From assembly GCA_016194975.1 (NCBI GenBank), contig JACQAM010000025.1:1-64000 (forward strand): DNA of 64,000 bases. The letters run 5' to 3'. The DNA comes from Bacteroidota bacterium. Its GTDB lineage: Bacteria; Bacteroidota; Bacteroidia; Palsa-965. Both the position numbers and the translations under genes were made by a program. The notes under the pieces are model-generated. The model had not been told where the DNA came from and searched no databases. It worked only from the letters and a program-made list of their open reading frames with translations. Positions 1-64,000 of the stretch are shown here, piece by piece. Position 1 is the stretch's first letter, and each line of letters opens with the position of its first letter.

Positions 1-1
1 C

Positions 2-1111
2 ACCCTGCTCACTGCAAGTGCAACTTACTCCCCGGTTCTCTGCAATGGAGGAAATACAGGTAGCGCAACGGTGACCGCTTCCGGTGGAATTACATCTTAT
101 ACTTACAACTGGTCGCCATCCGGAGGAACAAATTCAACTGCCGCTAATTTAACTGCGGGAAGTTATACCTGCACGGTCACTGATGCGAACGGATGTATTA
201 CTACTGCTTCTACTACAGTTACACAGCCAACCGCACTCACTGCAACCGCAACAATGACTCCTGTTCTCTGCAATGGTGGAAATACTGGTAGTGCGGCTGT
301 AACTGCATCAGGCGCAACTCCTGGTTACACTTATTCCTGGTCGCCTTCTGGTGGTACAGGAACAACGGAGCCGAATTTATCAGCAGGTTCTTACACCTGC
401 ACCGTTACTGATGCGAATGGTTGTATCACCACAGCATCAACAACGGTCACTCAACCAACTGCAATTTCGCTCACCACTTCTTTTGTTCAATCTACCTGCG
501 GAAATCCGAATGGATCTGCATCTGTTGTTGCAACAGGAGGAACCGGTGCCTATACTTATTCATGGACTCCATCGGGAGGAACTTCTGCAAACGCAACAGG
601 ATTGTTGGCCGGCAGCTACACGATAACTGTTACTGATGCCAATGGTTGTGTTGCAACACAAACCGTGAATGTGCCCAATGCGGGCTCGCCTACAGCAACG
701 ATCACCGCATCGACTAACGTAAGTTGCTTCGGTGGAAATAACGGAAGTGCAACTGTGACCGGAACAGGCGGAACAACTCCTTATACTTATTCATGGTCGC
801 CTTCCGGTGGAACGGGATCTACAGGTGTAAATCTTATAGCCGGAACTTACACGGCAACAGTTACTGATGCGAATGGTTGTACTTCTATAGCTACAGTAAC
901 AATTACACAACCCACCCTGCTCACTGCAAGTGCAACTTACTCCCCGGTTCTCTGCAATGGAGGAAATACAGGTAGCGCAACGGTGACCGCTTCCGGTGGA
1001 ATTACATCTTATACTTACAACTGGTCGCCATCCGGAGGAACAAATTCAACTGCCTTCTACTACAGTAACCGAACCGACACAGCTTGTGACAAGTGCGTCC
1101 CAGGCAGATGA
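2..1111 (+). CDS. SprB-repeat surface adhesin, upstream fragment (5' end outside window)
   Basis: This frame is open from the window edge and encodes repeats of about 75-80 residues. Each has a YSWSPSGG-like strand and a closing TDANGC motif, the pattern of SprB repeats in large cell-surface adhesins of gliding Bacteroidota. The protein is probably exported and displayed by T9SS, because the downstream fragment carries the matching C-terminal domain. The real frame ends at about 1054. The last codons up to the stop at 1111 (FYYSNRTDTAC...) are out-of-frame reading of repeat DNA. The same protein continues one frame over in the next entry. No start codon is visible. The composition is rich in Thr, Ser, Gly and Asn with paired Cys, normal for the family. 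Function beyond adhesion is not readable. Confidence 0.85.
   Translation, partial: TLLTASATYSPVLCNGGNTGSATVTASGGITSYTYNWSPSGGTNSTAANLTAGSYTCTVTDANGCITTASTTVTQPTALTATATMTPVLCNGGNTGSAAVTASGATPGYTYSWSPSGGTGTTEPNLSAGSYTCTVTDANGCITTASTTVTQPTAISLTTSFVQSTCGNPNGSASVVATGGTGAYTYSWTPSGGTSANATGLLAGSYTITVTDANGCVATQTVNVPNAGSPTATITASTNVSCFGGNNGSATVTGTGGTTPYTYSWSPSGGTGSTGVNLIAGTYTATVTDANGCTSIATVTITQPTLLTASATYSPVLCNGGNTGSATVTASGGITSYTYNWSPSGGTNSTAFYYSNRTDTACDKCVPGR
913..1054 (+). repeat. Second copy of a perfect 142-bp repeat (first copy 1-142)
   Basis: Bases 913-1054 are identical to 1-142, an offset of 912 bp or exactly 304 codons. Identity stops exactly where the adhesin frame breaks. Relative to the first copy, 65 bp (about 143-207) are missing after 1054, and the sequence ACTGC is present at both ends of the missing piece. 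Loss of 65 bp shifts the frame. Confidence 0.9.
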
Positions 1112-3704
1112 ATTGTGTTTCGGAGGAAATAACGCGACAGCAACTGTAACACCTTCGGGAGCAACAGGGCCTTATACTTATTCCTGGTCGCCTTCAGGAC
1201 AGACAGGATCGACAGCTACTGCACTTACCTCACAAGGTTATACCTGCACGATCACCGATGCCAACGGTTGTGCTATAACACAAACATTCAATATCACCCA
1301 ACCTACACTGGTTACAGTTACAACCGCGCAAGTTTCATCCACTTGCGGAAATCCAAACGGAACTGCAACGGCAACACCTTCGGGCGGAACCGGAACCTAT
1401 AATTACTTGTGGTCACCAGGCGGACAAACCACATCAACGATCTCCGCACAGATGGCAGGCACCTATTCTGTAACGGTGACAGATGCAAACGGATGTTCTG
1501 CAAATGGAACTATCACCATCACCAACATGGGATCTCCATCTGCTTCTATTACTTCTGCAACAAATATTCTTTGTAACGGTGCGAATACAGGTGCTGCAAC
1601 AGTTACAGTTGTCGGTGGAACAGGAACGATCACTTATTCATGGACACCGTCTGGCGGAACGAATACAACCGCAAACGGAATTCCAGCAGGAACATATACT
1701 GTGACAGTAACCGATTCGAACGGTTGCCAGGACACTGCACAAGTTACATTGACACAACCTCCATTGCTTACTGCTTCTGCATCGTTCTCACCGGTTCTAT
1801 GCAACGGTGGAAATACCGGAAGTGCAAACGTGATCGCAAATGGTGGAATGCCAGCTTACAGTTATTCCTGGTCACCAACGGGGGGAACTGCTTCAACGGC
1901 GAACGGATTGACCGCTCAGAGTTATACCTGCACAGTAACGGATGCGAATGGTTGCACAACAACTGCATCAACGACTGTAACTGAACCGACACAACTGGTA
2001 ACAACATCCTCACAGGTCGATGAACTCTGCTTCGGTGGAAATACAGGATCTGCCACTGTCAGTCCTTCAGGAGGAACCGGGGCTTATACTTATTCCTGGT
2101 CACCATCCGGCGGATCCGGCGCTTCCGCAACCACGCTCACATCGCAGGGTTATACCTGTACAATCACGGATGCCAATGGTTGTTCTATAACACAACCCTT
2201 CATCATTACTCAGCCAACTCAACTTGTTGTTTCCGCAACCGGTGTCGATGCACACTGCAATCAATCTGACGGATCTGCAACCGCAACCACTGTTGGAGGA
2301 ACAGGCGCATCAACATTCGCATGGACCCCGGCAGGAACAGGTTCTACCATTTCAAATATTCCTTCCGGTACTTATTCTGTGACTGCTACAGATGTGAATG
2401 GTTGCACATCATCAACCACCGTTACCATCAACAATCTGAATGGTGTGAATGCTTCTCTCGGACCTGTCTCTAACGTTTCATGCAATGGCGGATCGAACGG
2501 ATCTGCGAGCATAACTGCGACCGGCGGAAATCCTGCATACACTTATTCATGGACACCAAACGTGAGTGCATCAAATACACTTACTGGCGTTACAGCAGGG
2601 AATTATTCTGTGACGGTAACAGATGCAAACGGATGTACTTCGAATGTTACACTCACTATCACCGAACCACCTGCGCTCGCTGTGATTGCAAGTGCTGCGC
2701 CCCCTGCTGTTTGCGCAGGATCGCAGGTGAGTCTTTCTTCGACCGCTACCGGTGGTGTTCCTGCTTATACAACAACATGGAACCCGGGAAGTATGAATGG
2801 TGCAAATCAGAATGTCACACCTGCTTCTTCTGTCACCTACACTGTAACTGTTGTTGATGTCAATGGATGTTCAGCAACGGATAGTGTAAATGTTACGGTC
2901 TTCCCGATGCCGGTTGCAACTTTCAGCGCGAATATAACTTCAGGTTGCGCGCCGGTATGCGTGAACTTCTCTGATCTTTCTACGATCGGCAATCCTGGAA
3001 ATATTGCAGCATGGACATGGGATTTCGGTGACGGAAATACTTCCACTTCGCAGAATCCTTCACATTGTTATACAAACCCGGGCACATACAATGTAACACT
3101 CACTGTGAAATCTGCAGATGGATGCCAGACAACGATCACGATGACATCTTACATCAATGTGTTTGCAAATCCTGTTGCAGCTTTCGGAATGTCGCCACAA
3201 CCAACTACACTTGTGAATAGTGAAATTTTCTTTACTGATTCATCTACCAATGCATTAAGCTGGCTTTGGAGTTTTGGTGACCTGATGAATTCAACAAGTA
3301 CACTGGAGAATCCGTCATTCACTTATGGAGATGCAACCTGTTACCAGGTATTACTCACTGCAACCAGTTCACAGGGTTGTGTGGATACCGTTTCACATGT
3401 TGTTTGTATAGGTCCTGATGTTTCCATTTTTGTTCCGAATACATTCACACCAAATGGCGATAATCATAACGAAACATTTTTCCCGGTTTGCATTGGAATA
3501 GATCCTGATCATTTCGAAATGTGGATCTACGATCGTTGGGGAAATATGATCTACTATACTGCAGATCTGAATAATGGTTGGGATGGACGTGTGCAGGGAC
3601 ATCCGGACATCGCGCAGATTGATACCTATGTGTGGAAGATCAATGCGAAAGATCTCACTGGTGCAACGCATAATCTGATCGGACACGTTAACCTCATTAA
3701 GTAA
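996..3704 (+). CDS. SprB-repeat adhesin, downstream fragment with PKD and gliding-motility C-terminal domain
   Basis: This is the continuation of the preceding fragment after a frameshift. Meaningful homology starts near 1056 (STTVTEPTQLV). The first 20 or so residues from the ATG at 996 are repeat DNA read in the wrong frame, so this ATG is probably not a true start. From there come more SprB-type repeats, each ending TDANGC, then two PKD-like modules (WTWDFGDGNTS near 3010-3040 and WLWSFGD near 3265-3285). The protein ends with a gliding-motility-associated C-terminal domain (IFVPNTFTPNGD..., YDRWGN, NGWDGR), the type B T9SS sorting signal. It should be exported by Sec and then T9SS and attached at the surface. 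The two fragments are best read as one gene that is broken or misassembled. Confidence 0.85.
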   Translation: MELHLILTTGRHPEEQIQLPSTTVTEPTQLVTSASQADELCFGGNNATATVTPSGATGPYTYSWSPSGQTGSTATALTSQGYTCTITDANGCAITQTFNITQPTLVTVTTAQVSSTCGNPNGTATATPSGGTGTYNYLWSPGGQTTSTISAQMAGTYSVTVTDANGCSANGTITITNMGSPSASITSATNILCNGANTGAATVTVVGGTGTITYSWTPSGGTNTTANGIPAGTYTVTVTDSNGCQDTAQVTLTQPPLLTASASFSPVLCNGGNTGSANVIANGGMPAYSYSWSPTGGTASTANGLTAQSYTCTVTDANGCTTTASTTVTEPTQLVTTSSQVDELCFGGNTGSATVSPSGGTGAYTYSWSPSGGSGASATTLTSQGYTCTITDANGCSITQPFIITQPTQLVVSATGVDAHCNQSDGSATATTVGGTGASTFAWTPAGTGSTISNIPSGTYSVTATDVNGCTSSTTVTINNLNGVNASLGPVSNVSCNGGSNGSASITATGGNPAYTYSWTPNVSASNTLTGVTAGNYSVTVTDANGCTSNVTLTITEPPALAVIASAAPPAVCAGSQVSLSSTATGGVPAYTTTWNPGSMNGANQNVTPASSVTYTVTVVDVNGCSATDSVNVTVFPMPVATFSANITSGCAPVCVNFSDLSTIGNPGNIAAWTWDFGDGNTSTSQNPSHCYTNPGTYNVTLTVKSADGCQTTITMTSYINVFANPVAAFGMSPQPTTLVNSEIFFTDSSTNALSWLWSFGDLMNSTSTLENPSFTYGDATCYQVLLTATSSQGCVDTVSHVVCIGPDVSIFVPNTFTPNGDNHNETFFPVCIGIDPDHFEMWIYDRWGNMIYYTADLNNGWDGRVQGHPDIAQIDTYVWKINAKDLTGATHNLIGHVNLIK

Positions 3705-3820
3705 TCATGATAACAGGTTGAGTTTTGTGTAATGAAGTTATTCCTGCTTTCTGCAAAATAAAGTCGCTAAACGGATTCAACAAGTTATCTTAGCATCACT
3801 GAAAATAAATTGTCCTTGCA

Positions 3821-5464
3821 ATGAAAAAAATCCTGACTCTGTTATGTAGTGGTTTTATGATCACACTTTCATCGATCGCTCAACCGGCTCTCGAATGGGG
3901 ACAACGTTATAATGGGCCAAATGATAATAGCGATGAAGCGCAGGCAATCGCTGTTGATAATTCAGGGAATGTTTACGTTACCGGTTATGCATTCAATGCA
4001 AATGGAACGCTAGACATGGTAACGATAAAATATTCTCCAACCGGGCAACAACTATGGCTGCAGAGTTATAACGGTTCTGCGAATGATAATGATCAGGCAC
4101 GCGATATTAAAGTGGATGCATCCGGGAATGTTTATGTAACCGGTTACAGCGTAGAAACAGGAACGATGGGTGATATCACAACTATTAAATATACATCCAG
4201 TGGTGTTCAGAGCTGGGTTGCACATTTTAATAATACATTGTTTAATAATTATGATGAAGGCAATGCACTCGTACTTGATGCAAGTGGAAATGTATATGTA
4301 ACAGGTTATGAAACCGACACTAACTATACCTATAATTTTGTGACGCTAAAATATGATAACTCCGGAAATCAATTGTGGGTAAAAACTTATGATGGCCCCG
4401 GTCATTTCAATGATGAATCGCGGGATATTGATCTGGATGCCAATGGGAATGTATACGTAACCGGACCTTCCGATACATTTTATGCAGCACAACCGAACGC
4501 TGATATTGTTTTAATTAAATATGACAATAATGGAAATTTCCAATGGAGAAGAGTGTATGACAGCCCCGGACACGGCTACGAATGGTCCAAGAAATTAACG
4601 ATCGACCGGAATAATGATATCGCCGTGGTTGGATATGGATTCGTGACCGGGAACGGAAATGATTACCTGATTCTCAAATGGAGTTCTGCAGGAAATTTTC
4701 AATGGTACCAGCATTATAATTATGGGCCGAACACTTTTGAAGAACCGTTTGAGATATTATCCGATTCGCTCAACAATATTATTGTTGCGGGAAAAGGAAT
4801 CACCAGTACGAGTACCAATACTAATGATTATGTAACTGTAAAATATAATTCAACAGGTACTTTTCAATGGGCATCGCGCTATAACGGGCCGGCAAATAAT
4901 GAAGACCGTGGATTGGCCGCTACTCTTGATGATTCACTGAATATTTTTGTCACCGGTTACAGTAAAGGCAACGGCACAAATTTCGATATCGCTACTGTCA
5001 AATATGATCCGGCCGGAAACCAGGTTTATGTTTTGCGATTCGATAATACAGGAGTCGGGCGTGACGATGCGGGCAATGCTGTTCTCGTGAAAAATGGAAT
5101 AGTTTATATCACTGGCCGAAGTGCTAATCTTGTGAATGATGATTATATCACGTTGAAATATTCATACTCCGCAGTCGGGATCAACAGCTCAACTGCGTCC
5201 TCATACAATATTTCAACTTTCCCCAATCCCGCTTCCGGTGAAGTAAACATCAGCATTCCGGATCTGAATCTGAAAAATGTGCGCATTGACATTTATAATT
5301 CAATGGGTGAGCTCATAAATAATCCCTCGATCAATTACCAGAAAAATAATTCTTCAGGAACATCGATTTATTTTGATGTACATACTCTTCCGGCAGGAGT
5401 TTATTTTGTAAAAATCCAGGATAACAGTGTGAATTGTGGGGTGGTGAAACTTGTGGTGCAGTAA
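3821..5464 (+). CDS. Secreted beta-propeller protein with T9SS type A sorting domain
   Basis: A 547-residue exported protein. A signal peptide covers about residues 1-20 (MKKILTLLCSGFMITLSSIA, cut near AQP). Residues about 25-450 carry repeated units of roughly 50-60 residues with the pattern D-x-x-G-N-V-Y-V-T-G-Y followed by VKYDxxGNxxW, the SBBP-type beta-propeller repeat. The last 80 residues (FPNPASGEVNISI ... DVHTLPAGVYFVKI) form a type A T9SS C-terminal domain, so the protein should cross the outer membrane by T9SS and be released or anchored. Substrate and partner are unknown. It stands alone between two adhesin genes on the same strand. Confidence 0.88.
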   Translation: MKKILTLLCSGFMITLSSIAQPALEWGQRYNGPNDNSDEAQAIAVDNSGNVYVTGYAFNANGTLDMVTIKYSPTGQQLWLQSYNGSANDNDQARDIKVDASGNVYVTGYSVETGTMGDITTIKYTSSGVQSWVAHFNNTLFNNYDEGNALVLDASGNVYVTGYETDTNYTYNFVTLKYDNSGNQLWVKTYDGPGHFNDESRDIDLDANGNVYVTGPSDTFYAAQPNADIVLIKYDNNGNFQWRRVYDSPGHGYEWSKKLTIDRNNDIAVVGYGFVTGNGNDYLILKWSSAGNFQWYQHYNYGPNTFEEPFEILSDSLNNIIVAGKGITSTSTNTNDYVTVKYNSTGTFQWASRYNGPANNEDRGLAATLDDSLNIFVTGYSKGNGTNFDIATVKYDPAGNQVYVLRFDNTGVGRDDAGNAVLVKNGIVYITGRSANLVNDDYITLKYSYSAVGINSSTASSYNISTFPNPASGEVNISIPDLNLKNVRIDIYNSMGELINNPSINYQKNNSSGTSIYFDVHTLPAGVYFVKIQDNSVNCGVVKLVVQ

Positions 5465-5590
5465 TCTATCGGCATTATCTTTTCCGGTTTAATGAAATAG
5501 TCGTCTACGGACGAAACAATTTTGTCTTTGCCTGCGTATTATACAATCGCATCCTGAATTTCATTGCAAACAACTGAGTTGAAATGTTGA

Positions 5591-5622
5591 TTTGCAATTC
5601 TTGAATAAACGTTCTATTTTTG
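5591..5622 (+). promoter_or_regulatory. Bacteroidota-type promoter for the second SprB-repeat adhesin
   Basis: A -7 box TATTTTTG lies at 5615-5622 (consensus TAnnTTTG), with TTTG at 5591-5594 as the -33 element and 20 bp between them. Transcription would start near 5625, about 50 bp before the ATG at 5677. The TTG at 5620 lies inside this box, so it is unlikely to be the translation start. Confidence 0.65.
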
Positions 5623-5676
5623 ATTGAGGCAGTAAGTGACGGCAAACCATTAGCTGCTTCTCTAATTCATACCCAC

Positions 5677-8600
5677 ATGAAACACATTACACGGCCCCTG
5701 TTCGTTTCATTGACAATGTTGTTTGGTATTTGCGCCAGAGCGCAATCACCCACAATTTGTCCAATTAACGCCGGCCCCGATCAAACGATCTGTTCTCCTA
5801 ATTGCGCAAATCTCTCAGGAACTTTTGTTACAACCGGTCTCACTACCGGTTATACTGCCAGCACTGTCGCTTACACTCCCGATCCATTCAACGTCGGAAC
5901 TTCACTTGCCCTTGGCGATGATCAGTGGTCTGCTATTATTCCTCTCCCGTTCACTTTTTGCTTTTATGGAACAGCATACAACAATGTCTGTATTGGTTCG
6001 AATGGAATCATCTCTTTCAATACGGCCGGAGCGGGCGGTTATTGTCAATGGCCGATTGGGGCGGCAGTTCCTACCGGCTCTGATCCGATGAACACAATTA
6101 TGGCTCCATGGCAGGATCTTTATCCGCCAGGCGGTGGTCAAATTCGTTACACCACTTACGGAACGGCACCATGTCGCAGATTCGTTGTGAGTTGGTACCA
6201 GGTGCCCATGTATTTTTGCACTACAACTTTGTGTACCCAGCAAATTGCAATGTATGAGACCACGAATGTCATTGATAATTTTATTCAGACAAAACCGCTT
6301 TGTGCTTCTTGGAATGGTGGTAATGCGATTGAAGCAGTTCACAATGCTACAGGAACAGCGGCTGTTGTTCAGGCAGGCCGCAACTATCCCACCCAATGGA
6401 CTACAGTAAATGATGGACGGCGCTGGACTCCGAACGGAGCAGTTAACTATACAGTATCCTGGTATCTTGGAGCAACAGCAATTGCCTCTACAGTTAATGC
6501 TGCAGCCGGAACCGTAACTGCAACTGTTTGCCCGGGATCAACTTCTACTTACACTTTACAGGCAACATATACTAATTGTAATAATACAACCCAAACCGTA
6601 AGCGATCAAATGATCGTGAACGTGAGTGCACTGGTCACTTCTGCCGGGCCGAATCAGAATATCTGCTACGGAGGTTGCGCTACTTTGACCGGGAGCGCTG
6701 CTGGAGCGTTGAGTTATTCCTGGGCATCGCTACCGGGAAATACCAATGTAGGAAATACTGCAACTATTAGTGTTTGTCCAACAGTAACTACAACTTATGT
6801 CGTGACAGCCACAAGTGCGTCATGTTCAGGAACAGATACCGTTCTCGTTAATGTGAGTCCGATGATGACTGCTAGTGCTGGGCCGGATGATTCTATTTGC
6901 AGTGGAGCTTGCACTATTTTAAATGGTAGTGGTGGAGTAAGTTATTCCTGGTCTCCGGCTGCGTCCATTACCGGGCCATCAAACGTAGCAAATCCTCAGG
7001 CCTGCCCCACAGTAACAACTACCTATACCGTCACTGTAACCGATGCGTTGGGATGCATCGGGACCGACCAGGCTACCGTTTATGTTGCGCCCATTCCATT
7101 AGCATTAACTATAACTTCTTCGGATAATACCTGTAATGGTGCATGTAACGGACAAGCTACAGCTAATCCATCCGGTGGCTTTACTCCCTATAGCTATTCC
7201 TGGAGTAATGCGACTACGAATCAAAATGCAACTAATCTGTGTGCCGGTAATTATAACGTCACCGTTACTGATGTTCTTGGGTGCATGGCAACTTCAGCAG
7301 TTACTATAACTCAACCTACTCCTGTTGTCATTCAGTCAACTTCTATTACTACTGCGAATTGCGGACAAAATGATGGTTCAGTAACAATTTCAATTAGTGG
7401 GGGAACTCCGTTTGCCGGTAACGTTTATACAATTCTGTGGCCTGCTTCCGGAAATAGTGCACTAACCGAAAACAATCTCCCTCCGGGCCAGGTTTGCGTT
7501 TATGTTTATGACCAGAACGGATGCGGAGACACATTATGCGTTAATGTTCCCAATACACCAGGTGCAGTTGTCAATATTGTTTCATCGGGCAATGTATCCT
7601 GTTTCAATTCGTGCAATGGTTGGGCAGTTGGGGATGGTGTCGGTGGCACTGCACCGTATAATTATTCTTGGAATACTCTTCCCGTAAGCCAGGTAAATGA
7701 TACTGCATTTAATTTATGTCCGGGTACGTGGATTGTAACAATGACTGATGCAAATGGATGTATGGACACGGCGGCCGTGACAATTACGCAACCCACTTTA
7801 CTTACAAATACGCCAGGGAGTGGAACAACTATCTGTGTTGGACAAAGTGCAAATCTTACTGATGCCGGCAATGGAGGAACTCCGGCTTATAATTATTTCT
7901 GGACCGATGGAACAAATAACTGGACTACTGCAAATATCACCGTATCTCCTCTCGTTACCACCACCTACACAGTTTATGTTACTGATGCAAATGGCTGTCA
8001 GTCTTCGAATCAAACAGTAACAGTCACTGTGCAACCACCTTTGAATGTTAATGCAATTCCGGCCCTGAGCGTTTGCGCTGGATCGCAGGTTAATCTTTCA
8101 GCTGTTGGTTCTGGAGGAAATGGCAATTATACTTATTCCTGGAATCCTGGAAATCTCATTGGGCAAAATGTAAATGTTACAGCAAATGCAACAACTACTT
8201 ATACCGTTAGTGTAAATGATGGATGCACTACTCAACCGGCAACTGATACAGTTACTATCACTGTCAATCCAATGCCTTTGGTTAATATATCTGCAACTTC
8301 ACTTACTTCCGGTTGCCAAACACTGTGTGTAGATTTCCAGAATAACACACCGAATACTTCCTCCATACTTTGGACATTCGGAAATAATCTCGGCACTTCC
8401 ACTTTGAATACCCCTTCTTTCTGTTTTACTTCTGCGGGAAATTATAACGTCAGCGCAACTGTAACTGATAATATTGGTTGCATCGGATCAACTACTCTTT
8501 CAAATTATGTAACAGTATGGCCACTTCCAAATGCCGATTTCAGTGCAAATCCTCAGCCCGCCACCATGCTGAACAATATTGTTGATTTTACAGATCTTTC

Positions 8601-9060
8601 TTCTGGTGGTGTCGTGTCATGGATTTGGAGTTTCGGGTTGGATGATTCTGCATCTGTCTTGCAAAACCCTAGTTATGCTTTTGCAGATTCAGGATATTTT
8701 AATGTTCAATTGATCGTCACCAATACTTTTGGTTGCCAGGATAGTATCACTCTTCCAATCATTGTACAGGAAGATTATGCAATTTATATTCCCAATACTT
8801 TCACACCGAACGGCGATGGTCATAATGATCTTTTCTACCCACAGGGAATGGGAATTAATCCTGACAAATTTTCAATGATGATATTTGATCGCTGGGGGAA
8901 CCTGATATTCAGAACTGATAAATGGATGGATGGCTGGGACGGAACTGTTCAGGGAACTTCAAGAACTTGCCAGATTGATGCCTACGTTTACAAAATTGAT
9001 GTTGTAACTCCTGATGGCTCCCGCCGCGAATATATCGGGCATGTGAACCTGATACGTTAA
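5677..9060 (+). CDS. SprB-repeat adhesin with PKD modules and gliding-motility C-terminal domain
   Basis: A 1127-residue surface protein. The ATG at 5677 is chosen because a signal peptide follows directly (MKHITRPLFVSLTMLFG, cut near ARAQ) and because the promoter lies just upstream of it. After the signal comes a Cys-rich module of about 200 residues (IPLPFTFCFYGTAYNNVCIGSNG, with WTTVNDGRRW near its end) that resembles nidogen-like extracellular domains. Then come SprB-like repeats with TDANGC or TDVLGC ends and two PKD-like modules (ILWTFGNN, WIWSFG). The last 95 residues are the gliding-motility-associated domain (IYIPNTFTPNGDGHND, FDRWGNLIF, MDGWDGT), a type B T9SS signal. Probable role: T9SS-exported adhesin. 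It is intact, unlike its upstream relative. Confidence 0.88.
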   Translation: MKHITRPLFVSLTMLFGICARAQSPTICPINAGPDQTICSPNCANLSGTFVTTGLTTGYTASTVAYTPDPFNVGTSLALGDDQWSAIIPLPFTFCFYGTAYNNVCIGSNGIISFNTAGAGGYCQWPIGAAVPTGSDPMNTIMAPWQDLYPPGGGQIRYTTYGTAPCRRFVVSWYQVPMYFCTTTLCTQQIAMYETTNVIDNFIQTKPLCASWNGGNAIEAVHNATGTAAVVQAGRNYPTQWTTVNDGRRWTPNGAVNYTVSWYLGATAIASTVNAAAGTVTATVCPGSTSTYTLQATYTNCNNTTQTVSDQMIVNVSALVTSAGPNQNICYGGCATLTGSAAGALSYSWASLPGNTNVGNTATISVCPTVTTTYVVTATSASCSGTDTVLVNVSPMMTASAGPDDSICSGACTILNGSGGVSYSWSPAASITGPSNVANPQACPTVTTTYTVTVTDALGCIGTDQATVYVAPIPLALTITSSDNTCNGACNGQATANPSGGFTPYSYSWSNATTNQNATNLCAGNYNVTVTDVLGCMATSAVTITQPTPVVIQSTSITTANCGQNDGSVTISISGGTPFAGNVYTILWPASGNSALTENNLPPGQVCVYVYDQNGCGDTLCVNVPNTPGAVVNIVSSGNVSCFNSCNGWAVGDGVGGTAPYNYSWNTLPVSQVNDTAFNLCPGTWIVTMTDANGCMDTAAVTITQPTLLTNTPGSGTTICVGQSANLTDAGNGGTPAYNYFWTDGTNNWTTANITVSPLVTTTYTVYVTDANGCQSSNQTVTVTVQPPLNVNAIPALSVCAGSQVNLSAVGSGGNGNYTYSWNPGNLIGQNVNVTANATTTYTVSVNDGCTTQPATDTVTITVNPMPLVNISATSLTSGCQTLCVDFQNNTPNTSSILWTFGNNLGTSTLNTPSFCFTSAGNYNVSATVTDNIGCIGSTTLSNYVTVWPLPNADFSANPQPATMLNNIVDFTDLSSGGVVSWIWSFGLDDSASVLQNPSYAFADSGYFNVQLIVTNTFGCQDSITLPIIVQEDYAIYIPNTFTPNGDGHNDLFYPQGMGINPDKFSMMIFDRWGNLIFRTDKWMDGWDGTVQGTSRTCQIDAYVYKIDVVTPDGSRREYIGHVNLIR

Positions 9061-9148
9061 GCATTTAAAAAAAATCTTTCGCATTGGGCTTGTTATTCTG
9101 CTAAAAAATAATATTTTTACTGTTCGAAACGTTGAAATCCCTTAACTG

Positions 9149-12100
9149 ATGAAAAAGATTTACCCCTTTTTTCTGAGTATACTTTCCCTGTCATTTTGCG
9201 GAAACTCTCAGGCTCAAAATAATGTCGGAATAGGAACCACAGTTCCAGATGCATCTTCTATTCTCGAAATGCAATCTACAACTCAGGGTGTACTTGTTCC
9301 CAGGATGACGGCTGTAAATCGTATCGGTATTGCTACTCCTGCTAACGGACTTTTGGTTTACGATCTGGATTCTATGTGCTTTTTTTATTACAAAGCTGGA
9401 ATCTGGACAAACTTGTGCAGAGCCGGTGCTGTTGGTGCAACTGGCCCTGCTGGTTCTGCTGGCTCTAACGGTGCAAATGGAATTAGCTGTTGGGATTTGA
9501 ATGGTAATGGAATAAATGATCCCGCTGAAGATATTAATGGCGATGGTTCATGGGATGCCCAGGACTGTGCAGGTACGGCTGGTCCTGTAGGTGCAGCTGG
9601 TCCGGCGGGAGCGACCGGTGCAACAGGTTTGAATGGAATTCATTGTTGGGATCTTAATGGCAATGGTGTTAACGATCCTGCTGAAGATATTAACAGTGAT
9701 GGATTTTGGAACGCATCAGATTGTGCAGGTGCTACGGGTCCCGCTGGAGCCGCTGGCCCAACTGGGGTTGCTGGCCCTGCAGGTGCGGCTGGTGCTACAG
9801 GTCCCGCTGGTGCGGCTGGCCCAACTGGTACTGCAGGTGCGGTAGGCGCTACTGGCCCTGCCGGAGCTGCTGGTCCTACTGGAGTTGCTGGCCCAACTGG
9901 TCCTGCCGGTACGGTAGGCGCTACTGGACCCGCTGGAGCTGCTGGTCCTACGGGAGTTGCTGGCCCAACTGGTCCTGCTGGTGCGGTAGGCGCTACTGGA
10001 CCTGCCGGGGCTGCTGGTCCTACAGGAGCCGCTGGCCCTACTGGGGTTGCCGGCCCAACTGGTACTGCTGGTGCGGTAGGCGCTACTGGCCCTGCCGGGG
10101 CTGCTGGTCCTACGGGAGCCGCTGGCCCTACTGGTGTTGCCGGCCCAACTGGTCCTGCTGGTGCGGTAGGCGCTACTGGTCCTGCCGGGGCTGCTGGTCC
10201 TACAGGAGTTGCTGGCCCAACTGGGGTTGCCGGCCCAACTGGTACTGCTGGTGCGGTAGGCGCTACTGGTCCTGCCGGGGCTGCTGGTCCTACAGGAGTT
10301 GCTGGCCCTACTGGTGTTGCCGGCCCAACTGGTCCTGCTGGTGCGGTAGGCGCTACTGGCCCTGCCGGTGCTGCTGGTCCTACGGGAGCCGCTGGCCCTA
10401 CTGGTCCTGCCGGTGCGGTAGGTGCTACTGGTCCTGCTGGAGCTGTGGGTGCTACTGGTCCTGCTGGGGCTGTGGGTGCTACTGGTCCTGCTGGGGCTGT
10501 GGGTGCTACTGGTCCTGCTGGGGCTGTGGGTGCTACTGGTCCTGCTGGAGCTGTGGGTGCTACTGGTCCTGCTGGAGCTGTGGGTGCTACTGGTCCTGCT
10601 GGGGCTGTGGGTGCTACTGGTCCTGCTGGAGCTGTGGGTGCTACTGGTCCTGCTGGAGCTGTAGGTGCTACTGGTCCTACGTGGACTCTCGTTGCTCCGA
10701 CAGTAAATGCTAATGGTACAGTTACTGACAATGGAACTGCTGGTTCTGGAGGACCAGTAACTAGTACAGGTGCTTTTTGGATTTGCTCTCCCAATACGGC
10801 GGGAACAAATTCATTGGTCGCCACTGGATTTTTCGGAACATCCTCTAATAATCACGTTGATCTTACCACCAATAATTTGGTACGTGGTCGACTTTCAAAT
10901 CTTGGAGAATTTTTCATTGGTACAACGGCCACTGCCTTACCTGGAGACCTGATGAATTCAGTTGATAATGTTACTTTCCCCTGGGCAGTGAATGGATATT
11001 CTTATCAGAATGGAGGGGGAACATATGGGGCGATCATGGCGGGCACAACTTCATTCGCAGGTGTTCAGGGAGAATATAATTCCACCTCACTTGGTGTTTA
11101 TAATACAGCAGGTACTCGTGGTATTTACGCAGGTAGTGGTACAGGAACAGGTTTCAGAACCTTAGTTGGAACAGGCCCTGAGACTGGCGTTACGGGTTCT
11201 ATTAACACAACTACTTCTACGTATTCATTCGGAGTTTATGGAAATTCTCCTTCAACTGTAAGCCGTACAGGAGGTGTTTTCGGGGATGATGGTGGTTTTG
11301 CCCAAGGCGCAGTAGGTTATTATGCCTCCAATGGATTTGATTATTCCATTTATGGATTCGGTCTGGCATATCAAACCGGAGTTGCCACAGGAAGGTTATC
11401 AAATTCAAACCAAATTCATAATGGAACCTCTGAAAATTGGGAAGGAGTCGTAAATACTCAAATCGGAATGGGAATTTATGGAGGAGTAATGGGAGGTTGG
11501 GTTAGAGGACTTGCATACGGAATGAATGTAAAAGGAAACAGATATTCCCTCTATGTTGATGGATATACATTAACTAATAAACCAATAGCAGAGCTTATTG
11601 ATAAGCAGGATGGCACCGGAAATCGGGCTGTTGCTTACGCTACCACCTCAATGACCTCCGATGTTAGTTCGCGAGGAAAGGGTCAGCTCTCGAGTGGAGA
11701 AATACATATTAATTTTAGTTCAGATTTCAGTTCTGTAATTTCTGATCCTTCTGATTTAGTTATTACTGTTACCCCAACTGGAAATTCGAATGGAGTTTAT
11801 GTAAGCTCGGTTGATGCTACAGGATTTACTGTTAAGGAAAACAACTCCGGCAATTCTAATGTGCAATTTTCCTGGATAGCGGTCGCTACTATTAAAGGCA
11901 ATGAAAACCCTGAAATTCCTTCCGAAGTGCTTTCAACCGATTTTGATGTGAAAATGCAGGGAGTGATGTTTAATGAAAATAATAATACAGATACTCCTCA
12001 GCCACTTTGGTGGGATGGAACTCAGGTTCGTTTTGATGCTCCCCCAGCTAAACAAAAAGATCCGAATATGGTGAATAATCAGCGCATTGATGTTGATGCC

Positions 12101-12226
12101 AATGGTGCTGCAAACAGGCATGAAGCTCCCGCTATACAGAATGACTCTCAAAATCAAGTCATGCCGCAAATGAATAATGGCAATCAACAGGCACCTGGTA
12201 ATTTCAGATCCGGTAATCCGCATTGA
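9149..12226 (+). CDS. Collagen-like exported protein with Cys-bounded calcium-loop modules
   Basis: A 1025-residue protein with a signal peptide ([18 protein letters not shown], cut near SQAQ). Next is the module [20 protein letters not shown] ... GVLVPRM, common at the N-terminus of Bacteroidota tail-fibre-like surface proteins. Two copies of a Cys-bounded loop follow ([19 protein letters not shown]...DC and a close copy), whose Asp/Asn spacing suggests calcium binding. Residues about 194-510 are Gly-X-Y triplets ([16 protein letters not shown]), expected to form a collagen-like triple helix. The remainder is a globular region of about 500 residues with a polar Asn/Gln-rich tail. No T9SS C-terminal domain is visible, so the way it leaves the cell is unclear. 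The next gene but one site downstream is a shorter relative. A structural fibre is likely; the ligand is unknown. Confidence 0.85.
9837..10402 (+). repeat. Higher-order minisatellite in the collagen-like region (72- and 90-bp units)
   Basis: The marker GCGGTAGGCGCTACTGG (first base varying) recurs with spacing 72, 72, then 90 bp four times (starts of the 90-bp series at about 9981, 10071, 10161, 10251 and 10341). All units are multiples of 9 bp, so the Gly-X-Y frame is kept. Copies differ at only a few synonymous or Ala/Val positions, which suggests recent expansion. Confidence 0.85.
10403..10672 (+). repeat. 27-bp tandem repeat, ten copies, coding GPAGAVGAT
   Basis: Ten consecutive 27-bp units start at 10403 and every 27 bp to 10646. 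Nearly all differences are GGA/GGG or GTG/GTA third positions. Copy number can change without breaking the frame, giving length variation of the collagen-like stalk. Confidence 0.92.
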
Positions 12227-12252
12227 TAGAAGAAAAAGAATTGTTTTTCTGG

Positions 12253-12288
12253 AATCCTTTACTGTAAAAAGTGGAGGATTTTTTTTTG
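12253..12288 (+). terminator. Probable rho-independent terminator after the first collagen-like gene
   Basis: AATCCT (12253-12258) pairs with AGGATT (12275-12280) and is followed by a run of T. The stem is short, so confidence is moderate. Confidence 0.5.
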
Positions 12289-12319
12289 CTCAATGCTTCA
12301 GCTGTTTCGGAAGAATAAA

Positions 12320-12350
12320 TTTGAGTGTTAGGTAAAAAAGATTATTTTTG
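12320..12350 (+). promoter_or_regulatory. Bacteroidota-type promoter for the second collagen-like gene
   Basis: A -7 box TATTTTTG at 12343-12350 and TTTG at 12320-12323 are 19 bp apart, matching the TTTG/TAnnTTTG pattern of the primary sigma factor of Bacteroidota. The ATG at 12387 would have a leader of about 30 bp. Confidence 0.65.
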
Positions 12351-12386
12351 TTACACTCCATAAAAGACTTTCAAACCGCTTTTCAA

Positions 12387-14654
12387 ATGAAAAAACTTAT
12401 ACCTCTATTAGCAGGAATTCTTTTTTCCTCGTTATTTCTGAATGCTCAGAATAATGTTGGAATTGGAACCAATGTTCCTGACGCTTCTTCAATACTCGAA
12501 ATGCAATCTACATCGCAAGGCGTTTTGGTGCCACGTATGAGTACCGCTCAACGTACTGCGATTGTTGCCCCTGCTAATGGCTTGCTCGTTTACGATATTA
12601 ATTTCGATTGCTTCTTCTATTATATAGCAGCCACCACCAGTTGGCAAAATATGTGTACTGCTGCTGTTTCTACCGGCCCAACAGGATTAACGGGAGCGAC
12701 GGGTACGGCGGGACCTACAGGGCCTACAGGATTTCATTGCTGGGACACGAACATGAATAATATTAATGATGCATCTGAAGATGTAAATGGAGATGGATTT
12801 TGGAACACACTTGATTGTCAGGGAGCAACTGGTGCTGTGGGTGCTGCTGGCCCTGTAGGTGCTGCCGGTCCGACAGGTGCTGCTGGAGTTACAGGTGCCG
12901 TTGGCGCCACTGGGGCTACTGGCCCTAGTGGGTCTGCAAGTGCTACCGGTGCTACTGGGCCGACGGGTCCTGCTGGTGCAGCTGGTGCTACTGGGCCTGC
13001 CGGCGCGGCTGGTCCGACAGGAGCGGCAGGTGCTACTGGCGCTGTGGGACCAACCGGAGCGGCTGGTGCTGCTGGTCCAACTGGAGCTGCTGGCGCAACC
13101 GGAGCGGCAGGTGCTGCTGGTCCAACTGGAGCGGCTGGCCCAACCGGAGCGGCAGGTGCTGTTGGTGCTACCGGCCCTACCGGGCCCACATGGACTTTAT
13201 CTACTTTAACCTATAATTCAAGTGGGACTATTACACTTAACGGAACGGCAGGATCCGGAGGTCCATTAACAACTCTTGCCGGGGCGTGGTTAACGACTGG
13301 AAATACCGGAACTATAGCCGGCACAAATTATATAGGCACTAACGATGTTCAGGACTTTGTAACAAAAACAGGAGGGTCACTTGCAACGAATGAAAGGTTG
13401 AGAGTTCTTTCCACAGGTCCTATTGTTGGAAATTCTACAACCGTACAAGCTGGAGATGTCTTCTCAGTCTATTCGACTGGTTATGCCGGCGCAATTAATC
13501 CACTTGGGGCATATGCGATAAATGGTTATTCAGCAACGACTGGAATAGGTGTTTATGGCGAAAATACTGGAACTGGTGATGGTGTTTTTGGTGCCAATAC
13601 AAGTCTTACAACCGGAACAGGAGTTTATGGATATAATGGTGGTAATGCCAATGGTGCTAATGGTGTTTGGGGAGATTATCTCGGAACTAATGCAGCGGGC
13701 ATAGGTGTGCGCGGTCAGGCGACAACTGCCGGCTCAGCAGGTGCTGGTGTTGCCGGATTCAGTGTTGCAACCGGAGATGGTGTTTATGGTCAGAATACGG
13801 CTACCGGAAATGGTGTTCTTGGTGTCAATACAGGAACAGGAGAAGGTGTTTATGGTTTCGGTAACGCAGGTGCTGACGGTGTTCTCGGTGTGACAACAGT
13901 AAGTGCTGCTTCATTTGGTGTTTGGGGCGTAAATACAGGGGCTACAGGCACTGGTGTTGTTGGTGCGGGAGATAATCAAACTTCCTACTATCTCGTGAAC
14001 GGAACCGGTGGTGCCTTTACCGGAAAAGATATCGGTTGCTTCGGAAAAGTCGGCGCTGATTCAACTACAGCTGGTATTCTGCGTGCTGGTGGTTATTTTT
14101 ATACGAATCTTGGTGCTTATGTTTACGTAGGCGCCGTAACCGCAGCCGGTACGATCAGAAAAATTGAAGGTGTTGGAACAGTGAATACAGTGGTGAAGGA
14201 TGTAAACAACAACAGTGTTGTGCTGAGTGCTCCGGAAGCTCCGGAAAATCTTTTCCAGGATTATGGAAAAGGTCAGTTGATTAATGGACGTGCTCACATT
14301 ACACTCGATCCTACTTATTCAAAAAATATTGTTGTAAACGAACAACATGATCTCCGTGTATTTGTTCAGTTAGAAGGTGATTGCAAAGGTGTTTATGTTA
14401 CAAACAAAACTGCTGATGGATTTGATGTCATAGAACTTGATGGCGGAACTTCGAATGTTTCATTCAGCTATAATGTAACTGCAAACCGCGCTGACGATGT
14501 AATGGCGAATGGATCTCCTGTTCTTTATTCTTCCGAGCGTTTTGCTCCTGCTATAGGGCCTCAGGCAATGAGTTCGAAAGAAAATACGGGTGCGCCTGCT
14601 GCACAGGCTTCCGCTACTCCATCTGCAGTTAAAAAATCAGGTGGTCCTCGTTGA
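12387..14654 (+). CDS. Shorter collagen-like exported protein, relative of the preceding one
   Basis: A 755-residue protein. The ATG at 12387 is preferred because a signal peptide starts there (MKKLIPLLAGILFSSLF, cut near NAQ). An upstream in-frame start at 12348 would add 13 residues overlapping the promoter. The order matches the preceding protein: [20 protein letters not shown] module, one Cys-bounded Asp/Asn-rich loop (CWDTNMNNINDASEDVNGDG...DC), about 110 residues of Gly-X-Y triplets (roughly residues 150-268), the TWTLSTLTYNSSGTITLNG joint, then a Gly-rich region with repeated GVYGxN and GVFGxN motifs, and a conserved C-terminal part (KGQLINGRAHITLDPTYSKNI). The two genes look like an old tandem duplication with different stalk lengths. 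No T9SS domain is visible. Surface structural role inferred. Confidence 0.85.
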   Translation: MKKLIPLLAGILFSSLFLNAQNNVGIGTNVPDASSILEMQSTSQGVLVPRMSTAQRTAIVAPANGLLVYDINFDCFFYYIAATTSWQNMCTAAVSTGPTGLTGATGTAGPTGPTGFHCWDTNMNNINDASEDVNGDGFWNTLDCQGATGAVGAAGPVGAAGPTGAAGVTGAVGATGATGPSGSASATGATGPTGPAGAAGATGPAGAAGPTGAAGATGAVGPTGAAGAAGPTGAAGATGAAGAAGPTGAAGPTGAAGAVGATGPTGPTWTLSTLTYNSSGTITLNGTAGSGGPLTTLAGAWLTTGNTGTIAGTNYIGTNDVQDFVTKTGGSLATNERLRVLSTGPIVGNSTTVQAGDVFSVYSTGYAGAINPLGAYAINGYSATTGIGVYGENTGTGDGVFGANTSLTTGTGVYGYNGGNANGANGVWGDYLGTNAAGIGVRGQATTAGSAGAGVAGFSVATGDGVYGQNTATGNGVLGVNTGTGEGVYGFGNAGADGVLGVTTVSAASFGVWGVNTGATGTGVVGAGDNQTSYYLVNGTGGAFTGKDIGCFGKVGADSTTAGILRAGGYFYTNLGAYVYVGAVTAAGTIRKIEGVGTVNTVVKDVNNNSVVLSAPEAPENLFQDYGKGQLINGRAHITLDPTYSKNIVVNEQHDLRVFVQLEGDCKGVYVTNKTADGFDVIELDGGTSNVSFSYNVTANRADDVMANGSPVLYSSERFAPAIGPQAMSSKENTGAPAAQASATPSAVKKSGGPR

Positions 14655-14680
14655 GTCAGTAATAAAATTTTAAAGACAAG

Positions 14681-14706
14681 CCCGGGAATTATTTCCGGGT
14701 TTTTCT
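14681..14706 (+). terminator. Rho-independent terminator after the collagen-like gene
   Basis: CCCGGGAA at 14681-14688 pairs with TTCCGGG at 14693-14699 (one bulged G) and is followed by TTTTTCTTTT. It lies 27 bp past the stop codon. Confidence 0.75.
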
Positions 14707-14814
14707 TTTAAAACGAAATGAAGATGAGATGAAGTGGGGATTTTGTTGCGATAATTAATTCAAAAACTATTATGAAAACCGATCCGGTTTTCTGGTCGTG
14801 GTAATTAGATGCAC

Positions 14815-14940
14815 AGGTGTTGCTTTTCCAGCCCCGATGGAAGCGGTAGCCCACAGGGATGGAAATCTCTTCACACGCACGCTTGCGAGGACTACAAGCG
14901 AACAGCGGGACAGGTGTGAATTCAACGAACAGAAGGTGCG
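14815..14940. repeat. REP-like intergenic sequence
   Basis: The gap between the collagen-like gene and gyrB (14655-15011) holds no credible gene. Its middle carries CCAGCCCCGATGGAAGCGG and, further on, AGCGGGACAGG with direct and inverted GC-rich pieces between. The wording resembles an intergenic repeat I have seen in other Bacteroidota genomes. A related sequence with GCGTGAGGGATTGCAGC lies at 60040-60135. Confidence 0.45.
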
Positions 14941-14959
14941 CTCTGAAAAAATTTGAAAA

Positions 14960-14990
14960 CAAAAAAACTCACCTTTCTACGGGTGAGTTT
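14960..14990 (-). terminator. Rho-independent terminator of gyrB
   Basis: On the minus strand ACTCACC (from 14988) pairs with GGTGAGT (to 14967) and runs into a stretch of T. It lies about 20 bp past the gyrB stop. Confidence 0.8.
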
Positions 14991-15011
14991 GAAATTCAAT
15001 TCTTTTACACA

Positions 15012-17042
<2,031 letters not shown>

Positions 17043-17083
17043 TTATGACGTTGATAAACGGGTGCTTTTTATTAACAAAATGT

Positions 17084-17115
17084 TCAAAAAATAAATGCCG
17101 GGAACCGTCCCCCGG
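17084..17115 (-). terminator. Probable terminator after the barrel protein gene
   Basis: On the minus strand CCGGG (17115-17111) and CCCGG (17102-17098) form a stem with an 8-base loop, followed by CATTTATTTTTTG. It lies about 55 bp past the stop at 17171. Confidence 0.5.
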
Positions 17116-17170
17116 AAAGCTATTTTTATACCCCCTTTTTTCTTACGTATTCAAATTAACGAAAAACGGG

Positions 17171-18817
17171 TCAGAAAGTATACGTGAGCCCGGCCATGAA
17201 ATTGAAACGCTGCGTGGGATATCCGTACCATCTTTCATAGCGCTGGTTGGCGATGTTGTTGAGATCAATGAAGCCGGAAAGAAATTTCGAGTAGCGGTAT
17301 TCGAGCCCGACATTCACATCCGTCAATCCTTTCAGCTGAACAACAGTCGTTCCTGATCCATCAGAAAGTTTTGCGTACTGGCCGTCGAGATAAAAAACAT
17401 TCACGCGTGCAATGATCTTATCAGCGAGATTGTATTCGCCCATCAAACTCAGTCGCAATGCCGGTGTGTGCCAGGGATGAAGTTCTTTCGTCATTTTATA
17501 TTGGGAATATTCCCCGCTCGCGATCACTTTTATTTTTTCATAATGCTGCCAGCTCATCTGTCCATGCACCTGCACGAGATTCACATTATCATACACCACA
17601 GAAAATTTATTCCGCAACGGATCCTGTGCAAAAGTTGTGTTCACGAAGAAAGGCATGTTATCGATATCCACTCTTGTCATGCGCACATCATAATTTATTT
17701 CTGAAGAAAGGCTGCCACGCAATCCACCGCTCAGTTCCCATTTGTGCAGGGAATTTTTTGATGTGAAAACCTGATTCGTTAACAGGAACGGATTACTCTG
17801 AGAAAGTGAAAACATATTATTTCTTTCCAGCGAACTCCCAAGCGTGATATAGGGAATGATGATGTGGTTGATGATATTGTAACTGACGCTCGCCTGCGGA
17901 AGAAAATAAGTGAGCGAATTATTTCCAGTGATATCAAAATACAATCCGAAGCCGGCGCTCGCATCGAATTTATCACTGTGTGCCGAGAATTGCGGAACAA
18001 AACGAATGATGGTATTTGAAGTGGTATCATATCCCGAATTGCGGTTGTGATCGGCAGAAAGTGCTACGCCGAGATGTTCCGTGCGGATGAAACGGCCTGC
18101 CGTTACATTCAGCGCAATGTTGTCTTCATGAATATCGTAGCGATCAGACAAGTGATAATATTTCACACCGATCCTGTGATTGATGCGTGATGAATCGGTG
18201 AACTGGGAAGTGAGTGAAGCATTCGCAGAATAGAGATCGAAGAATTGCCTGCTTGCTTTTTTAGTGATGAACGCTGTATCAGCAGCTGATCCATAATCAT
18301 AAATATTATTGTGATCATAATCGAACCCACCATAAAGCACATGATGCGGAAGAAAAGTTTTTCCGAAAATATTCACCTGCTCGCGCGAGAAACCGGAATA
18401 TTCACCGGGCACATCTTTCGGCCCGCTTCCTGCATTGAAATGCTTTGCGTGCATTCCCCATGAATTCTTTTTAGAACGAAGATTCATCACAGAGAATTCC
18501 CCGGTAAAAGAGGAATAATTTCCGACACCGATCTTCGCGTAAGTTCTGTAAAGTTTATTCAGTGGTTCATTTCCGAGTTTCGCCGCTTTTATGGTATCGA
18601 CGTGAACTGTGGTTTCGAATTTTTTACTCTGCACGGGGTAAGTGAACGCCGGTGGAGCCAGCACGGTATCTTTTGTAGCTGCCGTATCCGTGATCTTATC
18701 CACATGATCGAGAATGATGGGCGAAACACTTCCCACCGCTTCCAGCTGAAATCCGTTCTGCGATCGCAATACGATCACGAAAAATAAAAATGGAATGATG
18801 GCGAATATTTTTTTCAT
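17171..18817 (-). CDS. Outer-membrane beta-barrel protein, TonB-receptor-like, no plug
   Basis: A 548-residue protein with a signal peptide (MKKIFAIIPFLFFVIVLRS). The body is rich in alternating amphipathic strands, and the C-terminus (VNVGLEYRYSKFLSGFIDLNN ... FNFMAGLTYTF) has the aromatic end expected of an outer-membrane barrel. It resembles the last strands of TonB-dependent receptors, including the FIDLNNIANQRYERWYGYP stretch. No TonB box or plug domain is visible and the length is short for a receptor, so transport is unproven. Its ATG overlaps the stop of the upstream TPR gene (ATGA, 18814-18817), so the two are translated together and probably act together at the cell envelope. Confidence 0.75.
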   Translation of the reverse strand: MKKIFAIIPFLFFVIVLRSQNGFQLEAVGSVSPIILDHVDKITDTAATKDTVLAPPAFTYPVQSKKFETTVHVDTIKAAKLGNEPLNKLYRTYAKIGVGNYSSFTGEFSVMNLRSKKNSWGMHAKHFNAGSGPKDVPGEYSGFSREQVNIFGKTFLPHHVLYGGFDYDHNNIYDYGSAADTAFITKKASRQFFDLYSANASLTSQFTDSSRINHRIGVKYYHLSDRYDIHEDNIALNVTAGRFIRTEHLGVALSADHNRNSGYDTTSNTIIRFVPQFSAHSDKFDASAGFGLYFDITGNNSLTYFLPQASVSYNIINHIIIPYITLGSSLERNNMFSLSQSNPFLLTNQVFTSKNSLHKWELSGGLRGSLSSEINYDVRMTRVDIDNMPFFVNTTFAQDPLRNKFSVVYDNVNLVQVHGQMSWQHYEKIKVIASGEYSQYKMTKELHPWHTPALRLSLMGEYNLADKIIARVNVFYLDGQYAKLSDGSGTTVVQLKGLTDVNVGLEYRYSKFLSGFIDLNNIANQRYERWYGYPTQRFNFMAGLTYTF

Positions 18818-21800
18818 TGTCCGCCCCCGTTCCCGTTATCCTCATTTTTATTATCGCCCGGGCCGAGAATAATGTCCTCGTCCTTTTTTCGTTCTGCATG
18901 ATGCTGCATGGATTCGATCGTCGCGAGTTTATCTTTTGCCTGCTGGATCAATTCGGGAACATCGCCATTGTCAATATAGATCTTCAAAACATTTTTCGCC
19001 TGGAACGTATCTTTCAGTGCGAGATAATCATCGGAAAGCAACAGCCATCCTTTCCCGCTCCATTCGGAGAATCCTGCATAATCATTGATCTCCTTGAGCA
19101 AAGCTTTCTCCGCGGTTTTATATTCTTTGTTCGAATATTTTATCCAGCACAACTGGTAACGCGATTCGGCAGCGGATTCTGTATTCGGCAGAAGTTTTTC
19201 TGCATCCTCAAAATTTTTCTTCGCCGTCGCATAATCCATGGATGCCAATGCGGATTTACCAATGAGAAAATGCGCCTGCCCGAGCACATCATTCGGAACT
19301 TTCGGAATGGAAAGAACTTTCTGAGCATAAAATGCCGCTGAATCATTGTTGCCGAGTTTCACCCAGCAACGCATGAGATTGATCCTCGCCACATTTTTCT
19401 GATCGGGATTGGAGGATTCGTTTTCCACACGTTCATACATTTTCTGCGCATTGGAAAAATCATCCTGCTTGTAATAGATGTAGGCACTTTGCGTAAGGCA
19501 GCGTTCGAGATAATTCGAACTGTTCTTACCCAGGATAGCAAGATAACTTTCCAGCGCTGTGGCGAGATCATTTTCCCTGAACGAACACTCCGCACGCATG
19601 TAGTGCACATCGGTAATGTAAATTCCCGAAGGATATTTCTGTATGTATTTGCTGGCCTGCGCCAGCACATCGCCGCAATTTCCGTCGTGGTAGTGTTTTA
19701 ACACAACCACGTAAGAAGTGCTGTCGGCAGTTGCTACTGATTCGGTATAGCCGACCGAAGCTGCGTAACTTTCCCACTGATCGAGCTGCCCTTTAGCAAT
19801 GTAAATGGTTTTGATCTCGCGCATGATCTCCGCAAAATCCGTTCCCTTGGAATTCCCGAGTTGCGCGATCGCTTTTTTATATTCTGCCAGTGCATTGTCA
19901 TTATCATTCTGGGTATGATAAATGAGCCCCATGTATTTCAAACACGGAATTGCATATTGCCCGTTCGGTTTCAGATCATAAACTTCCTTGTACGCGGCGA
20001 GCGCCTCCGTGTACATGCGCATGTCGTGCAGCGTGCGCGCCTCCTGGTAACGCCCCTGCAGGAAATATTCCGAATGAGGATAGGTCTCGCGCATTTTTTT
20101 CAGCATAGCGGCTTTGTCATTGTCTTTCCCTTCGTAACCCAGCGCCATTGCCTGCTGGAACATCGCGTAATCGCGGAACGCATCGCCCGGTTTCTGCGTT
20201 GCAACTGCTTTCGAATAAAAATCGGCAGAGTTTGCAAAATCTTTCAGCCGGAAATATCCATCGCCCATGCGCACGTATGCATCGAAGATGCGCTCATCAG
20301 AATCGAATGAATTTTTATTCTGAATATATTTCCGGAATGCGATCATGGATGCATTCCAGTTTCCCTGCTGGAAATAACAATAACCGATATTGTAATTCGA
20401 TGTATTGTAATTCCGCAGAACAGTTGCACCGGGTGTGACCTGGAATTGCTGGTATTCGGAAATTGCTTTGCCGAAAAGCGATGAGTCTTTTTTCGCCTGG
20501 GCTTTTGCGTAATAAGTTTCGGCTTTCCAGTAATGCACATTCGAATTCAGCTCGCGGTTCACCGGGTAAGTGAGTGACTGATCGAAGGCGGCAATAGCTC
20601 CGTCAAAATCGGGTTTCCGGTAATCTTCTATTCCGAGATTGTAAGCGATCTGCTGGTAAGTGGATTGCATAGTGGGAGGAAGATTCCTGATTTTGCTGAT
20701 GGATGCGAGCGCTTCCTTGTAATGATTCGAACTCAGGTAAACATTCGTGAGCAAAGTGTACGCTTCATCATGGCGCGGCGTGTTCGGAAATTCGTAGAGA
20801 TATTCATTGAGCGAAACGATGGCTTCATTGAAAGGAGAAAAATCAAGTTCGTAAGAAAGTTTTGCGGAACTGAACAATGCATCTTCCCGGATAACAGGAT
20901 CGAATTTCATAGACGATGCTTTCAGGAATGCGTTGCGTGCCGAAGGTTTATCATTCGATTTCAGGTAGGTGTCGGCGAGATAATACCACGCATTCTGCGC
21001 GAGCGCGTCGGAAGAATCGGCGATGGCTTCCTGAAAATATTGTTTCGCATATTCGAAATCGGAAGTTTTGTAATATGCATACGCGAGCTCGTACGCATCA
21101 TCGCGCGTGTAGTTGCGCGCGTCGTTGTGATAACGCAACAGGTAAGGAGCGGCTTCTTTGAATTTCCCGGTGCGGTAATACGAAGCGCCAATGAGATGCG
21201 CAATCTCGCCGGCGTGTTTTGCAGAATCGAGCAAGGGCGGAGCGTACGCGATCACATCCTGGTATTTTCCCTGCAGAAAATAGATCTGCGCAATGTAAAA
21301 CGGCACTACCGGGCCGAACGTTTCATCGGCAGAAAGTTTCTGAAATCCCTGTAACGCGGTCTCGTCATTTCCCTGCGTATAGGCGATGTGTGAATAATAA
21401 TAATCTGCAGAAGGAGCATATTTCGAATTTTCATCCTTGATGGTATAGAAATCTGTTTTTGCAGAATCTATTTGCCCGAGTTCATAATGCGCATACCCTC
21501 GTTTGAAATAAAATTCAGAAAGTTCTTCGGGTTTCAGATCGTACGTATCCACTTCACGGAACCAGCGAAGCACCTCTTCGAATTTTTTCTTCCGGTAATT
21601 ATATTTTCCGAGATCGAACCGTACTTCCCTGCATCGCGGCGATTCCGGGTGATCGGAAAGAAATTGTTTGAGGCGGAGTTCCGCGTCTTTATTAAAAAGT
21701 TCGTACGCGCAAATGGAAGCATAATATTCTGCATCAATAGCGACGAGGTCTTTTTTGTCGGTGGAATTTGTTACAATCTTATCAAATTCTTCCTGTGCTT

Positions 21801-21951
21801 CGGCGTATTTCTGTTTTTCGAAAAGATCGAGTGCATCACGATAGAACACATTCTTATCGGTGTAAACTTTCGTTTGCTGCGCACGAAGGGAACCATTCGC
21901 GAAGAGCAGGAGAAAAAGAAAAAAACAGATGAATGAAAAGTGACCGCGCAT
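18814..21951 (-). CDS. Large exported TPR-repeat protein
   Basis: A 1045-residue protein with a signal peptide (MRGHFSFICFFLFLLLFANG, cut near RAQ). The rest is nearly all tetratricopeptide repeats with typical A-x-x-x-Y-x-x-G and F-x-x-A-x-x-x-F patterns (for example KYAEAQEEFDKI, DYATAKKNFEDAEKLLPN), ending in a charged, Gly/Asn-rich tail (ILGPGDNKNEDNG). Such proteins are periplasmic scaffolds for protein contacts. The coupling by a 4-bp overlap to the barrel protein downstream suggests that it works with that barrel. SprE and PorW are also TPR proteins, but their lipobox is absent here and I do not assign either name. Confidence 0.8.
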   Translation of the reverse strand: MRGHFSFICFFLFLLLFANGSLRAQQTKVYTDKNVFYRDALDLFEKQKYAEAQEEFDKIVTNSTDKKDLVAIDAEYYASICAYELFNKDAELRLKQFLSDHPESPRCREVRFDLGKYNYRKKKFEEVLRWFREVDTYDLKPEELSEFYFKRGYAHYELGQIDSAKTDFYTIKDENSKYAPSADYYYSHIAYTQGNDETALQGFQKLSADETFGPVVPFYIAQIYFLQGKYQDVIAYAPPLLDSAKHAGEIAHLIGASYYRTGKFKEAAPYLLRYHNDARNYTRDDAYELAYAYYKTSDFEYAKQYFQEAIADSSDALAQNAWYYLADTYLKSNDKPSARNAFLKASSMKFDPVIREDALFSSAKLSYELDFSPFNEAIVSLNEYLYEFPNTPRHDEAYTLLTNVYLSSNHYKEALASISKIRNLPPTMQSTYQQIAYNLGIEDYRKPDFDGAIAAFDQSLTYPVNRELNSNVHYWKAETYYAKAQAKKDSSLFGKAISEYQQFQVTPGATVLRNYNTSNYNIGYCYFQQGNWNASMIAFRKYIQNKNSFDSDERIFDAYVRMGDGYFRLKDFANSADFYSKAVATQKPGDAFRDYAMFQQAMALGYEGKDNDKAAMLKKMRETYPHSEYFLQGRYQEARTLHDMRMYTEALAAYKEVYDLKPNGQYAIPCLKYMGLIYHTQNDNDNALAEYKKAIAQLGNSKGTDFAEIMREIKTIYIAKGQLDQWESYAASVGYTESVATADSTSYVVVLKHYHDGNCGDVLAQASKYIQKYPSGIYITDVHYMRAECSFRENDLATALESYLAILGKNSSNYLERCLTQSAYIYYKQDDFSNAQKMYERVENESSNPDQKNVARINLMRCWVKLGNNDSAAFYAQKVLSIPKVPNDVLGQAHFLIGKSALASMDYATAKKNFEDAEKLLPNTESAAESRYQLCWIKYSNKEYKTAEKALLKEINDYAGFSEWSGKGWLLLSDDYLALKDTFQAKNVLKIYIDNGDVPELIQQAKDKLATIESMQHHAERKKDEDIILGPGDNKNEDNGNGGGQ

Positions 21952-22204
21952 TTGCCGCAGGTATTAGCGACTAAAATTAGTACGGGTCACGCCATAGGAT
22001 GGAGAGGTAGTTTCTTAGTTATTAACGCTGATTTGTTGACATTAGTGCACTGGCTTTCGGTTATCGGTTTCCTGTTTGCCGTTTTTGTTTTTTTTGCAAT
22101 TGAATGATACTTTTCGTCAATAGAAATGAATTTGCAGAAAAAAAATGTTCAATTCCTGCTGAGAATTTTCGGAATTTCATTTTCACTGCATTGAAGTTTT
22201 TCAA

Positions 22205-22212
22205 TACGTTTG
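22205..22212 (+). promoter_or_regulatory. -7 box immediately upstream of the FtsE-like gene
   Basis: TACGTTTG matches TAnnTTTG. It ends 6 bp before the ATG at 22219, so the transcript would have almost no leader. No clear -33 element was found. Confidence 0.45.
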
Positions 22213-22218
22213 CATCGC

Positions 22219-22911
22219 ATGGGACTCGACTCCATTATCCGCGTTGAAAAAGTTTGCGTGTACCAGAAACACAACATGGTGCTGAACAATGTGAATTTCA
22301 CAGTTGACAAAGGCGAATTCGTTTACATGGTGGGAAAAACAGGAAGCGGAAAAAGTTCACTGATGAAAACCATGTACCTCGATGTTCCGCTGCAGAAAGG
22401 AATGATAAACATTGCAGGATTCGATCTCTCGACAATAAAGAAAAAAGAAATTCCTTTTCTCAGAAGGAAGATCGGTATCGTTTTCCAGGATTTTCAATTG
22501 TTGTATGACCGGAGTGCGAATGATAATTTATTTTTTGTGATGCAGGCCACCGGATGGAAGGACAAAAAAAAGATGGCTGAACGTGCACAGGAAGCGCTCG
22601 ATAAAGTGGGATTAGTGACGAAGGGGCACAAACTTCCGCACGAACTTTCCGGCGGCGAACAGCAGCGTGTTTCCATTGCGCGCGCATTGCTCAATGATCC
22701 TGACATTATTCTCGCTGATGAACCAACTGGAAATCTTGACCCGGAAACTTCTGCGGGAATTGTAAAACTCCTGAGCGACATTGGCAAAAGCGGGAGAGCC
22801 GTAATCGTTGCTACGCATGATATGCTGGTGGTAAATAATTTTCCTTCGAGAATGTTGCGCTGCGAAAACGGGGAAGTGGTGGAAGAAGGGACAGTAGGCA
22901 GTAAGCAGTAG
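22219..22911 (+). CDS. ftsE: FtsE-like ABC transporter ATPase
   Basis: A 230-residue ATPase. Walker A is GKTGSGKSS at about residues 39-47, the signature is LSGGEQQRVSIARAL and Walker B is [12 protein letters not shown]. The spacing, the QDFQLLYDRSANDNLFFVM stretch and the HDMLVVNNFPSRMLRCENG end fit FtsE, which with FtsX controls septal cell-wall hydrolases. ATG 22219 is preferred to the TTG at 22210, which lies inside the -7 box. No ftsX is adjacent. The last codons and the TAG stop lie in a 7-bp repeat (AGTAGGC, AGTAAGC), so the natural C-terminus may have been altered by that repeat. A related export ATPase cannot be excluded. Confidence 0.82.
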   Translation: MGLDSIIRVEKVCVYQKHNMVLNNVNFTVDKGEFVYMVGKTGSGKSSLMKTMYLDVPLQKGMINIAGFDLSTIKKKEIPFLRRKIGIVFQDFQLLYDRSANDNLFFVMQATGWKDKKKMAERAQEALDKVGLVTKGHKLPHELSGGEQQRVSIARALLNDPDIILADEPTGNLDPETSAGIVKLLSDIGKSGRAVIVATHDMLVVNNFPSRMLRCENGEVVEEGTVGSKQ

Positions 22912-22912
22912 C
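22893..22912 (+). repeat. Heptad repeat over the stop codon of the FtsE-like gene
   Basis: Units AGTAGGC, AGTAAGC and AGTAGCA follow in tandem and supply the TAG stop at 22909-22911. A related AGTAGGCAGTAG lies over the rsmH stop on the minus strand (32362-32373). Confidence 0.6.
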
Positions 22913-23063
22913 ATCTCGACTTCGGTCGATACAGCGCCAGCGGCAGTTTTCAGAATGAAACAGGAAAAGATATTTTCAATGAAGGCAACAGTAAAATTCT
23001 CCGAACTCCACTCTCCCCGCTCCTAACTAATTCGTATCTTTAATACCTGCGAAAAATTCTCCT

Positions 23064-24284
23064 ATGAAAACATCGAAAGACGTGCTTCTCTCCCTTACAA
23101 AAGGAGCATTGTTGCCGAAAGAAGAGATGCTGGAGGTGGCGAAGAAAAAGGGAAAACTAAGTATTGGTATTCCAAAAGAAATTTCCTTCCAGGAAAATCG
23201 TGTTTCACTCGTACCGGATGATGTAGGATTGCTCATCAATAACGGTCATCATGTGATCGTGGAAAGCGGCGCTGGAAAAAGTGCGAATTTCCAGGACACA
23301 GATTATTCGGAAGCCGGTGCGCAGATCGCAGTGACGGCAGAGGAAGTTTACAGGCAGGCAGAACTCATTCTCAAAGTGGCACCGCCTTCTCTTTCGGAAA
23401 TTGCATTCATGCAGCCGAAACAAATGTTGCTCTCCACGCTCCAGCTTCCGGCACAACCGGAAAATTTTCTGAAAAAATTATTAGAGAAAAAAATTACAGC
23501 GCTCGCATTCGAATGGATTAAAGATGAAGACGGCGTTTTCCCGGTGATCCGCTCTATGGGAGAAATAGCCGGAGGAACTTCCATTCTCATTGCTGCAGAA
23601 TATCTCTCGAATGTGAATAACGGGCAGGGCGCAATTCTCGGTGGAATTTCCGGCGTTGCTCCGACTGAAGTTGTGATCGTAGGCGCAGGCACAGTCGGCG
23701 AATATGCAGCGCGCGCGGCGCTCGGTTTGGGAGCGACCGTGAAAGTTTTTGATAATTCTGTTTATCGTTTGCGTCGATTGCAGAGTGATATCGGCACACG
23801 GATCTTCACTTCAATCATTCAACCGAAAGTGCTGATGAAACATTTGCGCACGGCTGATGTGGCCATCGGTGCTTTGCGCGCGAGCGGCGGAAGAACTCCG
23901 TGTGTGGTGAGTGAGAACATGGTGGCGGAAATGAAAACCGGCGCGGTGATCGTGGATGTTTCCATTGACCAGGGCGGATGTTTTGAAACTTCGAAAGTGA
24001 CGAATCACACCAGTCCTGTTTTCAGAAAACACGGTGTGATCCATTATTGCGTTCCGAATATCGCATCACGCGTTGCGCGCACGGCCTCGTATGCGCTGAG
24101 TACGATCTTCTCTCCTATTCTGCAGAACATGGGTGAAGAAGGCGGACTCACTCCGCTGCTGCGGCAAAATACCGGTATCCGCAACGGCGTTTACATTTAC
24201 AACGGAATTCTCACGAATCAATATCTCGGGGAAGTTTATAAAATTCCTTCGAAGGATATCGATCTGTTGGTTGCTGCATTCTGA
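23064..24284 (+). CDS. ald: Alanine dehydrogenase
   Basis: A 406-residue NAD-dependent enzyme that interconverts L-alanine with pyruvate and ammonia. The N-terminal part has the family pattern GIPKEISFQENRVSLVPDDV, with the conserved Lys and Arg of the substrate site. The nucleotide-binding part shows VVIVGAGTVGEYAARAALGLGA, and the centre has VDVSIDQGGCFETS. About 35 extra N-terminal residues (MKTSKDVLLSLTKGALLPKE) precede the usual start, as in other Bacteroidota members. It may be co-transcribed with the small gene downstream. A near-match box TATCTTTA lies about 25 bp before the ATG. Confidence 0.93.
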   Translation: MKTSKDVLLSLTKGALLPKEEMLEVAKKKGKLSIGIPKEISFQENRVSLVPDDVGLLINNGHHVIVESGAGKSANFQDTDYSEAGAQIAVTAEEVYRQAELILKVAPPSLSEIAFMQPKQMLLSTLQLPAQPENFLKKLLEKKITALAFEWIKDEDGVFPVIRSMGEIAGGTSILIAAEYLSNVNNGQGAILGGISGVAPTEVVIVGAGTVGEYAARAALGLGATVKVFDNSVYRLRRLQSDIGTRIFTSIIQPKVLMKHLRTADVAIGALRASGGRTPCVVSENMVAEMKTGAVIVDVSIDQGGCFETSKVTNHTSPVFRKHGVIHYCVPNIASRVARTASYALSTIFSPILQNMGEEGGLTPLLRQNTGIRNGVYIYNGILTNQYLGEVYKIPSKDIDLLVAAF

Positions 24285-24292
24285 TGGAATCT

Positions 24293-24399
24293 CCATTTTC
24301 CATTTTCCATTTTCCATTTTTGGGATTATTCTGCTTTCACAGAAAGTTTTTCAGACCCTTCAATTTCTCCAAACTCAGAACTCAGAACTCAGAACTCAC
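24293..24399 (+). repeat. Two 7-bp tandem repeats between ald and the DUF4258-like gene
   Basis: Four copies of CCATTTT (24293-24320) start 8 bp after the ald stop. Four copies of AACTCAG (24372-24399, last ending in C) end directly at the ATG of the next gene. Seven is not a multiple of three, but both arrays are non-coding. The second array replaces the normal ribosome-binding region. Confidence 0.85.
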
Positions 24400-24813
24400 A
24401 TGAACTGGGCACGGCGCATACGACTTTATCTTACCGGCTTCGGCTTCGGGCTTATCATTGTTTGGCTTACATTTTTCCACAATGGCCACCGCGATTATGG
24501 CGGATGGCTTCCGTCGAACCGCGTGATGACCTTCCTTTCGCTGATAAAAAAAATAGATGTGGATTCTTCTTTGTTATGTAAAATGAAATGCGAAGGATTC
24601 ACGATGGACGATGTGAAAAAATCTTTTGCGGACGGGAAAGTTGATTTTGATAAAAGCCAGGCACAGAAAGAACCCTGCCATGAATACGATGTGAAGCTTA
24701 CTATAAAAGGAAAAGCACGGGAAATTTATTTTTCTACCTGCGTGAAAGATTCCACGGCGAAAATCCTTCTTTTCAATCCGCCACTCATTGGAAATAATTG
24801 TGGTTGTAATTGA
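24400..24813 (+). CDS. DUF4258-like membrane-anchored protein
   Basis: A 137-residue protein with one N-terminal membrane segment (LYLTGFGFGLIIVWLTFF, about residues 10-27) followed by a soluble part of about 100 residues. The soluble part has the order seen in DUF4258 proteins of Bacteroidota: SNRVMTFLSLIKK, MKCEGFTMDDVKKSF, GKVDFDKSQ, then beta strands (YDVKLTIKGKAREIYFSTC). Proteins of this type often sit beside alanine dehydrogenase in this phylum, as here. The ATG at 24400 is chosen because the membrane segment follows it; the open frame further upstream is repeat DNA. Function unknown. Confidence 0.7.
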   Translation: MNWARRIRLYLTGFGFGLIIVWLTFFHNGHRDYGGWLPSNRVMTFLSLIKKIDVDSSLLCKMKCEGFTMDDVKKSFADGKVDFDKSQAQKEPCHEYDVKLTIKGKAREIYFSTCVKDSTAKILLFNPPLIGNNCGCN

Positions 24814-24820
24814 ATACAAC

Positions 24821-26680
24821 CTACTCATTCATCTTTTCCAGCGCTTCTTTTTCATCTGCAAATTCCTGCTGCAAATCATCAAGCCCATATTGTTTGCAGG
24901 AATTGGTGACGTAATTCATAGCGTCAATGTGAAATACAAGTTCATCCTCATGTTTATGATCGCGGTGCCAGCTTTTCATTTTTGACAGTCCCCTGGTGAG
25001 GAATTCTCTTGCACGGCCTTTTTCGCCGACAAATAAATAATCTGTTCCGGCAATGAGATAGGGAAGCGGCCCGTCGAATTCACTCAATTTCATCTTAATC
25101 ACATACTGGTCGATTATTTTTTTTGCTTCAACAGTATCGCCGGCAATGAAATTCGATAGCATGAAATTATTCCAGATCACTATATAGTCGATGTACGCCT
25201 GGTTTAATTGCAGGTGCTGAACATCGTTCACCGGGAAAGAATATTGTTCCATATTTTTCCGGAAGGCGGCCAGATTCTGCCTCAATCCGTTTGCATTGTG
25301 CGAATCTGTGTCGGAAGGATTGAAACGAATGAGAATTCCTTCTTCGCGCATGGCCCCCGTAAAAGGTTTGTAATAAAAATCGGCATCCGCATGCTGAAAA
25401 TAGATGGGGCGTTGCGGATAATTCGAAGCAATGATATCGAAGACTGCCATCTGGCTTTTTGTAAAATAATCATAGCGGATGCTGAACTTCGTGCAACTGT
25501 CGTCAAATGCGTTGAACGTTAAACGAAAATTATTGAAAGGAATCTTGAATATTTTTTTATCGCCGGCATCTTTAATAAAATAATTCACGTCCTTTTTTTC
25601 ATAAGCATCGCGGATATCCGCGAATGAAACAGCTACTGTATCTATTCCCATTGTCCGTTCCGCTTCATTGGCATTCACGTATAAAAAATCGGTGAGCGAA
25701 TCGCTGTAGAATTTCCCGTTCATCCCGAGATCGAAATGATAACGCTGCTTCCAATCGAAAAGAAAATTGGGAATGTCAAAACGATCGATCTGGATAACAG
25801 CAACATCTTTCCGAACACCCAGAACCTGCTGCGCGTACCAAAGCGGAAATGTACGGTCATCAACCCTGGAAAAAATGATAGCATTCTTTTCTGCCGAATT
25901 CAAAGTGTTCTCCGCATAAGAGATCATTTCCTTTTCATACAATCCTTTCACGAGATATTGCCCCGCCCTATCGGTTTGTCCTCCCGCAATGAGTTCGGCC
26001 CACGCAAACATATACGTGTTTCCCAGTTTCGTTTTTATTTTTCCGAAAGGAGTTTCATACAGTGAATCGTGTTCGAGTATTTCTTTGTACAGTGCGATCT
26101 CCTTGTCTGCGTAATCACAGAATTTCTTTCCTTCCTCTTCTGTCATTTTTCTGTCCTGCAAATGAAAATTGTATCGCTGTCCCGGGCGCGCGACCCCGAT
26201 GCATTTTTCCTGGTAAGCCCTGCCGAGACATTCTTTGAGCGTGTCTGAAATTTCGTGCCCCTCGAGTGCGTGGATCACATCATCGGCCCACTCGTTGTAA
26301 CCGAAATAGATCATCAGGCTATACTCTTTTATTTTTCCGGGGTCGCTGATGTCGAAATGCTCGGTTTTAGCAGTGGAAAATTCATCTTTGAAATAATTTT
26401 TCAGAATGTGAATGTACCCGTTCTCCTTCAGCGACCAGAAAATTTTTTCGCTGAGCGGCATTCCTGTTCTCCTGGAAATTTTATCAATGCACCATCCTGT
26501 TGGTTTTTTTACCATCGTCATGTACGAACTGTCGTTCGTGTACAACTCATAACGCTCTTCGAATTCCTTCACCACTTCTTTCAACGAAGGATATTTCCTG
26601 AATTGAGACGCGTCGAAATGCGAACAGGATACTGTAAAAATAATTGCCGCAATGAAAATGCAAAACAGGAAATGCTTCAT
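24821..26680 (-). CDS. Lipoprotein related to the C-terminal part of DUF2723 proteins (copy 1)
   Basis: A 619-residue lipoprotein: signal MKHFLFCIFIAAIIFTVSC with the lipobox Cys at residue 19. The middle carries KNAIIFSRVDDRTFPLWYAQ and VRKDVAVIQIDRFDIPNFLFDWK, and later VFDIIASNYPQRPIYFQHA. These match the motifs GDNDTFPLWYLQEVEG, RTDVRVVNLSLL and NNWKRPIYF that I know from the soluble C-terminal part of DUF2723 membrane proteins, here without the membrane part. The C-terminus is helical and TPR-like (LIAGTDYLFVGEKGRAREFLTRG). It lies 10 bp downstream of a paralogue with the same layout, so the two form an operon. The FSRVDDRTF segment is more diverged than in the paralogue. Function unknown. 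Confidence 0.72.
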   Translation of the reverse strand: MKHFLFCIFIAAIIFTVSCSHFDASQFRKYPSLKEVVKEFEERYELYTNDSSYMTMVKKPTGWCIDKISRRTGMPLSEKIFWSLKENGYIHILKNYFKDEFSTAKTEHFDISDPGKIKEYSLMIYFGYNEWADDVIHALEGHEISDTLKECLGRAYQEKCIGVARPGQRYNFHLQDRKMTEEEGKKFCDYADKEIALYKEILEHDSLYETPFGKIKTKLGNTYMFAWAELIAGGQTDRAGQYLVKGLYEKEMISYAENTLNSAEKNAIIFSRVDDRTFPLWYAQQVLGVRKDVAVIQIDRFDIPNFLFDWKQRYHFDLGMNGKFYSDSLTDFLYVNANEAERTMGIDTVAVSFADIRDAYEKKDVNYFIKDAGDKKIFKIPFNNFRLTFNAFDDSCTKFSIRYDYFTKSQMAVFDIIASNYPQRPIYFQHADADFYYKPFTGAMREEGILIRFNPSDTDSHNANGLRQNLAAFRKNMEQYSFPVNDVQHLQLNQAYIDYIVIWNNFMLSNFIAGDTVEAKKIIDQYVIKMKLSEFDGPLPYLIAGTDYLFVGEKGRAREFLTRGLSKMKSWHRDHKHEDELVFHIDAMNYVTNSCKQYGLDDLQQEFADEKEALEKMNE

Positions 26681-26690
26681 AACGCAATTT

Positions 26691-28538
26691 TTATTTCTTC
26701 AGCGCTTTCAATGCTTCACTTTCATCTTTTAATTTTTGTTCCATCTGCGGCATATTATGATCATCGCAAAATGTAGTCAGGTAATCGACGTAAGCAATAT
26801 TCTGTTCGAGTTCATCCTTGTGTGCATCTTTCCGGTGCCAGTCTTTCATGTCGCCGATGCCGTTTTGAATGAGTTCTTCTCCTTTATCTTTTTCACCCAT
26901 CCTTACCGCTTCTATCGCCATGGTGAATGTGACAGATGGATTGTGAATATTATTCAAAGGCAATTTATGGATACACGCTTCAAAAGTTTTTTTAGCTGAA
27001 ACAGTGTCGCGCCGGTCAAGATAAAGTTCTGTGAGGTAAGAGTACTGGTAAAAATAATTGGCAAACAAACCGGATGCCTGGATATTATTTACATCGCCCG
27101 CGGAATAAACATACGTGTCAAGATTCGTTTCAAACTTAGCCAGGTTGTAATGTAATGCTGCATATTCATCAGTGGAATAAAAATCAGGATCAAAATGATT
27201 GAGCAAACCTTCGCCACGCAAACCTTCAAGCACAGGATGCGTAACATCTGTTCCGATGGTGGATTGATAATAAACCGGCCGCTCTTTATAATTTGAAGCC
27301 GTAATGTCGAACATCGCGAAGTAACCTTTGTAAATAATTCCCAGGTCAAGTTTAAGATCAATGACGGAAGAATCAGCTTCTGCGAATGTGAAACGGAATT
27401 GATCGTGCGGAAGATAAAATACTGTTTCTCCGTTATTATCCAGGAACCACGTTTGATCTTTCGAATCCCACGCATCGCGAATGTCGCGCATCGTTTGCTG
27501 GTTGCGGAAATAACTATTGGATTGAATGCTGGTGTTCGGGTAAATAATATCACTCAATTTACTTCGATAAAAATTCTGAGACATGCCCAATTCAAATCCG
27601 TATTTGTCTTTCCAGTAATACATCCAGTCGGGAATGGAAAGTAAACTCACATTCACCACAGCAACATCTTTTCTCATTCCCGATTCTTCCTGCACGTACC
27701 ACAACACGTACGTATCATCATCTCCATTGCAGAAAATGATCGCATTTTTGCCGGCGCTGTTCAAACAGTTTTTTGCATAATCGATCATCATCGGATCGTA
27801 AAGTCCGCTCACTATGAATTTTTTTGCATCATCCGGGCGCCCGCGCGTGCACAACTCCGACCACGCGTACATGTACGTGTTGCCAATCTTCGTTTTTATT
27901 TTTCCCACCAGTGTTTCGTAATGCGGGTCGTGTGCTTCAATTTTTTTATACGCTTCAATTTCTTTGTTCACCCAATCAGAAACTTCCTGCGCTTCGCGAT
28001 CAGTGAGCACCGGATGTTTGCCATCCACATCCTGATCATTATCGGGACGCAGGATATCCAACGATTTCTGCTCGTACGCGCGCCCGAGACTCTCCAGCAA
28101 TGTATCGCTCAGCTCTGCTCCTTCGAGTTCGTGTATCACATCATTCTCCCATCCCGGATAACCGAAATAAATTTCATGATCGTAGCCGTACTGCGTTCCG
28201 TTCACAGAATTGATCATCGATTGAGCACTGCCTTTCCCGGTATCGTTCTTCCAGAATGAAAGCGGCAGTACACGATAACTTTTTGTTTTCGACGACCAGT
28301 ACAATTCCGAAGCAATGATCTTTCCTCCAATGAAATCTTTCTTCACGAGATACCAGCCCTCTGCTTTTTTTGCGAGCGCATAATAATATTCGGTCGTTGA
28401 ATAAAGCGAATAACCATTATCTAATTTCGTAGCGACGGCCATTACCGAAGGAAAATCTTTCCATGCAAACGATGGCTTATGCGTGCAGGAAGAGATCAAC
28501 AAAAGAAGAAGTGGGAAAAGGAGAAATGACTTTTTCAT
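26691..28538 (-). CDS. Lipoprotein related to the C-terminal part of DUF2723 proteins (copy 2)
   Basis: A 615-residue lipoprotein. ATG 28538 is chosen because the signal and lipobox start there (MKKSFLLFPLLLLLISSC, Cys 18); an upstream in-frame start would add 18 residues. It contains KNAIIFCNGDDDTYVLWYVQ, MRKDVAVVNVSLLSIPDWMYYWK and MFDITASNYKERPVYYQS, closer than copy 1 to the DUF2723 C-terminal motifs. It also shares HELEGAELSDTLLESLGRAY with copy 1. The C-terminus is helical (IEAVRMGEKDKGEELIQNG). A near-match -7 box TATCTTCG lies at 28572-28579 on the minus strand. It is the first gene of a two-gene operon. Function unknown; an envelope location is implied by the lipobox. Confidence 0.72.
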   Translation of the reverse strand: MKKSFLLFPLLLLLISSCTHKPSFAWKDFPSVMAVATKLDNGYSLYSTTEYYYALAKKAEGWYLVKKDFIGGKIIASELYWSSKTKSYRVLPLSFWKNDTGKGSAQSMINSVNGTQYGYDHEIYFGYPGWENDVIHELEGAELSDTLLESLGRAYEQKSLDILRPDNDQDVDGKHPVLTDREAQEVSDWVNKEIEAYKKIEAHDPHYETLVGKIKTKIGNTYMYAWSELCTRGRPDDAKKFIVSGLYDPMMIDYAKNCLNSAGKNAIIFCNGDDDTYVLWYVQEESGMRKDVAVVNVSLLSIPDWMYYWKDKYGFELGMSQNFYRSKLSDIIYPNTSIQSNSYFRNQQTMRDIRDAWDSKDQTWFLDNNGETVFYLPHDQFRFTFAEADSSVIDLKLDLGIIYKGYFAMFDITASNYKERPVYYQSTIGTDVTHPVLEGLRGEGLLNHFDPDFYSTDEYAALHYNLAKFETNLDTYVYSAGDVNNIQASGLFANYFYQYSYLTELYLDRRDTVSAKKTFEACIHKLPLNNIHNPSVTFTMAIEAVRMGEKDKGEELIQNGIGDMKDWHRKDAHKDELEQNIAYVDYLTTFCDDHNMPQMEQKLKDESEALKALKK

Positions 28539-28743
28539 TGAAGCGGGATTAGCGTGAAGAGGTGAATGTTGCGAAGATACAAATCCGTGCATTTTCTAAT
28601 GGGAACGGAAGGTATTTTCCCGATTTTATTCTCCCTTTGTTTTTAACTTTCGTTTTCCTACCTTCACTATGCCGCAACTGATGCATCTACCCTGTGTTGC
28701 GGAATTCATCCGGAAATTCATTCTTACAAAAAGCTACACACCA

Positions 28744-31700
28744 ATGAGAAAATTCAACGCTTTCTTCATCACTGCTGCACTTACACTGTCTCTCACTATA
28801 CACGCCCAGCAGTCAGATTTTAGCCATCCGAAAGGGGCAACGGTAATTGCTTACAGTAAGCTAACCAGTCTTCCGAATTTTATAAAATTCAATCCGGGAA
28901 GCGAAATAAGTCAAACGGAATTAATTCCATGGATGACGGATTTTTTCAAACTGAATCCGGCGATCACTTTTAAATCATACAGCTCAGAAACCGACAAGAT
29001 CGGTTACACGAATGTGCGCTACAAAGAATATGTCGGGATTTATCCTGTAGATGGTTCCATGATCATCGCACATATCAAAAACGGAAAAGTGGTTTCATTC
29101 AACGGCGATCTTTACCGTGATGTGAATACTTCTTTCGCTGCAAATATTTCTGAAGCGGCTGCACTGCAGGATGCACTCAACAAAGTGCACGCGGTAAAAT
29201 ATAAATGGGAAAATAAAACGGAAGAAGCGCAGATGAAAATTGTGCACAACGATCCTTCGTTCACATTTTATCCTAAAGGAGAACTTACCGTAGTCCATAA
29301 AAAAGGAAGTGATTTTTCTGCAGCGTCTATGCGCCTTGCGTGGAAGTTCGACATTTATGCGGAGGAACCTCTTTCACGCGCGTACATTTACATTGATGCG
29401 CAAACGGGAGAATTTGTTTCTGATGAAGAACGAATTCACACTGCCGACGTTGTAGGAACTGCGAATACACTTTACAGCGGAACCCGGACAATGACCTCTG
29501 ATAATTTTGCAGTGAACAATTATCGCCTGCAGGAAACAGGAAGAGGAAACGGAATTCAAACGTATAACATGAACAACACCACGAATTATACGAATACAGA
29601 TTTTACCAATAATTCCAGCACATGGAATCTTTCTCCTCCCAACCAGGCAGCAGAAGATGCGCACTGGGGAGCAGAGATGACGTATGATTATTACATGAAC
29701 GTGCAAGGGCGCAACAGTATAGACGGAAGCGGATTTGCATTGATCAGTTATGTGCATTACAGTACAAATTTTGTGAATGCATTTTGGGACGGACAGGAAA
29801 TGACTTATGGAGACGGAGATGTTTCGCAGGGATATACCGAGATGACCGGGCTTGATGTGTGCGGTCATGAAATTACTCACGGACTCACAACGTTCACTGC
29901 AGGATTAAATGGTGGCGAAGCAGATGCACTCAACGAAGGCAACAGTGATATTTTCGGAACAAGTATTGAAGCTTATGCGCGACCTACACAGTGGGACTGG
30001 CACATGGGAAATGATATTAGCATCAATGGGCAGGGATTCCGTGACATGTCTGATCCGCATAATTCATTTTATCCCGGGCCGCAACCCAACACTTACATGG
30101 GACAATATTGGGATCCGGGTGGAGAACCGCATAATAATAATGGACCATTTATTTACTGGTATTATTTATTGTGCCAGGGCGGAAGCGGAACAAATGACAA
30201 CAACGACACATACAATGTTACCGGCATCACTATGGCGGAAGCGCAACTCATCGAATTCCGCGCTCTCACTGTTTACATGACGCCGAATACGGATTACGCG
30301 GCAGCAAGAGTAGCAACCATACAAGCTGCGAATGATCTTTACGGGGGATGTTCGCCCGAAGTAATTTCAACGACCAATGCATGGTACGCTGTTGGTGTCG
30401 GGCCTGTTTTTTCAGGAACTGTTTCCGCTTCTTTCACTGCCGACATTACACAATCCTGCTCCGTTCCGGTTACGGTAGATTTTACAAACACAAGTACGAA
30501 CGCGCAGAATGCAACCTGGAATTTCGGCGACAATACAACAAGCACAGTATTTTCTCCTTCGCACACCTACACGCAAGCGGGAACTTACAATGTTTTTGTT
30601 TCTGTAAATTCTGCGTGCGGCGCCGATTCCATTCTGCAAACTGCAATGGTCACGATCAATCCTCCTGCTCAGCCAACATCATCGAATGTGAACAGTTGTT
30701 CTTCCACGAGTTTCACGCTCAATGCAAGTGGAACAGGAAATCTTGATTGGTATGCAAATTCCACAGGAGGAAATTCATTGGGAAGCGGAACAACTTTCAC
30801 CACACCTGTTTTAAATACAACCACAACTTACTACGTAGAAAATTCTGTTCCGCAACCACCGGGATATGTGGGGCCGCCATCCTACAATTTCGGAACCGGC
30901 GGACAACACAACAACACATCGACACAATATCTTGAATTCACCGTGTATTCAAATTGCACACTGCTCACCGGTGATGTGAATGCAGGTTCATCAGGAAATA
31001 AAACTTTTTCATTGTGGGATGGAAGCGGAAATCTCATCAACAACTACACGGTGAATGTTCCATCGACAGGAGTACATACGATTACGCTGAATATTCCGCT
31101 CACACCGGGAACTTATCGCATTGGCGGAACGCAAATGAATTTGTATCGCAACAACAGCGGGCCAACTTATCCTTACACACTGCCTGGCGTGCTTAGCATT
31201 ACCGGTTCTTCTGCAGGAAGCGGATATTATTATTATCTCTACAACTGGCAGGTTGCATTGCCTGCATGCACGAGCGGGCGCACGCCTGTGGTATGCAGCA
31301 TCGGAAATTTAAATGTTACTTATTCCACTGCAGGATACGATACTGTTTGTGTTGACGACGGCGCATTTGCATTGAGCGGAGGATCGCCGGCGGGAGGAAC
31401 TTATTCCGGCCCCGGAGTGACTGCAGGAAATTTTGATCCTGCATCTGCAGGTGCGGGCGCGCAAACGATCACGTACACGTACACCGATTCTACAAGCTGC
31501 ACAGGCACGGCAACGTCTGTGATCGTTGTGGATGCTTGCACGGGAATTCATTCTGCAAATGACGCGATCGGAATTTCTGTTTATCCGAATCCGGCAAATA
31601 ATTTTGTGACGGTTGAATTGCAATTTGCCTCAACAGAAAAAATCAGGTTGAATCTTGTGAATATGCTTGGACAAACTATGTATTCATCGGAAACCACTTC

Positions 31701-31812
31701 ATCCGGAAATACAAAAGTGAATATCAATACAACAGATCTCCCGCGCGGAATTTATTTGCTACAGGTAAAAACGGCGAAAGGTAATGTGGTAAGGAAAATT
31801 GAATTGGAATGA
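28744..31812 (+). CDS. M4 family (thermolysin-like) metalloprotease with PKD and T9SS sorting domain
   Basis: A 1022-residue secreted protease. The ATG at 28744 is chosen for its signal peptide (MRKFNAFFITAALTLSLTIHA). Next come a fungalysin/thermolysin-type propeptide (residues about 25-230) and the catalytic domain. The zinc site is HEITH at 375-379 with the third ligand Glu 398 in NEGNSDIFG. A PKD domain follows (ATWNFGDNTTST ... SPSHTYTQAGTYNVFV), then Ig-like and beta-rich regions. The end is a type A T9SS domain (ISVYPNPANNFVTVEL ... DLPRGIYLLQVKT). It should pass Sec and T9SS and digest protein outside the cell. It stands alone, divergent from the lipoprotein pair, with a strong terminator after it. 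Confidence 0.94.
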   Translation: MRKFNAFFITAALTLSLTIHAQQSDFSHPKGATVIAYSKLTSLPNFIKFNPGSEISQTELIPWMTDFFKLNPAITFKSYSSETDKIGYTNVRYKEYVGIYPVDGSMIIAHIKNGKVVSFNGDLYRDVNTSFAANISEAAALQDALNKVHAVKYKWENKTEEAQMKIVHNDPSFTFYPKGELTVVHKKGSDFSAASMRLAWKFDIYAEEPLSRAYIYIDAQTGEFVSDEERIHTADVVGTANTLYSGTRTMTSDNFAVNNYRLQETGRGNGIQTYNMNNTTNYTNTDFTNNSSTWNLSPPNQAAEDAHWGAEMTYDYYMNVQGRNSIDGSGFALISYVHYSTNFVNAFWDGQEMTYGDGDVSQGYTEMTGLDVCGHEITHGLTTFTAGLNGGEADALNEGNSDIFGTSIEAYARPTQWDWHMGNDISINGQGFRDMSDPHNSFYPGPQPNTYMGQYWDPGGEPHNNNGPFIYWYYLLCQGGSGTNDNNDTYNVTGITMAEAQLIEFRALTVYMTPNTDYAAARVATIQAANDLYGGCSPEVISTTNAWYAVGVGPVFSGTVSASFTADITQSCSVPVTVDFTNTSTNAQNATWNFGDNTTSTVFSPSHTYTQAGTYNVFVSVNSACGADSILQTAMVTINPPAQPTSSNVNSCSSTSFTLNASGTGNLDWYANSTGGNSLGSGTTFTTPVLNTTTTYYVENSVPQPPGYVGPPSYNFGTGGQHNNTSTQYLEFTVYSNCTLLTGDVNAGSSGNKTFSLWDGSGNLINNYTVNVPSTGVHTITLNIPLTPGTYRIGGTQMNLYRNNSGPTYPYTLPGVLSITGSSAGSGYYYYLYNWQVALPACTSGRTPVVCSIGNLNVTYSTAGYDTVCVDDGAFALSGGSPAGGTYSGPGVTAGNFDPASAGAGAQTITYTYTDSTSCTGTATSVIVVDACTGIHSANDAIGISVYPNPANNFVTVELQFASTEKIRLNLVNMLGQTMYSSETTSSGNTKVNINTTDLPRGIYLLQVKTAKGNVVRKIELE

Positions 31813-31863
31813 TGACAACCTGGTCCGCGAATTTATTCGTGCGCATACGGAAAGAAACATTGC

Positions 31864-31896
31864 AAAGCGGGAATCAAATCGGTTCCCGCTTTTTTT
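31864..31896 (+). terminator. Strong rho-independent terminator after the M4 protease
   Basis: AAAGCGGGAA (31864-31873) pairs perfectly with TTCCCGCTTT (31883-31892) across a 9-base loop and continues into T. It lies between convergent genes. Confidence 0.88.
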
Positions 31897-31929
31897 GAGA
31901 ATAAAATTTTTCAGCCATAAAATAAATCG

Positions 31930-32319
31930 CTACGGTTTTCTTACCAATGTACCGGTCACCGGTTCTGCAAATGCAACCGATGTCTCCGAAAAATGATAGC
32001 TGTCTTCCTGCGTTTCGTTGATCGTCACCTCAAGCACTATAATTTTTTTCCACTTTTTTCTTTCTCTTTTTTTATTCGAATCGATGTAACGCAACTCGTA
32101 CGTACACGCGCTCGTCCAGGTCACACTCATTTTCACATACGTATTGTCGAGCAGATTTTTTTCTGTCTGCGTTGCGCTGTCCCGCTCCACGATGAGATTG
32201 CTCATTCCCTTCACGTAAAAATTACCGGTATGAAAATCACGGCATGCACTGTCGGAAACTGCCTGCGAATGCAGAAGCGTTGCCATAAAAAATAACAGGA
32301 GAAGAAAATAATTTTTCAT
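31930..32319 (-). CDS. Small exported protein of unknown function
   Basis: A 129-residue protein with a signal peptide (MKNYFLLLLFFMATLLHS, cut near QAV). The mature part has two Cys (DSACRD, SACTYEL) that could form a disulfide, and beta-strand-like patterns (VKMSVTWTSACTYELRYID, KIIVLEVTINETQ). The Ala-Cys pattern and length resemble small periplasmic proteins of Bacteroidota, but I recognise no family. It lies just downstream of rsmH's stop side, on the same strand, and converges on the M4 protease. Confidence 0.6.
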   Translation of the reverse strand: MKNYFLLLLFFMATLLHSQAVSDSACRDFHTGNFYVKGMSNLIVERDSATQTEKNLLDNTYVKMSVTWTSACTYELRYIDSNKKRERKKWKKIIVLEVTINETQEDSYHFSETSVAFAEPVTGTLVRKP

Positions 32320-32368
32320 TCGTTGTAAAATAAAATTACAATATTTTGGAATGCGCTCTGACTACTGC

Positions 32369-33445
32369 CTACTCTTTCACAGCCCATCTCAACTTCGCCG
32401 GTTTCGATCTTGGATTTGAATTCATCTCTTCTGCCGAGGGGCGAACGGGATCTTTCGACCATTCACTGAAAATTCCTTCACGGAAATAATGCTGGAATGC
32501 TTTTTTCACGCGACGATCTTCACCCGAATGAAAAGTAAGAATCGCAACACGTCCTCCCGGTGCAAGTGCGCCCGGAAGCTTTTCAAGAAATTTATCCAAC
32601 ACTTCAAATTCCTGATTTACTTCTATGCGCAATGCCTGGAAACAACGCTGACAACTTTTCTTTATTTCTTCGGTTCGTGTTGCCGCCGGAAGAAATTCCA
32701 ATGCATCCTCGATAATATTTTTCAATTGCGTTGTAGTCTCAATAATTTTTCCTTTCCGGAGCGCAGCCGTAATTGCAAATGCGATAGTATCATAATGAGG
32801 TTCGTCAGAATTTTCGTGAAAAATATTCTCCAGTTGATCGCGCGAAATTGTTTTGAGCAGTGCAGCAGCCGGTTTTCCGCTCTTAGGATTCAAGCGCAGA
32901 TCGAGCGGCCCCTCTGTTTTAAAAGAAAACCCTCTTTCAGGATCATCGATCTGCATGGAAGAAACACCGAGATCGGCAAGAACAAAATTCAGCGGGCCAC
33001 TTTCATTGACAATGAGATCGATGTTTGCGAAATTCAATTTTCTTATTTCAAGGTTTTCATTGGTAAATCCCATCGCTTCCAGACGCGCTTTTGTTTTCGG
33101 CAATTCGATCGGATCAACATCGGTTGCAAATAATCTCCCCGACCTGCGCTTTGCTTCGGCGGGCGAGCCTTTGCCCATTAATAGCTTCAGTATTTCTGCG
33201 CTGTGTCCGCCATAACCGAGTGTGGCATCCATTCCTGTTTGTCCAGGTTTTACCCGGAGAAATTCCATGATCTCCTTCACCATGATGGAACGATGCATTC
33301 CCGCCGGAGTTTTTCCCTGCGCAATTATTTTTGAAACATCTTCCGAATATTTTTCCGGTTGCTGTTCTTTGTATTTTTCTTTGAACGACTTAGGATGTGT
33401 TCCTTTGTAGCGAACTCGGCGTTTATGACCGGATTTATCTTCCAT
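32369..33445 (-). CDS. rsmH: RsmH-like 16S rRNA (cytosine-N4) methyltransferase, non-dcw type
   Basis: A 358-residue SAM-dependent enzyme of the MraW/RsmH family, which methylates C1402 of 16S rRNA. Motifs seen: MDATLGYGGHS (SAM loop, residues about 72-84), NFVLADLGVSSMQIDDPERGFSF in two parts, LDLRLNP, RIEVNQEF and VAILTFHSGEDRRVKKAF. It has an N-terminal extension of about 50 residues (HKRRVRYKGTHPKSFKEKY, then TPAGMHRSIMVKEI), and the loop reads TLGYGGHS where the common form has TxGxGGHS. It is not next to mraZ, ftsL or ftsI, so it may be a second copy beside one in the dcw cluster. ATG 33445 is preferred to the GTG at 33463, which lies in repeat DNA. Confidence 0.88.
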   Translation of the reverse strand: MEDKSGHKRRVRYKGTHPKSFKEKYKEQQPEKYSEDVSKIIAQGKTPAGMHRSIMVKEIMEFLRVKPGQTGMDATLGYGGHSAEILKLLMGKGSPAEAKRRSGRLFATDVDPIELPKTKARLEAMGFTNENLEIRKLNFANIDLIVNESGPLNFVLADLGVSSMQIDDPERGFSFKTEGPLDLRLNPKSGKPAAALLKTISRDQLENIFHENSDEPHYDTIAFAITAALRKGKIIETTTQLKNIIEDALEFLPAATRTEEIKKSCQRCFQALRIEVNQEFEVLDKFLEKLPGALAPGGRVAILTFHSGEDRRVKKAFQHYFREGIFSEWSKDPVRPSAEEMNSNPRSKPAKLRWAVKE

Positions 33446-33464
33446 TACAACAGTTTTGTTCACC

Positions 33465-33487
33465 GCTAAGACGCAAAGGCGCTAAGT
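33465..33487. repeat. Fragment of the 8-bp-phased arm found in the small mobile elements
   Basis: The sequence GCTAAGACGCAAAGGCGCTAAG matches the arm of the elements at 40041-40167 and 52215-52342 with the same 8-bp phasing. A further fragment (CGCAAAGACACAAAAACGC) lies at about 43394-43412. Both lie at gene starts. Confidence 0.6.
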
Positions 33488-33493
33488 AAAAAC

Positions 33494-33829
33494 TCATAAC
33501 TGATCATATTTCTTATTCGAACCAAAACTCTTCTCCACCGGATATTTCTCCGCATTGAGCTTCAACTTCCCTGTCACAGCTTTTTCGAGATCAATATCAA
33601 AATGATGCGAAATGTAATTCAGGAAAATAAAAATATCTGCCAGCTCTTGTTCAATTTTTTCTTTCGGAATTTTTTCGATCTCTTCTTCCGATTTCCAGAG
33701 GAATAATTCCGACAGCTCTGCACATTCAATATTCAATCCCAATAAAAGATCTTTTAAAGAATGAAATTGTTCCCAGTTGCGCTCGTCGCGGAAGGAGATG
33801 ATCTGTTTTTCAATTTCTTTTGTCGTCAT
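33494..33829 (-). CDS. MazG-like nucleotide pyrophosphohydrolase
   Basis: A 111-residue all-helical protein with the metal-binding pattern of the MazG/dCTP pyrophosphatase group: IECAELSELFLW (ExxxE) and EQELADIFIFLNY (ExxxD). Such enzymes hydrolyse (d)NTPs to monophosphates and pyrophosphate and clean up the nucleotide pool. Substrate cannot be told from the sequence. Start ATG 33829 (MTTKEIEKQI) is preferred to one eight codons upstream because it fits the family length. It lies between secA and rsmH on the same strand without obvious coupling. Confidence 0.82.
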   Translation of the reverse strand: MTTKEIEKQIISFRDERNWEQFHSLKDLLLGLNIECAELSELFLWKSEEEIEKIPKEKIEQELADIFIFLNYISHHFDIDLEKAVTGKLKLNAEKYPVEKSFGSNKKYDQL

Positions 33830-33967
33830 GCAAGTCTGATTGAACTTTGTCAAATATAGAACTGAATGCGCTGATAAAAAAAATCCGCCCCTTTCAGAAT
33901 ATATCCTGAGTTTTCAATCTTGAATATCTCGTGCGAAGCCGTTGCCGCTGACAACTGCTACTGACAA

Positions 33968-36900
33968 CTACTTTCCATGACAATTTTTATACTTCTTCCC
34001 GCTACCACACGGACACAAATCATTCCGCCCGATCTTCGGCTGATCACGTATCACTTGCTGCACCTGTTGACGTTCCTGTTGCGGCATGGGTTGATTAGGT
34101 CCTCCAAGTTGTTGTTGCTGTTGCTGCTGGATTTGTTGTTGTGGCCCTCCGCCCACTTCTTCGCGCTGCGTTTGATATTTCGGTTGCGGAATTGAAACAC
34201 GCTGACGTGCCTGCTGAATTTGCTGACGTCCTTCCGATCCGGGAAGATGTGCGTTGAACAAAAATGAAACGAGTTCGCGGTTGGTATCATCCACCATGCG
34301 TTTGAAAAGATCGAACGATTCGAATTTGTAAATGAGCAGCGGATCTTTTTGTTCGTACACTGCATTCTGCACCGAAGTTTTCAGATCATCCATTTCACGC
34401 AGATGTTCTTTCCACGCATCGTCGATCATCGCAAGCACCACCGATTTCTCGAATGTGAGCACCATTTCTTTTCCCTGCGAATCGTAACATTTTTTCAGAT
34501 TGGCAAAACACTGAAGCGTTTTTATTCCATCGGTCACCGGCGTTACAATATTTTCATACTGCGCTCCCTGGTTTTCATACACATCTTTGATCACCGGATA
34601 CATTTTTCTCGCGAGCGCATTTGATTTTTCTTTGTAAAGCTCCGCCACTTTTTCATCGAGTTCATCCACAAGTTCCGGAGGTTTTCTCCTGAAAAAATCT
34701 TCTGCATTGAACGGAGATTCCATTCCGAAAACGCGGATCATATCGAGTTCGAACTGCGCAAAATTCTGCTGCTCGTGATTATTGATGATCATGTTCTCCG
34801 ACACATCATGGATCATATTGGAAATGTCGAGCTGCAATCTTTCCCCGAACAAAGCGTGGCGGCGGCGTTTGTAAATTACTTCACGCTGGGCATTCATCAC
34901 ATCATCGTATTCGATCAAACGTTTTCGTGTGCCGAAATGATTTTCCTCCACTTTGCGTTGCGCACGCTCAATGGATTTTGAGATCATCGAATGTTGGATC
35001 ACTTCTCCTTCTTCCAATCCCATCCTGTCCATCAATCGCGCAATGCGATCGCTTCCGAACAAACGCATGAGATCATCTTCAAGCGAAACAAAAAATTGTG
35101 ATGAACCGGGATCACCTTGTCTTCCTGCACGGCCGCGCAACTGCCTGTCCACGCGCCGCGACTCGTGACGTTCTGTACCAATGATGGCGAGACCACCCGC
35201 TTCTTTCACACCGGCTCCGAGTTTGATATCGGTACCGCGGCCCGCCATGTTCGTCGCGATCGTTACCGTTCCTTTTTGCCCGGCTTCTTGTACGATGTCC
35301 GCTTCTTTCTGGTGCAATTTTGCATTGAGGACATTGTGTTTGATGTTGCGCAACTTCAGCATTCTCGAAAGCAATTCGGAAATTTCCACTGATGTTGTTC
35401 CCACAAGAACAGGCCGTCCTGCATTCACACACTTTACAATTTCTTCAATGACTGCATTGTATTTTTCACGTTTTGTTTTGTAAACGAGATCGTGTTCATC
35501 TTTTCGCGTGATGGAGCGATTCGTTGGAATGGTAACCACGTCAAGTTTGTAGATCGTCCAGAATTCCTGCGCTTCAGTTTCCGCAGTTCCGGTCATGCCG
35601 GCGAGTTTGTGATACATCCGGAAATAATTCTGCAGAGTGATCGTCGCATACGTTTGTGTTGCCGCTTCGATCTTCACATTTTCTTTTGCTTCTATCGCCT
35701 GGTGCAATCCGTCGGAATATCTTCGTCCTTCGAGAACGCGGCCGGTTTGCTCATCCACAATTTTCACTTTTCCATCAGCAACAATGTATTCATCATCACG
35801 TTCGAACAAACAATATGCTTTCAGCAATTGCTGCATGGAGTGAACGCGTTCCGATTTGATATTGTAATCGCGGATAATTTCTTCTTTTTTTGCGAGGCGT
35901 TCTTTTTCGTCGGGAAATTGTTTTTCAATTTCTGAAAGTACGAGTGCAAGATCGGGCAGGATGAAAAAGTTGTGATCTTCGGTATGCGTCGAAAGCAGAT
36001 CGATCCCTTTTTCAGAAAGTTCTATCGTGTTGTGTTTTTCGTCAATGACAAAATAAAGTTCCGCATCTACTTTGTGCATGTCGCGGCTGTTGTCCTGCAT
36101 GTATGTTCCTTCCGTTTTAAGCAACAATGCTTTCACGCCGGGTTCACTCAGGAATTTAATGAGCGCTTTGTTTTTCGGAAGTCCGCGGTGACAGCGGAGA
36201 ATATACATTCCGGCTTCACGTTCTTTTTCCTTGTCTTTTAAATTTCCATCGCCATATAATTTTTTTGCATCGGCAATGATCGCGTTGATGTACGCACGCT
36301 GTGCGGCAACAAGTTTTTCCACTTTCGGTTTCAACTCGTTGAACATGTGATTGTCGCCTTTCGGAGTTGGCCCTGCAATGATGAGCGGAGTACGTGCATC
36401 GTCAATGAGAACGGAATCCACTTCATCCACTATCGCGTAATGATGTTTGCGCTGCACGAGTTCAGAAGGTTCACGTGTCATGTTATCGCGCAGGTAATCG
36501 AAACCGTATTCGTTATTTGTTCCGTAAGTGATATCGGCGAGATATGCTTTTCTTCTTTCTACAGAATTCGGTTCGTGCAGATCAATACAATCAACGGTGA
36601 GTCCGAGAAATTCGAAAATAGGTCCGTTCCATTCGGCGTCGCGTCGGGCGAGATAATTATTTACCGTCACAAGATGAACACCGCGGCCGGGAAGCGCATT
36701 GAGATACATCGGAAGAGTTGCGACAAGTGTTTTTCCTTCGCCGGTTGCCATCTCTGAAATTTTTCCCTGGTGAAGAACAGCTCCTCCGATGAGCTGAACA
36801 TCGTAGTGAACCATATTCCACGTCACTTCATTTCCTGCGGCTATCCATGTATTTTTCCAGTGTGCTTTGTCGCCGTTGATGATCACGTTCGTTTTTTTCA

Positions 36901-37333
36901 CCGAGAGATCGCGGTCAAGATCGGTTGCGGTAACAATAAGTTCTTCATGCTCAGAAAAACGTTTCGCAGTTTCTTTCACCACGGCAAAAGCTTCAGGAAG
37001 GATCTCGAGGAGAACGTCCTCCATTTTTTTCAATACTTTTTTTTCGATCTCGTCGATACTATTGAAAAGTTTTTCCTGTTCGTGAATGTCGATGCCTTCT
37101 TTTTCGGCTTCTTCTTTGAGTTGTTTTATTTCCGCTTCTTCATCGCTGATGTGTTCGCGTATGCGCTCGCGGAATTCATTGGTTTTATTTCTCAGTTCAT
37201 CATTGGAAAGTGAAGAATAAGATTCGAAAAATTCATTCACCTTACCTACATAAGGCATGATCTCCTTTACATCGCGTTCCGATTTGGATCCCCCGAGCAG
37301 GGAAGAAATGCCTTTGGATAAGAATTCAAACAT
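33968..37333 (-). CDS. secA: Preprotein translocase ATPase SecA
   Basis: A 1121-residue ATPase that drives proteins through SecYEG. Visible: [21 protein letters not shown] (Walker A), [21 protein letters not shown] in two parts, [38 protein letters not shown] in two parts, and a C-terminal zinc site [14 protein letters not shown] that binds SecB or lipid. It is longer than the E. coli protein (901), as usual for Bacteroidota, with insertions after the first helicase half. A Gln-rich linker ([14 protein letters not shown]) precedes the zinc site. The TAG stop lies within a repeat (33946-33970). All the exported proteins in this window depend on this step. Confidence 0.98.
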
Positions 37334-37464
37334 GGTTAAATATTTTTAGGAGAAATCTCTCTGGTGATTTTAAAAGAAATTGAAGGATTGATGCAGGAAT
37401 TTATTTCCCGCGAAGTGAATTCCATCGTTGAAAAAAATGATGGTCATTCGAAGTGAAGAAAGAA

Positions 37465-37818
37465 TTATTCTTTACGCTGCAAGGAGAGGAAAATAGTTTT
37501 CAGCCGCGGTTTGATGTGGCGGCCGAAAACAAAGAAATGCGGCGATGAAGATCCGTGTGAAGGCGAAGAAAAATATGCACCGGCCGAAGCGTCACGAAAA
37601 GCGAAATGAAGATGTTGCAGAATGCGTTGAACAGAATGGCCGCTTTTAACGGCAACGCGCAGAACTTCTATGTTGCGCGATGAGAGTTCGTATCCTTTGA
37701 GAGAAAGTTGCCGTGATATTTCCGTTGCATTCGCAGGACTCACACACGCGAAAAGGAACATGCAGCCGGTAAGGGTCACCAGGAATGAAAAGCCGCTATT
37801 TGATCTCCTTTTGCGCAT
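37465..37818 (-). CDS. Possible small exported protein, unknown
   Basis: A 117-residue open frame beginning MRKRRSNSGFSFLVTLTGCMFLFACV, which looks like a signal peptide (cut near ANATE). The remainder is basic with His/Ser-rich parts (SSPSHGSSSPHFF, GRHIKPRLK). An A-rich stretch precedes the ATG. No known family and no conserved motif is seen, so it may be a chance frame. The gap between secA and the DUF2795 gene is otherwise empty. Confidence 0.35.
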   Translation of the reverse strand: MRKRRSNSGFSFLVTLTGCMFLFACVSPANATEISRQLSLKGYELSSRNIEVLRVAVKSGHSVQRILQHLHFAFRDASAGAYFSSPSHGSSSPHFFVFGRHIKPRLKTIFLSLQRKE

Positions 37819-38061
37819 TTTTTATTGGACGATGAAATTACAACTCAATTTTCATTCCGCAATGAAAAACATGCCAATGCGTCTTAAAATACTCCGGAAA
37901 AAGAATGAAAGAAGTTGTTTTGTCATTTGGTATTGAACATTTTTGAATTCCGCATCTGATCTGATTTCCAAAAATACCATTGGAAATGTCTTTTGAAAAT
38001 AAACAAGGGAACCTTTTGAGTTCCCCTGAGTTGAATTTTTTTCAGAATGTATTGAGCGTGT

Positions 38062-38283
38062 TCAGTATTCGTCTTCATTGAAAAAGAAATCTTCCTTGGT
38101 CGGGTAGTCCGGCCAGATCTCTTCAATGGACTCATACGCTTCACCTTCGTCTTCGATCTCCTGGAGATTTTCGATCACCTCCATAGGAGCGCCGGAACGA
38201 ATGGCATAGTCGATGAGCTCTTCCTTGGTTGCAGGCCAGGGAGCATCTTCGAGATACGATGCGAGTTCCAGTGTCCAGTACAT
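38062..38283 (-). CDS. DUF2795 domain protein
   Basis: A 73-residue acidic protein (MYWTLELASYLEDAPWPATK ... PDYPTKEDFFFNEDEY). The motif PWPATKEELIDYAIRSGAP is the signature of the short DUF2795 family, which is highly conserved in Bacteroidota; function unknown. It is probably a helical protein. A -7 box lies about 90 bp upstream, so it is likely transcribed alone. Confidence 0.88.
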   Translation of the reverse strand: MYWTLELASYLEDAPWPATKEELIDYAIRSGAPMEVIENLQEIEDEGEAYESIEEIWPDYPTKEDFFFNEDEY

Positions 38284-38372
38284 AATAAACTATTTTAGTT
38301 GTGTTACTTAAAACGCCTGGCCGTAAAAAATGTTTCCCGGAGGCACTCCATTTTTTCGAACCAATTTTCGTG

Positions 38373-38380
38373 CAAAAATA
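38373..38380 (-). promoter_or_regulatory. -7 box upstream of the DUF2795 gene
   Basis: TATTTTTG on the minus strand matches TAnnTTTG and implies a leader of about 85 bp. No clear -33 element. Confidence 0.45.
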
Positions 38381-38483
38381 GAAAAATGTGTATCGGAATG
38401 ACGGATGATGGTAAATTTTTACGTGTGATTATATGGCTGAATATCAGCAGTGTAATAAACTTTCAACAAAAATGAGGTTTGGC

Positions 38484-38585
38484 ATGGGTGGAAGATGGAT
38501 GAAAGAGGATGGAAGTTGGAGTCATTTTCATTGCAGAAAAAAAAAAAAAAAAATGATTATGTCTGTCTTCTATCATCCATCTTCC
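38484..38585. repeat. Heptad palindrome abutting the cobalamin adenosyltransferase stop
   Basis: GGAAGATGGATGA (38490-38502) and TCATCCATCTTCC (38573-38585) are perfect inverted arms. Left of centre, units GGTGGAA, GATGGAT, GATGGAA recur at 7-bp phase, and the right arm runs ATCATCC, ATCTTCC. The centre includes 17 A residues (38537-38553). The right arm ends at the base before the stop codon (38586). This fills most of the 300-bp gap 38284-38585. Confidence 0.75.
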
Positions 38586-39137
38586 TTAGTCCAATTTAGG
38601 AAGCCACGGAATTTCTTCTGCACCGAGATCGTGAGAAAGTTTTCTTGAAAGCATGAAGAGATAATCGGAGAGTCGATTGAAATATTGAATGATGAGTTCA
38701 TTCAGATCAACTTGTTCGGCGAGATGTGTGATGTTTCTTTCTGCTCTCCTGCAAATGCAGCGGGCAATGTGGCAATGGGAAACAGTGAGATGGCCGCCGG
38801 GAAGAACAAAATGTTTCATTGGAAGAACGACAGCATCTATTGCATCAATTTCTTTTTCGAGCCGCGTCACATCTTCACCTTTCAATTCCGGAATTTTCAT
38901 TTTACTCTTTTCAGGATCAGAAGCAAGAATGGATCCTATAGTAAAAAGACGATCCTGAATATCTACGAGCAGTTTTTTCGTGTGATCTTCCACGATCATA
39001 TCGCGAAGCAATCCTAAATAGGAATTGAGTTCGTCCACCGTTCCGTAAGCTTCTATTCGAATGTGATGTTTGGGAACGCGTGTTCCGCCGATCAATGAGG
39101 TTTGACCTTTGTCGCCGGTTTTGGTGTAAATTTTCAT
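38586..39137 (-). CDS. Cob(I)alamin adenosyltransferase, PduO type
   Basis: A 183-residue enzyme that transfers the adenosyl group of ATP to cob(I)alamin. The family pattern is clear: KIYTKTGDKGQTSLIGGTRV, IEAYGTVDELNSYLGLLRD, PGGHLTVSHCHIARCICRRAER and NRLSDYLFMLSRKL. Start is ATG 39137; an ATG two codons upstream is equally possible. No cobalamin riboswitch and no other cobalamin gene is seen nearby, so it probably serves salvage of imported B12. The short gap upstream contains a small GC hairpin (CCCGAACAGGTTCGGG) without a T run. Confidence 0.93.
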   Translation of the reverse strand: MKIYTKTGDKGQTSLIGGTRVPKHHIRIEAYGTVDELNSYLGLLRDMIVEDHTKKLLVDIQDRLFTIGSILASDPEKSKMKIPELKGEDVTRLEKEIDAIDAVVLPMKHFVLPGGHLTVSHCHIARCICRRAERNITHLAEQVDLNELIIQYFNRLSDYLFMLSRKLSHDLGAEEIPWLPKLD

Positions 39138-39269
39138 TGTCATTGTGTACAGATTACGAATCCCGAACAGGTTCGGGACGAATATACGGATCGCAGATCA
39201 TTTGTTTCATCTCACGATCTCCTTCGTTTCAGGAATACGTAATTAAAAGAGATCTTTCAGAAAAAAATT

Positions 39270-39989
39270 TTACAACTGCGGCACCGCCACTTTGTGAATT
39301 TCATTATTCACACTATCCTTCTCCACTAATCCGTCTTTCAATCTTACGATGCGGTGCGCATATTTTGCTATTTCTTCTTCGTGCGTGACTACGATGATCG
39401 TATTCCCGCTTTTGTGAATGGCTTCGAACAATCCCATGATCTCGACAGAAGTTTTCGAATCGAGATTTCCTGTGGGTTCATCGGCGAGAATTATTGCAGG
39501 ATCATTCACAAGTGCGCGCGCAATGGCCACGCGCTGGCGTTGTCCGCCCGAGAGTTCATTCGGCTTGTGGGTCATGCGATCGTGCAGTCCCACCTGCGTC
39601 AGCGCATGCTCTGCTTTCTTTTGTCGTTCTGTTTTTGATAATCCTGCATACACAAGTGGCAACATCACATTCTCCAATGCCGTTTGACGCGGAAGAAGAT
39701 TGAAGGTCTGAAAAACAAAACCTATTTGTTTGTTGCGCACTTCGGCGAGTTCATTGTCACTCATCTTCGCAACAGAAATTCCATTGAGAATATAATCGCC
39801 GCCACTCGGTGTATCGAGACAACCGAGCATATTCATCAGTGTAGATTTTCCCGAACCGGAAGGACCCATCAGTGCTACGTATTCATTTTTTCCGATGCTG
39901 AGAGAAATATCGCGCAGCGCATAAATAACTTCACTTCCAACATTGTAAATGCGGGAAATGTGCGCGAGGGAAATTATTTCGTTCTGCAT
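39270..39989 (-). CDS. ABC transporter ATPase of the LolD/MacB type
   Basis: A 239-residue ATPase: Walker [10 protein letters not shown] at residues 42-50, [20 protein letters not shown], signature [17 protein letters not shown], Walker [17 protein letters not shown] and the switch [21 protein letters not shown]. The pattern fits the LolD/MacB group, which powers lipoprotein release or efflux through an FtsX-like permease. The partner permease is not in the window. A -7 box lies only 6 bp before the ATG. A MITE and a palindromic repeat separate it from the O-methyltransferase gene. Confidence 0.9.
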
Positions 39990-39994
39990 TCTTT

Positions 39995-40002
39995 CAAAGG
40001 TA
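39995..40002 (-). promoter_or_regulatory. -7 box immediately upstream of the ABC ATPase
   Basis: TACCTTTG on the minus strand (39995-40002) matches TAnnTTTG and ends 6 bp before the ATG at 39989, implying a near-leaderless transcript. No clear -33 element. Confidence 0.45.
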
Positions 40003-40017
40003 AGGAAATTGATTTGG

Positions 40018-40269
40018 TGGAGTACGAAATACGAAATCCCGGTAGTGTATCAGTTTGAAAATTCTTAGCGCCTTAGCGTCTTTGCGGTTTAATAAAAGAA
40101 TGGTTTAGGAACCGCGAAGGCGCCAAGGCGCGAAGTTGAATCGGAAAAGAGCAAACTGAGCCACTACGAAATCCCGAATGCGTTCGGAAAAAAGTATCCT
40201 GGAGTAAATAGATTTCGTATTCATCCGCATTACGTAACTTTTAGTAGAATTTTCGTATTTCGTACTCCA
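40018..40269. repeat. TACGAAA heptad palindrome, split by a small mobile element
   Basis: The left arm (from 40018) begins TGGAGTACGAAATACGAA and the right arm ends TTCGTATTTCGTACTCCA at 40269, the base before the O-methyltransferase stop codon. Units TACGAAA repeat at 7-bp phase. The right half also holds ACGTAACTTTTAGTAG, shared with the relatives at 41042-41090 and 45460-45587. A 127-bp element is inserted at 40041 with an 8-bp target duplication. The 280-bp gap here holds no gene. Confidence 0.8.
40041..40167. mobile_element. MITE-like element, copy A (127 bp)
   Basis: Begins GGTAGTGTATCAGTTTG and ends CAAACTGAGCCACTAC. It is flanked by the direct repeat GAAATCCC (40033-40040 and 40168-40175), an 8-bp target duplication. 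The interior is an imperfect long palindrome of 8-bp units (CGCAAAGA/CGCTAAGG type). No reading frame. It is identical to copy B at 52215-52342 in reverse orientation apart from two bases in the left terminus and one terminal base. Confidence 0.88.
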
Positions 40270-41037
40270 TCAGAACCTGACCACAAAATGTTCTTTCTCC
40301 AATTGCTCTTTCCTGAAAAAAACAATTCCGAAATGAAATGTATCAATAGTAAGTTTCACTGACGGATGTACTTTTATTTTTTCCCAGGCACTTTCCATTT
40401 CTTCCGACCAGTGAATGTCGTCGAAAATAAAAACAGAATTGTTTTGCGAATAGGGCAAACAAGTGTCGAAATATTTCAATGTTGGTTTTTCGCGGTGATT
40501 GCCGTCAAAGAAAACAAAATCGAGTTGGCGGAGATCTCTTACAGCAAGCGGCAAAGTAAGATCGAATTCTCCGGTAACGATCTCCACTTTCTGATCGCGG
40601 AGTCCTTTCGCTGCAATCTTTGCCGTTTCCGGGCATCCTTCGAGCGTCACGAATTTTTTAAATGCACAAGCGGAAGCAAGATAATTTGTGGAGATGCCAA
40701 GCGAAGTGCCGAGTTCAAGAATATTTTCCGGTTTAAAATGTTTCACAATCCGATGCAGCAGTTGTCCTTCGTTCGGCGATTTTGCCGCATGCTTCGCGAT
40801 GAAAGAAATTTTTCTCGGGCCCGACTCTCCCGTTCCGAAATCTGTTACGTGAATGATGGAATGATCGAGCAGGCATTCTGTTCTCCAGTTTTCTACCGGA
40901 TGTTCTTCTTCATTTTCCATGCGGGCCGGAAAAACTTTTGTAATAAGATCAAAAACAAAAGGAGAATGAATCCCGTGTTTGCTCACTGCATTTTTGCGGT
41001 GATGTAAATAAGATTTTATTTTAAAAATAGACGACAT
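40270..41037 (-). CDS. SAM-dependent O-methyltransferase-like protein
   Basis: A 255-residue class I methyltransferase. The SAM-binding loop is ENILELGTSLGISTNYLAS; later motifs are FVTLEGCPETAKIAA, LDFVFFDGNHREKPTLKYFD (the acidic metal/substrate site) and SVFIFDDIHWSEEME. The order resembles the catechol/caffeoyl-type O-methyltransferase family, and an N-terminal part of about 95 residues (SKHGIHSPFVFDLITKVF) precedes it, as in Bacteroidota relatives. Substrate unknown. It is bracketed by heptad palindromes at both ends. Confidence 0.8.
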   Translation of the reverse strand: MSSIFKIKSYLHHRKNAVSKHGIHSPFVFDLITKVFPARMENEEEHPVENWRTECLLDHSIIHVTDFGTGESGPRKISFIAKHAAKSPNEGQLLHRIVKHFKPENILELGTSLGISTNYLASACAFKKFVTLEGCPETAKIAAKGLRDQKVEIVTGEFDLTLPLAVRDLRQLDFVFFDGNHREKPTLKYFDTCLPYSQNNSVFIFDDIHWSEEMESAWEKIKVHPSVKLTIDTFHFGIVFFRKEQLEKEHFVVRF

Positions 41038-41041
41038 GCTG

Positions 41042-41090
41042 AGTACGAAATACGAAGCGAGTACTGAAAGTTACGAAATACGAAATGGTA
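41042..41090. repeat. TACGAAA heptad repeat, single arm
   Basis: AGTACGAAATACGAAG, then AGTACTGAAAGTTACGAAAT, copy one arm of the element at 45460-45587 with the same 7-bp and 28-bp phasing. It starts 4 bp upstream of the O-methyltransferase ATG, so it may influence its expression. The gap 41038-41235 otherwise shows nothing. Confidence 0.65.
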
Positions 41091-41235
41091 CAAAATAGTT
41101 GTCGAATGGTAGTTCTGAGAATTGTGCCGGAACAATTTCCCGGTTAAAGGTAATTGCAAACCGTAAAATGCCTGCCTGCGGTCGGCAGGAAAATTATAAC
41201 TTGTGGCTCCCCCGCAACGAAATCTGTTTTTCAGA

Positions 41236-42840
41236 ATGAAAACCATTGAACTCAACAGCAGCCATTATCTCTCCACACCGCAGAATTATCAATTCGTTCC
41301 CATTGGAAATCCGGATAAATTATTCGGAGAAGGAGGTTTCCTTGATCAGTTAAAAGACAGAATCTTCAAAAGAAAAAGTTCGCCGCTCGAAGATTTCTGG
41401 GCAACACTCGGAAGACAGGACGGAAAAACGATCAACTGGTCGGGAAATCTTCTCTGCTCAAAAAACGGGAACGATGAGTCTGCAGGAATAACTGCTGACG
41501 AGATTGCATTGTTGAAGCAACTGATGCCAACCATTAGCGCTGACAATAAAGGTGTGCTCGAAAAAGTAATTATTCTTGATCATACAGAATTTGGAAGTGA
41601 TCCGGACGGCCGCAATATCCGCCTCACACTGATGGTCGATCCCGGAGAAGGAGCGATTGTTTTTTTCCAGCATACAGAGATGGATGATGCGCTATCGCAG
41701 AATGGTTTGATCGAATACATTCATCCTGCGACAACGGTAAATTATTCCAACAATTTACGCGACCGGCTCGATTATTTTTTTCAGGTGCCAGAACATCGCG
41801 GCAAGAATGATCGGTTAATTGTGAAAGCCATTACGTTTCCGCGCAACATGGCAGAAACTCCCGAAACTGTTTTGCATCGCATTGACCCTACACATCGCTT
41901 GTTGAAGTATGATGCGGGCATCAATGATTTCTCTGAAATTACCAATGGAATTCCTGATGTTGACCGATCAAAGAAAACATTGCTGCTGATCCATGGAACT
42001 TTTGCCAGCACCGCAAAATCATATGGAGGACTCATTACTTCGAATTGGTTGAAGAACGTGATCAATACAAAACTTTATGACCAGGTGTTTGCGCTCGATC
42101 ATCCGACAATATTAGCAGGACCGGATGAAAACGTTGCGAAACTTCTGGAGTTGATGGGCCCGGGGAAAAAATTTTCTCAACCTATTGCTATTATTACCAC
42201 GAGCAGAGGCGGACTGGTGGGAAAAACAATTGTGAACGATGCGAACATTAATGCAAAACTTTTTACGGTAGAGCGCGTGGCTGCGCAGGCCTGCGCGAAC
42301 GGTGTAGAATATTTTGCAGCGGGAGCAAAAATTGCGAAAGGGCTTGGAGTGCTGAAGAAAATATTCGAACTCAGCGGAAGAGAAGGATTAGAAATTTTCA
42401 CAGCGATCGCACAGATTTCTGCAGAAATTTTTCTTGCGCAACCAGGTTGTGTTGCAATGACACCGAATTCCGCTCCGTTGAAAAAGATCCTCGATGGAGT
42501 ACCGGCGAATAGCGCGATGCGTTATTTTCCGGTGACGGGAAATTATGACCCGAATGGTTTCTGGAAGAAAATCGCTGACATTTTTGTAAGCGTGATTTAC
42601 GGCGGAGAACCGAATGATTGGGTGGTGGGAACAAAGCAACAGGCGATCATGCCGGTGGGTAATTATGCTTACGGATCGAAGAAGCAATGGCATTATGATC
42701 ATTACCTCGCGACAACTTACAACAGCATGCACACAAAATATCTGAATATGGATCCGCCACCGCCAACTCAGGCCGCTTCGGGAATTCCACGCGATGCGAT
42801 CATGGATTTTCTGAATGACCCCTATCAAAATATTCTTTGA
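41236..42840 (+). CDS. Alpha/beta-hydrolase fold protein, unknown substrate
   Basis: A 534-residue protein without a signal peptide. An alpha/beta-hydrolase core begins near residue 250: TLLLIHGTFASTAKSYGG (oxyanion strand), then IAIITTSRGGLVGKTIV, where Ser in TTSRGG takes the nucleophile place usually written GxSxG. Candidate acid and base are Asp in EPNDWVVGT and His in YNSMHTKYL or HYDHYL. The first 230 residues are a separate domain that resembles nothing I know (YIHPATTVNYSNN, VKAITFPRNMAE). It stands alone on + between - strand genes. The ATG at 41236 is preferred to an upstream GTG. Esterase or lipase activity is a guess from the fold. Confidence 0.72.
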   Translation: MKTIELNSSHYLSTPQNYQFVPIGNPDKLFGEGGFLDQLKDRIFKRKSSPLEDFWATLGRQDGKTINWSGNLLCSKNGNDESAGITADEIALLKQLMPTISADNKGVLEKVIILDHTEFGSDPDGRNIRLTLMVDPGEGAIVFFQHTEMDDALSQNGLIEYIHPATTVNYSNNLRDRLDYFFQVPEHRGKNDRLIVKAITFPRNMAETPETVLHRIDPTHRLLKYDAGINDFSEITNGIPDVDRSKKTLLLIHGTFASTAKSYGGLITSNWLKNVINTKLYDQVFALDHPTILAGPDENVAKLLELMGPGKKFSQPIAIITTSRGGLVGKTIVNDANINAKLFTVERVAAQACANGVEYFAAGAKIAKGLGVLKKIFELSGREGLEIFTAIAQISAEIFLAQPGCVAMTPNSAPLKKILDGVPANSAMRYFPVTGNYDPNGFWKKIADIFVSVIYGGEPNDWVVGTKQQAIMPVGNYAYGSKKQWHYDHYLATTYNSMHTKYLNMDPPPPTQAASGIPRDAIMDFLNDPYQNIL

Positions 42841-42878
42841 GAAAAAATTTCAGAATCAGCAGCCCGATTTTTTCCGGG

Positions 42879-43385
42879 TCATTTCTTCCTGATGAATAAC
42901 CAATAGTCGGGATGATCTTCCACTTTCCACGTGAGCGTTGTATTCCACGCAGGAAAATTTACTTCAATGACCGATTTCTTTTTTACAAATTTCCATGTTC
43001 CCCGGAGAATGAGAATGCGCTGTTCGAAATCGGTTGAATCTTCATCTGTGACAATGCTGCTGCTGCTGTTCTTTTTCTTTCCTCCTGAAAATCCATAAAC
43101 AAAAACGACGGAATCATTACCGGGTTGAAAAAAAAGATAAGGCGCAGGATCGGAGAGTGTACATCGTTCACCGAGGTGAGTAAGAAATGGGTTCTCGTTG
43201 CCGGTATATTTGGAAAAAATAATTGTGTCTTTCAATAATTCAGAAGAATCGTCGGTGCAACAGAAAAGATCGCCGGGTGAATTCCGGAATGCAGCGGTGT
43301 CGAATTGCGCGTTCAAAGAAAAATTAACAGAGAAAATAAAAAGGAGAATTAAAATGAATTTTAATGAGAAGCGATCTGCTTCCAA
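42879..43385 (-). CDS. Small exported protein of unknown function
   Basis: A protein of about 168 residues if it starts at TTG 43385, which follows GGGAAAAAAA and is directly followed by a signal peptide (FSLKFILILLFIFSVNFSL, cut near NAQ). The next in-frame ATG (43463) would add 26 residues translated from repeat DNA, so it is less likely. The mature part has four Cys (DLFCCTDD, ERCTL), beta strands (VVFVYGFSGGKKK, IEVNFPAWNTTLTWKVEDH) and a Lys-rich end. No family recognised. It may share a transcript with the PorE-like gene upstream. Confidence 0.55.
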   Translation of the reverse strand: MEADRFSLKFILILLFIFSVNFSLNAQFDTAAFRNSPGDLFCCTDDSSELLKDTIIFSKYTGNENPFLTHLGERCTLSDPAPYLFFQPGNDSVVFVYGFSGGKKKNSSSSIVTDEDSTDFEQRILILRGTWKFVKKKSVIEVNFPAWNTTLTWKVEDHPDYWLFIRKK

Positions 43386-43464
43386 TTTTTTTCCCGCAAA
43401 GACACAAAAACGCAAGGAATTTTTGAAGTTTGTTAGCCAATCAGCAAATTGAATCATCAGCAAA

Positions 43465-45435
43465 TTATTTCGTACCCGTGATCATCATCTCCACTCGCCG
43501 GTTCATTTGCCGGTGTTCATTAGAATCATTTTTCACTTTTGGTTTTGTATCTCCATAACCTTTGTACGTCATTCGCGAAGCATCTATTCCCTGCGAAACG
43601 AGATAATTGTAAACGGCCTTAGCGCGATTTTCGGAGAGTAGCTGGTTTGATTTTTTGTCACCCACATTATCGGTGTGCCCGGCAATTTCCACTTTGATAT
43701 TCGGATTTGCTTTCAGCCATTTTGCAGCTTTGTTCAACTCCGCCTGCGACGTAGGTTGCAGATCGTATTTCCCGGTGGCAAAAAAAACATTTTTCAATTC
43801 CACGAATGAACTGTCTTCAATAGGTTGCAACGGAACATCAAGCCGATAAGGTTTATTCGGATCGCCGGAATTTTTCATCTGGAACGATTCGGAATAAAAA
43901 ACATAACCGGGACTATTCACATTGAGCGCATAATTTTTATTCACCGGAAGACAAACCAGGAATTCTCCGGTGACCGGATCGGAAACAGAAGAGATCACCG
44001 TATTTCCATTGGCAATGTCGAGCAGATCGAACGCGGCACCAATGGGTTTTCCTGTTTTTTTATTATACACTTTTCCTTTCAGGTAAGTGACAGGCACCGG
44101 CTGAAATTGTTTGGGCATTGAGAAATAATAAATATCATCACATCCTTTTCCTCCATCGCGCGTGGAAGAGAAATAAGCAACCTGCCCGTTTCCATTCACG
44201 ATCAATCCGCTTTCATCACCGTACGTATTGATCGGGTAACCGAGATTCTGCGGCGCTCCCCATTTCCCGGTTACAGAATCGCGGCGACAGATATAGAGAT
44301 CGAGTCCGCCCATTCCCGTATGACCATCACTCGCAAAATAAAGTGTTTGATTATCGGGGTGAATGAAAACCGCTTCTTCTTTTCCTGAAGTATTTATTTC
44401 CGGGCCCATGTTCACCGGTGCGCTCCATTTTCCGTCTTCACCAAGTGTAGCCATCCAGATATCGCTGTCGCCAAAACCTCCGCGGCGATTGCTGATGAAG
44501 TAAAGTGTTTTTCCGTCGGAAGAAAAAGAAGGTTGAGATTCCCACGCCTGCGTGTTCACGGGTGGGCCTACATTCACAGGACGCGACCATTGCGAATTTG
44601 TTTTCTGCGTGTAAAAAATGTCGCAGCTTCCGTATCCGATTCTTCCGTTTCCATAGCCATCATATTCTTCACACGCGGCGAAAAACAAATAACGTCCGTC
44701 GGAAGAAAGACTCGGCGCTCCTTCATTGCGATCGGAATTGATAGGCGGCCCCATATTTTTTGCAAGCGACCATTTTCCATCATCGCCTTTATAAGAAATG
44801 TAAAAATCTTCCTGAGTCATTTTCAGTACGCCTGTGGAAGGATCTTTTATTTGCTCATTGCGGGTGAAAAGAAAAGTAGCATCGTCGGCAGTTACATTGG
44901 GAAAATATTCGCAGCCGTCGGTATTAACAACATCGCCCATGTTGATGGGATTGAACGGAACCGGGTGAGAAATGGCGCCTGTTGCAAAATCACAATTGGC
45001 AATTCCCTGTTTGGCGAGATCAACGAGCACTTCCGATCCGTGGCCTTTATCAAGGAACGTTTGAAAATCTTTTTTTGCATCATCGTATTTTCCCAGATTC
45101 ATTTCTGAATTTGCACAATCGAAAAAACTTCCGGGATACAGGGTGGTATTGATCGCAAAACCTTTGTGAAACTGATCGACCGCTTTGTCCCAGTATTTGA
45201 GTTCCATATCAAGATTTGCTTCGAGGAAATAGGCTTCAACAAAATTCGGATCTTCTTTTTTTGCGAGTGCAAGTTTGGCGAATGCGCAATCATAATCGTA
45301 ATTCTGCGCACAAGCCATGGCCTGGTCGTAAGCAGCGCTTGCCTTTTTCGATTTGGTGGAAAGCGTTGTTGGCGGTTGAGCTTTGCAACTTACTATTGCC
45401 GAAAAGAGAAAAATTACGGAGAGGATATTTTTCAT
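43465..45435 (-). CDS. PorE-like lipoprotein: TPR, beta-propeller, regulatory and OmpA domains
   Basis: A 656-residue lipoprotein: signal MKNILSVIFLFSAIVSC with the lipobox Cys 17. Domains in order: TPRs (AYDQAMACAQNYDYDCAFAK, then WDKAVDQFHKGF), about five WD40-like PD40 repeats (DPSTGVLKMTQEDFYIS, SLSSDGRYLFFAACE, SFSSDGKTLYFISNRRGGFG, DNQTLYFASDGHTGMGGLD), a carboxypeptidase regulatory-like domain (LKGKVYNKKTGKPIGAAFDL), and an OmpA peptidoglycan-binding domain (KVEIAGHTDNVGDKKSNQLL, RMTYKGYGDTKP). This is exactly the order of PorE, a T9SS component of Porphyromonas gingivalis that links the machine to peptidoglycan. Similar OmpA proteins exist that are not T9SS parts, so the name is not certain. 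Its 3' end lies in the AAATTTGCTGAT-type repeat. Confidence 0.82.
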   Translation of the reverse strand: MKNILSVIFLFSAIVSCKAQPPTTLSTKSKKASAAYDQAMACAQNYDYDCAFAKLALAKKEDPNFVEAYFLEANLDMELKYWDKAVDQFHKGFAINTTLYPGSFFDCANSEMNLGKYDDAKKDFQTFLDKGHGSEVLVDLAKQGIANCDFATGAISHPVPFNPINMGDVVNTDGCEYFPNVTADDATFLFTRNEQIKDPSTGVLKMTQEDFYISYKGDDGKWSLAKNMGPPINSDRNEGAPSLSSDGRYLFFAACEEYDGYGNGRIGYGSCDIFYTQKTNSQWSRPVNVGPPVNTQAWESQPSFSSDGKTLYFISNRRGGFGDSDIWMATLGEDGKWSAPVNMGPEINTSGKEEAVFIHPDNQTLYFASDGHTGMGGLDLYICRRDSVTGKWGAPQNLGYPINTYGDESGLIVNGNGQVAYFSSTRDGGKGCDDIYYFSMPKQFQPVPVTYLKGKVYNKKTGKPIGAAFDLLDIANGNTVISSVSDPVTGEFLVCLPVNKNYALNVNSPGYVFYSESFQMKNSGDPNKPYRLDVPLQPIEDSSFVELKNVFFATGKYDLQPTSQAELNKAAKWLKANPNIKVEIAGHTDNVGDKKSNQLLSENRAKAVYNYLVSQGIDASRMTYKGYGDTKPKVKNDSNEHRQMNRRVEMMITGTK

Positions 45436-45459
45436 TTGCTTAGATAGTTATTCATATAG

Positions 45460-45587
45460 AGTACGAAATACGAAAAGGGTACTAAAAGTTACGAAATACG
45501 AAAATTATACTAAAATTCATTGGTTGAAATCAATTTCGTATTCATTAGCATTTCGTAACTTTTAGTACCCTTTTCGTATTTCGTACT
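45460..45587. repeat. Intact TACGAAA heptad palindrome between porE-like gene and queE
   Basis: The first 38 bases (45460-45497) and the last 38 (45550-45587) are perfect inverted repeats. The arm reads AGTACGAAATACGAAAAGGG, then TACTAAAAGTTACGAAAT. Heptads TACGAAA recur and the pattern repeats at 28 bp. The queE stop (CTA, 45586-45588 on the plus strand) lies at its right end. This is the best preserved member of the family. Confidence 0.9.
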
Positions 45588-46251
45588 ATGGGATGTTCAT
45601 GTATTTATGTGTTTGCAATGATACACTCCATTTCGGATTCTTCATTACATAATCAACGATAATCGGCATCATTTGTTTTGCACGGCTCCATTCCGGTTGC
45701 AGAAAAAGCAAACATTTTTCATTTACTTTCCCGGCATTCTCTTCCGCCCAGCGGAGATCGTCGTTATTGTAGATTATTACTTTCAATTCCTGTGCCTTTC
45801 TGTAGTTTTCTTCGTCCGGAGGTGAATTTTTTTTCGGGGAAAGGCAAACCCAGTCCCACATGCCTGTGAGCGGGTACGCGCCCGAGGTTTCAATGAATGT
45901 GGAGATCCCGTTTTTTTTCATTCCATCAGTGAGTTCGCCGAGATTAAATGCCGACGGTTCTCCACCGGTAACAACCACTGCTTTTGCCGGGTACTGCATG
46001 GCATGCTGAATTATTTTTTTTGTTTCTGTCAATGGATGAAGATCGGCATCCCAGCTTTCTTTCACGTCGCACCAATGACAACCGACATCACATCCTCCGA
46101 GCCGAATGAAGTACGCCGCTTTTCCCGAATGAAAACCTTCGCCCTGTATCGTGTAGAATTCTTCCATGAGCGGCAAAAGTTTTCCTTCGTCAAGCAGTTT
46201 TTGCTGATCGGGAGAAATGGAAGATGGAATTACATTGCCGGCGAATTTCAT
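45586..46251 (-). CDS. queE: 7-carboxy-7-deazaguanine synthase QueE
   Basis: A 221-residue radical SAM enzyme of queuosine/7-deazaguanine biosynthesis that rearranges carboxytetrahydropterin to 7-carboxy-7-deazaguanine. The cluster motif is C54-x3-C58-x2-C61 (CDVGCHWC), as in QueE. Nearby VVVTGGEPS and FIETSGAYPL fit the family. No queC, queD or queF lies in the window. Its ATG overlaps the stop of the upstream RhuM-Fic gene by 4 bp (ATGA), so the two are translated together. Its last codons, KYMNIP, and the TAG lie at the edge of a repeat, which may have set the present C-terminus. Confidence 0.93.
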   Translation of the reverse strand: MKFAGNVIPSSISPDQQKLLDEGKLLPLMEEFYTIQGEGFHSGKAAYFIRLGGCDVGCHWCDVKESWDADLHPLTETKKIIQHAMQYPAKAVVVTGGEPSAFNLGELTDGMKKNGISTFIETSGAYPLTGMWDWVCLSPKKNSPPDEENYRKAQELKVIIYNNDDLRWAEENAGKVNEKCLLFLQPEWSRAKQMMPIIVDYVMKNPKWSVSLQTHKYMNIP

Positions 46252-47210
46252 TTATTGTGATCAGCGATAAGATTAACAATGAGGTCGATCATAAGATCCT
46301 TTTCTTTCTGATCGCTTTGAGCAACAAGAAGTGCAAGTGCAGTCAATCCATTGTCATTTATTTTGACTTCTCCGTTCCTTTTAAAACGATGTTTATTTTT
46401 CTCGAGAAACCAGATGAATAAAAACGCACCGATCCTTTTATTTCCGTCACTGAAAGAGTGATTCTTGATCACAAAATACAAAAGATTTGCAGCTTGTTCT
46501 TCGATGCTTGGGTATAGATATTGTTCGCCAAACGTCTGAACGATCGTCTGAAGGGAACTCTTGAATCCTCCGTCCTTTTCATTTCCGAAAAGCGCCGTTG
46601 CTTCTTTCTTTCTGATCAGTTGTTTCTTCAATTCGTCGATCGCTTTTTTTGCTTCACTATATTCTATTTCATACGTGATACGGTCATCGAGTTTTCCTTT
46701 TGCAATCTTATTGCCATCAAATTGATTGAGCAGAACAAAGCTGTTTGAGTAATTTCCTATGATATCCAACAAACCCTGTGCTTCATTCAGATGGAGATCC
46801 ATCGCTTTTCCGCCTTTTGATATCAATTCAATTGTTTGCTGAAGTTGTGCGAGTCGTTTTTCATTAATGGCAAAACCTTTAAGCAGATAACTTTTGAGGT
46901 GTTGAGTGGCCCAGATTCTGAACTGAGTTCCTTGCCTGGATTTCACCCTGTAACCGACCGAGATAATAACATCCAGACTAAATAGGGTAATTGGCTTGTC
47001 TGATTTTGGAATGTGCATTTTTTGCACATTGCCTTTTTTTGAAAGTTCACCTTCTTCAAAAACATTATTAATGTGTTTGGTAATAACACTTCGTTCCCGA
47101 TTGAATAGAAGAGTCATTTGCGCCTGAGAAAGCCAAACGGTTTCGTCTTCGAACTTTACCTCAATCTCCGTTTTTTTGTCCTTCGTCTGGTAAATAATGA
47201 TCTCATTCAT
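46248..47210 (-). CDS. RhuM-Fic/Doc family protein
   Basis: A 320-residue two-part protein. The N-terminal 100 or so residues are of the RhuM type (VWLSQAQMTLLFNRERSVIT, then PITLFSLDVIISVGYRVKS and GTQFRIWATQHLKSYLLKGF). The C-terminal part has the Fic/Doc motif HSFSDGNKR (residues 251-259), expected to transfer a nucleotide or phosphate to a target protein. Such proteins are often annotated as virulence proteins but their function is not established. No antitoxin-like gene lies beside it. Its stop overlaps the queE start by 4 bp, an unusual partner. A -7 box lies upstream. Confidence 0.85.
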   Translation of the reverse strand: MNEIIIYQTKDKKTEIEVKFEDETVWLSQAQMTLLFNRERSVITKHINNVFEEGELSKKGNVQKMHIPKSDKPITLFSLDVIISVGYRVKSRQGTQFRIWATQHLKSYLLKGFAINEKRLAQLQQTIELISKGGKAMDLHLNEAQGLLDIIGNYSNSFVLLNQFDGNKIAKGKLDDRITYEIEYSEAKKAIDELKKQLIRKKEATALFGNEKDGGFKSSLQTIVQTFGEQYLYPSIEEQAANLLYFVIKNHSFSDGNKRIGAFLFIWFLEKNKHRFKRNGEVKINDNGLTALALLVAQSDQKEKDLMIDLIVNLIADHNK

Positions 47211-47227
47211 GATAAATAAGTTTAGCC

Positions 47228-47235
47228 CAAATATA
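47228..47235 (-). promoter_or_regulatory. -7 box upstream of the RhuM-Fic/queE pair
   Basis: TATATTTG on the minus strand matches TAnnTTTG, about 18 bp before the start at 47210. A -33 element at normal spacing is not clear. Confidence 0.5.
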
Positions 47236-47314
47236 CTTTACGCCCGAACAATACTGTTACCGATGAATTTAGCATTATTGAAAAACATCAGGCAAGAAAA
47301 CGAATTTCAGGTGA

Positions 47315-48583
47315 TCATTTCAGCGCGTCTATCGCCACATACGCCATAAGCCCCATGCCGGTGAGAAGTGACGATTCATCCACATCGAAATTCGCATTGT
47401 GTACACCAATGGAAAATTTTCCCTGCCCGACTTCGTCATTCCCGTCCTTACTGGCACGGGCAAGCAGGCGGGCGTCCGGGGAAGCAGTTCCCAATCGATA
47501 AAAGCACGCCGGGATCTTCTGCGAATAGAAAGCAAAATCTTCGGCCGTCATTCGTTGCGGAAGTTCAATTACATTTTCTTTCCCGAGATATTCTTCCGCC
47601 GCCGCGCGCGCGCGATCGGTGAGCAGTGAATCATTCACCAGGAACGGATATCCTTTTTCCACACGGAATTCGCAGGCGCCGCCCATTTCTTTCGCCATTG
47701 CTTCCGCTGTTTTTTTCATATAGTCGTGCGCCTTTGTTCGCCATTCTTCATTCATAGTGCGGAACGTTCCTTCTACATTCACAACATCCGGGATGACATT
47801 CGTTGAACCTTTCCCTTCTATTTTTCCGAATGCAAGAACAGTAGGGATTTCTTTCGCCTGCTTCAGCATTGTGCCTTCTTCCATGAAGAACTGGTGCAAG
47901 GCAGCAATGATGGTGGAAGCAATGAGCACCGGGTTCACATATTCATCTACCATGGCCGCGTGGCCACCTTTTCCTTTCACATTCATGTACAACTCGTCGG
48001 TAGATGCCATGTACATGCCGCTGCGGAAACCCACTTTGCCGGCAGGAAGCGATGGGAACACGTGTTGTGCTAAAATACAACCCGGCGCCGGGTTCTCCAG
48101 TACACCGTCTTTGATCATGAGTGAGGCGCCACCGGGAGCTTTTTCTTCCCCCGGCTGGAAAATGAGTTTCACCGTTCCTTCGAATTCATTCCTGAATTTA
48201 TTGAGCAAATGCGCCACGCCTATAAGCGAGGCCGTATGCACATCGTGCCCGCATGCGTGCATGACGCCCTCATTCTGCGAAACGTATTCCGTTTTATTTT
48301 TTTCTTTGATCGGAAGCGCATCAAGATCGGCGCGCAGGGCAATTGTCTTTTTCTCCGGATTTTTTCCTTTTACGAGGGCCACAATTCCTGTCCCTGTCAT
48401 TTTTACAAATGGAATTCCAAGTGCTTCGAGTTCATCGCAAACAAAAGCGCAGGTATTGAATTCCTGGAAAGAAAGTTCAGGATGCGCGTGGAGGTGGCGG
48501 CGGATATTAATGATACGTGGAAGAAGTTCCTGTGCAGAATTCTGTATTGAAGATTTGAGAGAAGATGTTTTGGTTTCAGACAT
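47315..48583 (-). CDS. M20 family amidohydrolase (N-acyl-amino-acid/hippurate type)
   Basis: A 422-residue zinc enzyme that releases acyl groups from amino acids. Motifs: RRHLHAHPELSFQEF, ALRADLDALPIKEKN, GVMHACGHDVHTASLIG, IFQPGEEKAPGGASLMIKDG and KGKGGHAAMVDEYVNPV, the standard set for the M20D group. The sequence near the end (ARLLARASKDGNDEVGQGKFS) departs from the family and is GC-rich; at the matching DNA (about 47445-47480) it has a small inverted repeat, so a short insertion is possible. The ATG at 48583 is preferred to one four codons upstream. Substrate not known. Confidence 0.88.
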   Translation of the reverse strand: MSETKTSSLKSSIQNSAQELLPRIINIRRHLHAHPELSFQEFNTCAFVCDELEALGIPFVKMTGTGIVALVKGKNPEKKTIALRADLDALPIKEKNKTEYVSQNEGVMHACGHDVHTASLIGVAHLLNKFRNEFEGTVKLIFQPGEEKAPGGASLMIKDGVLENPAPGCILAQHVFPSLPAGKVGFRSGMYMASTDELYMNVKGKGGHAAMVDEYVNPVLIASTIIAALHQFFMEEGTMLKQAKEIPTVLAFGKIEGKGSTNVIPDVVNVEGTFRTMNEEWRTKAHDYMKKTAEAMAKEMGGACEFRVEKGYPFLVNDSLLTDRARAAAEEYLGKENVIELPQRMTAEDFAFYSQKIPACFYRLGTASPDARLLARASKDGNDEVGQGKFSIGVHNANFDVDESSLLTGMGLMAYVAIDALK

Positions 48584-48595
48584 ACGGTGATGCAC

Positions 48596-48710
48596 GATTT
48601 ACAATTTACGATTTACGATTTTTTTCACAGATCTGTACACTATGGAATTTTTCTGAATTACTTTTTTACCGGCCGGCAAATTCAAAATTGCACATCGTAA
48701 ATTGTAAATC
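48596..48710. repeat. ATTTACG heptad palindrome upstream of the M20 gene
   Basis: GATTTACAATTTACGAT (48596-48612) and ATCGTAAATTGTAAATC (48694-48710) are perfect 17-bp inverted arms with 7-bp units (GATTTAC, AATTTAC). The left arm lies 12 bp before the M20 ATG and the right arm lies 8 bp from the stop of the next gene (48719). Confidence 0.82.
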
Positions 48711-48718
48711 ACACCTAT

Positions 48719-51700
48719 TTAAAAATCCAGACTGAATGAAAGATAAAGTATCCGCGGAAGAACCGTTCTGTTCTCTACGCCCCACGCCCAGTCAGCACGC
48801 ACAAAATATCCCCAGATGCGAGAGCGCACACCGAAGCCATAACCGCCGATGATCGGATCCGTATGATTTTTCAGTATGACCATGATCGGATTTCCCTGCG
48901 CAGAGATCACTGTAGTGTTGAGCGAATTTGCCGGATCGTACGGACTCTTTCCTGTCCACGCTGTTCCAATATCACCGAAACCAACGATCTGGAAATTATT
49001 AATAAAATCAGAGCGCAACGGGCGATTGAATAAATATCTGAAAACAGGAATGCGCAGTTCGCTGTTCACCATTGCAAATGAATTTCCGTTCCTTCCGTTC
49101 TGCCAGAATCCGCGCATAGGTGTTGCGAGTGTTTGATACGTGTAATTCATATCGGTAGAAACGCGAACACTCTGATCGAATTTCGGCATGAGCCAGTTGT
49201 CAACTCCGCCCATGTAGTAGATCAGTTTCTCATGGCCGAATGAAGTAGCGCCGCAAATGCGATTCGCCCAGATGATCTCGCGGTGAACTTTCTGGTAATA
49301 ACGGAAATCGAATCCCGCTACGTACAGATCATTCTTGAACCAGCGATTGGACGCATCTTTCGCACCGAAAATACTGTCGAGCCCCTGGAAAGTTTCCACG
49401 AAAACTTTGAACCGCATTCCGTTGTAAAGATTGAGTCCGCGTTTGATCGTGTTGTCGAATACGAGTTCAATTTTTCCATTGGCAGAATTGCTGTAGGTAT
49501 TTCCTCTGAGAAGATTCACGTAGCTGTCCGCAAGATAAACGCGCTGGTCATTCCGGTAACCGAAATTTCCGCGCAAACTCAACACTTCATTGAAAGGATA
49601 TTTTATTCCCCACCGAACTTCCTCCGTATAAATTTTACTCAGTGATCCGGAATTACTCACGTTGAGAAAAGACTGCCGGTGAAGCATTACACTTTTATCC
49701 CAGCGGCGTGTGCGGTCTTCCCAGTACAAAACATATTCATTGCTTTTCAAATTGCTGGAAAGACGAACACCGCCAACGATCTTGTGATCTTCGAGCAAGT
49801 CGCTCATCCCGATCTTGAAAAGCCCGGTGAATCCCGGGTTGAGATAGACCGGCGATTCTCCACCGGTGAAACGCTGGTATCCTGCATTGAGAAAACTATT
49901 GTCGAGCTGGCTCACGACATACTCCGTGCTGAACTGAACTTTATAATTGCGCGCAATGGGAAGCAGGAATTCATCAATGGGTTTTTGCGGAACAGAATCT
50001 TTCTGTGTCGTTGTATCAGGGTTGTATTGCTGCACAACCTGCTGCTGAACATTATTCTTCGGCTGGCCGTGCCCTTCGAACTGGTAATTATTGATGTTGA
50101 TCTTCCCGGAATCATTCTGTGTCGTTTTCATTCCCGGATCCTGTTTCACCGACTGCATTTGTTTTCCCGTTGGGATTTTCGGGGCTTCTTCTTTCAGTTT
50201 TTCAGTCGAATCGATCTCCGCTTCTATCTGCGCCAGTTCTATCATCCGATCGCGGTGAGCGGTGTTCTTCAGTTTCGAAGCAGCGAGTTCATTGAAATCA
50301 CGGAGCGAATCGATGTAGATGAAATATTTTCCGTCGTGAAAAATAATTTCGGAAAGTTTATTGGCAGACGGAACAACATCCTGAGAAAGAATATTGTATT
50401 TCAGGTTTGTGACCGGGATGCTGTTCGCGAGATAACGATAATGCGCGCTCGTATCCACATACGCGATCACGCTGTCGAAGTAACCGACATAGCGGTTATA
50501 AATTCCATTCTGATCGCTGATGTAACTGAAATGTTCATTATCCCAGGGTTGTGCCTGCATTTCATTGATGCCGGGCGTATTGGTAATGCGGCGCAGCACA
50601 TTAGAATGGGAGAGATAATCGTAAACAAAAAGATCGTAGCTGGTAACGAGTTTCACATCTGTACTCACCACTCCAAGTGTATCACTCACGCGATTCGAAC
50701 TGAAGATGATGCTTTTCCCATTGTCAATAAAACGCGGATAGAGATCATCATAAATATCTTTGGTGATCGCAACGGCGCTTCCACTGCCAATGTTGTAAAC
50801 GAAAATATCCGTCTGCCCATTCTGCACTGCAGACATCACGAAAGATTTTCCATCGGGAGAATAATTGATGTCAATGATCTTGATGAAATTGTAAATGGGT
50901 TTGATGGTTTTCTCTTTGGTCTCGAGCGTGTAAATGCAGAGCCACGTTTCTCCTTTCGATTCGTAAATAAAAGAAAGCAGTTCTCCTGTAGGATGCCACG
51001 TTACGAGTGGGTAAGAATAATCATTGATGCGATCAAGCTTTTGTCCTTGTTTGAAAAGACGTTTTCTTTTCCCGGTAGTAAGATCTTCGAGCCAGAGTTT
51101 CACCTGTCCCATTTCATTGGTAACATACGTGATGTATTTCCCGTCGGGGCTCAGCTTCGCCATACTGTAAACGCGTGTACTCTTCGGTTTTTTCAGCAAT
51201 GGAATATTCGCAGGCAGAACGCGCGTTGTATCATTGAGCGAATAACGTTTGGCATAATAATCTTCCCATTCCAGCGTGAGCACTTTCATATTCACACCGA
51301 TCACGAAGAGAAAAGAACTTTCCACATTACGGCTCACCTTGGTCATGTAAAGAATATTCGGGATCACCGCAGGACTGTATTTTTCCGCGATGTAATACCA
51401 GATACTCTGTCCTGCATATTGCGCATCCACGCCCGTAAGGTGATTGAACTTGCGGTAACGCCCGCTCATGATCCCGTCGCGCACGCGATTGTCAATATCA
51501 CTGTCCCATCCTTTCGCAATGTAATTGATCAGTCCTTTCGTGTACCATTCCGGCAAATTGAGCAGCGTGGAATTTTTCACCATGTCGCGCACATTTCCGC
51601 CATACATCATTTCATTGATAAGAATTTCTGCAATGCCGGCGCGGATCTGTTCTTCGAGGCGAACATGATCTCCTTCGTAATAAAGAAAAACTTTCCGTCC

Positions 51701-52078
51701 CACAATGCGTGTTACACCACCCACATTCGATCCGTCATCACTATTCAGTCCTACATTACTCTGTTTGAAATCTTCCTGCTTGTTGTAAACGATGAACTGA
51801 ATCCGGTCTTCCAGCGTATAGTCAAAATATTTTTCGATGTCGGCAATATGATTTTTTGCAGCACGCGCTACATAAATTGCGAGTTCCGATCCGCCGGTAT
51901 TGTAATACACTTCATATTTCGGGAATTTGTAATAATTCCATTTGAAATCCTGGTACTGCACGCGGTTCTGCCCGAAATCAGTTTGTGATCCGTTGTAGAA
52001 TTGCGCCGGCAAAATTACAGGGATAAAAAGCAGGAAAAATAATTTCCACACACGCGGAGAGATGCGATACATCTTCAT
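48719..52078 (-). CDS. Exported beta-propeller / outer-membrane barrel protein with inactive peptidase-like domain
   Basis: A 1119-residue protein (start ATG 52078, MKMYRISPRVWKLFFLLFIP then a cut near PAQ). After the signal, residues about 30-300 resemble the peptidase MA (gluzincin) domain, but the helix that should carry HExxH reads AGIAEILINEMM, so it lacks the metal ligands. The centre is a TolB-like WD40 propeller (YSMAKLSPDGKYITYVTNE, INYSPDGKSFVMSAV). The last 350 residues are beta-rich and resemble an Omp85/surface-antigen barrel (GFGDIGTAWTGKSPYDP, YGFGVRSRIWGYFVRADWAWG, aromatic end ILYLSFSLDF). A Gln/Lys-rich linker separates propeller and barrel. Similar large proteins occur in Bacteroidota, function not established to my knowledge. 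Confidence 0.78.
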   Translation of the reverse strand: MKMYRISPRVWKLFFLLFIPVILPAQFYNGSQTDFGQNRVQYQDFKWNYYKFPKYEVYYNTGGSELAIYVARAAKNHIADIEKYFDYTLEDRIQFIVYNKQEDFKQSNVGLNSDDGSNVGGVTRIVGRKVFLYYEGDHVRLEEQIRAGIAEILINEMMYGGNVRDMVKNSTLLNLPEWYTKGLINYIAKGWDSDIDNRVRDGIMSGRYRKFNHLTGVDAQYAGQSIWYYIAEKYSPAVIPNILYMTKVSRNVESSFLFVIGVNMKVLTLEWEDYYAKRYSLNDTTRVLPANIPLLKKPKSTRVYSMAKLSPDGKYITYVTNEMGQVKLWLEDLTTGKRKRLFKQGQKLDRINDYSYPLVTWHPTGELLSFIYESKGETWLCIYTLETKEKTIKPIYNFIKIIDINYSPDGKSFVMSAVQNGQTDIFVYNIGSGSAVAITKDIYDDLYPRFIDNGKSIIFSSNRVSDTLGVVSTDVKLVTSYDLFVYDYLSHSNVLRRITNTPGINEMQAQPWDNEHFSYISDQNGIYNRYVGYFDSVIAYVDTSAHYRYLANSIPVTNLKYNILSQDVVPSANKLSEIIFHDGKYFIYIDSLRDFNELAASKLKNTAHRDRMIELAQIEAEIDSTEKLKEEAPKIPTGKQMQSVKQDPGMKTTQNDSGKININNYQFEGHGQPKNNVQQQVVQQYNPDTTTQKDSVPQKPIDEFLLPIARNYKVQFSTEYVVSQLDNSFLNAGYQRFTGGESPVYLNPGFTGLFKIGMSDLLEDHKIVGGVRLSSNLKSNEYVLYWEDRTRRWDKSVMLHRQSFLNVSNSGSLSKIYTEEVRWGIKYPFNEVLSLRGNFGYRNDQRVYLADSYVNLLRGNTYSNSANGKIELVFDNTIKRGLNLYNGMRFKVFVETFQGLDSIFGAKDASNRWFKNDLYVAGFDFRYYQKVHREIIWANRICGATSFGHEKLIYYMGGVDNWLMPKFDQSVRVSTDMNYTYQTLATPMRGFWQNGRNGNSFAMVNSELRIPVFRYLFNRPLRSDFINNFQIVGFGDIGTAWTGKSPYDPANSLNTTVISAQGNPIMVILKNHTDPIIGGYGFGVRSRIWGYFVRADWAWGVENRTVLPRILYLSFSLDF

Positions 52079-52183
52079 GTTGCAAAGAATAAAGTTCATA
52101 ACAGAGATCAATCCCGGCGAAAAGTGTGTGGAGGAGTTCCCCCGGAAAAGCCGCGCTGCTGCGGACAATAAAGATACAAAATC

Positions 52184-52444
52184 GGGAAGGATTACAGATA
52201 ATACTGCTATTCTGGGTAGTGGCTCAGTTTGCTCTTTTCCGATTCAACTTCGCGCCTTGGCGCCTTCGCGGTTCCTAAACCATTCTTTTATTAAACCGCA
52301 AAGACGCTAAGGCGCTAAGAATTTTCAAACTGACCCACTACCCTATTCTGAAATAAAAAAGAATTGCTTCTGACAGGGAAATTTTTGCAATTTAACATCC
52401 TGGAAATTTCTTCATTCACCAATCTGTATATCTGTAATCTTCCC
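52184..52444. repeat. GATTACA heptad palindrome, split by a small mobile element
   Basis: The left arm GGGAAGGATTACAGATAATA (from 52184) is complementary to the right arm AATCTGTATATCTGTAATCT with TCCC (52421-52444). The units GATTACA and TCTGTAA are 7 bp. A 128-bp element is inserted between them. The 285-bp gap holds no gene; a near-match -7 box TATCTTTA lies at 52169-52176 (minus strand). Confidence 0.65.
52215..52342. mobile_element. MITE-like element, copy B (128 bp)
   Basis: Begins GGTAGTGGCTCAGTTTG and ends CAAACTGACCCACTACC, flanked by the exact direct repeat CTATTCTG (52207-52214 and 52343-52350). It is the reverse complement of copy A with three differing bases. No reading frame. 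The arms repeat at 8 bp and the whole element can fold into one long imperfect hairpin. Confidence 0.9.
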
Positions 52445-52454
52445 ACCTCCGGAA

Positions 52455-53099
52455 ATGAAAATTAAAACTTTCACCTTCAATCCCTTCACGCAAAACACGT
52501 ATGTACTCAGTGATGAAAGCGGGGAATGTGTGATCATTGATCCGGGATGTTATGATTCGGAAGAAGAGCAGGAATTGGAAAATTACATCAGTGCTGAAAA
52601 ATTAAAACCGGTTCATTTGCTCAATACGCATTGCCACGTGGATCATGTTTTCGGTAATTATTTTGCTGCGCAGAAATGGAATCTTGGCCTTGAAATAAAT
52701 AAGGAAGAACTTCCGGTGCTGCGGGCTTTTCCGAAAGTGTGCGAACTGTACGGGCTAAAAGGAAATGTACAACCTGAACCGGAAAAATTTCTTGACGAAG
52801 GACAAACGGTGAAATTCGGGAATACAACACTGGAAATTTTTTTTACGCCGGGGCATTCCCCGGGAAGCATTTGTTTTTACAGTGAAAAAGATAAAACCAT
52901 TATCAGCGGCGATGTGCTTTTCCAGAATAGCATTGGCCGCAGCGATCTTCCCGGTGGCGATCCTGAAACTCTTTTAAATAGTATCCGCAAAAAATTATTT
53001 GTACTGCCCGATGAGGTGAACGTTTTTTCCGGACACGGCCCTTCGACTACGATCGGTTGGGAAAAAAGAAATAATCCTTTCGCGGGGGAAAATTCCTGA
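52455..53099 (+). CDS. Metallo-beta-lactamase-fold hydrolase, glyoxalase II-like
   Basis: A 214-residue cytosolic hydrolase with a two-zinc site: THCHVDH at residues 58-64, GHSPGSICFY, SGDVLFQNSIGRSDLPGGD, and a later His in VFSGHGPST. The length and order fit the short glyoxalase II-like proteins (YcbL type) that hydrolyse thioesters such as S-lactoylglutathione, but the C-terminal substrate domain of true GloB is missing. Substrate not proven. A rho-independent terminator follows 30 bp after the stop. Confidence 0.88.
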   Translation: MKIKTFTFNPFTQNTYVLSDESGECVIIDPGCYDSEEEQELENYISAEKLKPVHLLNTHCHVDHVFGNYFAAQKWNLGLEINKEELPVLRAFPKVCELYGLKGNVQPEPEKFLDEGQTVKFGNTTLEIFFTPGHSPGSICFYSEKDKTIISGDVLFQNSIGRSDLPGGDPETLLNSIRKKLFVLPDEVNVFSGHGPSTTIGWEKRNNPFAGENS

Positions 53100-53130
53100 A
53101 CTGGAAATCTTCCACTTAACAATCAGGAGA

Positions 53131-53156
53131 AACCGGTTAAGAGCCGGTTTTTTCCT
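53131..53156 (+). terminator. Rho-independent terminator after the MBL-fold gene
   Basis: AACCGG (53131-53136) pairs with CCGGTT (53144-53149), followed by a T-rich run. Confidence 0.75.
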
Positions 53157-53254
53157 TTTAAAGTATTTGCCGGAATTTTTGTGTGGAATCGCAGCAGTCG
53201 CCGCGTTCTTATTGGTGAATCGAAGAAAGCACGAAACAACTAAAAAATAAAACC

Positions 53255-54091
53255 ATGAAAAATTTATTCAGAACACTGGCGGCAGCTCTTCTTATTTTCC
53301 CAATGAGCGCATTCGCACAGGACGCCAACACCGGCGATATCAAAGTCACCGTGACCGACGAAATGAATGCCCCGATGCCGGGCGCAGTAGTGATGATCGT
53401 CGCCGGCGGATCAACACAGGGTGGAGCTACCAACATGGATGGCACCATTACTTTCCGCGCGCTCAATCCCGGATCGTACGATCTCACCGCGAGAATGTCG
53501 GGCTACAAAAAATTCACGAAGACCGCAGTAGTGGTGAATGCCGGACAAACTGCGTACACCGATTTTCCGATGCAACTCACTACGTGCGATACGTGCGTGA
53601 TCGTGATACGCGATGTGAAGAGCCCGGTAGATCCTACTTTTTCCACGCTGAAAAATATAAATGCAGATGAGATCAAAACAATGGCAGTCGATCATTCCAA
53701 TTTACTCAGCATGATTACGGCAGAATGCGGCGATGTGCAGGAAGGAAAAGGCGGACAATTAGTAATGCGCGGCTCACGCGAAGGCGCAAGCACCATGTAC
53801 ATTGACGGTGAAGAAATGTATGGCAGCACGGGAATTCCGGGTGGCGCTATTGAACAGGTAACAGTTCTTTCGGGAGGAATTCCTGCTTCATTCGGAGATC
53901 TCACCGGCGGAGTAGTGATCATCACCACGAAAAGTTACTGGACGGGAGCATCGGCAAAAGAACGCATGCACGAAGCGGATGCCGAAGCGAAAGCTGCTGC
54001 GAAAAAAGCGATGCTTGAAAAAGAAGGAAAACTGAAAGAGGATAAGAACGAGATCATCGAGCAGAGTGCGCCGGCGAATGGTGCACATTGA
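53255..54091 (+). CDS. Exported TonB-receptor plug-only protein with regulatory domain
   Basis: A 278-residue protein with a signal peptide (MKNLFRTLAAALLIFPMSAFAQ). A carboxypeptidase regulatory-like domain follows (IKVTVTDEMNAPMPGAVVMI ... LNPGSYDLTARMSGYKKF), then a plug-like domain (GGQLVMRGSREGASTMYIDG, IPGGAIEQVTVLSGGIPASFG, LTGGVVIITTK). In TonB-dependent receptors a barrel of 600 or more residues would follow here. Instead the protein ends with a charged helical tail rich in Ala, Lys and Glu (AEAKAAAKKAMLEKEGKLKE). The stop is followed by its own terminator, so this is not a frameshift artefact of the next gene. It may be a decayed receptor or a dedicated binding protein. Confidence 0.82.
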   Translation: MKNLFRTLAAALLIFPMSAFAQDANTGDIKVTVTDEMNAPMPGAVVMIVAGGSTQGGATNMDGTITFRALNPGSYDLTARMSGYKKFTKTAVVVNAGQTAYTDFPMQLTTCDTCVIVIRDVKSPVDPTFSTLKNINADEIKTMAVDHSNLLSMITAECGDVQEGKGGQLVMRGSREGASTMYIDGEEMYGSTGIPGGAIEQVTVLSGGIPASFGDLTGGVVIITTKSYWTGASAKERMHEADAEAKAAAKKAMLEKEGKLKEDKNEIIEQSAPANGAH

Positions 54092-54111
54092 GGAAATAAT
54101 TTTTTTTCTGA

Positions 54112-54143
54112 GAACAGGATCTCTTGCAGGTCCTGTTTTTTTT
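54112..54143 (+). terminator. Rho-independent terminator after the plug-only gene
   Basis: AACAGGA pairs with TCCTGTT across an 11-base loop, followed by eight T. Confidence 0.85.
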
Positions 54144-54239
54144 ATGCGGTGGAAATGCGATGCGAATGGCAAATCTTCATTGTGAAGACCACACGCCACT
54201 TCCGAAATCGCCTTAACTTGCAGCCGAAATCTTTTACCC

Positions 54240-56285
54240 ATGAAAGCCATTCAAAGGATCACGCCTTTTCTCATCGTTGCCCTGTTTTCCATTTTCGGAT
54301 TCAGCGGCGCATACACTAATCTTCCTGATGTTTTTGCCGATAAGATCGACAGCTCTGTTGATCCTGCTAAAGATTTTTTTCTTTATGCCAATGGAAAATG
54401 GTTTAAGAATAATCCTATTCCCTCAAGTGAAACTAATTGGGGAGTGGGCGATCTTGTGCAGGAAGAAATTTATAAAAATCTGAAATCCATCAATGAAAAT
54501 TCAGCATCACATACATCAGACGGAACAAGAGAAACGCAGCAGATCGGAAATTTCTGGAGCGCGGGAATGGATTCCGCAAATTGTGAACAGAAAGGAATTA
54601 CTCCACTGAATGATTACCTGGCCATCATAGACGGCGCAAAAGATTTACCCGGCGTAGTGAATGCAATGAATAAACTCGAATGCATGCAGATCGGAATTTT
54701 TCATTCGGGAATATCGGTTGGCCAGGATTCGAAGAACAGCGAACGCATGGTGGTGAATCTTTACCAGGGCGGACTCGGCTTACCCGATCGCGATTATTAT
54801 TTCAACACCGATGCCGATACGAAGAAGATCCGCGCTGCTTATGTAAAACACATTGCTAACGTGCTTGCGCTCTCGGGAACGAACGTGAAGATCGCGCAGA
54901 AGATGAGTAAAAAAATTGTTGCGTTCGAAACTTCGCTCGCCACAAATTCGCGCAAGCTCGCACAACTGCGCGATCCGTATGCAAATTACAATATGATGGG
55001 CATTGATGACGTGACAAAAAAACTCACCCCGTCCATCGACTGGAAAGCAGCATGCACTGCACAAGGATTGAAAAATGTGGATTCCATTATGGTGGGCCAG
55101 CCCGAATTTTTTTCACAGCTCGAAAAACTGATGAAGGGCACGAATGTGGAGGTGATGAAATATTACATGCGCTATCACCTCGTTTCTGCTTATGCTTCGT
55201 TCCTGAACAAAGCGCTCGATGATGAGGATTTTAATTTCTTCGGAAAAATTCTTTCGGGCGCGCAGTCGCAACGCCCGCGCTGGAAACGCGTACTCGATGC
55301 CGAAGAAGGTGCAATGGGAATGGTGCTCGGAAAATTATTTGTGCAGGAATATTTTCCTGAGAAAACAAAAAAACGATACAACGATATGGTGGAAGCGATA
55401 CGCACCGCTTATGCAGAAAGAATAAAACGCCTCGACTGGATGAGTGATGCAACAAAAACAAAAGCGCTGGATAAACTTTCGCGCATGACGAAAAAAGTCG
55501 GTTACCCTGATAAGTGGAAAGATTATTCGAAACTTGTTATCGGTAGAAATTCTTACGGAGAGAATATGATCAATTCGGCGCTCTGGCATTACAACGATAT
55601 GATCTCGAAATACGGAAAACCGGTTGATCGTACAGAATGGGATATGACGCCGCAGACTTATAATGCCTATTACAATCCTTCGAACAATGAAATAGTTTTG
55701 CCCGCCGCCATCTTCACAATTCCCGGTTATCCCGATTCTCTTATTGATGACGCTGTTGTTTACGGATACGGAGCCGCCTCAACGATCGGCCACGAAATGA
55801 CGCATGGCTTCGATGATGAAGGAAGAAATTTTGATGCCGCAGGAAATTTAGTGAGTTGGTGGACAGATGAAGATGCAAAAAAATTCCAGGAACGTTCTGC
55901 GGTGATGGTGCGGCAGTTCAATGCGTACGAACCACTTCCGGGAAAACATATTAATGGCGCTGCTTCATTGGGAGAAAATATTGCGGACTACGGCGGAGTG
56001 TTGCTCGGCATTGATGCGTTCAAAAAAACGCAGCAATACAAAGAGGGAAAACTCATTGGCGGATACACGCCGATGCAAAGATATTTTCTTGGTTATGCGC
56101 TTGGCTGGATGATCGAGCAGCGCGACCAGGAACTGGCGAAACGGCTAATGACCGATGTACATGCACCGGCGAAATGGAGAGTGATTGGCCCGTTCTCGAA
56201 TGTTCCGGAATTTTACGATGCATTTCACGTGAAGCCCGGCGATCCAATGTGGCGCGCCGATTCGGTGAGAGTAAGCATCTGGTAA
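54240..56285 (+). CDS. M13 family (neprilysin/PepO) metallopeptidase
   Basis: A 681-residue exported zinc peptidase that cleaves short peptides. The signal peptide is MKAIQRITPFLIVALFSIFG, followed by an M13 N-terminal region (SVDPAKDFFLYANGKWFKNN). The catalytic site is HEMTH at residues 518-522, in TIGHEMTHGFDDEGRNFDA, with the third ligand in ENIAD (579-583). NAYYNPSNNEIVLPAAIF is also typical. The end is DSVRVSIW, where many M13 enzymes have a C-x-x-W pattern; the Cys is missing here. The gene stands alone and converges on the glycosyltransferase downstream with 8 bp between the stops. Confidence 0.95.
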   Translation: MKAIQRITPFLIVALFSIFGFSGAYTNLPDVFADKIDSSVDPAKDFFLYANGKWFKNNPIPSSETNWGVGDLVQEEIYKNLKSINENSASHTSDGTRETQQIGNFWSAGMDSANCEQKGITPLNDYLAIIDGAKDLPGVVNAMNKLECMQIGIFHSGISVGQDSKNSERMVVNLYQGGLGLPDRDYYFNTDADTKKIRAAYVKHIANVLALSGTNVKIAQKMSKKIVAFETSLATNSRKLAQLRDPYANYNMMGIDDVTKKLTPSIDWKAACTAQGLKNVDSIMVGQPEFFSQLEKLMKGTNVEVMKYYMRYHLVSAYASFLNKALDDEDFNFFGKILSGAQSQRPRWKRVLDAEEGAMGMVLGKLFVQEYFPEKTKKRYNDMVEAIRTAYAERIKRLDWMSDATKTKALDKLSRMTKKVGYPDKWKDYSKLVIGRNSYGENMINSALWHYNDMISKYGKPVDRTEWDMTPQTYNAYYNPSNNEIVLPAAIFTIPGYPDSLIDDAVVYGYGAASTIGHEMTHGFDDEGRNFDAAGNLVSWWTDEDAKKFQERSAVMVRQFNAYEPLPGKHINGAASLGENIADYGGVLLGIDAFKKTQQYKEGKLIGGYTPMQRYFLGYALGWMIEQRDQELAKRLMTDVHAPAKWRVIGPFSNVPEFYDAFHVKPGDPMWRADSVRVSIW

Positions 56286-56293
56286 AAAAGGGA

Positions 56294-57409
56294 TCAGAAA
56301 ATTTTCGCGATCAGTTTTTCCGCATTCTTCTTATTGGAGAAATTTTCCCCGAGAATATTTTTCCGCAACAGAATTTCATCTGCATCAAAATTCTTTGCGA
56401 ATAATTCGTTGAGTCGCGCGCGCATAGCCAATGCAGTTTCTCCAATGACGCATATCTTTTCGAGGCCGGTGTTGGCGATCATCGGTGAATTCACGAGGCA
56501 ATGACGTCCGCGGAAAAGCGCGGCAAGCAATTTTAGTTTTATGCCGGTGGCCTGGAACGTAGGCAGTACATTCACCTGTGCCTCGCTGATGAGCGCATCG
56601 ATCTCTGCGGTAGAAATATTCGCAAGCAGGCGGATATTTTTTTTTCCGCTCACTGCTTTTTTCAATTGTGCGGTTGGATTATTCCCGGCGATAATGAGTT
56701 CAAAAGGAAGAAAAGAAAAAACTTCATTCACTAAAAAACGCGCCGCAAGATCGTTCTCCCCTACTTCAAGATTGCCGTGGTACAGCGCAAAATTTCCCGA
56801 TCCTGATTTTATTTCCACTTTTTCATTCGGGTGAAACGCCATTACATGTTCCACATTTTTGTACCGCGATGACAATTGTTCCGCATCAGCCGGCGAGATC
56901 GCAAAGATGCCATTGGCGAGCGAAAGTTTTTTCTCAAATCGTTCCAGCTTTTTCGCTTCACTGTTGAAATAAAAACGCCGCGAGAATTTTTTCTCCACGG
57001 CAGCGAGTGAACGGTAATAATCGTGTTCGATATTGTGCGTACGGACAAATTTTTTTTTCGCTGAAAGTTCCGGTGCACCAAGAAATGTACAAGTGTGTAA
57101 TCCTTCGAAAAAAACAGGAAGATCATTGGACGAAATTTTCTGCAGCAATTCATCCGATCTTCTCGAAGCGATGATGAAAGGATCGCGTGAGAAAAAAAGT
57201 GCGCTGCTCATATTGCGATCATAATAATTCACACTCGCGCAGAGTTCATCTAATTTTTCCGAATGCACTCTCCCGTATGCGTAGGCGTGCAGGTGAACAT
57301 TCACCCCGGCTTCCTTCAGCGATTTGATTTTATAATAAACATCAATCACTCCGCCATAATCGGGTGGAAAGGGAACGTCGAATGAAACGATATGCAGAGA
57401 GCGGGGCAC
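56294..57409 (-). CDS. Glycosyltransferase, GT4-like
   Basis: A 371-residue protein with a GT-B fold. The N-terminal half starts LHIVSFDVPFPPDYGGVIDV, typical of GT4 enzymes (the first strand and glycine loop), followed by KFVRTHNIEHDYYRSLA. The C-terminal half has EVGENDLAARFLVNEVFSFL, LIIAGNNPTA and LISEAQVNVLPTFQATGIKLK, close to the sugar-nucleotide site motif; the usual E-x7-E is partly degraded. It should transfer a sugar to an envelope glycan or lipid, donor unknown. It lies downstream of another GT4 gene on the same strand, but they are separated by a repeat and a promoter, so they may not be one operon. Confidence 0.82.
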   Translation of the reverse strand: MPRSLHIVSFDVPFPPDYGGVIDVYYKIKSLKEAGVNVHLHAYAYGRVHSEKLDELCASVNYYDRNMSSALFFSRDPFIIASRRSDELLQKISSNDLPVFFEGLHTCTFLGAPELSAKKKFVRTHNIEHDYYRSLAAVEKKFSRRFYFNSEAKKLERFEKKLSLANGIFAISPADAEQLSSRYKNVEHVMAFHPNEKVEIKSGSGNFALYHGNLEVGENDLAARFLVNEVFSFLPFELIIAGNNPTAQLKKAVSGKKNIRLLANISTAEIDALISEAQVNVLPTFQATGIKLKLLAALFRGRHCLVNSPMIANTGLEKICVIGETALAMRARLNELFAKNFDADEILLRKNILGENFSNKKNAEKLIAKIF

Positions 57410-57461
57410 GCGGGTGGATTACAGATCTTTTGGAATACAGATTATGGATTAGAATCGGGCA

Positions 57462-57469
57462 CAAAGATA
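57462..57469 (-). promoter_or_regulatory. -7 box upstream of the first glycosyltransferase
   Basis: TATCTTTG on the minus strand matches TAnnTTTG and implies a leader of about 45 bp. It lies between the left repeat arm and the mobile element. Confidence 0.5.
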
Positions 57470-57506
57470 CTAATTCAATATTGCAGCATCGATTTAACAT
57501 GCAATG

Positions 57507-57686
57507 GGTAGTGTATCAGTTTGAAATTTTTGATATTTCTTTGATCCTTTGTGACTTTGTGGCCTCGTAAGTATTTTCCATGTAAAAATTGTTTTGTTAT
57601 CAATGAAATTTCGCGATACCACAAAGACACAAGGACACTAAGTTTCAAACTGAAAATATTGTCAAAATCCAAACTGATACACTACC
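57507..57686. mobile_element. MITE-like element, copy C (180 bp, diverged interior)
   Basis: Begins GGTAGTGTATCAGTTTG and ends CAAACTGATACACTACC, perfect inverted ends of 17 bp, flanked by ATGCAATG (57499-57506) and ATGCTATG (57687-57694), a direct repeat with one mismatch. The interior differs from copies A and B, but again has 8-bp-phased units (CACAAAGA, CACAAGGA) and two facing arms. No reading frame. Confidence 0.88.
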
Positions 57687-57732
57687 ATGCTATGATCTGT
57701 AATCTGTATTCCGATGATCCGTAATCTTCCCT

Positions 57733-58842
57733 CTACAGGGAATTCATCACCTCAACCAAAATCCTCTTCTCATTTTCCCAGTTGAGTTTTTGCGCCGCGT
57801 TCACTGCATTCGTTTTCCATTGCGGATATTCCGGACTTGAAAGCATTCCATTGATCGTTCCGGCAATTTCCAGCGGATCGTGCGAGGCGCAGATCTTCCC
57901 GACATTGAAATCGGTGATTATTTTTTTTACTTCGATAAGATCGGAAGCGAGCACCGGAATTCCGGCGTGGATGTAATCGAAAATTTTATTCGGCAGCGAC
58001 AATCTATAATTGATGTTCGTGTCTTTGTCAATGGTCACACCGACATCAGCGAGTTTTGTCCACGAGCGGAGTTCATGCGGAGGAAGTTTACCGGTGAAAA
58101 TTATTTTTCCATCGAGATGTTCCTGCGATGCTCGTTCTTTCAGATGCGCGATCACATCTCCTCCACCGATGATCAGCAGCACAGCATCGTTCACAAACTG
58201 CATCGCATCTACCAATTCTTCCGCGCCGCGGTCCACATTTATTCCGGCTCCCTGTAACAGAATTATTTTTTTGTCATCCGGTAAATGAACTTCCCTGCGC
58301 GTGAGTGTACGCGATTGATTCACCAGCGGTGGTATGTTACGCATCACACGCGGGCGAACGCCGTATTCTTTTGCATACCAATCTGCAATGGATTCATTCA
58401 CAGTGAAAACATTTTTGAGTTTCGGAAAAATCCGGCGCTCCCATTTCTTCCAGATCTTCTGTTTGAATTTCCTGTTCACGAGTTCCGGCACTTCTGTAAA
58501 AATTTCGTGCGTGTCGTATATCAGCGTTTTTTTTCTCCATTTGGAAATAAGATAATTCGGGTAGAGCGTATCAAGGTCATTGGAGAAATAAATATCCGCT
58601 TTGTGATTGAGCAGGAAAAAGAAAAGCCGGAATTGAAAAGTGAGATAGAACATCACGCCTTTTTCGAAAACAAGATTCATGCGGTGAACTTTGTAATCGC
58701 GCGCAGGCATCGTGAGCGAATCGTGTTTGTGTCTTCCGACGAGCAGCACTTCAAATCCCATTTCGTGCAGCGTGGTACATGTGCGGTGAACACGCTGATC
58801 GGTTACCAGGTCGTTGATTACGGAGACAATTACTCTTTTCAT
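57733..58842 (-). CDS. Glycosyltransferase, GT4 family
   Basis: A 369-residue protein with a GT-B fold. Visible: RVIVSVINDLVTDQRVHRTC, IYFSNDLDTLYPNYLISKWR, TLIYDTHEIFTEVPELV, VFTVNESIADWYAKEYGV, then in the C-terminal half KIILLQGAGINVDRGAEELV, IIFTGKLPPHELRSW and the nucleotide-binding LPNKIFDYIHAGIPVLASDL. The last matches the GT4 site with a conserved acidic residue nearby. It should add a sugar to an envelope polymer; donor and acceptor unknown. Two ATG codons (58845 and 58842) are possible; the second is used. It is divergent from murB. Confidence 0.88.
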   Translation of the reverse strand: MKRVIVSVINDLVTDQRVHRTCTTLHEMGFEVLLVGRHKHDSLTMPARDYKVHRMNLVFEKGVMFYLTFQFRLFFFLLNHKADIYFSNDLDTLYPNYLISKWRKKTLIYDTHEIFTEVPELVNRKFKQKIWKKWERRIFPKLKNVFTVNESIADWYAKEYGVRPRVMRNIPPLVNQSRTLTRREVHLPDDKKIILLQGAGINVDRGAEELVDAMQFVNDAVLLIIGGGDVIAHLKERASQEHLDGKIIFTGKLPPHELRSWTKLADVGVTIDKDTNINYRLSLPNKIFDYIHAGIPVLASDLIEVKKIITDFNVGKICASHDPLEIAGTINGMLSSPEYPQWKTNAVNAAQKLNWENEKRILVEVMNSL

Positions 58843-58879
58843 CATAAATAACGACACGAAGATACGATGACCTTTGAGC

Positions 58880-58975
58880 CATTTACAATTTACGATTTAC
58901 AAATTACAATTTGTCATCAGGGGAATGTTGAGAATTCCAGTCAATTGTACATTGTAAATCGTAAATCGTACATAC
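58880..58975. repeat. ATTTACA/ATTTACG heptad palindrome between the glycosyltransferase and murB
   Basis: Left arm: ATTTACAATTTACGATTTAC with further heptads (58881-58913). Right arm: GTACATTGTAAATCGTAAAT with CGTAC (58945-58975), an imperfect reverse complement at the same 7-bp phase. The -7 box for murB overlaps its right edge. Related to the element at 48596-48710. Confidence 0.75.
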
Positions 58976-58980
58976 TTTTG
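58973..58980 (+). promoter_or_regulatory. -7 box at the murB start
   Basis: TACTTTTG matches TAnnTTTG and ends 4 bp before the GTG start at 58985. The transcript would be almost leaderless. It overlaps the right end of the heptad palindrome. Confidence 0.5.
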
Positions 58981-58984
58981 AATT

Positions 58985-59998
58985 GTGACTATTCTTGAAA
59001 ATTATTCCATCCGTTCACTGAATACTTTCGGAATGAATGTAACTGCGCGATGGTTTGCAGAAGTGAGAACGCATGAAGATCTTTCTGAATTGTGTGAGCT
59101 TGCAGAAAAAAAGAATTCGGCGAAATTCATCCTCGGCGGTGGAAGCAATATTCTTTTCACGAAAGATGTGGATGCACTGGTAATGAAAAATGACATTCAC
59201 GGAATTTCGGTGGTGAGTGAAAATGAAAATGAAGTGGTCGTGAAAGCAGGTGCAGGAGAAGTATGGCACGATCTCGTACTCTTCAGTATTAAAAATAATT
59301 TCGGCGGCGTGGAAAATCTTTCGCTCATTCCCGGGAGCGTGGGCGCGGGCCCCATGCAGAACATAGGCGCGTACGGGGTGGAACTTAAAAATGTTTTTCA
59401 TTCGCTCGAAGCTTTTCATCTTCGTGATAAAGTGGTAAAAACTTTTTCCGCTGATGAATGTAAATTCGGTTACCGCGAAAGTGTTTTTAAACATGAACTG
59501 AAAGACCACTTCTTCATTTCTTCCGTCACATTATGCCTCTCGAAAAAACCGAAGTTCAATATCACTTACGGCGCCCTGGAAAAAGAGCTGGAAAAAATGG
59601 GCGTAAAAGAATTATCGATAGCTGCAATTTCGCAGGCAGTGATCAATATCCGCACCAGCAAATTGCCCGATCCGAAAGTCATTGGCAACGCAGGAAGTTT
59701 TTTCAAGAACCCGGTTGTAAGTGCAGAGAAACATGCTCAACTGAAAAAAGATTTTCCTGAAATTATTTCTTACGCGAATGGAAATGATTTCAAACTCGCC
59801 GCCGGCTGGCTCATCGAACAATGCGGATGGAAAGGAAAACGTTTTGGTGATGCCGGCGTACATAAAGACCAGGCGCTGGTGCTCGTGAATTATGCGAATG
59901 CGAAAGGAAAAGAAATTTTTGATCTGTCGACGGAGATACTGAAAAGTGTGAAAGAGAAATTTGGAGTTGAATTGGAGAGGGAAGTGAATATTTTGTGA
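58985..59998 (+). CDS. murB: UDP-N-acetylmuramate dehydrogenase MurB
   Basis: A 337-residue FAD enzyme that reduces UDP-GlcNAc-enolpyruvate to UDP-MurNAc for cell-wall synthesis. Motifs: SLNTFGMNVTARWFAEV, AKFILGGGSNILFTKDVDAL, ENLSLIPGSVGAGPMQNIGAYGVEL in two parts, CKFGYRESVFK (catalytic region) and NAGSFFKNPVV, and near the end LIEQCGWKGKRFGDAGVHKDQ. The length matches the type I form. The start is GTG, consistent with the N-terminal motif position. The -7 box directly before it implies a very short leader. The stop is followed by a heptad repeat. Confidence 0.96.
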   Translation: MTILENYSIRSLNTFGMNVTARWFAEVRTHEDLSELCELAEKKNSAKFILGGGSNILFTKDVDALVMKNDIHGISVVSENENEVVVKAGAGEVWHDLVLFSIKNNFGGVENLSLIPGSVGAGPMQNIGAYGVELKNVFHSLEAFHLRDKVVKTFSADECKFGYRESVFKHELKDHFFISSVTLCLSKKPKFNITYGALEKELEKMGVKELSIAAISQAVINIRTSKLPDPKVIGNAGSFFKNPVVSAEKHAQLKKDFPEIISYANGNDFKLAAGWLIEQCGWKGKRFGDAGVHKDQALVLVNYANAKGKEIFDLSTEILKSVKEKFGVELEREVNIL

Positions 59999-60039
59999 GC
60001 AATGACCAATGGGTCAATTACCAATGTCCAGTTATTGCT

Positions 60040-60135
60040 TTGCGTGAGGGATTGCAGCAAGCTACCATGTAGCGCGGAAAGCCCGGTGCCGTCTTTTGTC
60101 AGACTGAGCCCGTCGAAGGGTGACAAAAGCGGCAC
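60040..60135. repeat. REP-like hairpin sequence after murB
   Basis: GTGCCGTCTTTTGTCA (60086-60101) pairs with TGACAAAAGCGGCAC (60121-60135) with one bulge. The loop holds GACTGAGCCCGTCGAAGGG. Upstream, GCGTGAGGGATTGCAGC and GCGCGGAAAGCCCGG lie at 60043-60085. I have seen similar sequences between genes in other Bacteroidota. No T run, so it is not a classical terminator. Confidence 0.6.
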
Positions 60136-60206
60136 ACGCCCAAGCAAAATCAGTCGCGGATTAGAACGCATTAACGCGGATTATTTCTGAAAAAATCGCG
60201 TCGCAA

Positions 60207-60911
60207 CTAAGCTCTGAATTTCTGAAGCTTTTCGATTACCCTATCTGAAACCACACGTTTGATCTTGTTCTCTTCAATAAGTTTGCACAGGTCTTTAGCG
60301 TAGATTTCAAAACCAATAATCTTATCAAGATCTTCATTCATCACTTTTCTTGCCAGTCCAATGTCATTCCAATCATATCGTCCGCTCGTATCTAACCAAA
60401 TATTTTTCGTGGTTTGATATACGTTTCCTTCCCAATCCATATCCGTAATTGTTTCTTCAATATAATTTTCGTCAATCCTTCTCTTTTCCACTTTTGATTT
60501 GCTTTTTGTGCCATCTCCTGAGTAACTATGTAGATAATAGACCTCATAATCTGGCTTTCTGAATTCTTTGCGACCTCCTAAACAATATGAATATTGAGAC
60601 GGTAGTTTGTCAGATTCTTCAGGAAATAGTAAGTCAAGTATGTCAAAGGTCACACCATTATTCGATAAATATGTTTTATCAATATCAAGTTCCCCAGTTG
60701 ACTTTTCCGGTAATTGGATTTTCAATTCTATCCAGAACCTAATTTCCTTTGCATTATTATGCTCAGAGGAACGAAAGATGATAACATAAGCATGAGTATT
60801 ATCAAATACTTTGTAGAAAGTTCTGCTCCCTTTTTTTTTGAATTTATTCTTTTTCAGAAGAGGAAAATAAAGCTCTTTCATTATCAGATCCTTCTCTTCT
60901 TTGAAATTCAT
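60207..60911 (-). CDS. DUF4304-like protein of unknown function
   Basis: A 234-residue protein. The start of the mature sequence, MKELYFPLLKKNKFKKKGSRTFYK, resembles the N-terminal helix and strand of DUF4304 proteins (short domain near mobile or toxin-immunity loci), followed by YVIIFRSSEHNNAKEIRFWI. The C-terminal half is helical with Lys-rich ends. The match is by pattern only. The DNA is clearly more AT-rich than its neighbours. The gene is enclosed by facing heptad arms (60001-60031 and 60978-61000), suggesting it was acquired by insertion. Start ATG 60911 is used; one three codons upstream is possible. Confidence 0.6.
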   Translation of the reverse strand: MNFKEEKDLIMKELYFPLLKKNKFKKKGSRTFYKVFDNTHAYVIIFRSSEHNNAKEIRFWIELKIQLPEKSTGELDIDKTYLSNNGVTFDILDLLFPEESDKLPSQYSYCLGGRKEFRKPDYEVYYLHSYSGDGTKSKSKVEKRRIDENYIEETITDMDWEGNVYQTTKNIWLDTSGRYDWNDIGLARKVMNEDLDKIIGFEIYAKDLCKLIEENKIKRVVSDRVIEKLQKFRA

Positions 60912-60998
60912 GGAGAGCATTTTTTATTTAAACTATGGAATTATCCAATATTCCAATCAGCACATCTTATCATCTGCACATTGGTCATTGGAAATTGA

Positions 60999-62228
60999 TC
61001 ACTTAGAAATCTTCCCTACCTCTTCCCAAAACCCCGGATAGGATTTCTTCACCACTTCCGGATCCTCAATTTCAATTCCCGGAAATTTTATTCCGAGCGG
61101 CGCGAACGACATGGCCATGCGGTGATCTTCGTAAGTAGAAATTTTTATTTTAGGATCTACTTTTCCGTCGAATGTTTTTATCTCCAGCATTCCTCTTCCC
61201 GGTTCTTCGCACTTCACTCCTGTTTTTTTCAATTCTGATTTGATCGCTTTGATTCGATCTGTTTCTTTTAAACGCAGCGTGTTCAGTCCGCACATAAGTG
61301 TTGGAATTTTCAACGCCGCTGCAGTTACTGCAACGGTTTGAACAATATCGGGCGAATCTTCGAAGTCAAATGCAAATGCATTCGGCCGATAACCGTTCTT
61401 CGTTAAGCGAACTCCTTTTTCTGTGAACGTTGTGCTGACTCCGAAAAAAGGGAACAGCAATGCGCAAACAGAGTCGGCCTGCAAACTATCTTCCTTTAAT
61501 CCCGGAAGAAAAATATCTGCTTCATCGGCAAGCGCGGCCATGCTGTACCAATAAGAAGCAGCGCTCCAGTCGGCTTCCACCTCAAATTGTTTTTCCGGAT
61601 CATCGATCACGTAATGCTGGTTACTTACCACGAGAGAATTTCCATCCCATATCGGATAAATATGAAAACGTTCCATGATGCGGATCGTCATTTCAATGTA
61701 AGGGCGCGAAACAATATTTCCTTTGAAATGAATGACGAGTCCCTTGTGCATGGTAGGCGCGATCATGAGCAATGCAGAAATGAACTGGCTGCTCACACTT
61801 CCATCCACTTCTATTTCTCCGCCATTCAAAGGCCCGCCAAAAATTTTCAGTGGCGGAAATCCTTCTTTCTCGGGAAATTCAATATCTGCGCCGAGTTGTT
61901 CGAGTGCATGCACAAGAATTCCGATGGGGCGATCTTTCATGCGCGCGGTTCCGGTGAGATTGAAAACTCCCGGAATAGCGGAGAGATAAGCGGAGAGAAA
62001 ACGCATCGTTGTTCCTGCAGCACCTACATCGTACGTATTTCCGTCTTTATGATCTTTCAGTTCAAGAATTATTCTTCCCAATGAAACGGTGTCTTCCGCA
62101 TCTGAAATTTCCGGTATCCAATATTCTGTTCCGGTGATTGCGCGAATGATGAGAAGACGATTGCATTCGCTTTTCGAGAGTGGAAGTTTCACTTCTCCTT
62201 TGAGTTTCCTGGAAATGTTAAGCTTCAT
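60999..62228 (-). CDS. aroA: 3-phosphoshikimate 1-carboxyvinyltransferase (EPSP synthase)
   Basis: A 409-residue shikimate-pathway enzyme joining shikimate-3-phosphate and phosphoenolpyruvate. Motifs: LPLSKSECNRLLIIRAI (where many have LPGSKS), VGAAGTTMRFLSAYLS, RMKDRPIGILVHALEQLG, GSVSSQFISALLM, LRLKETDRIKAIKSEL, and TYEDHRMAMSFAPLG. The length is within the family range. It starts 8 bp downstream of aroB on the same strand, so they are one operon. The TGA stop lies inside a heptad arm. Confidence 0.95.
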   Translation of the reverse strand: MKLNISRKLKGEVKLPLSKSECNRLLIIRAITGTEYWIPEISDAEDTVSLGRIILELKDHKDGNTYDVGAAGTTMRFLSAYLSAIPGVFNLTGTARMKDRPIGILVHALEQLGADIEFPEKEGFPPLKIFGGPLNGGEIEVDGSVSSQFISALLMIAPTMHKGLVIHFKGNIVSRPYIEMTIRIMERFHIYPIWDGNSLVVSNQHYVIDDPEKQFEVEADWSAASYWYSMAALADEADIFLPGLKEDSLQADSVCALLFPFFGVSTTFTEKGVRLTKNGYRPNAFAFDFEDSPDIVQTVAVTAAALKIPTLMCGLNTLRLKETDRIKAIKSELKKTGVKCEEPGRGMLEIKTFDGKVDPKIKISTYEDHRMAMSFAPLGIKFPGIEIEDPEVVKKSYPGFWEEVGKISK

Positions 62229-62236
62229 ACCTGTTT

Positions 62237-63334
62237 TCAGTTTCGGGAATGAGTGGCGGTAAAACGATAATAGTTGAGCGCTTCCATGATATCGGCAGCG
62301 GGAATTTTTTTGTTGATCACCGGCTGGCCGATATTTTTTATCAATGAAAAACTGATCTCCCCTTTTTCATTTTTTTTATCATGACGCATCAGTTCGATCA
62401 CGCGGTTGTTCGCCACATCATCGAGATCAATCATTTCATAGTGTTGAAGAATGTTGGTTGTGATCTCCTCCAGTTCTTCGTCGCTCATGCCGCAATATTC
62501 TTTCGAGAGCCACGCTTCACAGATCATTCCCATAGCAACTGCTTCGCCATGCAGAACGGAAGTCTGTGCGCGCTCGAGAAAATAACTTTCAATGGCGTGG
62601 CCAATGGTGTGGCCGAAGTTGAGCGCCTTGCGTGCGCCCTGTTCGCGCGGATCCTGTTCAACAAAACTGAGTTTAATGCGGATGGAACGCGTAATGAGTT
62701 CTTCCCAATGAGAAGCATCCCCGGGATTCGCAGTCTTCAGAAATTCCCAATACGTTTTATCGGCAATGAGTCCGTGCTTGAGCGCTTCTGCAAACCCGGC
62801 GAGCATTTCTCTTTTCGGAAGTGTGCGAAGGAAACCTGGAAAAATAAAAAGTTCGCGGGGATCATAAAAAAATCCAATCTCGTTTTTGAGTCCGTCGAGA
62901 TCAACGCCTGTTTTTCCACCTGCAGATGCATCAATCATGGCGAGCAATGTAGTAGGGACATTCACGAATGAAATTCCTCTTTTGAAAGCTGCAGCAATGA
63001 ATCCGCCTATGTCAGTGATCACCCCACCGCCGAGATTGATGAGTAATGATTTTCTGTTGGCGCGGAGTTCGCCAAGTGCGCGCCACATATTCGTACACAC
63101 GTCGAGTGTTTTATTTTTTTCACCGCTTTCGAGTTCTATCACTTCCGCTTCACTGAGTTGTTTCACATTTGCGATGAGCACCGGAAGGCAATGCTGCAGG
63201 GTGTGTTCATCAACAAGAATGAAAATGGAAGAGAATTTATTTTTTTTCAGAAATGAGTTGAGCTGGTTGAGCGCAGAATCCCCGATGTGAATGGAATAGC
63301 CCGGAGTTGTAATGGTGTCGAACGGGGAGCTCAT
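62237..63334 (-). CDS. aroB: 3-dehydroquinate synthase
   Basis: A 365-residue NAD- and metal-dependent enzyme forming 3-dehydroquinate from DAHP. Motifs: NLGGGVITDIGGFIAAAFKRG, VPTTLLAMIDASAGGKTGVDL in two parts, EALKHGLIAD, KALNFGHTIGHAIES and HGEAVAMGM (the metal-binding His residues), and RHDKKNEKGEISF. ATG 63334 (MSSPFDTIT) is preferred to one three codons upstream because the family starts near here. First gene of the aroB-aroA operon. Divergent from the proline dehydrogenase gene, with a heptad repeat between. Confidence 0.95.
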   Translation of the reverse strand: MSSPFDTITTPGYSIHIGDSALNQLNSFLKKNKFSSIFILVDEHTLQHCLPVLIANVKQLSEAEVIELESGEKNKTLDVCTNMWRALGELRANRKSLLINLGGGVITDIGGFIAAAFKRGISFVNVPTTLLAMIDASAGGKTGVDLDGLKNEIGFFYDPRELFIFPGFLRTLPKREMLAGFAEALKHGLIADKTYWEFLKTANPGDASHWEELITRSIRIKLSFVEQDPREQGARKALNFGHTIGHAIESYFLERAQTSVLHGEAVAMGMICEAWLSKEYCGMSDEELEEITTNILQHYEMIDLDDVANNRVIELMRHDKKNEKGEISFSLIKNIGQPVINKKIPAADIMEALNYYRFTATHSRN

Positions 63335-63360
63335 AGTAAACAAAGATGCGAAAAACGAAG

Positions 63361-63451
63361 CAGTTTTCTGTTATCAGTTTTCTGTTGAGTACATGACATT
63401 GAACTGACAACTGAAAACTGAAAAGCGGCAACTGACAACTGACAACTGGTT
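63361..63451. repeat. Heptad repeat array between aroB and the proline dehydrogenase
   Basis: Ninety-one bases in strict 7-bp phase: units such as CAGTTTT, CTGTTAT, ACTGACA and ACTGAAA, thirteen in all. The left part (CAGTTTT) and the right part (ACTGAAA) are inverted relatives. It ends 2 bp before the -7 box. Confidence 0.85.
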
Positions 63452-63453
63452 GT

Positions 63454-63461
63454 TATCTTTG
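63454..63461 (+). promoter_or_regulatory. -7 box of the proline dehydrogenase gene
   Basis: TATCTTTG matches TAnnTTTG. The ATG at 63476 lies 14 bp downstream. Confidence 0.6.
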
Positions 63462-63475
63462 CTTCCGCTTTTTAC

Positions 63476-64000
63476 ATGATCTCCTTCGACAATACTGAAA
63501 TTGCTTTTTCATCCAAATCGGATCGTGATCTGAAAAGATCATACTGGTTATTCCGCATCATCGGAAGTCCGTTCATGGTAAAAGTGGGAAGCGGCCTTAC
63601 GAAATTCGCACTTGCGATTCATTTCCCGATCAGGTGGATGATCAAGCCGACGATCTTCAAACAATTTGTGGGAGGTGAAAATATTGATGAATGTAAAAGA
63701 ACGGTGGATGCGCTGGGCCAATTCAACGTGGGCACTATTCTCGATTACTCGGTAGAAGGAAAAGAATCGGAAAAAGATTTTGATGACGGTGCGAAGGAAA
63801 TTGTGGCCACTATTGAACGCGCAAAGAATGACACCCATATTCCCTTCTGTGTTTTCAAAGTAACGGGACTCGCACAATTCGGATTGCTGGAAAAAGTTTC
63901 TGCGGGGAATAAATTATCGGCCGGAGAAGATGCAGCGTGGAAACGCGTGGTGGAAAGAGTGGAAACGATCTGTGCCACTTCTGAAAAATATTCCAAACCC
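63476..64000 (+). CDS. Proline dehydrogenase, 5' part (runs off the window)
   Basis: The first 175 codons of a proline dehydrogenase-like protein starting MISFDNTEIAFSSKSDRDLK. Bacteroidota proline dehydrogenases share RSYWLFRIIGSPFMVKVGS, FKQFVGGENIDECKRTVDAL and VGTILDYSVEGKESEKDFDD, and later FCVFKVTGLAQFGLLEKVS. The enzyme oxidises proline to pyrroline-5-carboxylate with FAD at the inner membrane. The FAD-binding C-terminal half is outside the window. The ATG follows a good -7 box. Divergent from aroB. Confidence 0.87.
   Translation, partial: MISFDNTEIAFSSKSDRDLKRSYWLFRIIGSPFMVKVGSGLTKFALAIHFPIRWMIKPTIFKQFVGGENIDECKRTVDALGQFNVGTILDYSVEGKESEKDFDDGAKEIVATIERAKNDTHIPFCVFKVTGLAQFGLLEKVSAGNKLSAGEDAAWKRVVERVETICATSEKYSKP

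Follow-up and report, generated by a model that had tools for sequence, protein, structure and literature searches.

Does the reading frame of an SprB-repeat gene at the very start of a draft contig break in the organism, or does it break only in the assembly? The window analyzed here is a stretch of 64,000 nucleotides, positions 1 to 64,000 of contig C25 in the draft genome G000 (4.10 Mb in 28 contigs), and its first base is also the first base of the contig. Three explanations had been offered for the break from the letters of the sequence, namely, a real deletion, phase variation, and a collapse of repeats during assembly. Our results point to the last of these.

Exact repeat and frame break at the start of the contig

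The first 142 bases of the contig, on the forward strand (1 to 142), recur exactly at 913 to 1054 of the same strand, as the initial annotation had stated, and the two copies diverge immediately afterwards, with a G at 143 and a T at 1055. Copy 1 therefore forms the contig terminus, a position that the letters alone could not reveal and that alters how the repeat is to be read, and copy 2 begins 912 bp onward, a distance of four times 228 bp, which is the period at which repeat units recur in this array. The other units of the array are mutually only about 60 to 81% identical, so that an exact identity over 142 bp is far beyond chance.

The reading frame does break directly after copy 2, again as had been described. 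The open reading frame at 2 to 1111 (forward strand), which is open at the contig start and encodes five SprB repeats, runs to a stop at 1111, and its last residues, beyond 1054, no longer belong to the frame of the protein. The protein resumes in another frame, within a GTG-start open reading frame at 996 to 3704 whose residues are in register with the repeats from 1056; this remaining part (1056 to 3704, forward strand) contains SprB repeats, PKD domains, and a type B sorting domain of the type IX secretion system (T9SS) (CHU_C/TIGR04131). The units at 953 and 1116 are 163 bp apart, versus 228 bp elsewhere, and 65 bp are therefore missing. Correspondingly, the 65-bp stretch that follows copy 1 (143 to 207, forward strand) has no counterpart after copy 2. 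As 65 is not divisible by 3, register and frame are lost together at the exit from copy 2 (1054/1055, forward strand), where we infer a wrong join.

The loss of 65 bp thus stands, but the proposal that it took place between two ACTGC words does not. The junction reads CAACTGCC|TTCTACTAC, and its counterparts in copy 1 are CAACTGCC|GCTAAT and ACTACTGC|TTCTACTAC. At the junction, one ACTGC word is shifted by one base relative to the other, and direct microhomology amounts to only about 1 bp. A deletion guided by these words was therefore rejected, and the suggestion of a deletion by short homology finds no support at this position. A 33-base query that ends at the junction gave no exact match among GTDB contigs. 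In a protein search, the relatives were mostly metagenome-assembled Bacteroidota, and the best of them had 64% amino acid identity, too distant for a comparison with an orthologous junction.

The lengths of the units also bear on phase variation, in which a frame-changing recombination within the array would switch the adhesin on and off, the off state being the one that was assembled. In form, an array of repeats in which the frame is broken resembles such a switch, but the resemblance goes no further. Both the 228-bp units and the 912-bp distance between the copies are multiples of 3, so that the frame survives when units are gained or lost, and the 65-bp step is not flanked by a repeat of its own. 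We consider phase variation highly improbable.

Repeat lengths and frame breaks elsewhere in the assembly

Exact repeats were surveyed over 1.56 Mb, comprising up to 20 kb at each of the 56 contig ends together with the repeat arrays. Several pairs of contig ends have exactly 141 bp in common. The surveyed sequence contains nine exact repeats of 141 bp, each of them at a contig terminus, while exact pairs lying only in contig interiors reach a maximum of 130 bp; the sole exact pair exceeding 141 bp is the 142-bp repeat described above. Exact overlaps of 141 bp between contig ends point to a de Bruijn graph with k = 141, and because exact repeats pile up at this length, the repeat studied here lies at the k ceiling of the assembly. 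The usual largest k of MEGAHIT is 141, and from this value MEGAHIT is presumably the assembler that was used.

Contig-end overlaps of maxK have been described for MEGAHIT and metaSPAdes where repeats break contigs (PMC10914622). The situation in G000 is alike in that contigs break at repeats and that their terminal k bases (here, k = 141) recur in the assembly. Unlike the overlaps of that study, the terminal sequence of C25 recurs within the same contig, exceeds k by one base, and leads into a join that breaks the frame. Among 20 contig starts of other genomes, no such loop was seen, with the exception of one 79-bp terminal recurrence with a period of 40.

Two further contigs of G000 display the same arrangement. 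On C22, bases 1 to 141 recur 435 bp inside the contig at 436 to 576, and the frame of an Ig-like repeat protein changes at 577. On C4, bases 1 to 116 recur at 963 to 1078, and a small repeat-type gene is broken at 1079. All three contig starts with a long self-recurrence (116 to 142 bp) thus have a frame break exactly at the exit from the inner copy. The automatic frame control could not score C22 and C25, where the downstream frame is open across the junction, and these two were judged from their translations instead. In addition, the last 141 bp of C25 are identical to C4 938 to 1078, and C25 and C4 are probably neighbors in the genome. A further frame break was observed in an adhesin array on C3, roughly 580 bp into the contig, where an exact repeat of 28 bp ends and part of a unit is missing.

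As a control, we examined exact repeats of 63 to 114 bp within coding arrays on C6, C7, C9, and C25, and these lie in open frames of 1,018 to 2,007 amino acids. Adhesin-type genes away from contig ends were unbroken in each of the 12 cases checked from end to end (five on C7, three on C3, and two each on C4 and C11). Adhesin-type genes that are open to the ends of C7, C12, C15, and C20 also have no break, and not all contig ends are therefore affected.

These observations weigh on the possibility that the 65 bp were truly deleted by slippage or recombination between units, either as a fixed change or as a strain variant, with the 142-bp identity reflecting a recent duplication of four units. 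In its favor, the flanks of the junction are otherwise well-formed coding sequence belonging to one array; moreover, a de Bruijn graph normally follows edges that are supported by reads, and some reads may carry the junction. Against it, the length of the repeat coincides with the k ceiling and its first copy opens the contig, two unrelated contigs (C22 and C4) share the coincidence of a contig-terminal repeat and a frame break, and the junction itself has next to no microhomology. We regard a real deletion as unlikely. It is likewise unlikely that some members of the population truly carry the junction, with recombination between the 228-bp units giving rise to coexisting cells with intact and truncated adhesins.

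A proposed origin of the junction

The frame break on C25 is very probably an artefact of assembly, a reading that rests on the pattern of repeats and frames. Among the options of the initial annotation, repeat collapse is the one strongly supported, by the k = 141 ceiling, the position of the repeat at the contig terminus, and the same signature on C22 and C4. In a graph with k = 141, any repeat that reaches about 141 bases is represented by one shared node, and a higher-order repeat of 4 x 228 = 912 bp in the adhesin gene would form a loop. The contig would begin at the shared node (1 to 142), take one turn of the loop, and arrive back at the node (913 to 1054), from which the exit would have been connected at a wrong point with the part of the gene that lies downstream, leaving the register off by 65 bp. 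A plain k = 141 graph should not place the same 142-mer twice in one contig, and a later joining step would therefore be needed to create the join at 1054/1055. This double occurrence of the 142-mer, along with the four unbroken adhesin-type genes at contig ends, counts against an artefact. We infer that the 1054/1055 junction is carried by no real molecule; the organism most likely has an unbroken and longer gene, with further copies of the repeat upstream.

Local assembly errors have been reported from metagenome-assembled genomes, in which wrong numbers of local repeats lead to wrong protein-coding genes (Chen et al. 2020, PMC7111523). The case of C25 resembles these errors in that a wrong copy number in a local repeat would result in an incorrect gene, and differs from them in that they were diagnosed by read mapping, whereas the present case was diagnosed by its pattern only.

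Reading the break as an artefact keeps a false pseudogene and a false claim of phase variation off the record. It also provides a simple test for draft genomes: the length of the contig-end overlaps is obtained, and where a contig-terminal repeat recurs inside the contig, a frame break at that inner copy is distrusted. For repeat-rich adhesin genes near contig ends of G000, lengths and copy numbers should not be interpreted.

Domain content of the gene and repeats nearby

The initial annotation had named the gene product the SprB adhesin, of which the description as an SprB-repeat protein holds and the name SprB is too specific. SprB repeats (PF13573) are found on both sides of the junction, PKD domains in the part downstream of it, and the type B T9SS sorting domain (CHU_C, PF13585, and TIGR04131) at the C terminus; based on these features, the product is assigned as a predicted cell-surface protein with a CTD of type B. 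SprB of Flavobacterium johnsoniae is a 669-kDa gliding adhesin with a type B CTD that is coexpressed with the adjacent sprF (PMC9143113). The protein on C25 is similar to SprB of F. johnsoniae in its SprB repeats and its type B T9SS sorting domain. It differs in its genomic setting, as none of the 21 PorP/SprF-family matches found genome-wide lies on C25 and an adjacent sprF-like partner is thus not seen there, and in that its 5' part is unassembled; about 1,240 amino acids of the protein, which is most likely longer in the organism, are present on C25. SprB-repeat matches number at least 150 in the genome and are distributed over many proteins. The designation SprB-repeat protein is justified, and that of SprB is not.

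An SprB-repeat gene of 757 amino acids lies at the end of C15 and is open to the contig end, and a gene cut at a repeat could have its upstream part here. We do not claim it as the upstream part of the C25 gene, with whose array it shares fewer words than most other arrays do.

Downstream in the window, a second protein with SprB repeats, PKD domains, and a type B T9SS sorting domain is encoded without a break at 5620 to 9060. It is followed at 9149 to 12226 by a protein that carries a long collagen-like repeat of the form G-x-y (GPAGAVGAT type), whose gene contains exact DNA repeats of 64 to 86 bp and retains its open frame. The window also harbors two members of a dispersed repeat family, at 40050 to 40167 and at 52213 to 52342, with exact copies of 113 to 130 bp on C3 and C7 and of 91 to 97 bp on C17, in both orientations.
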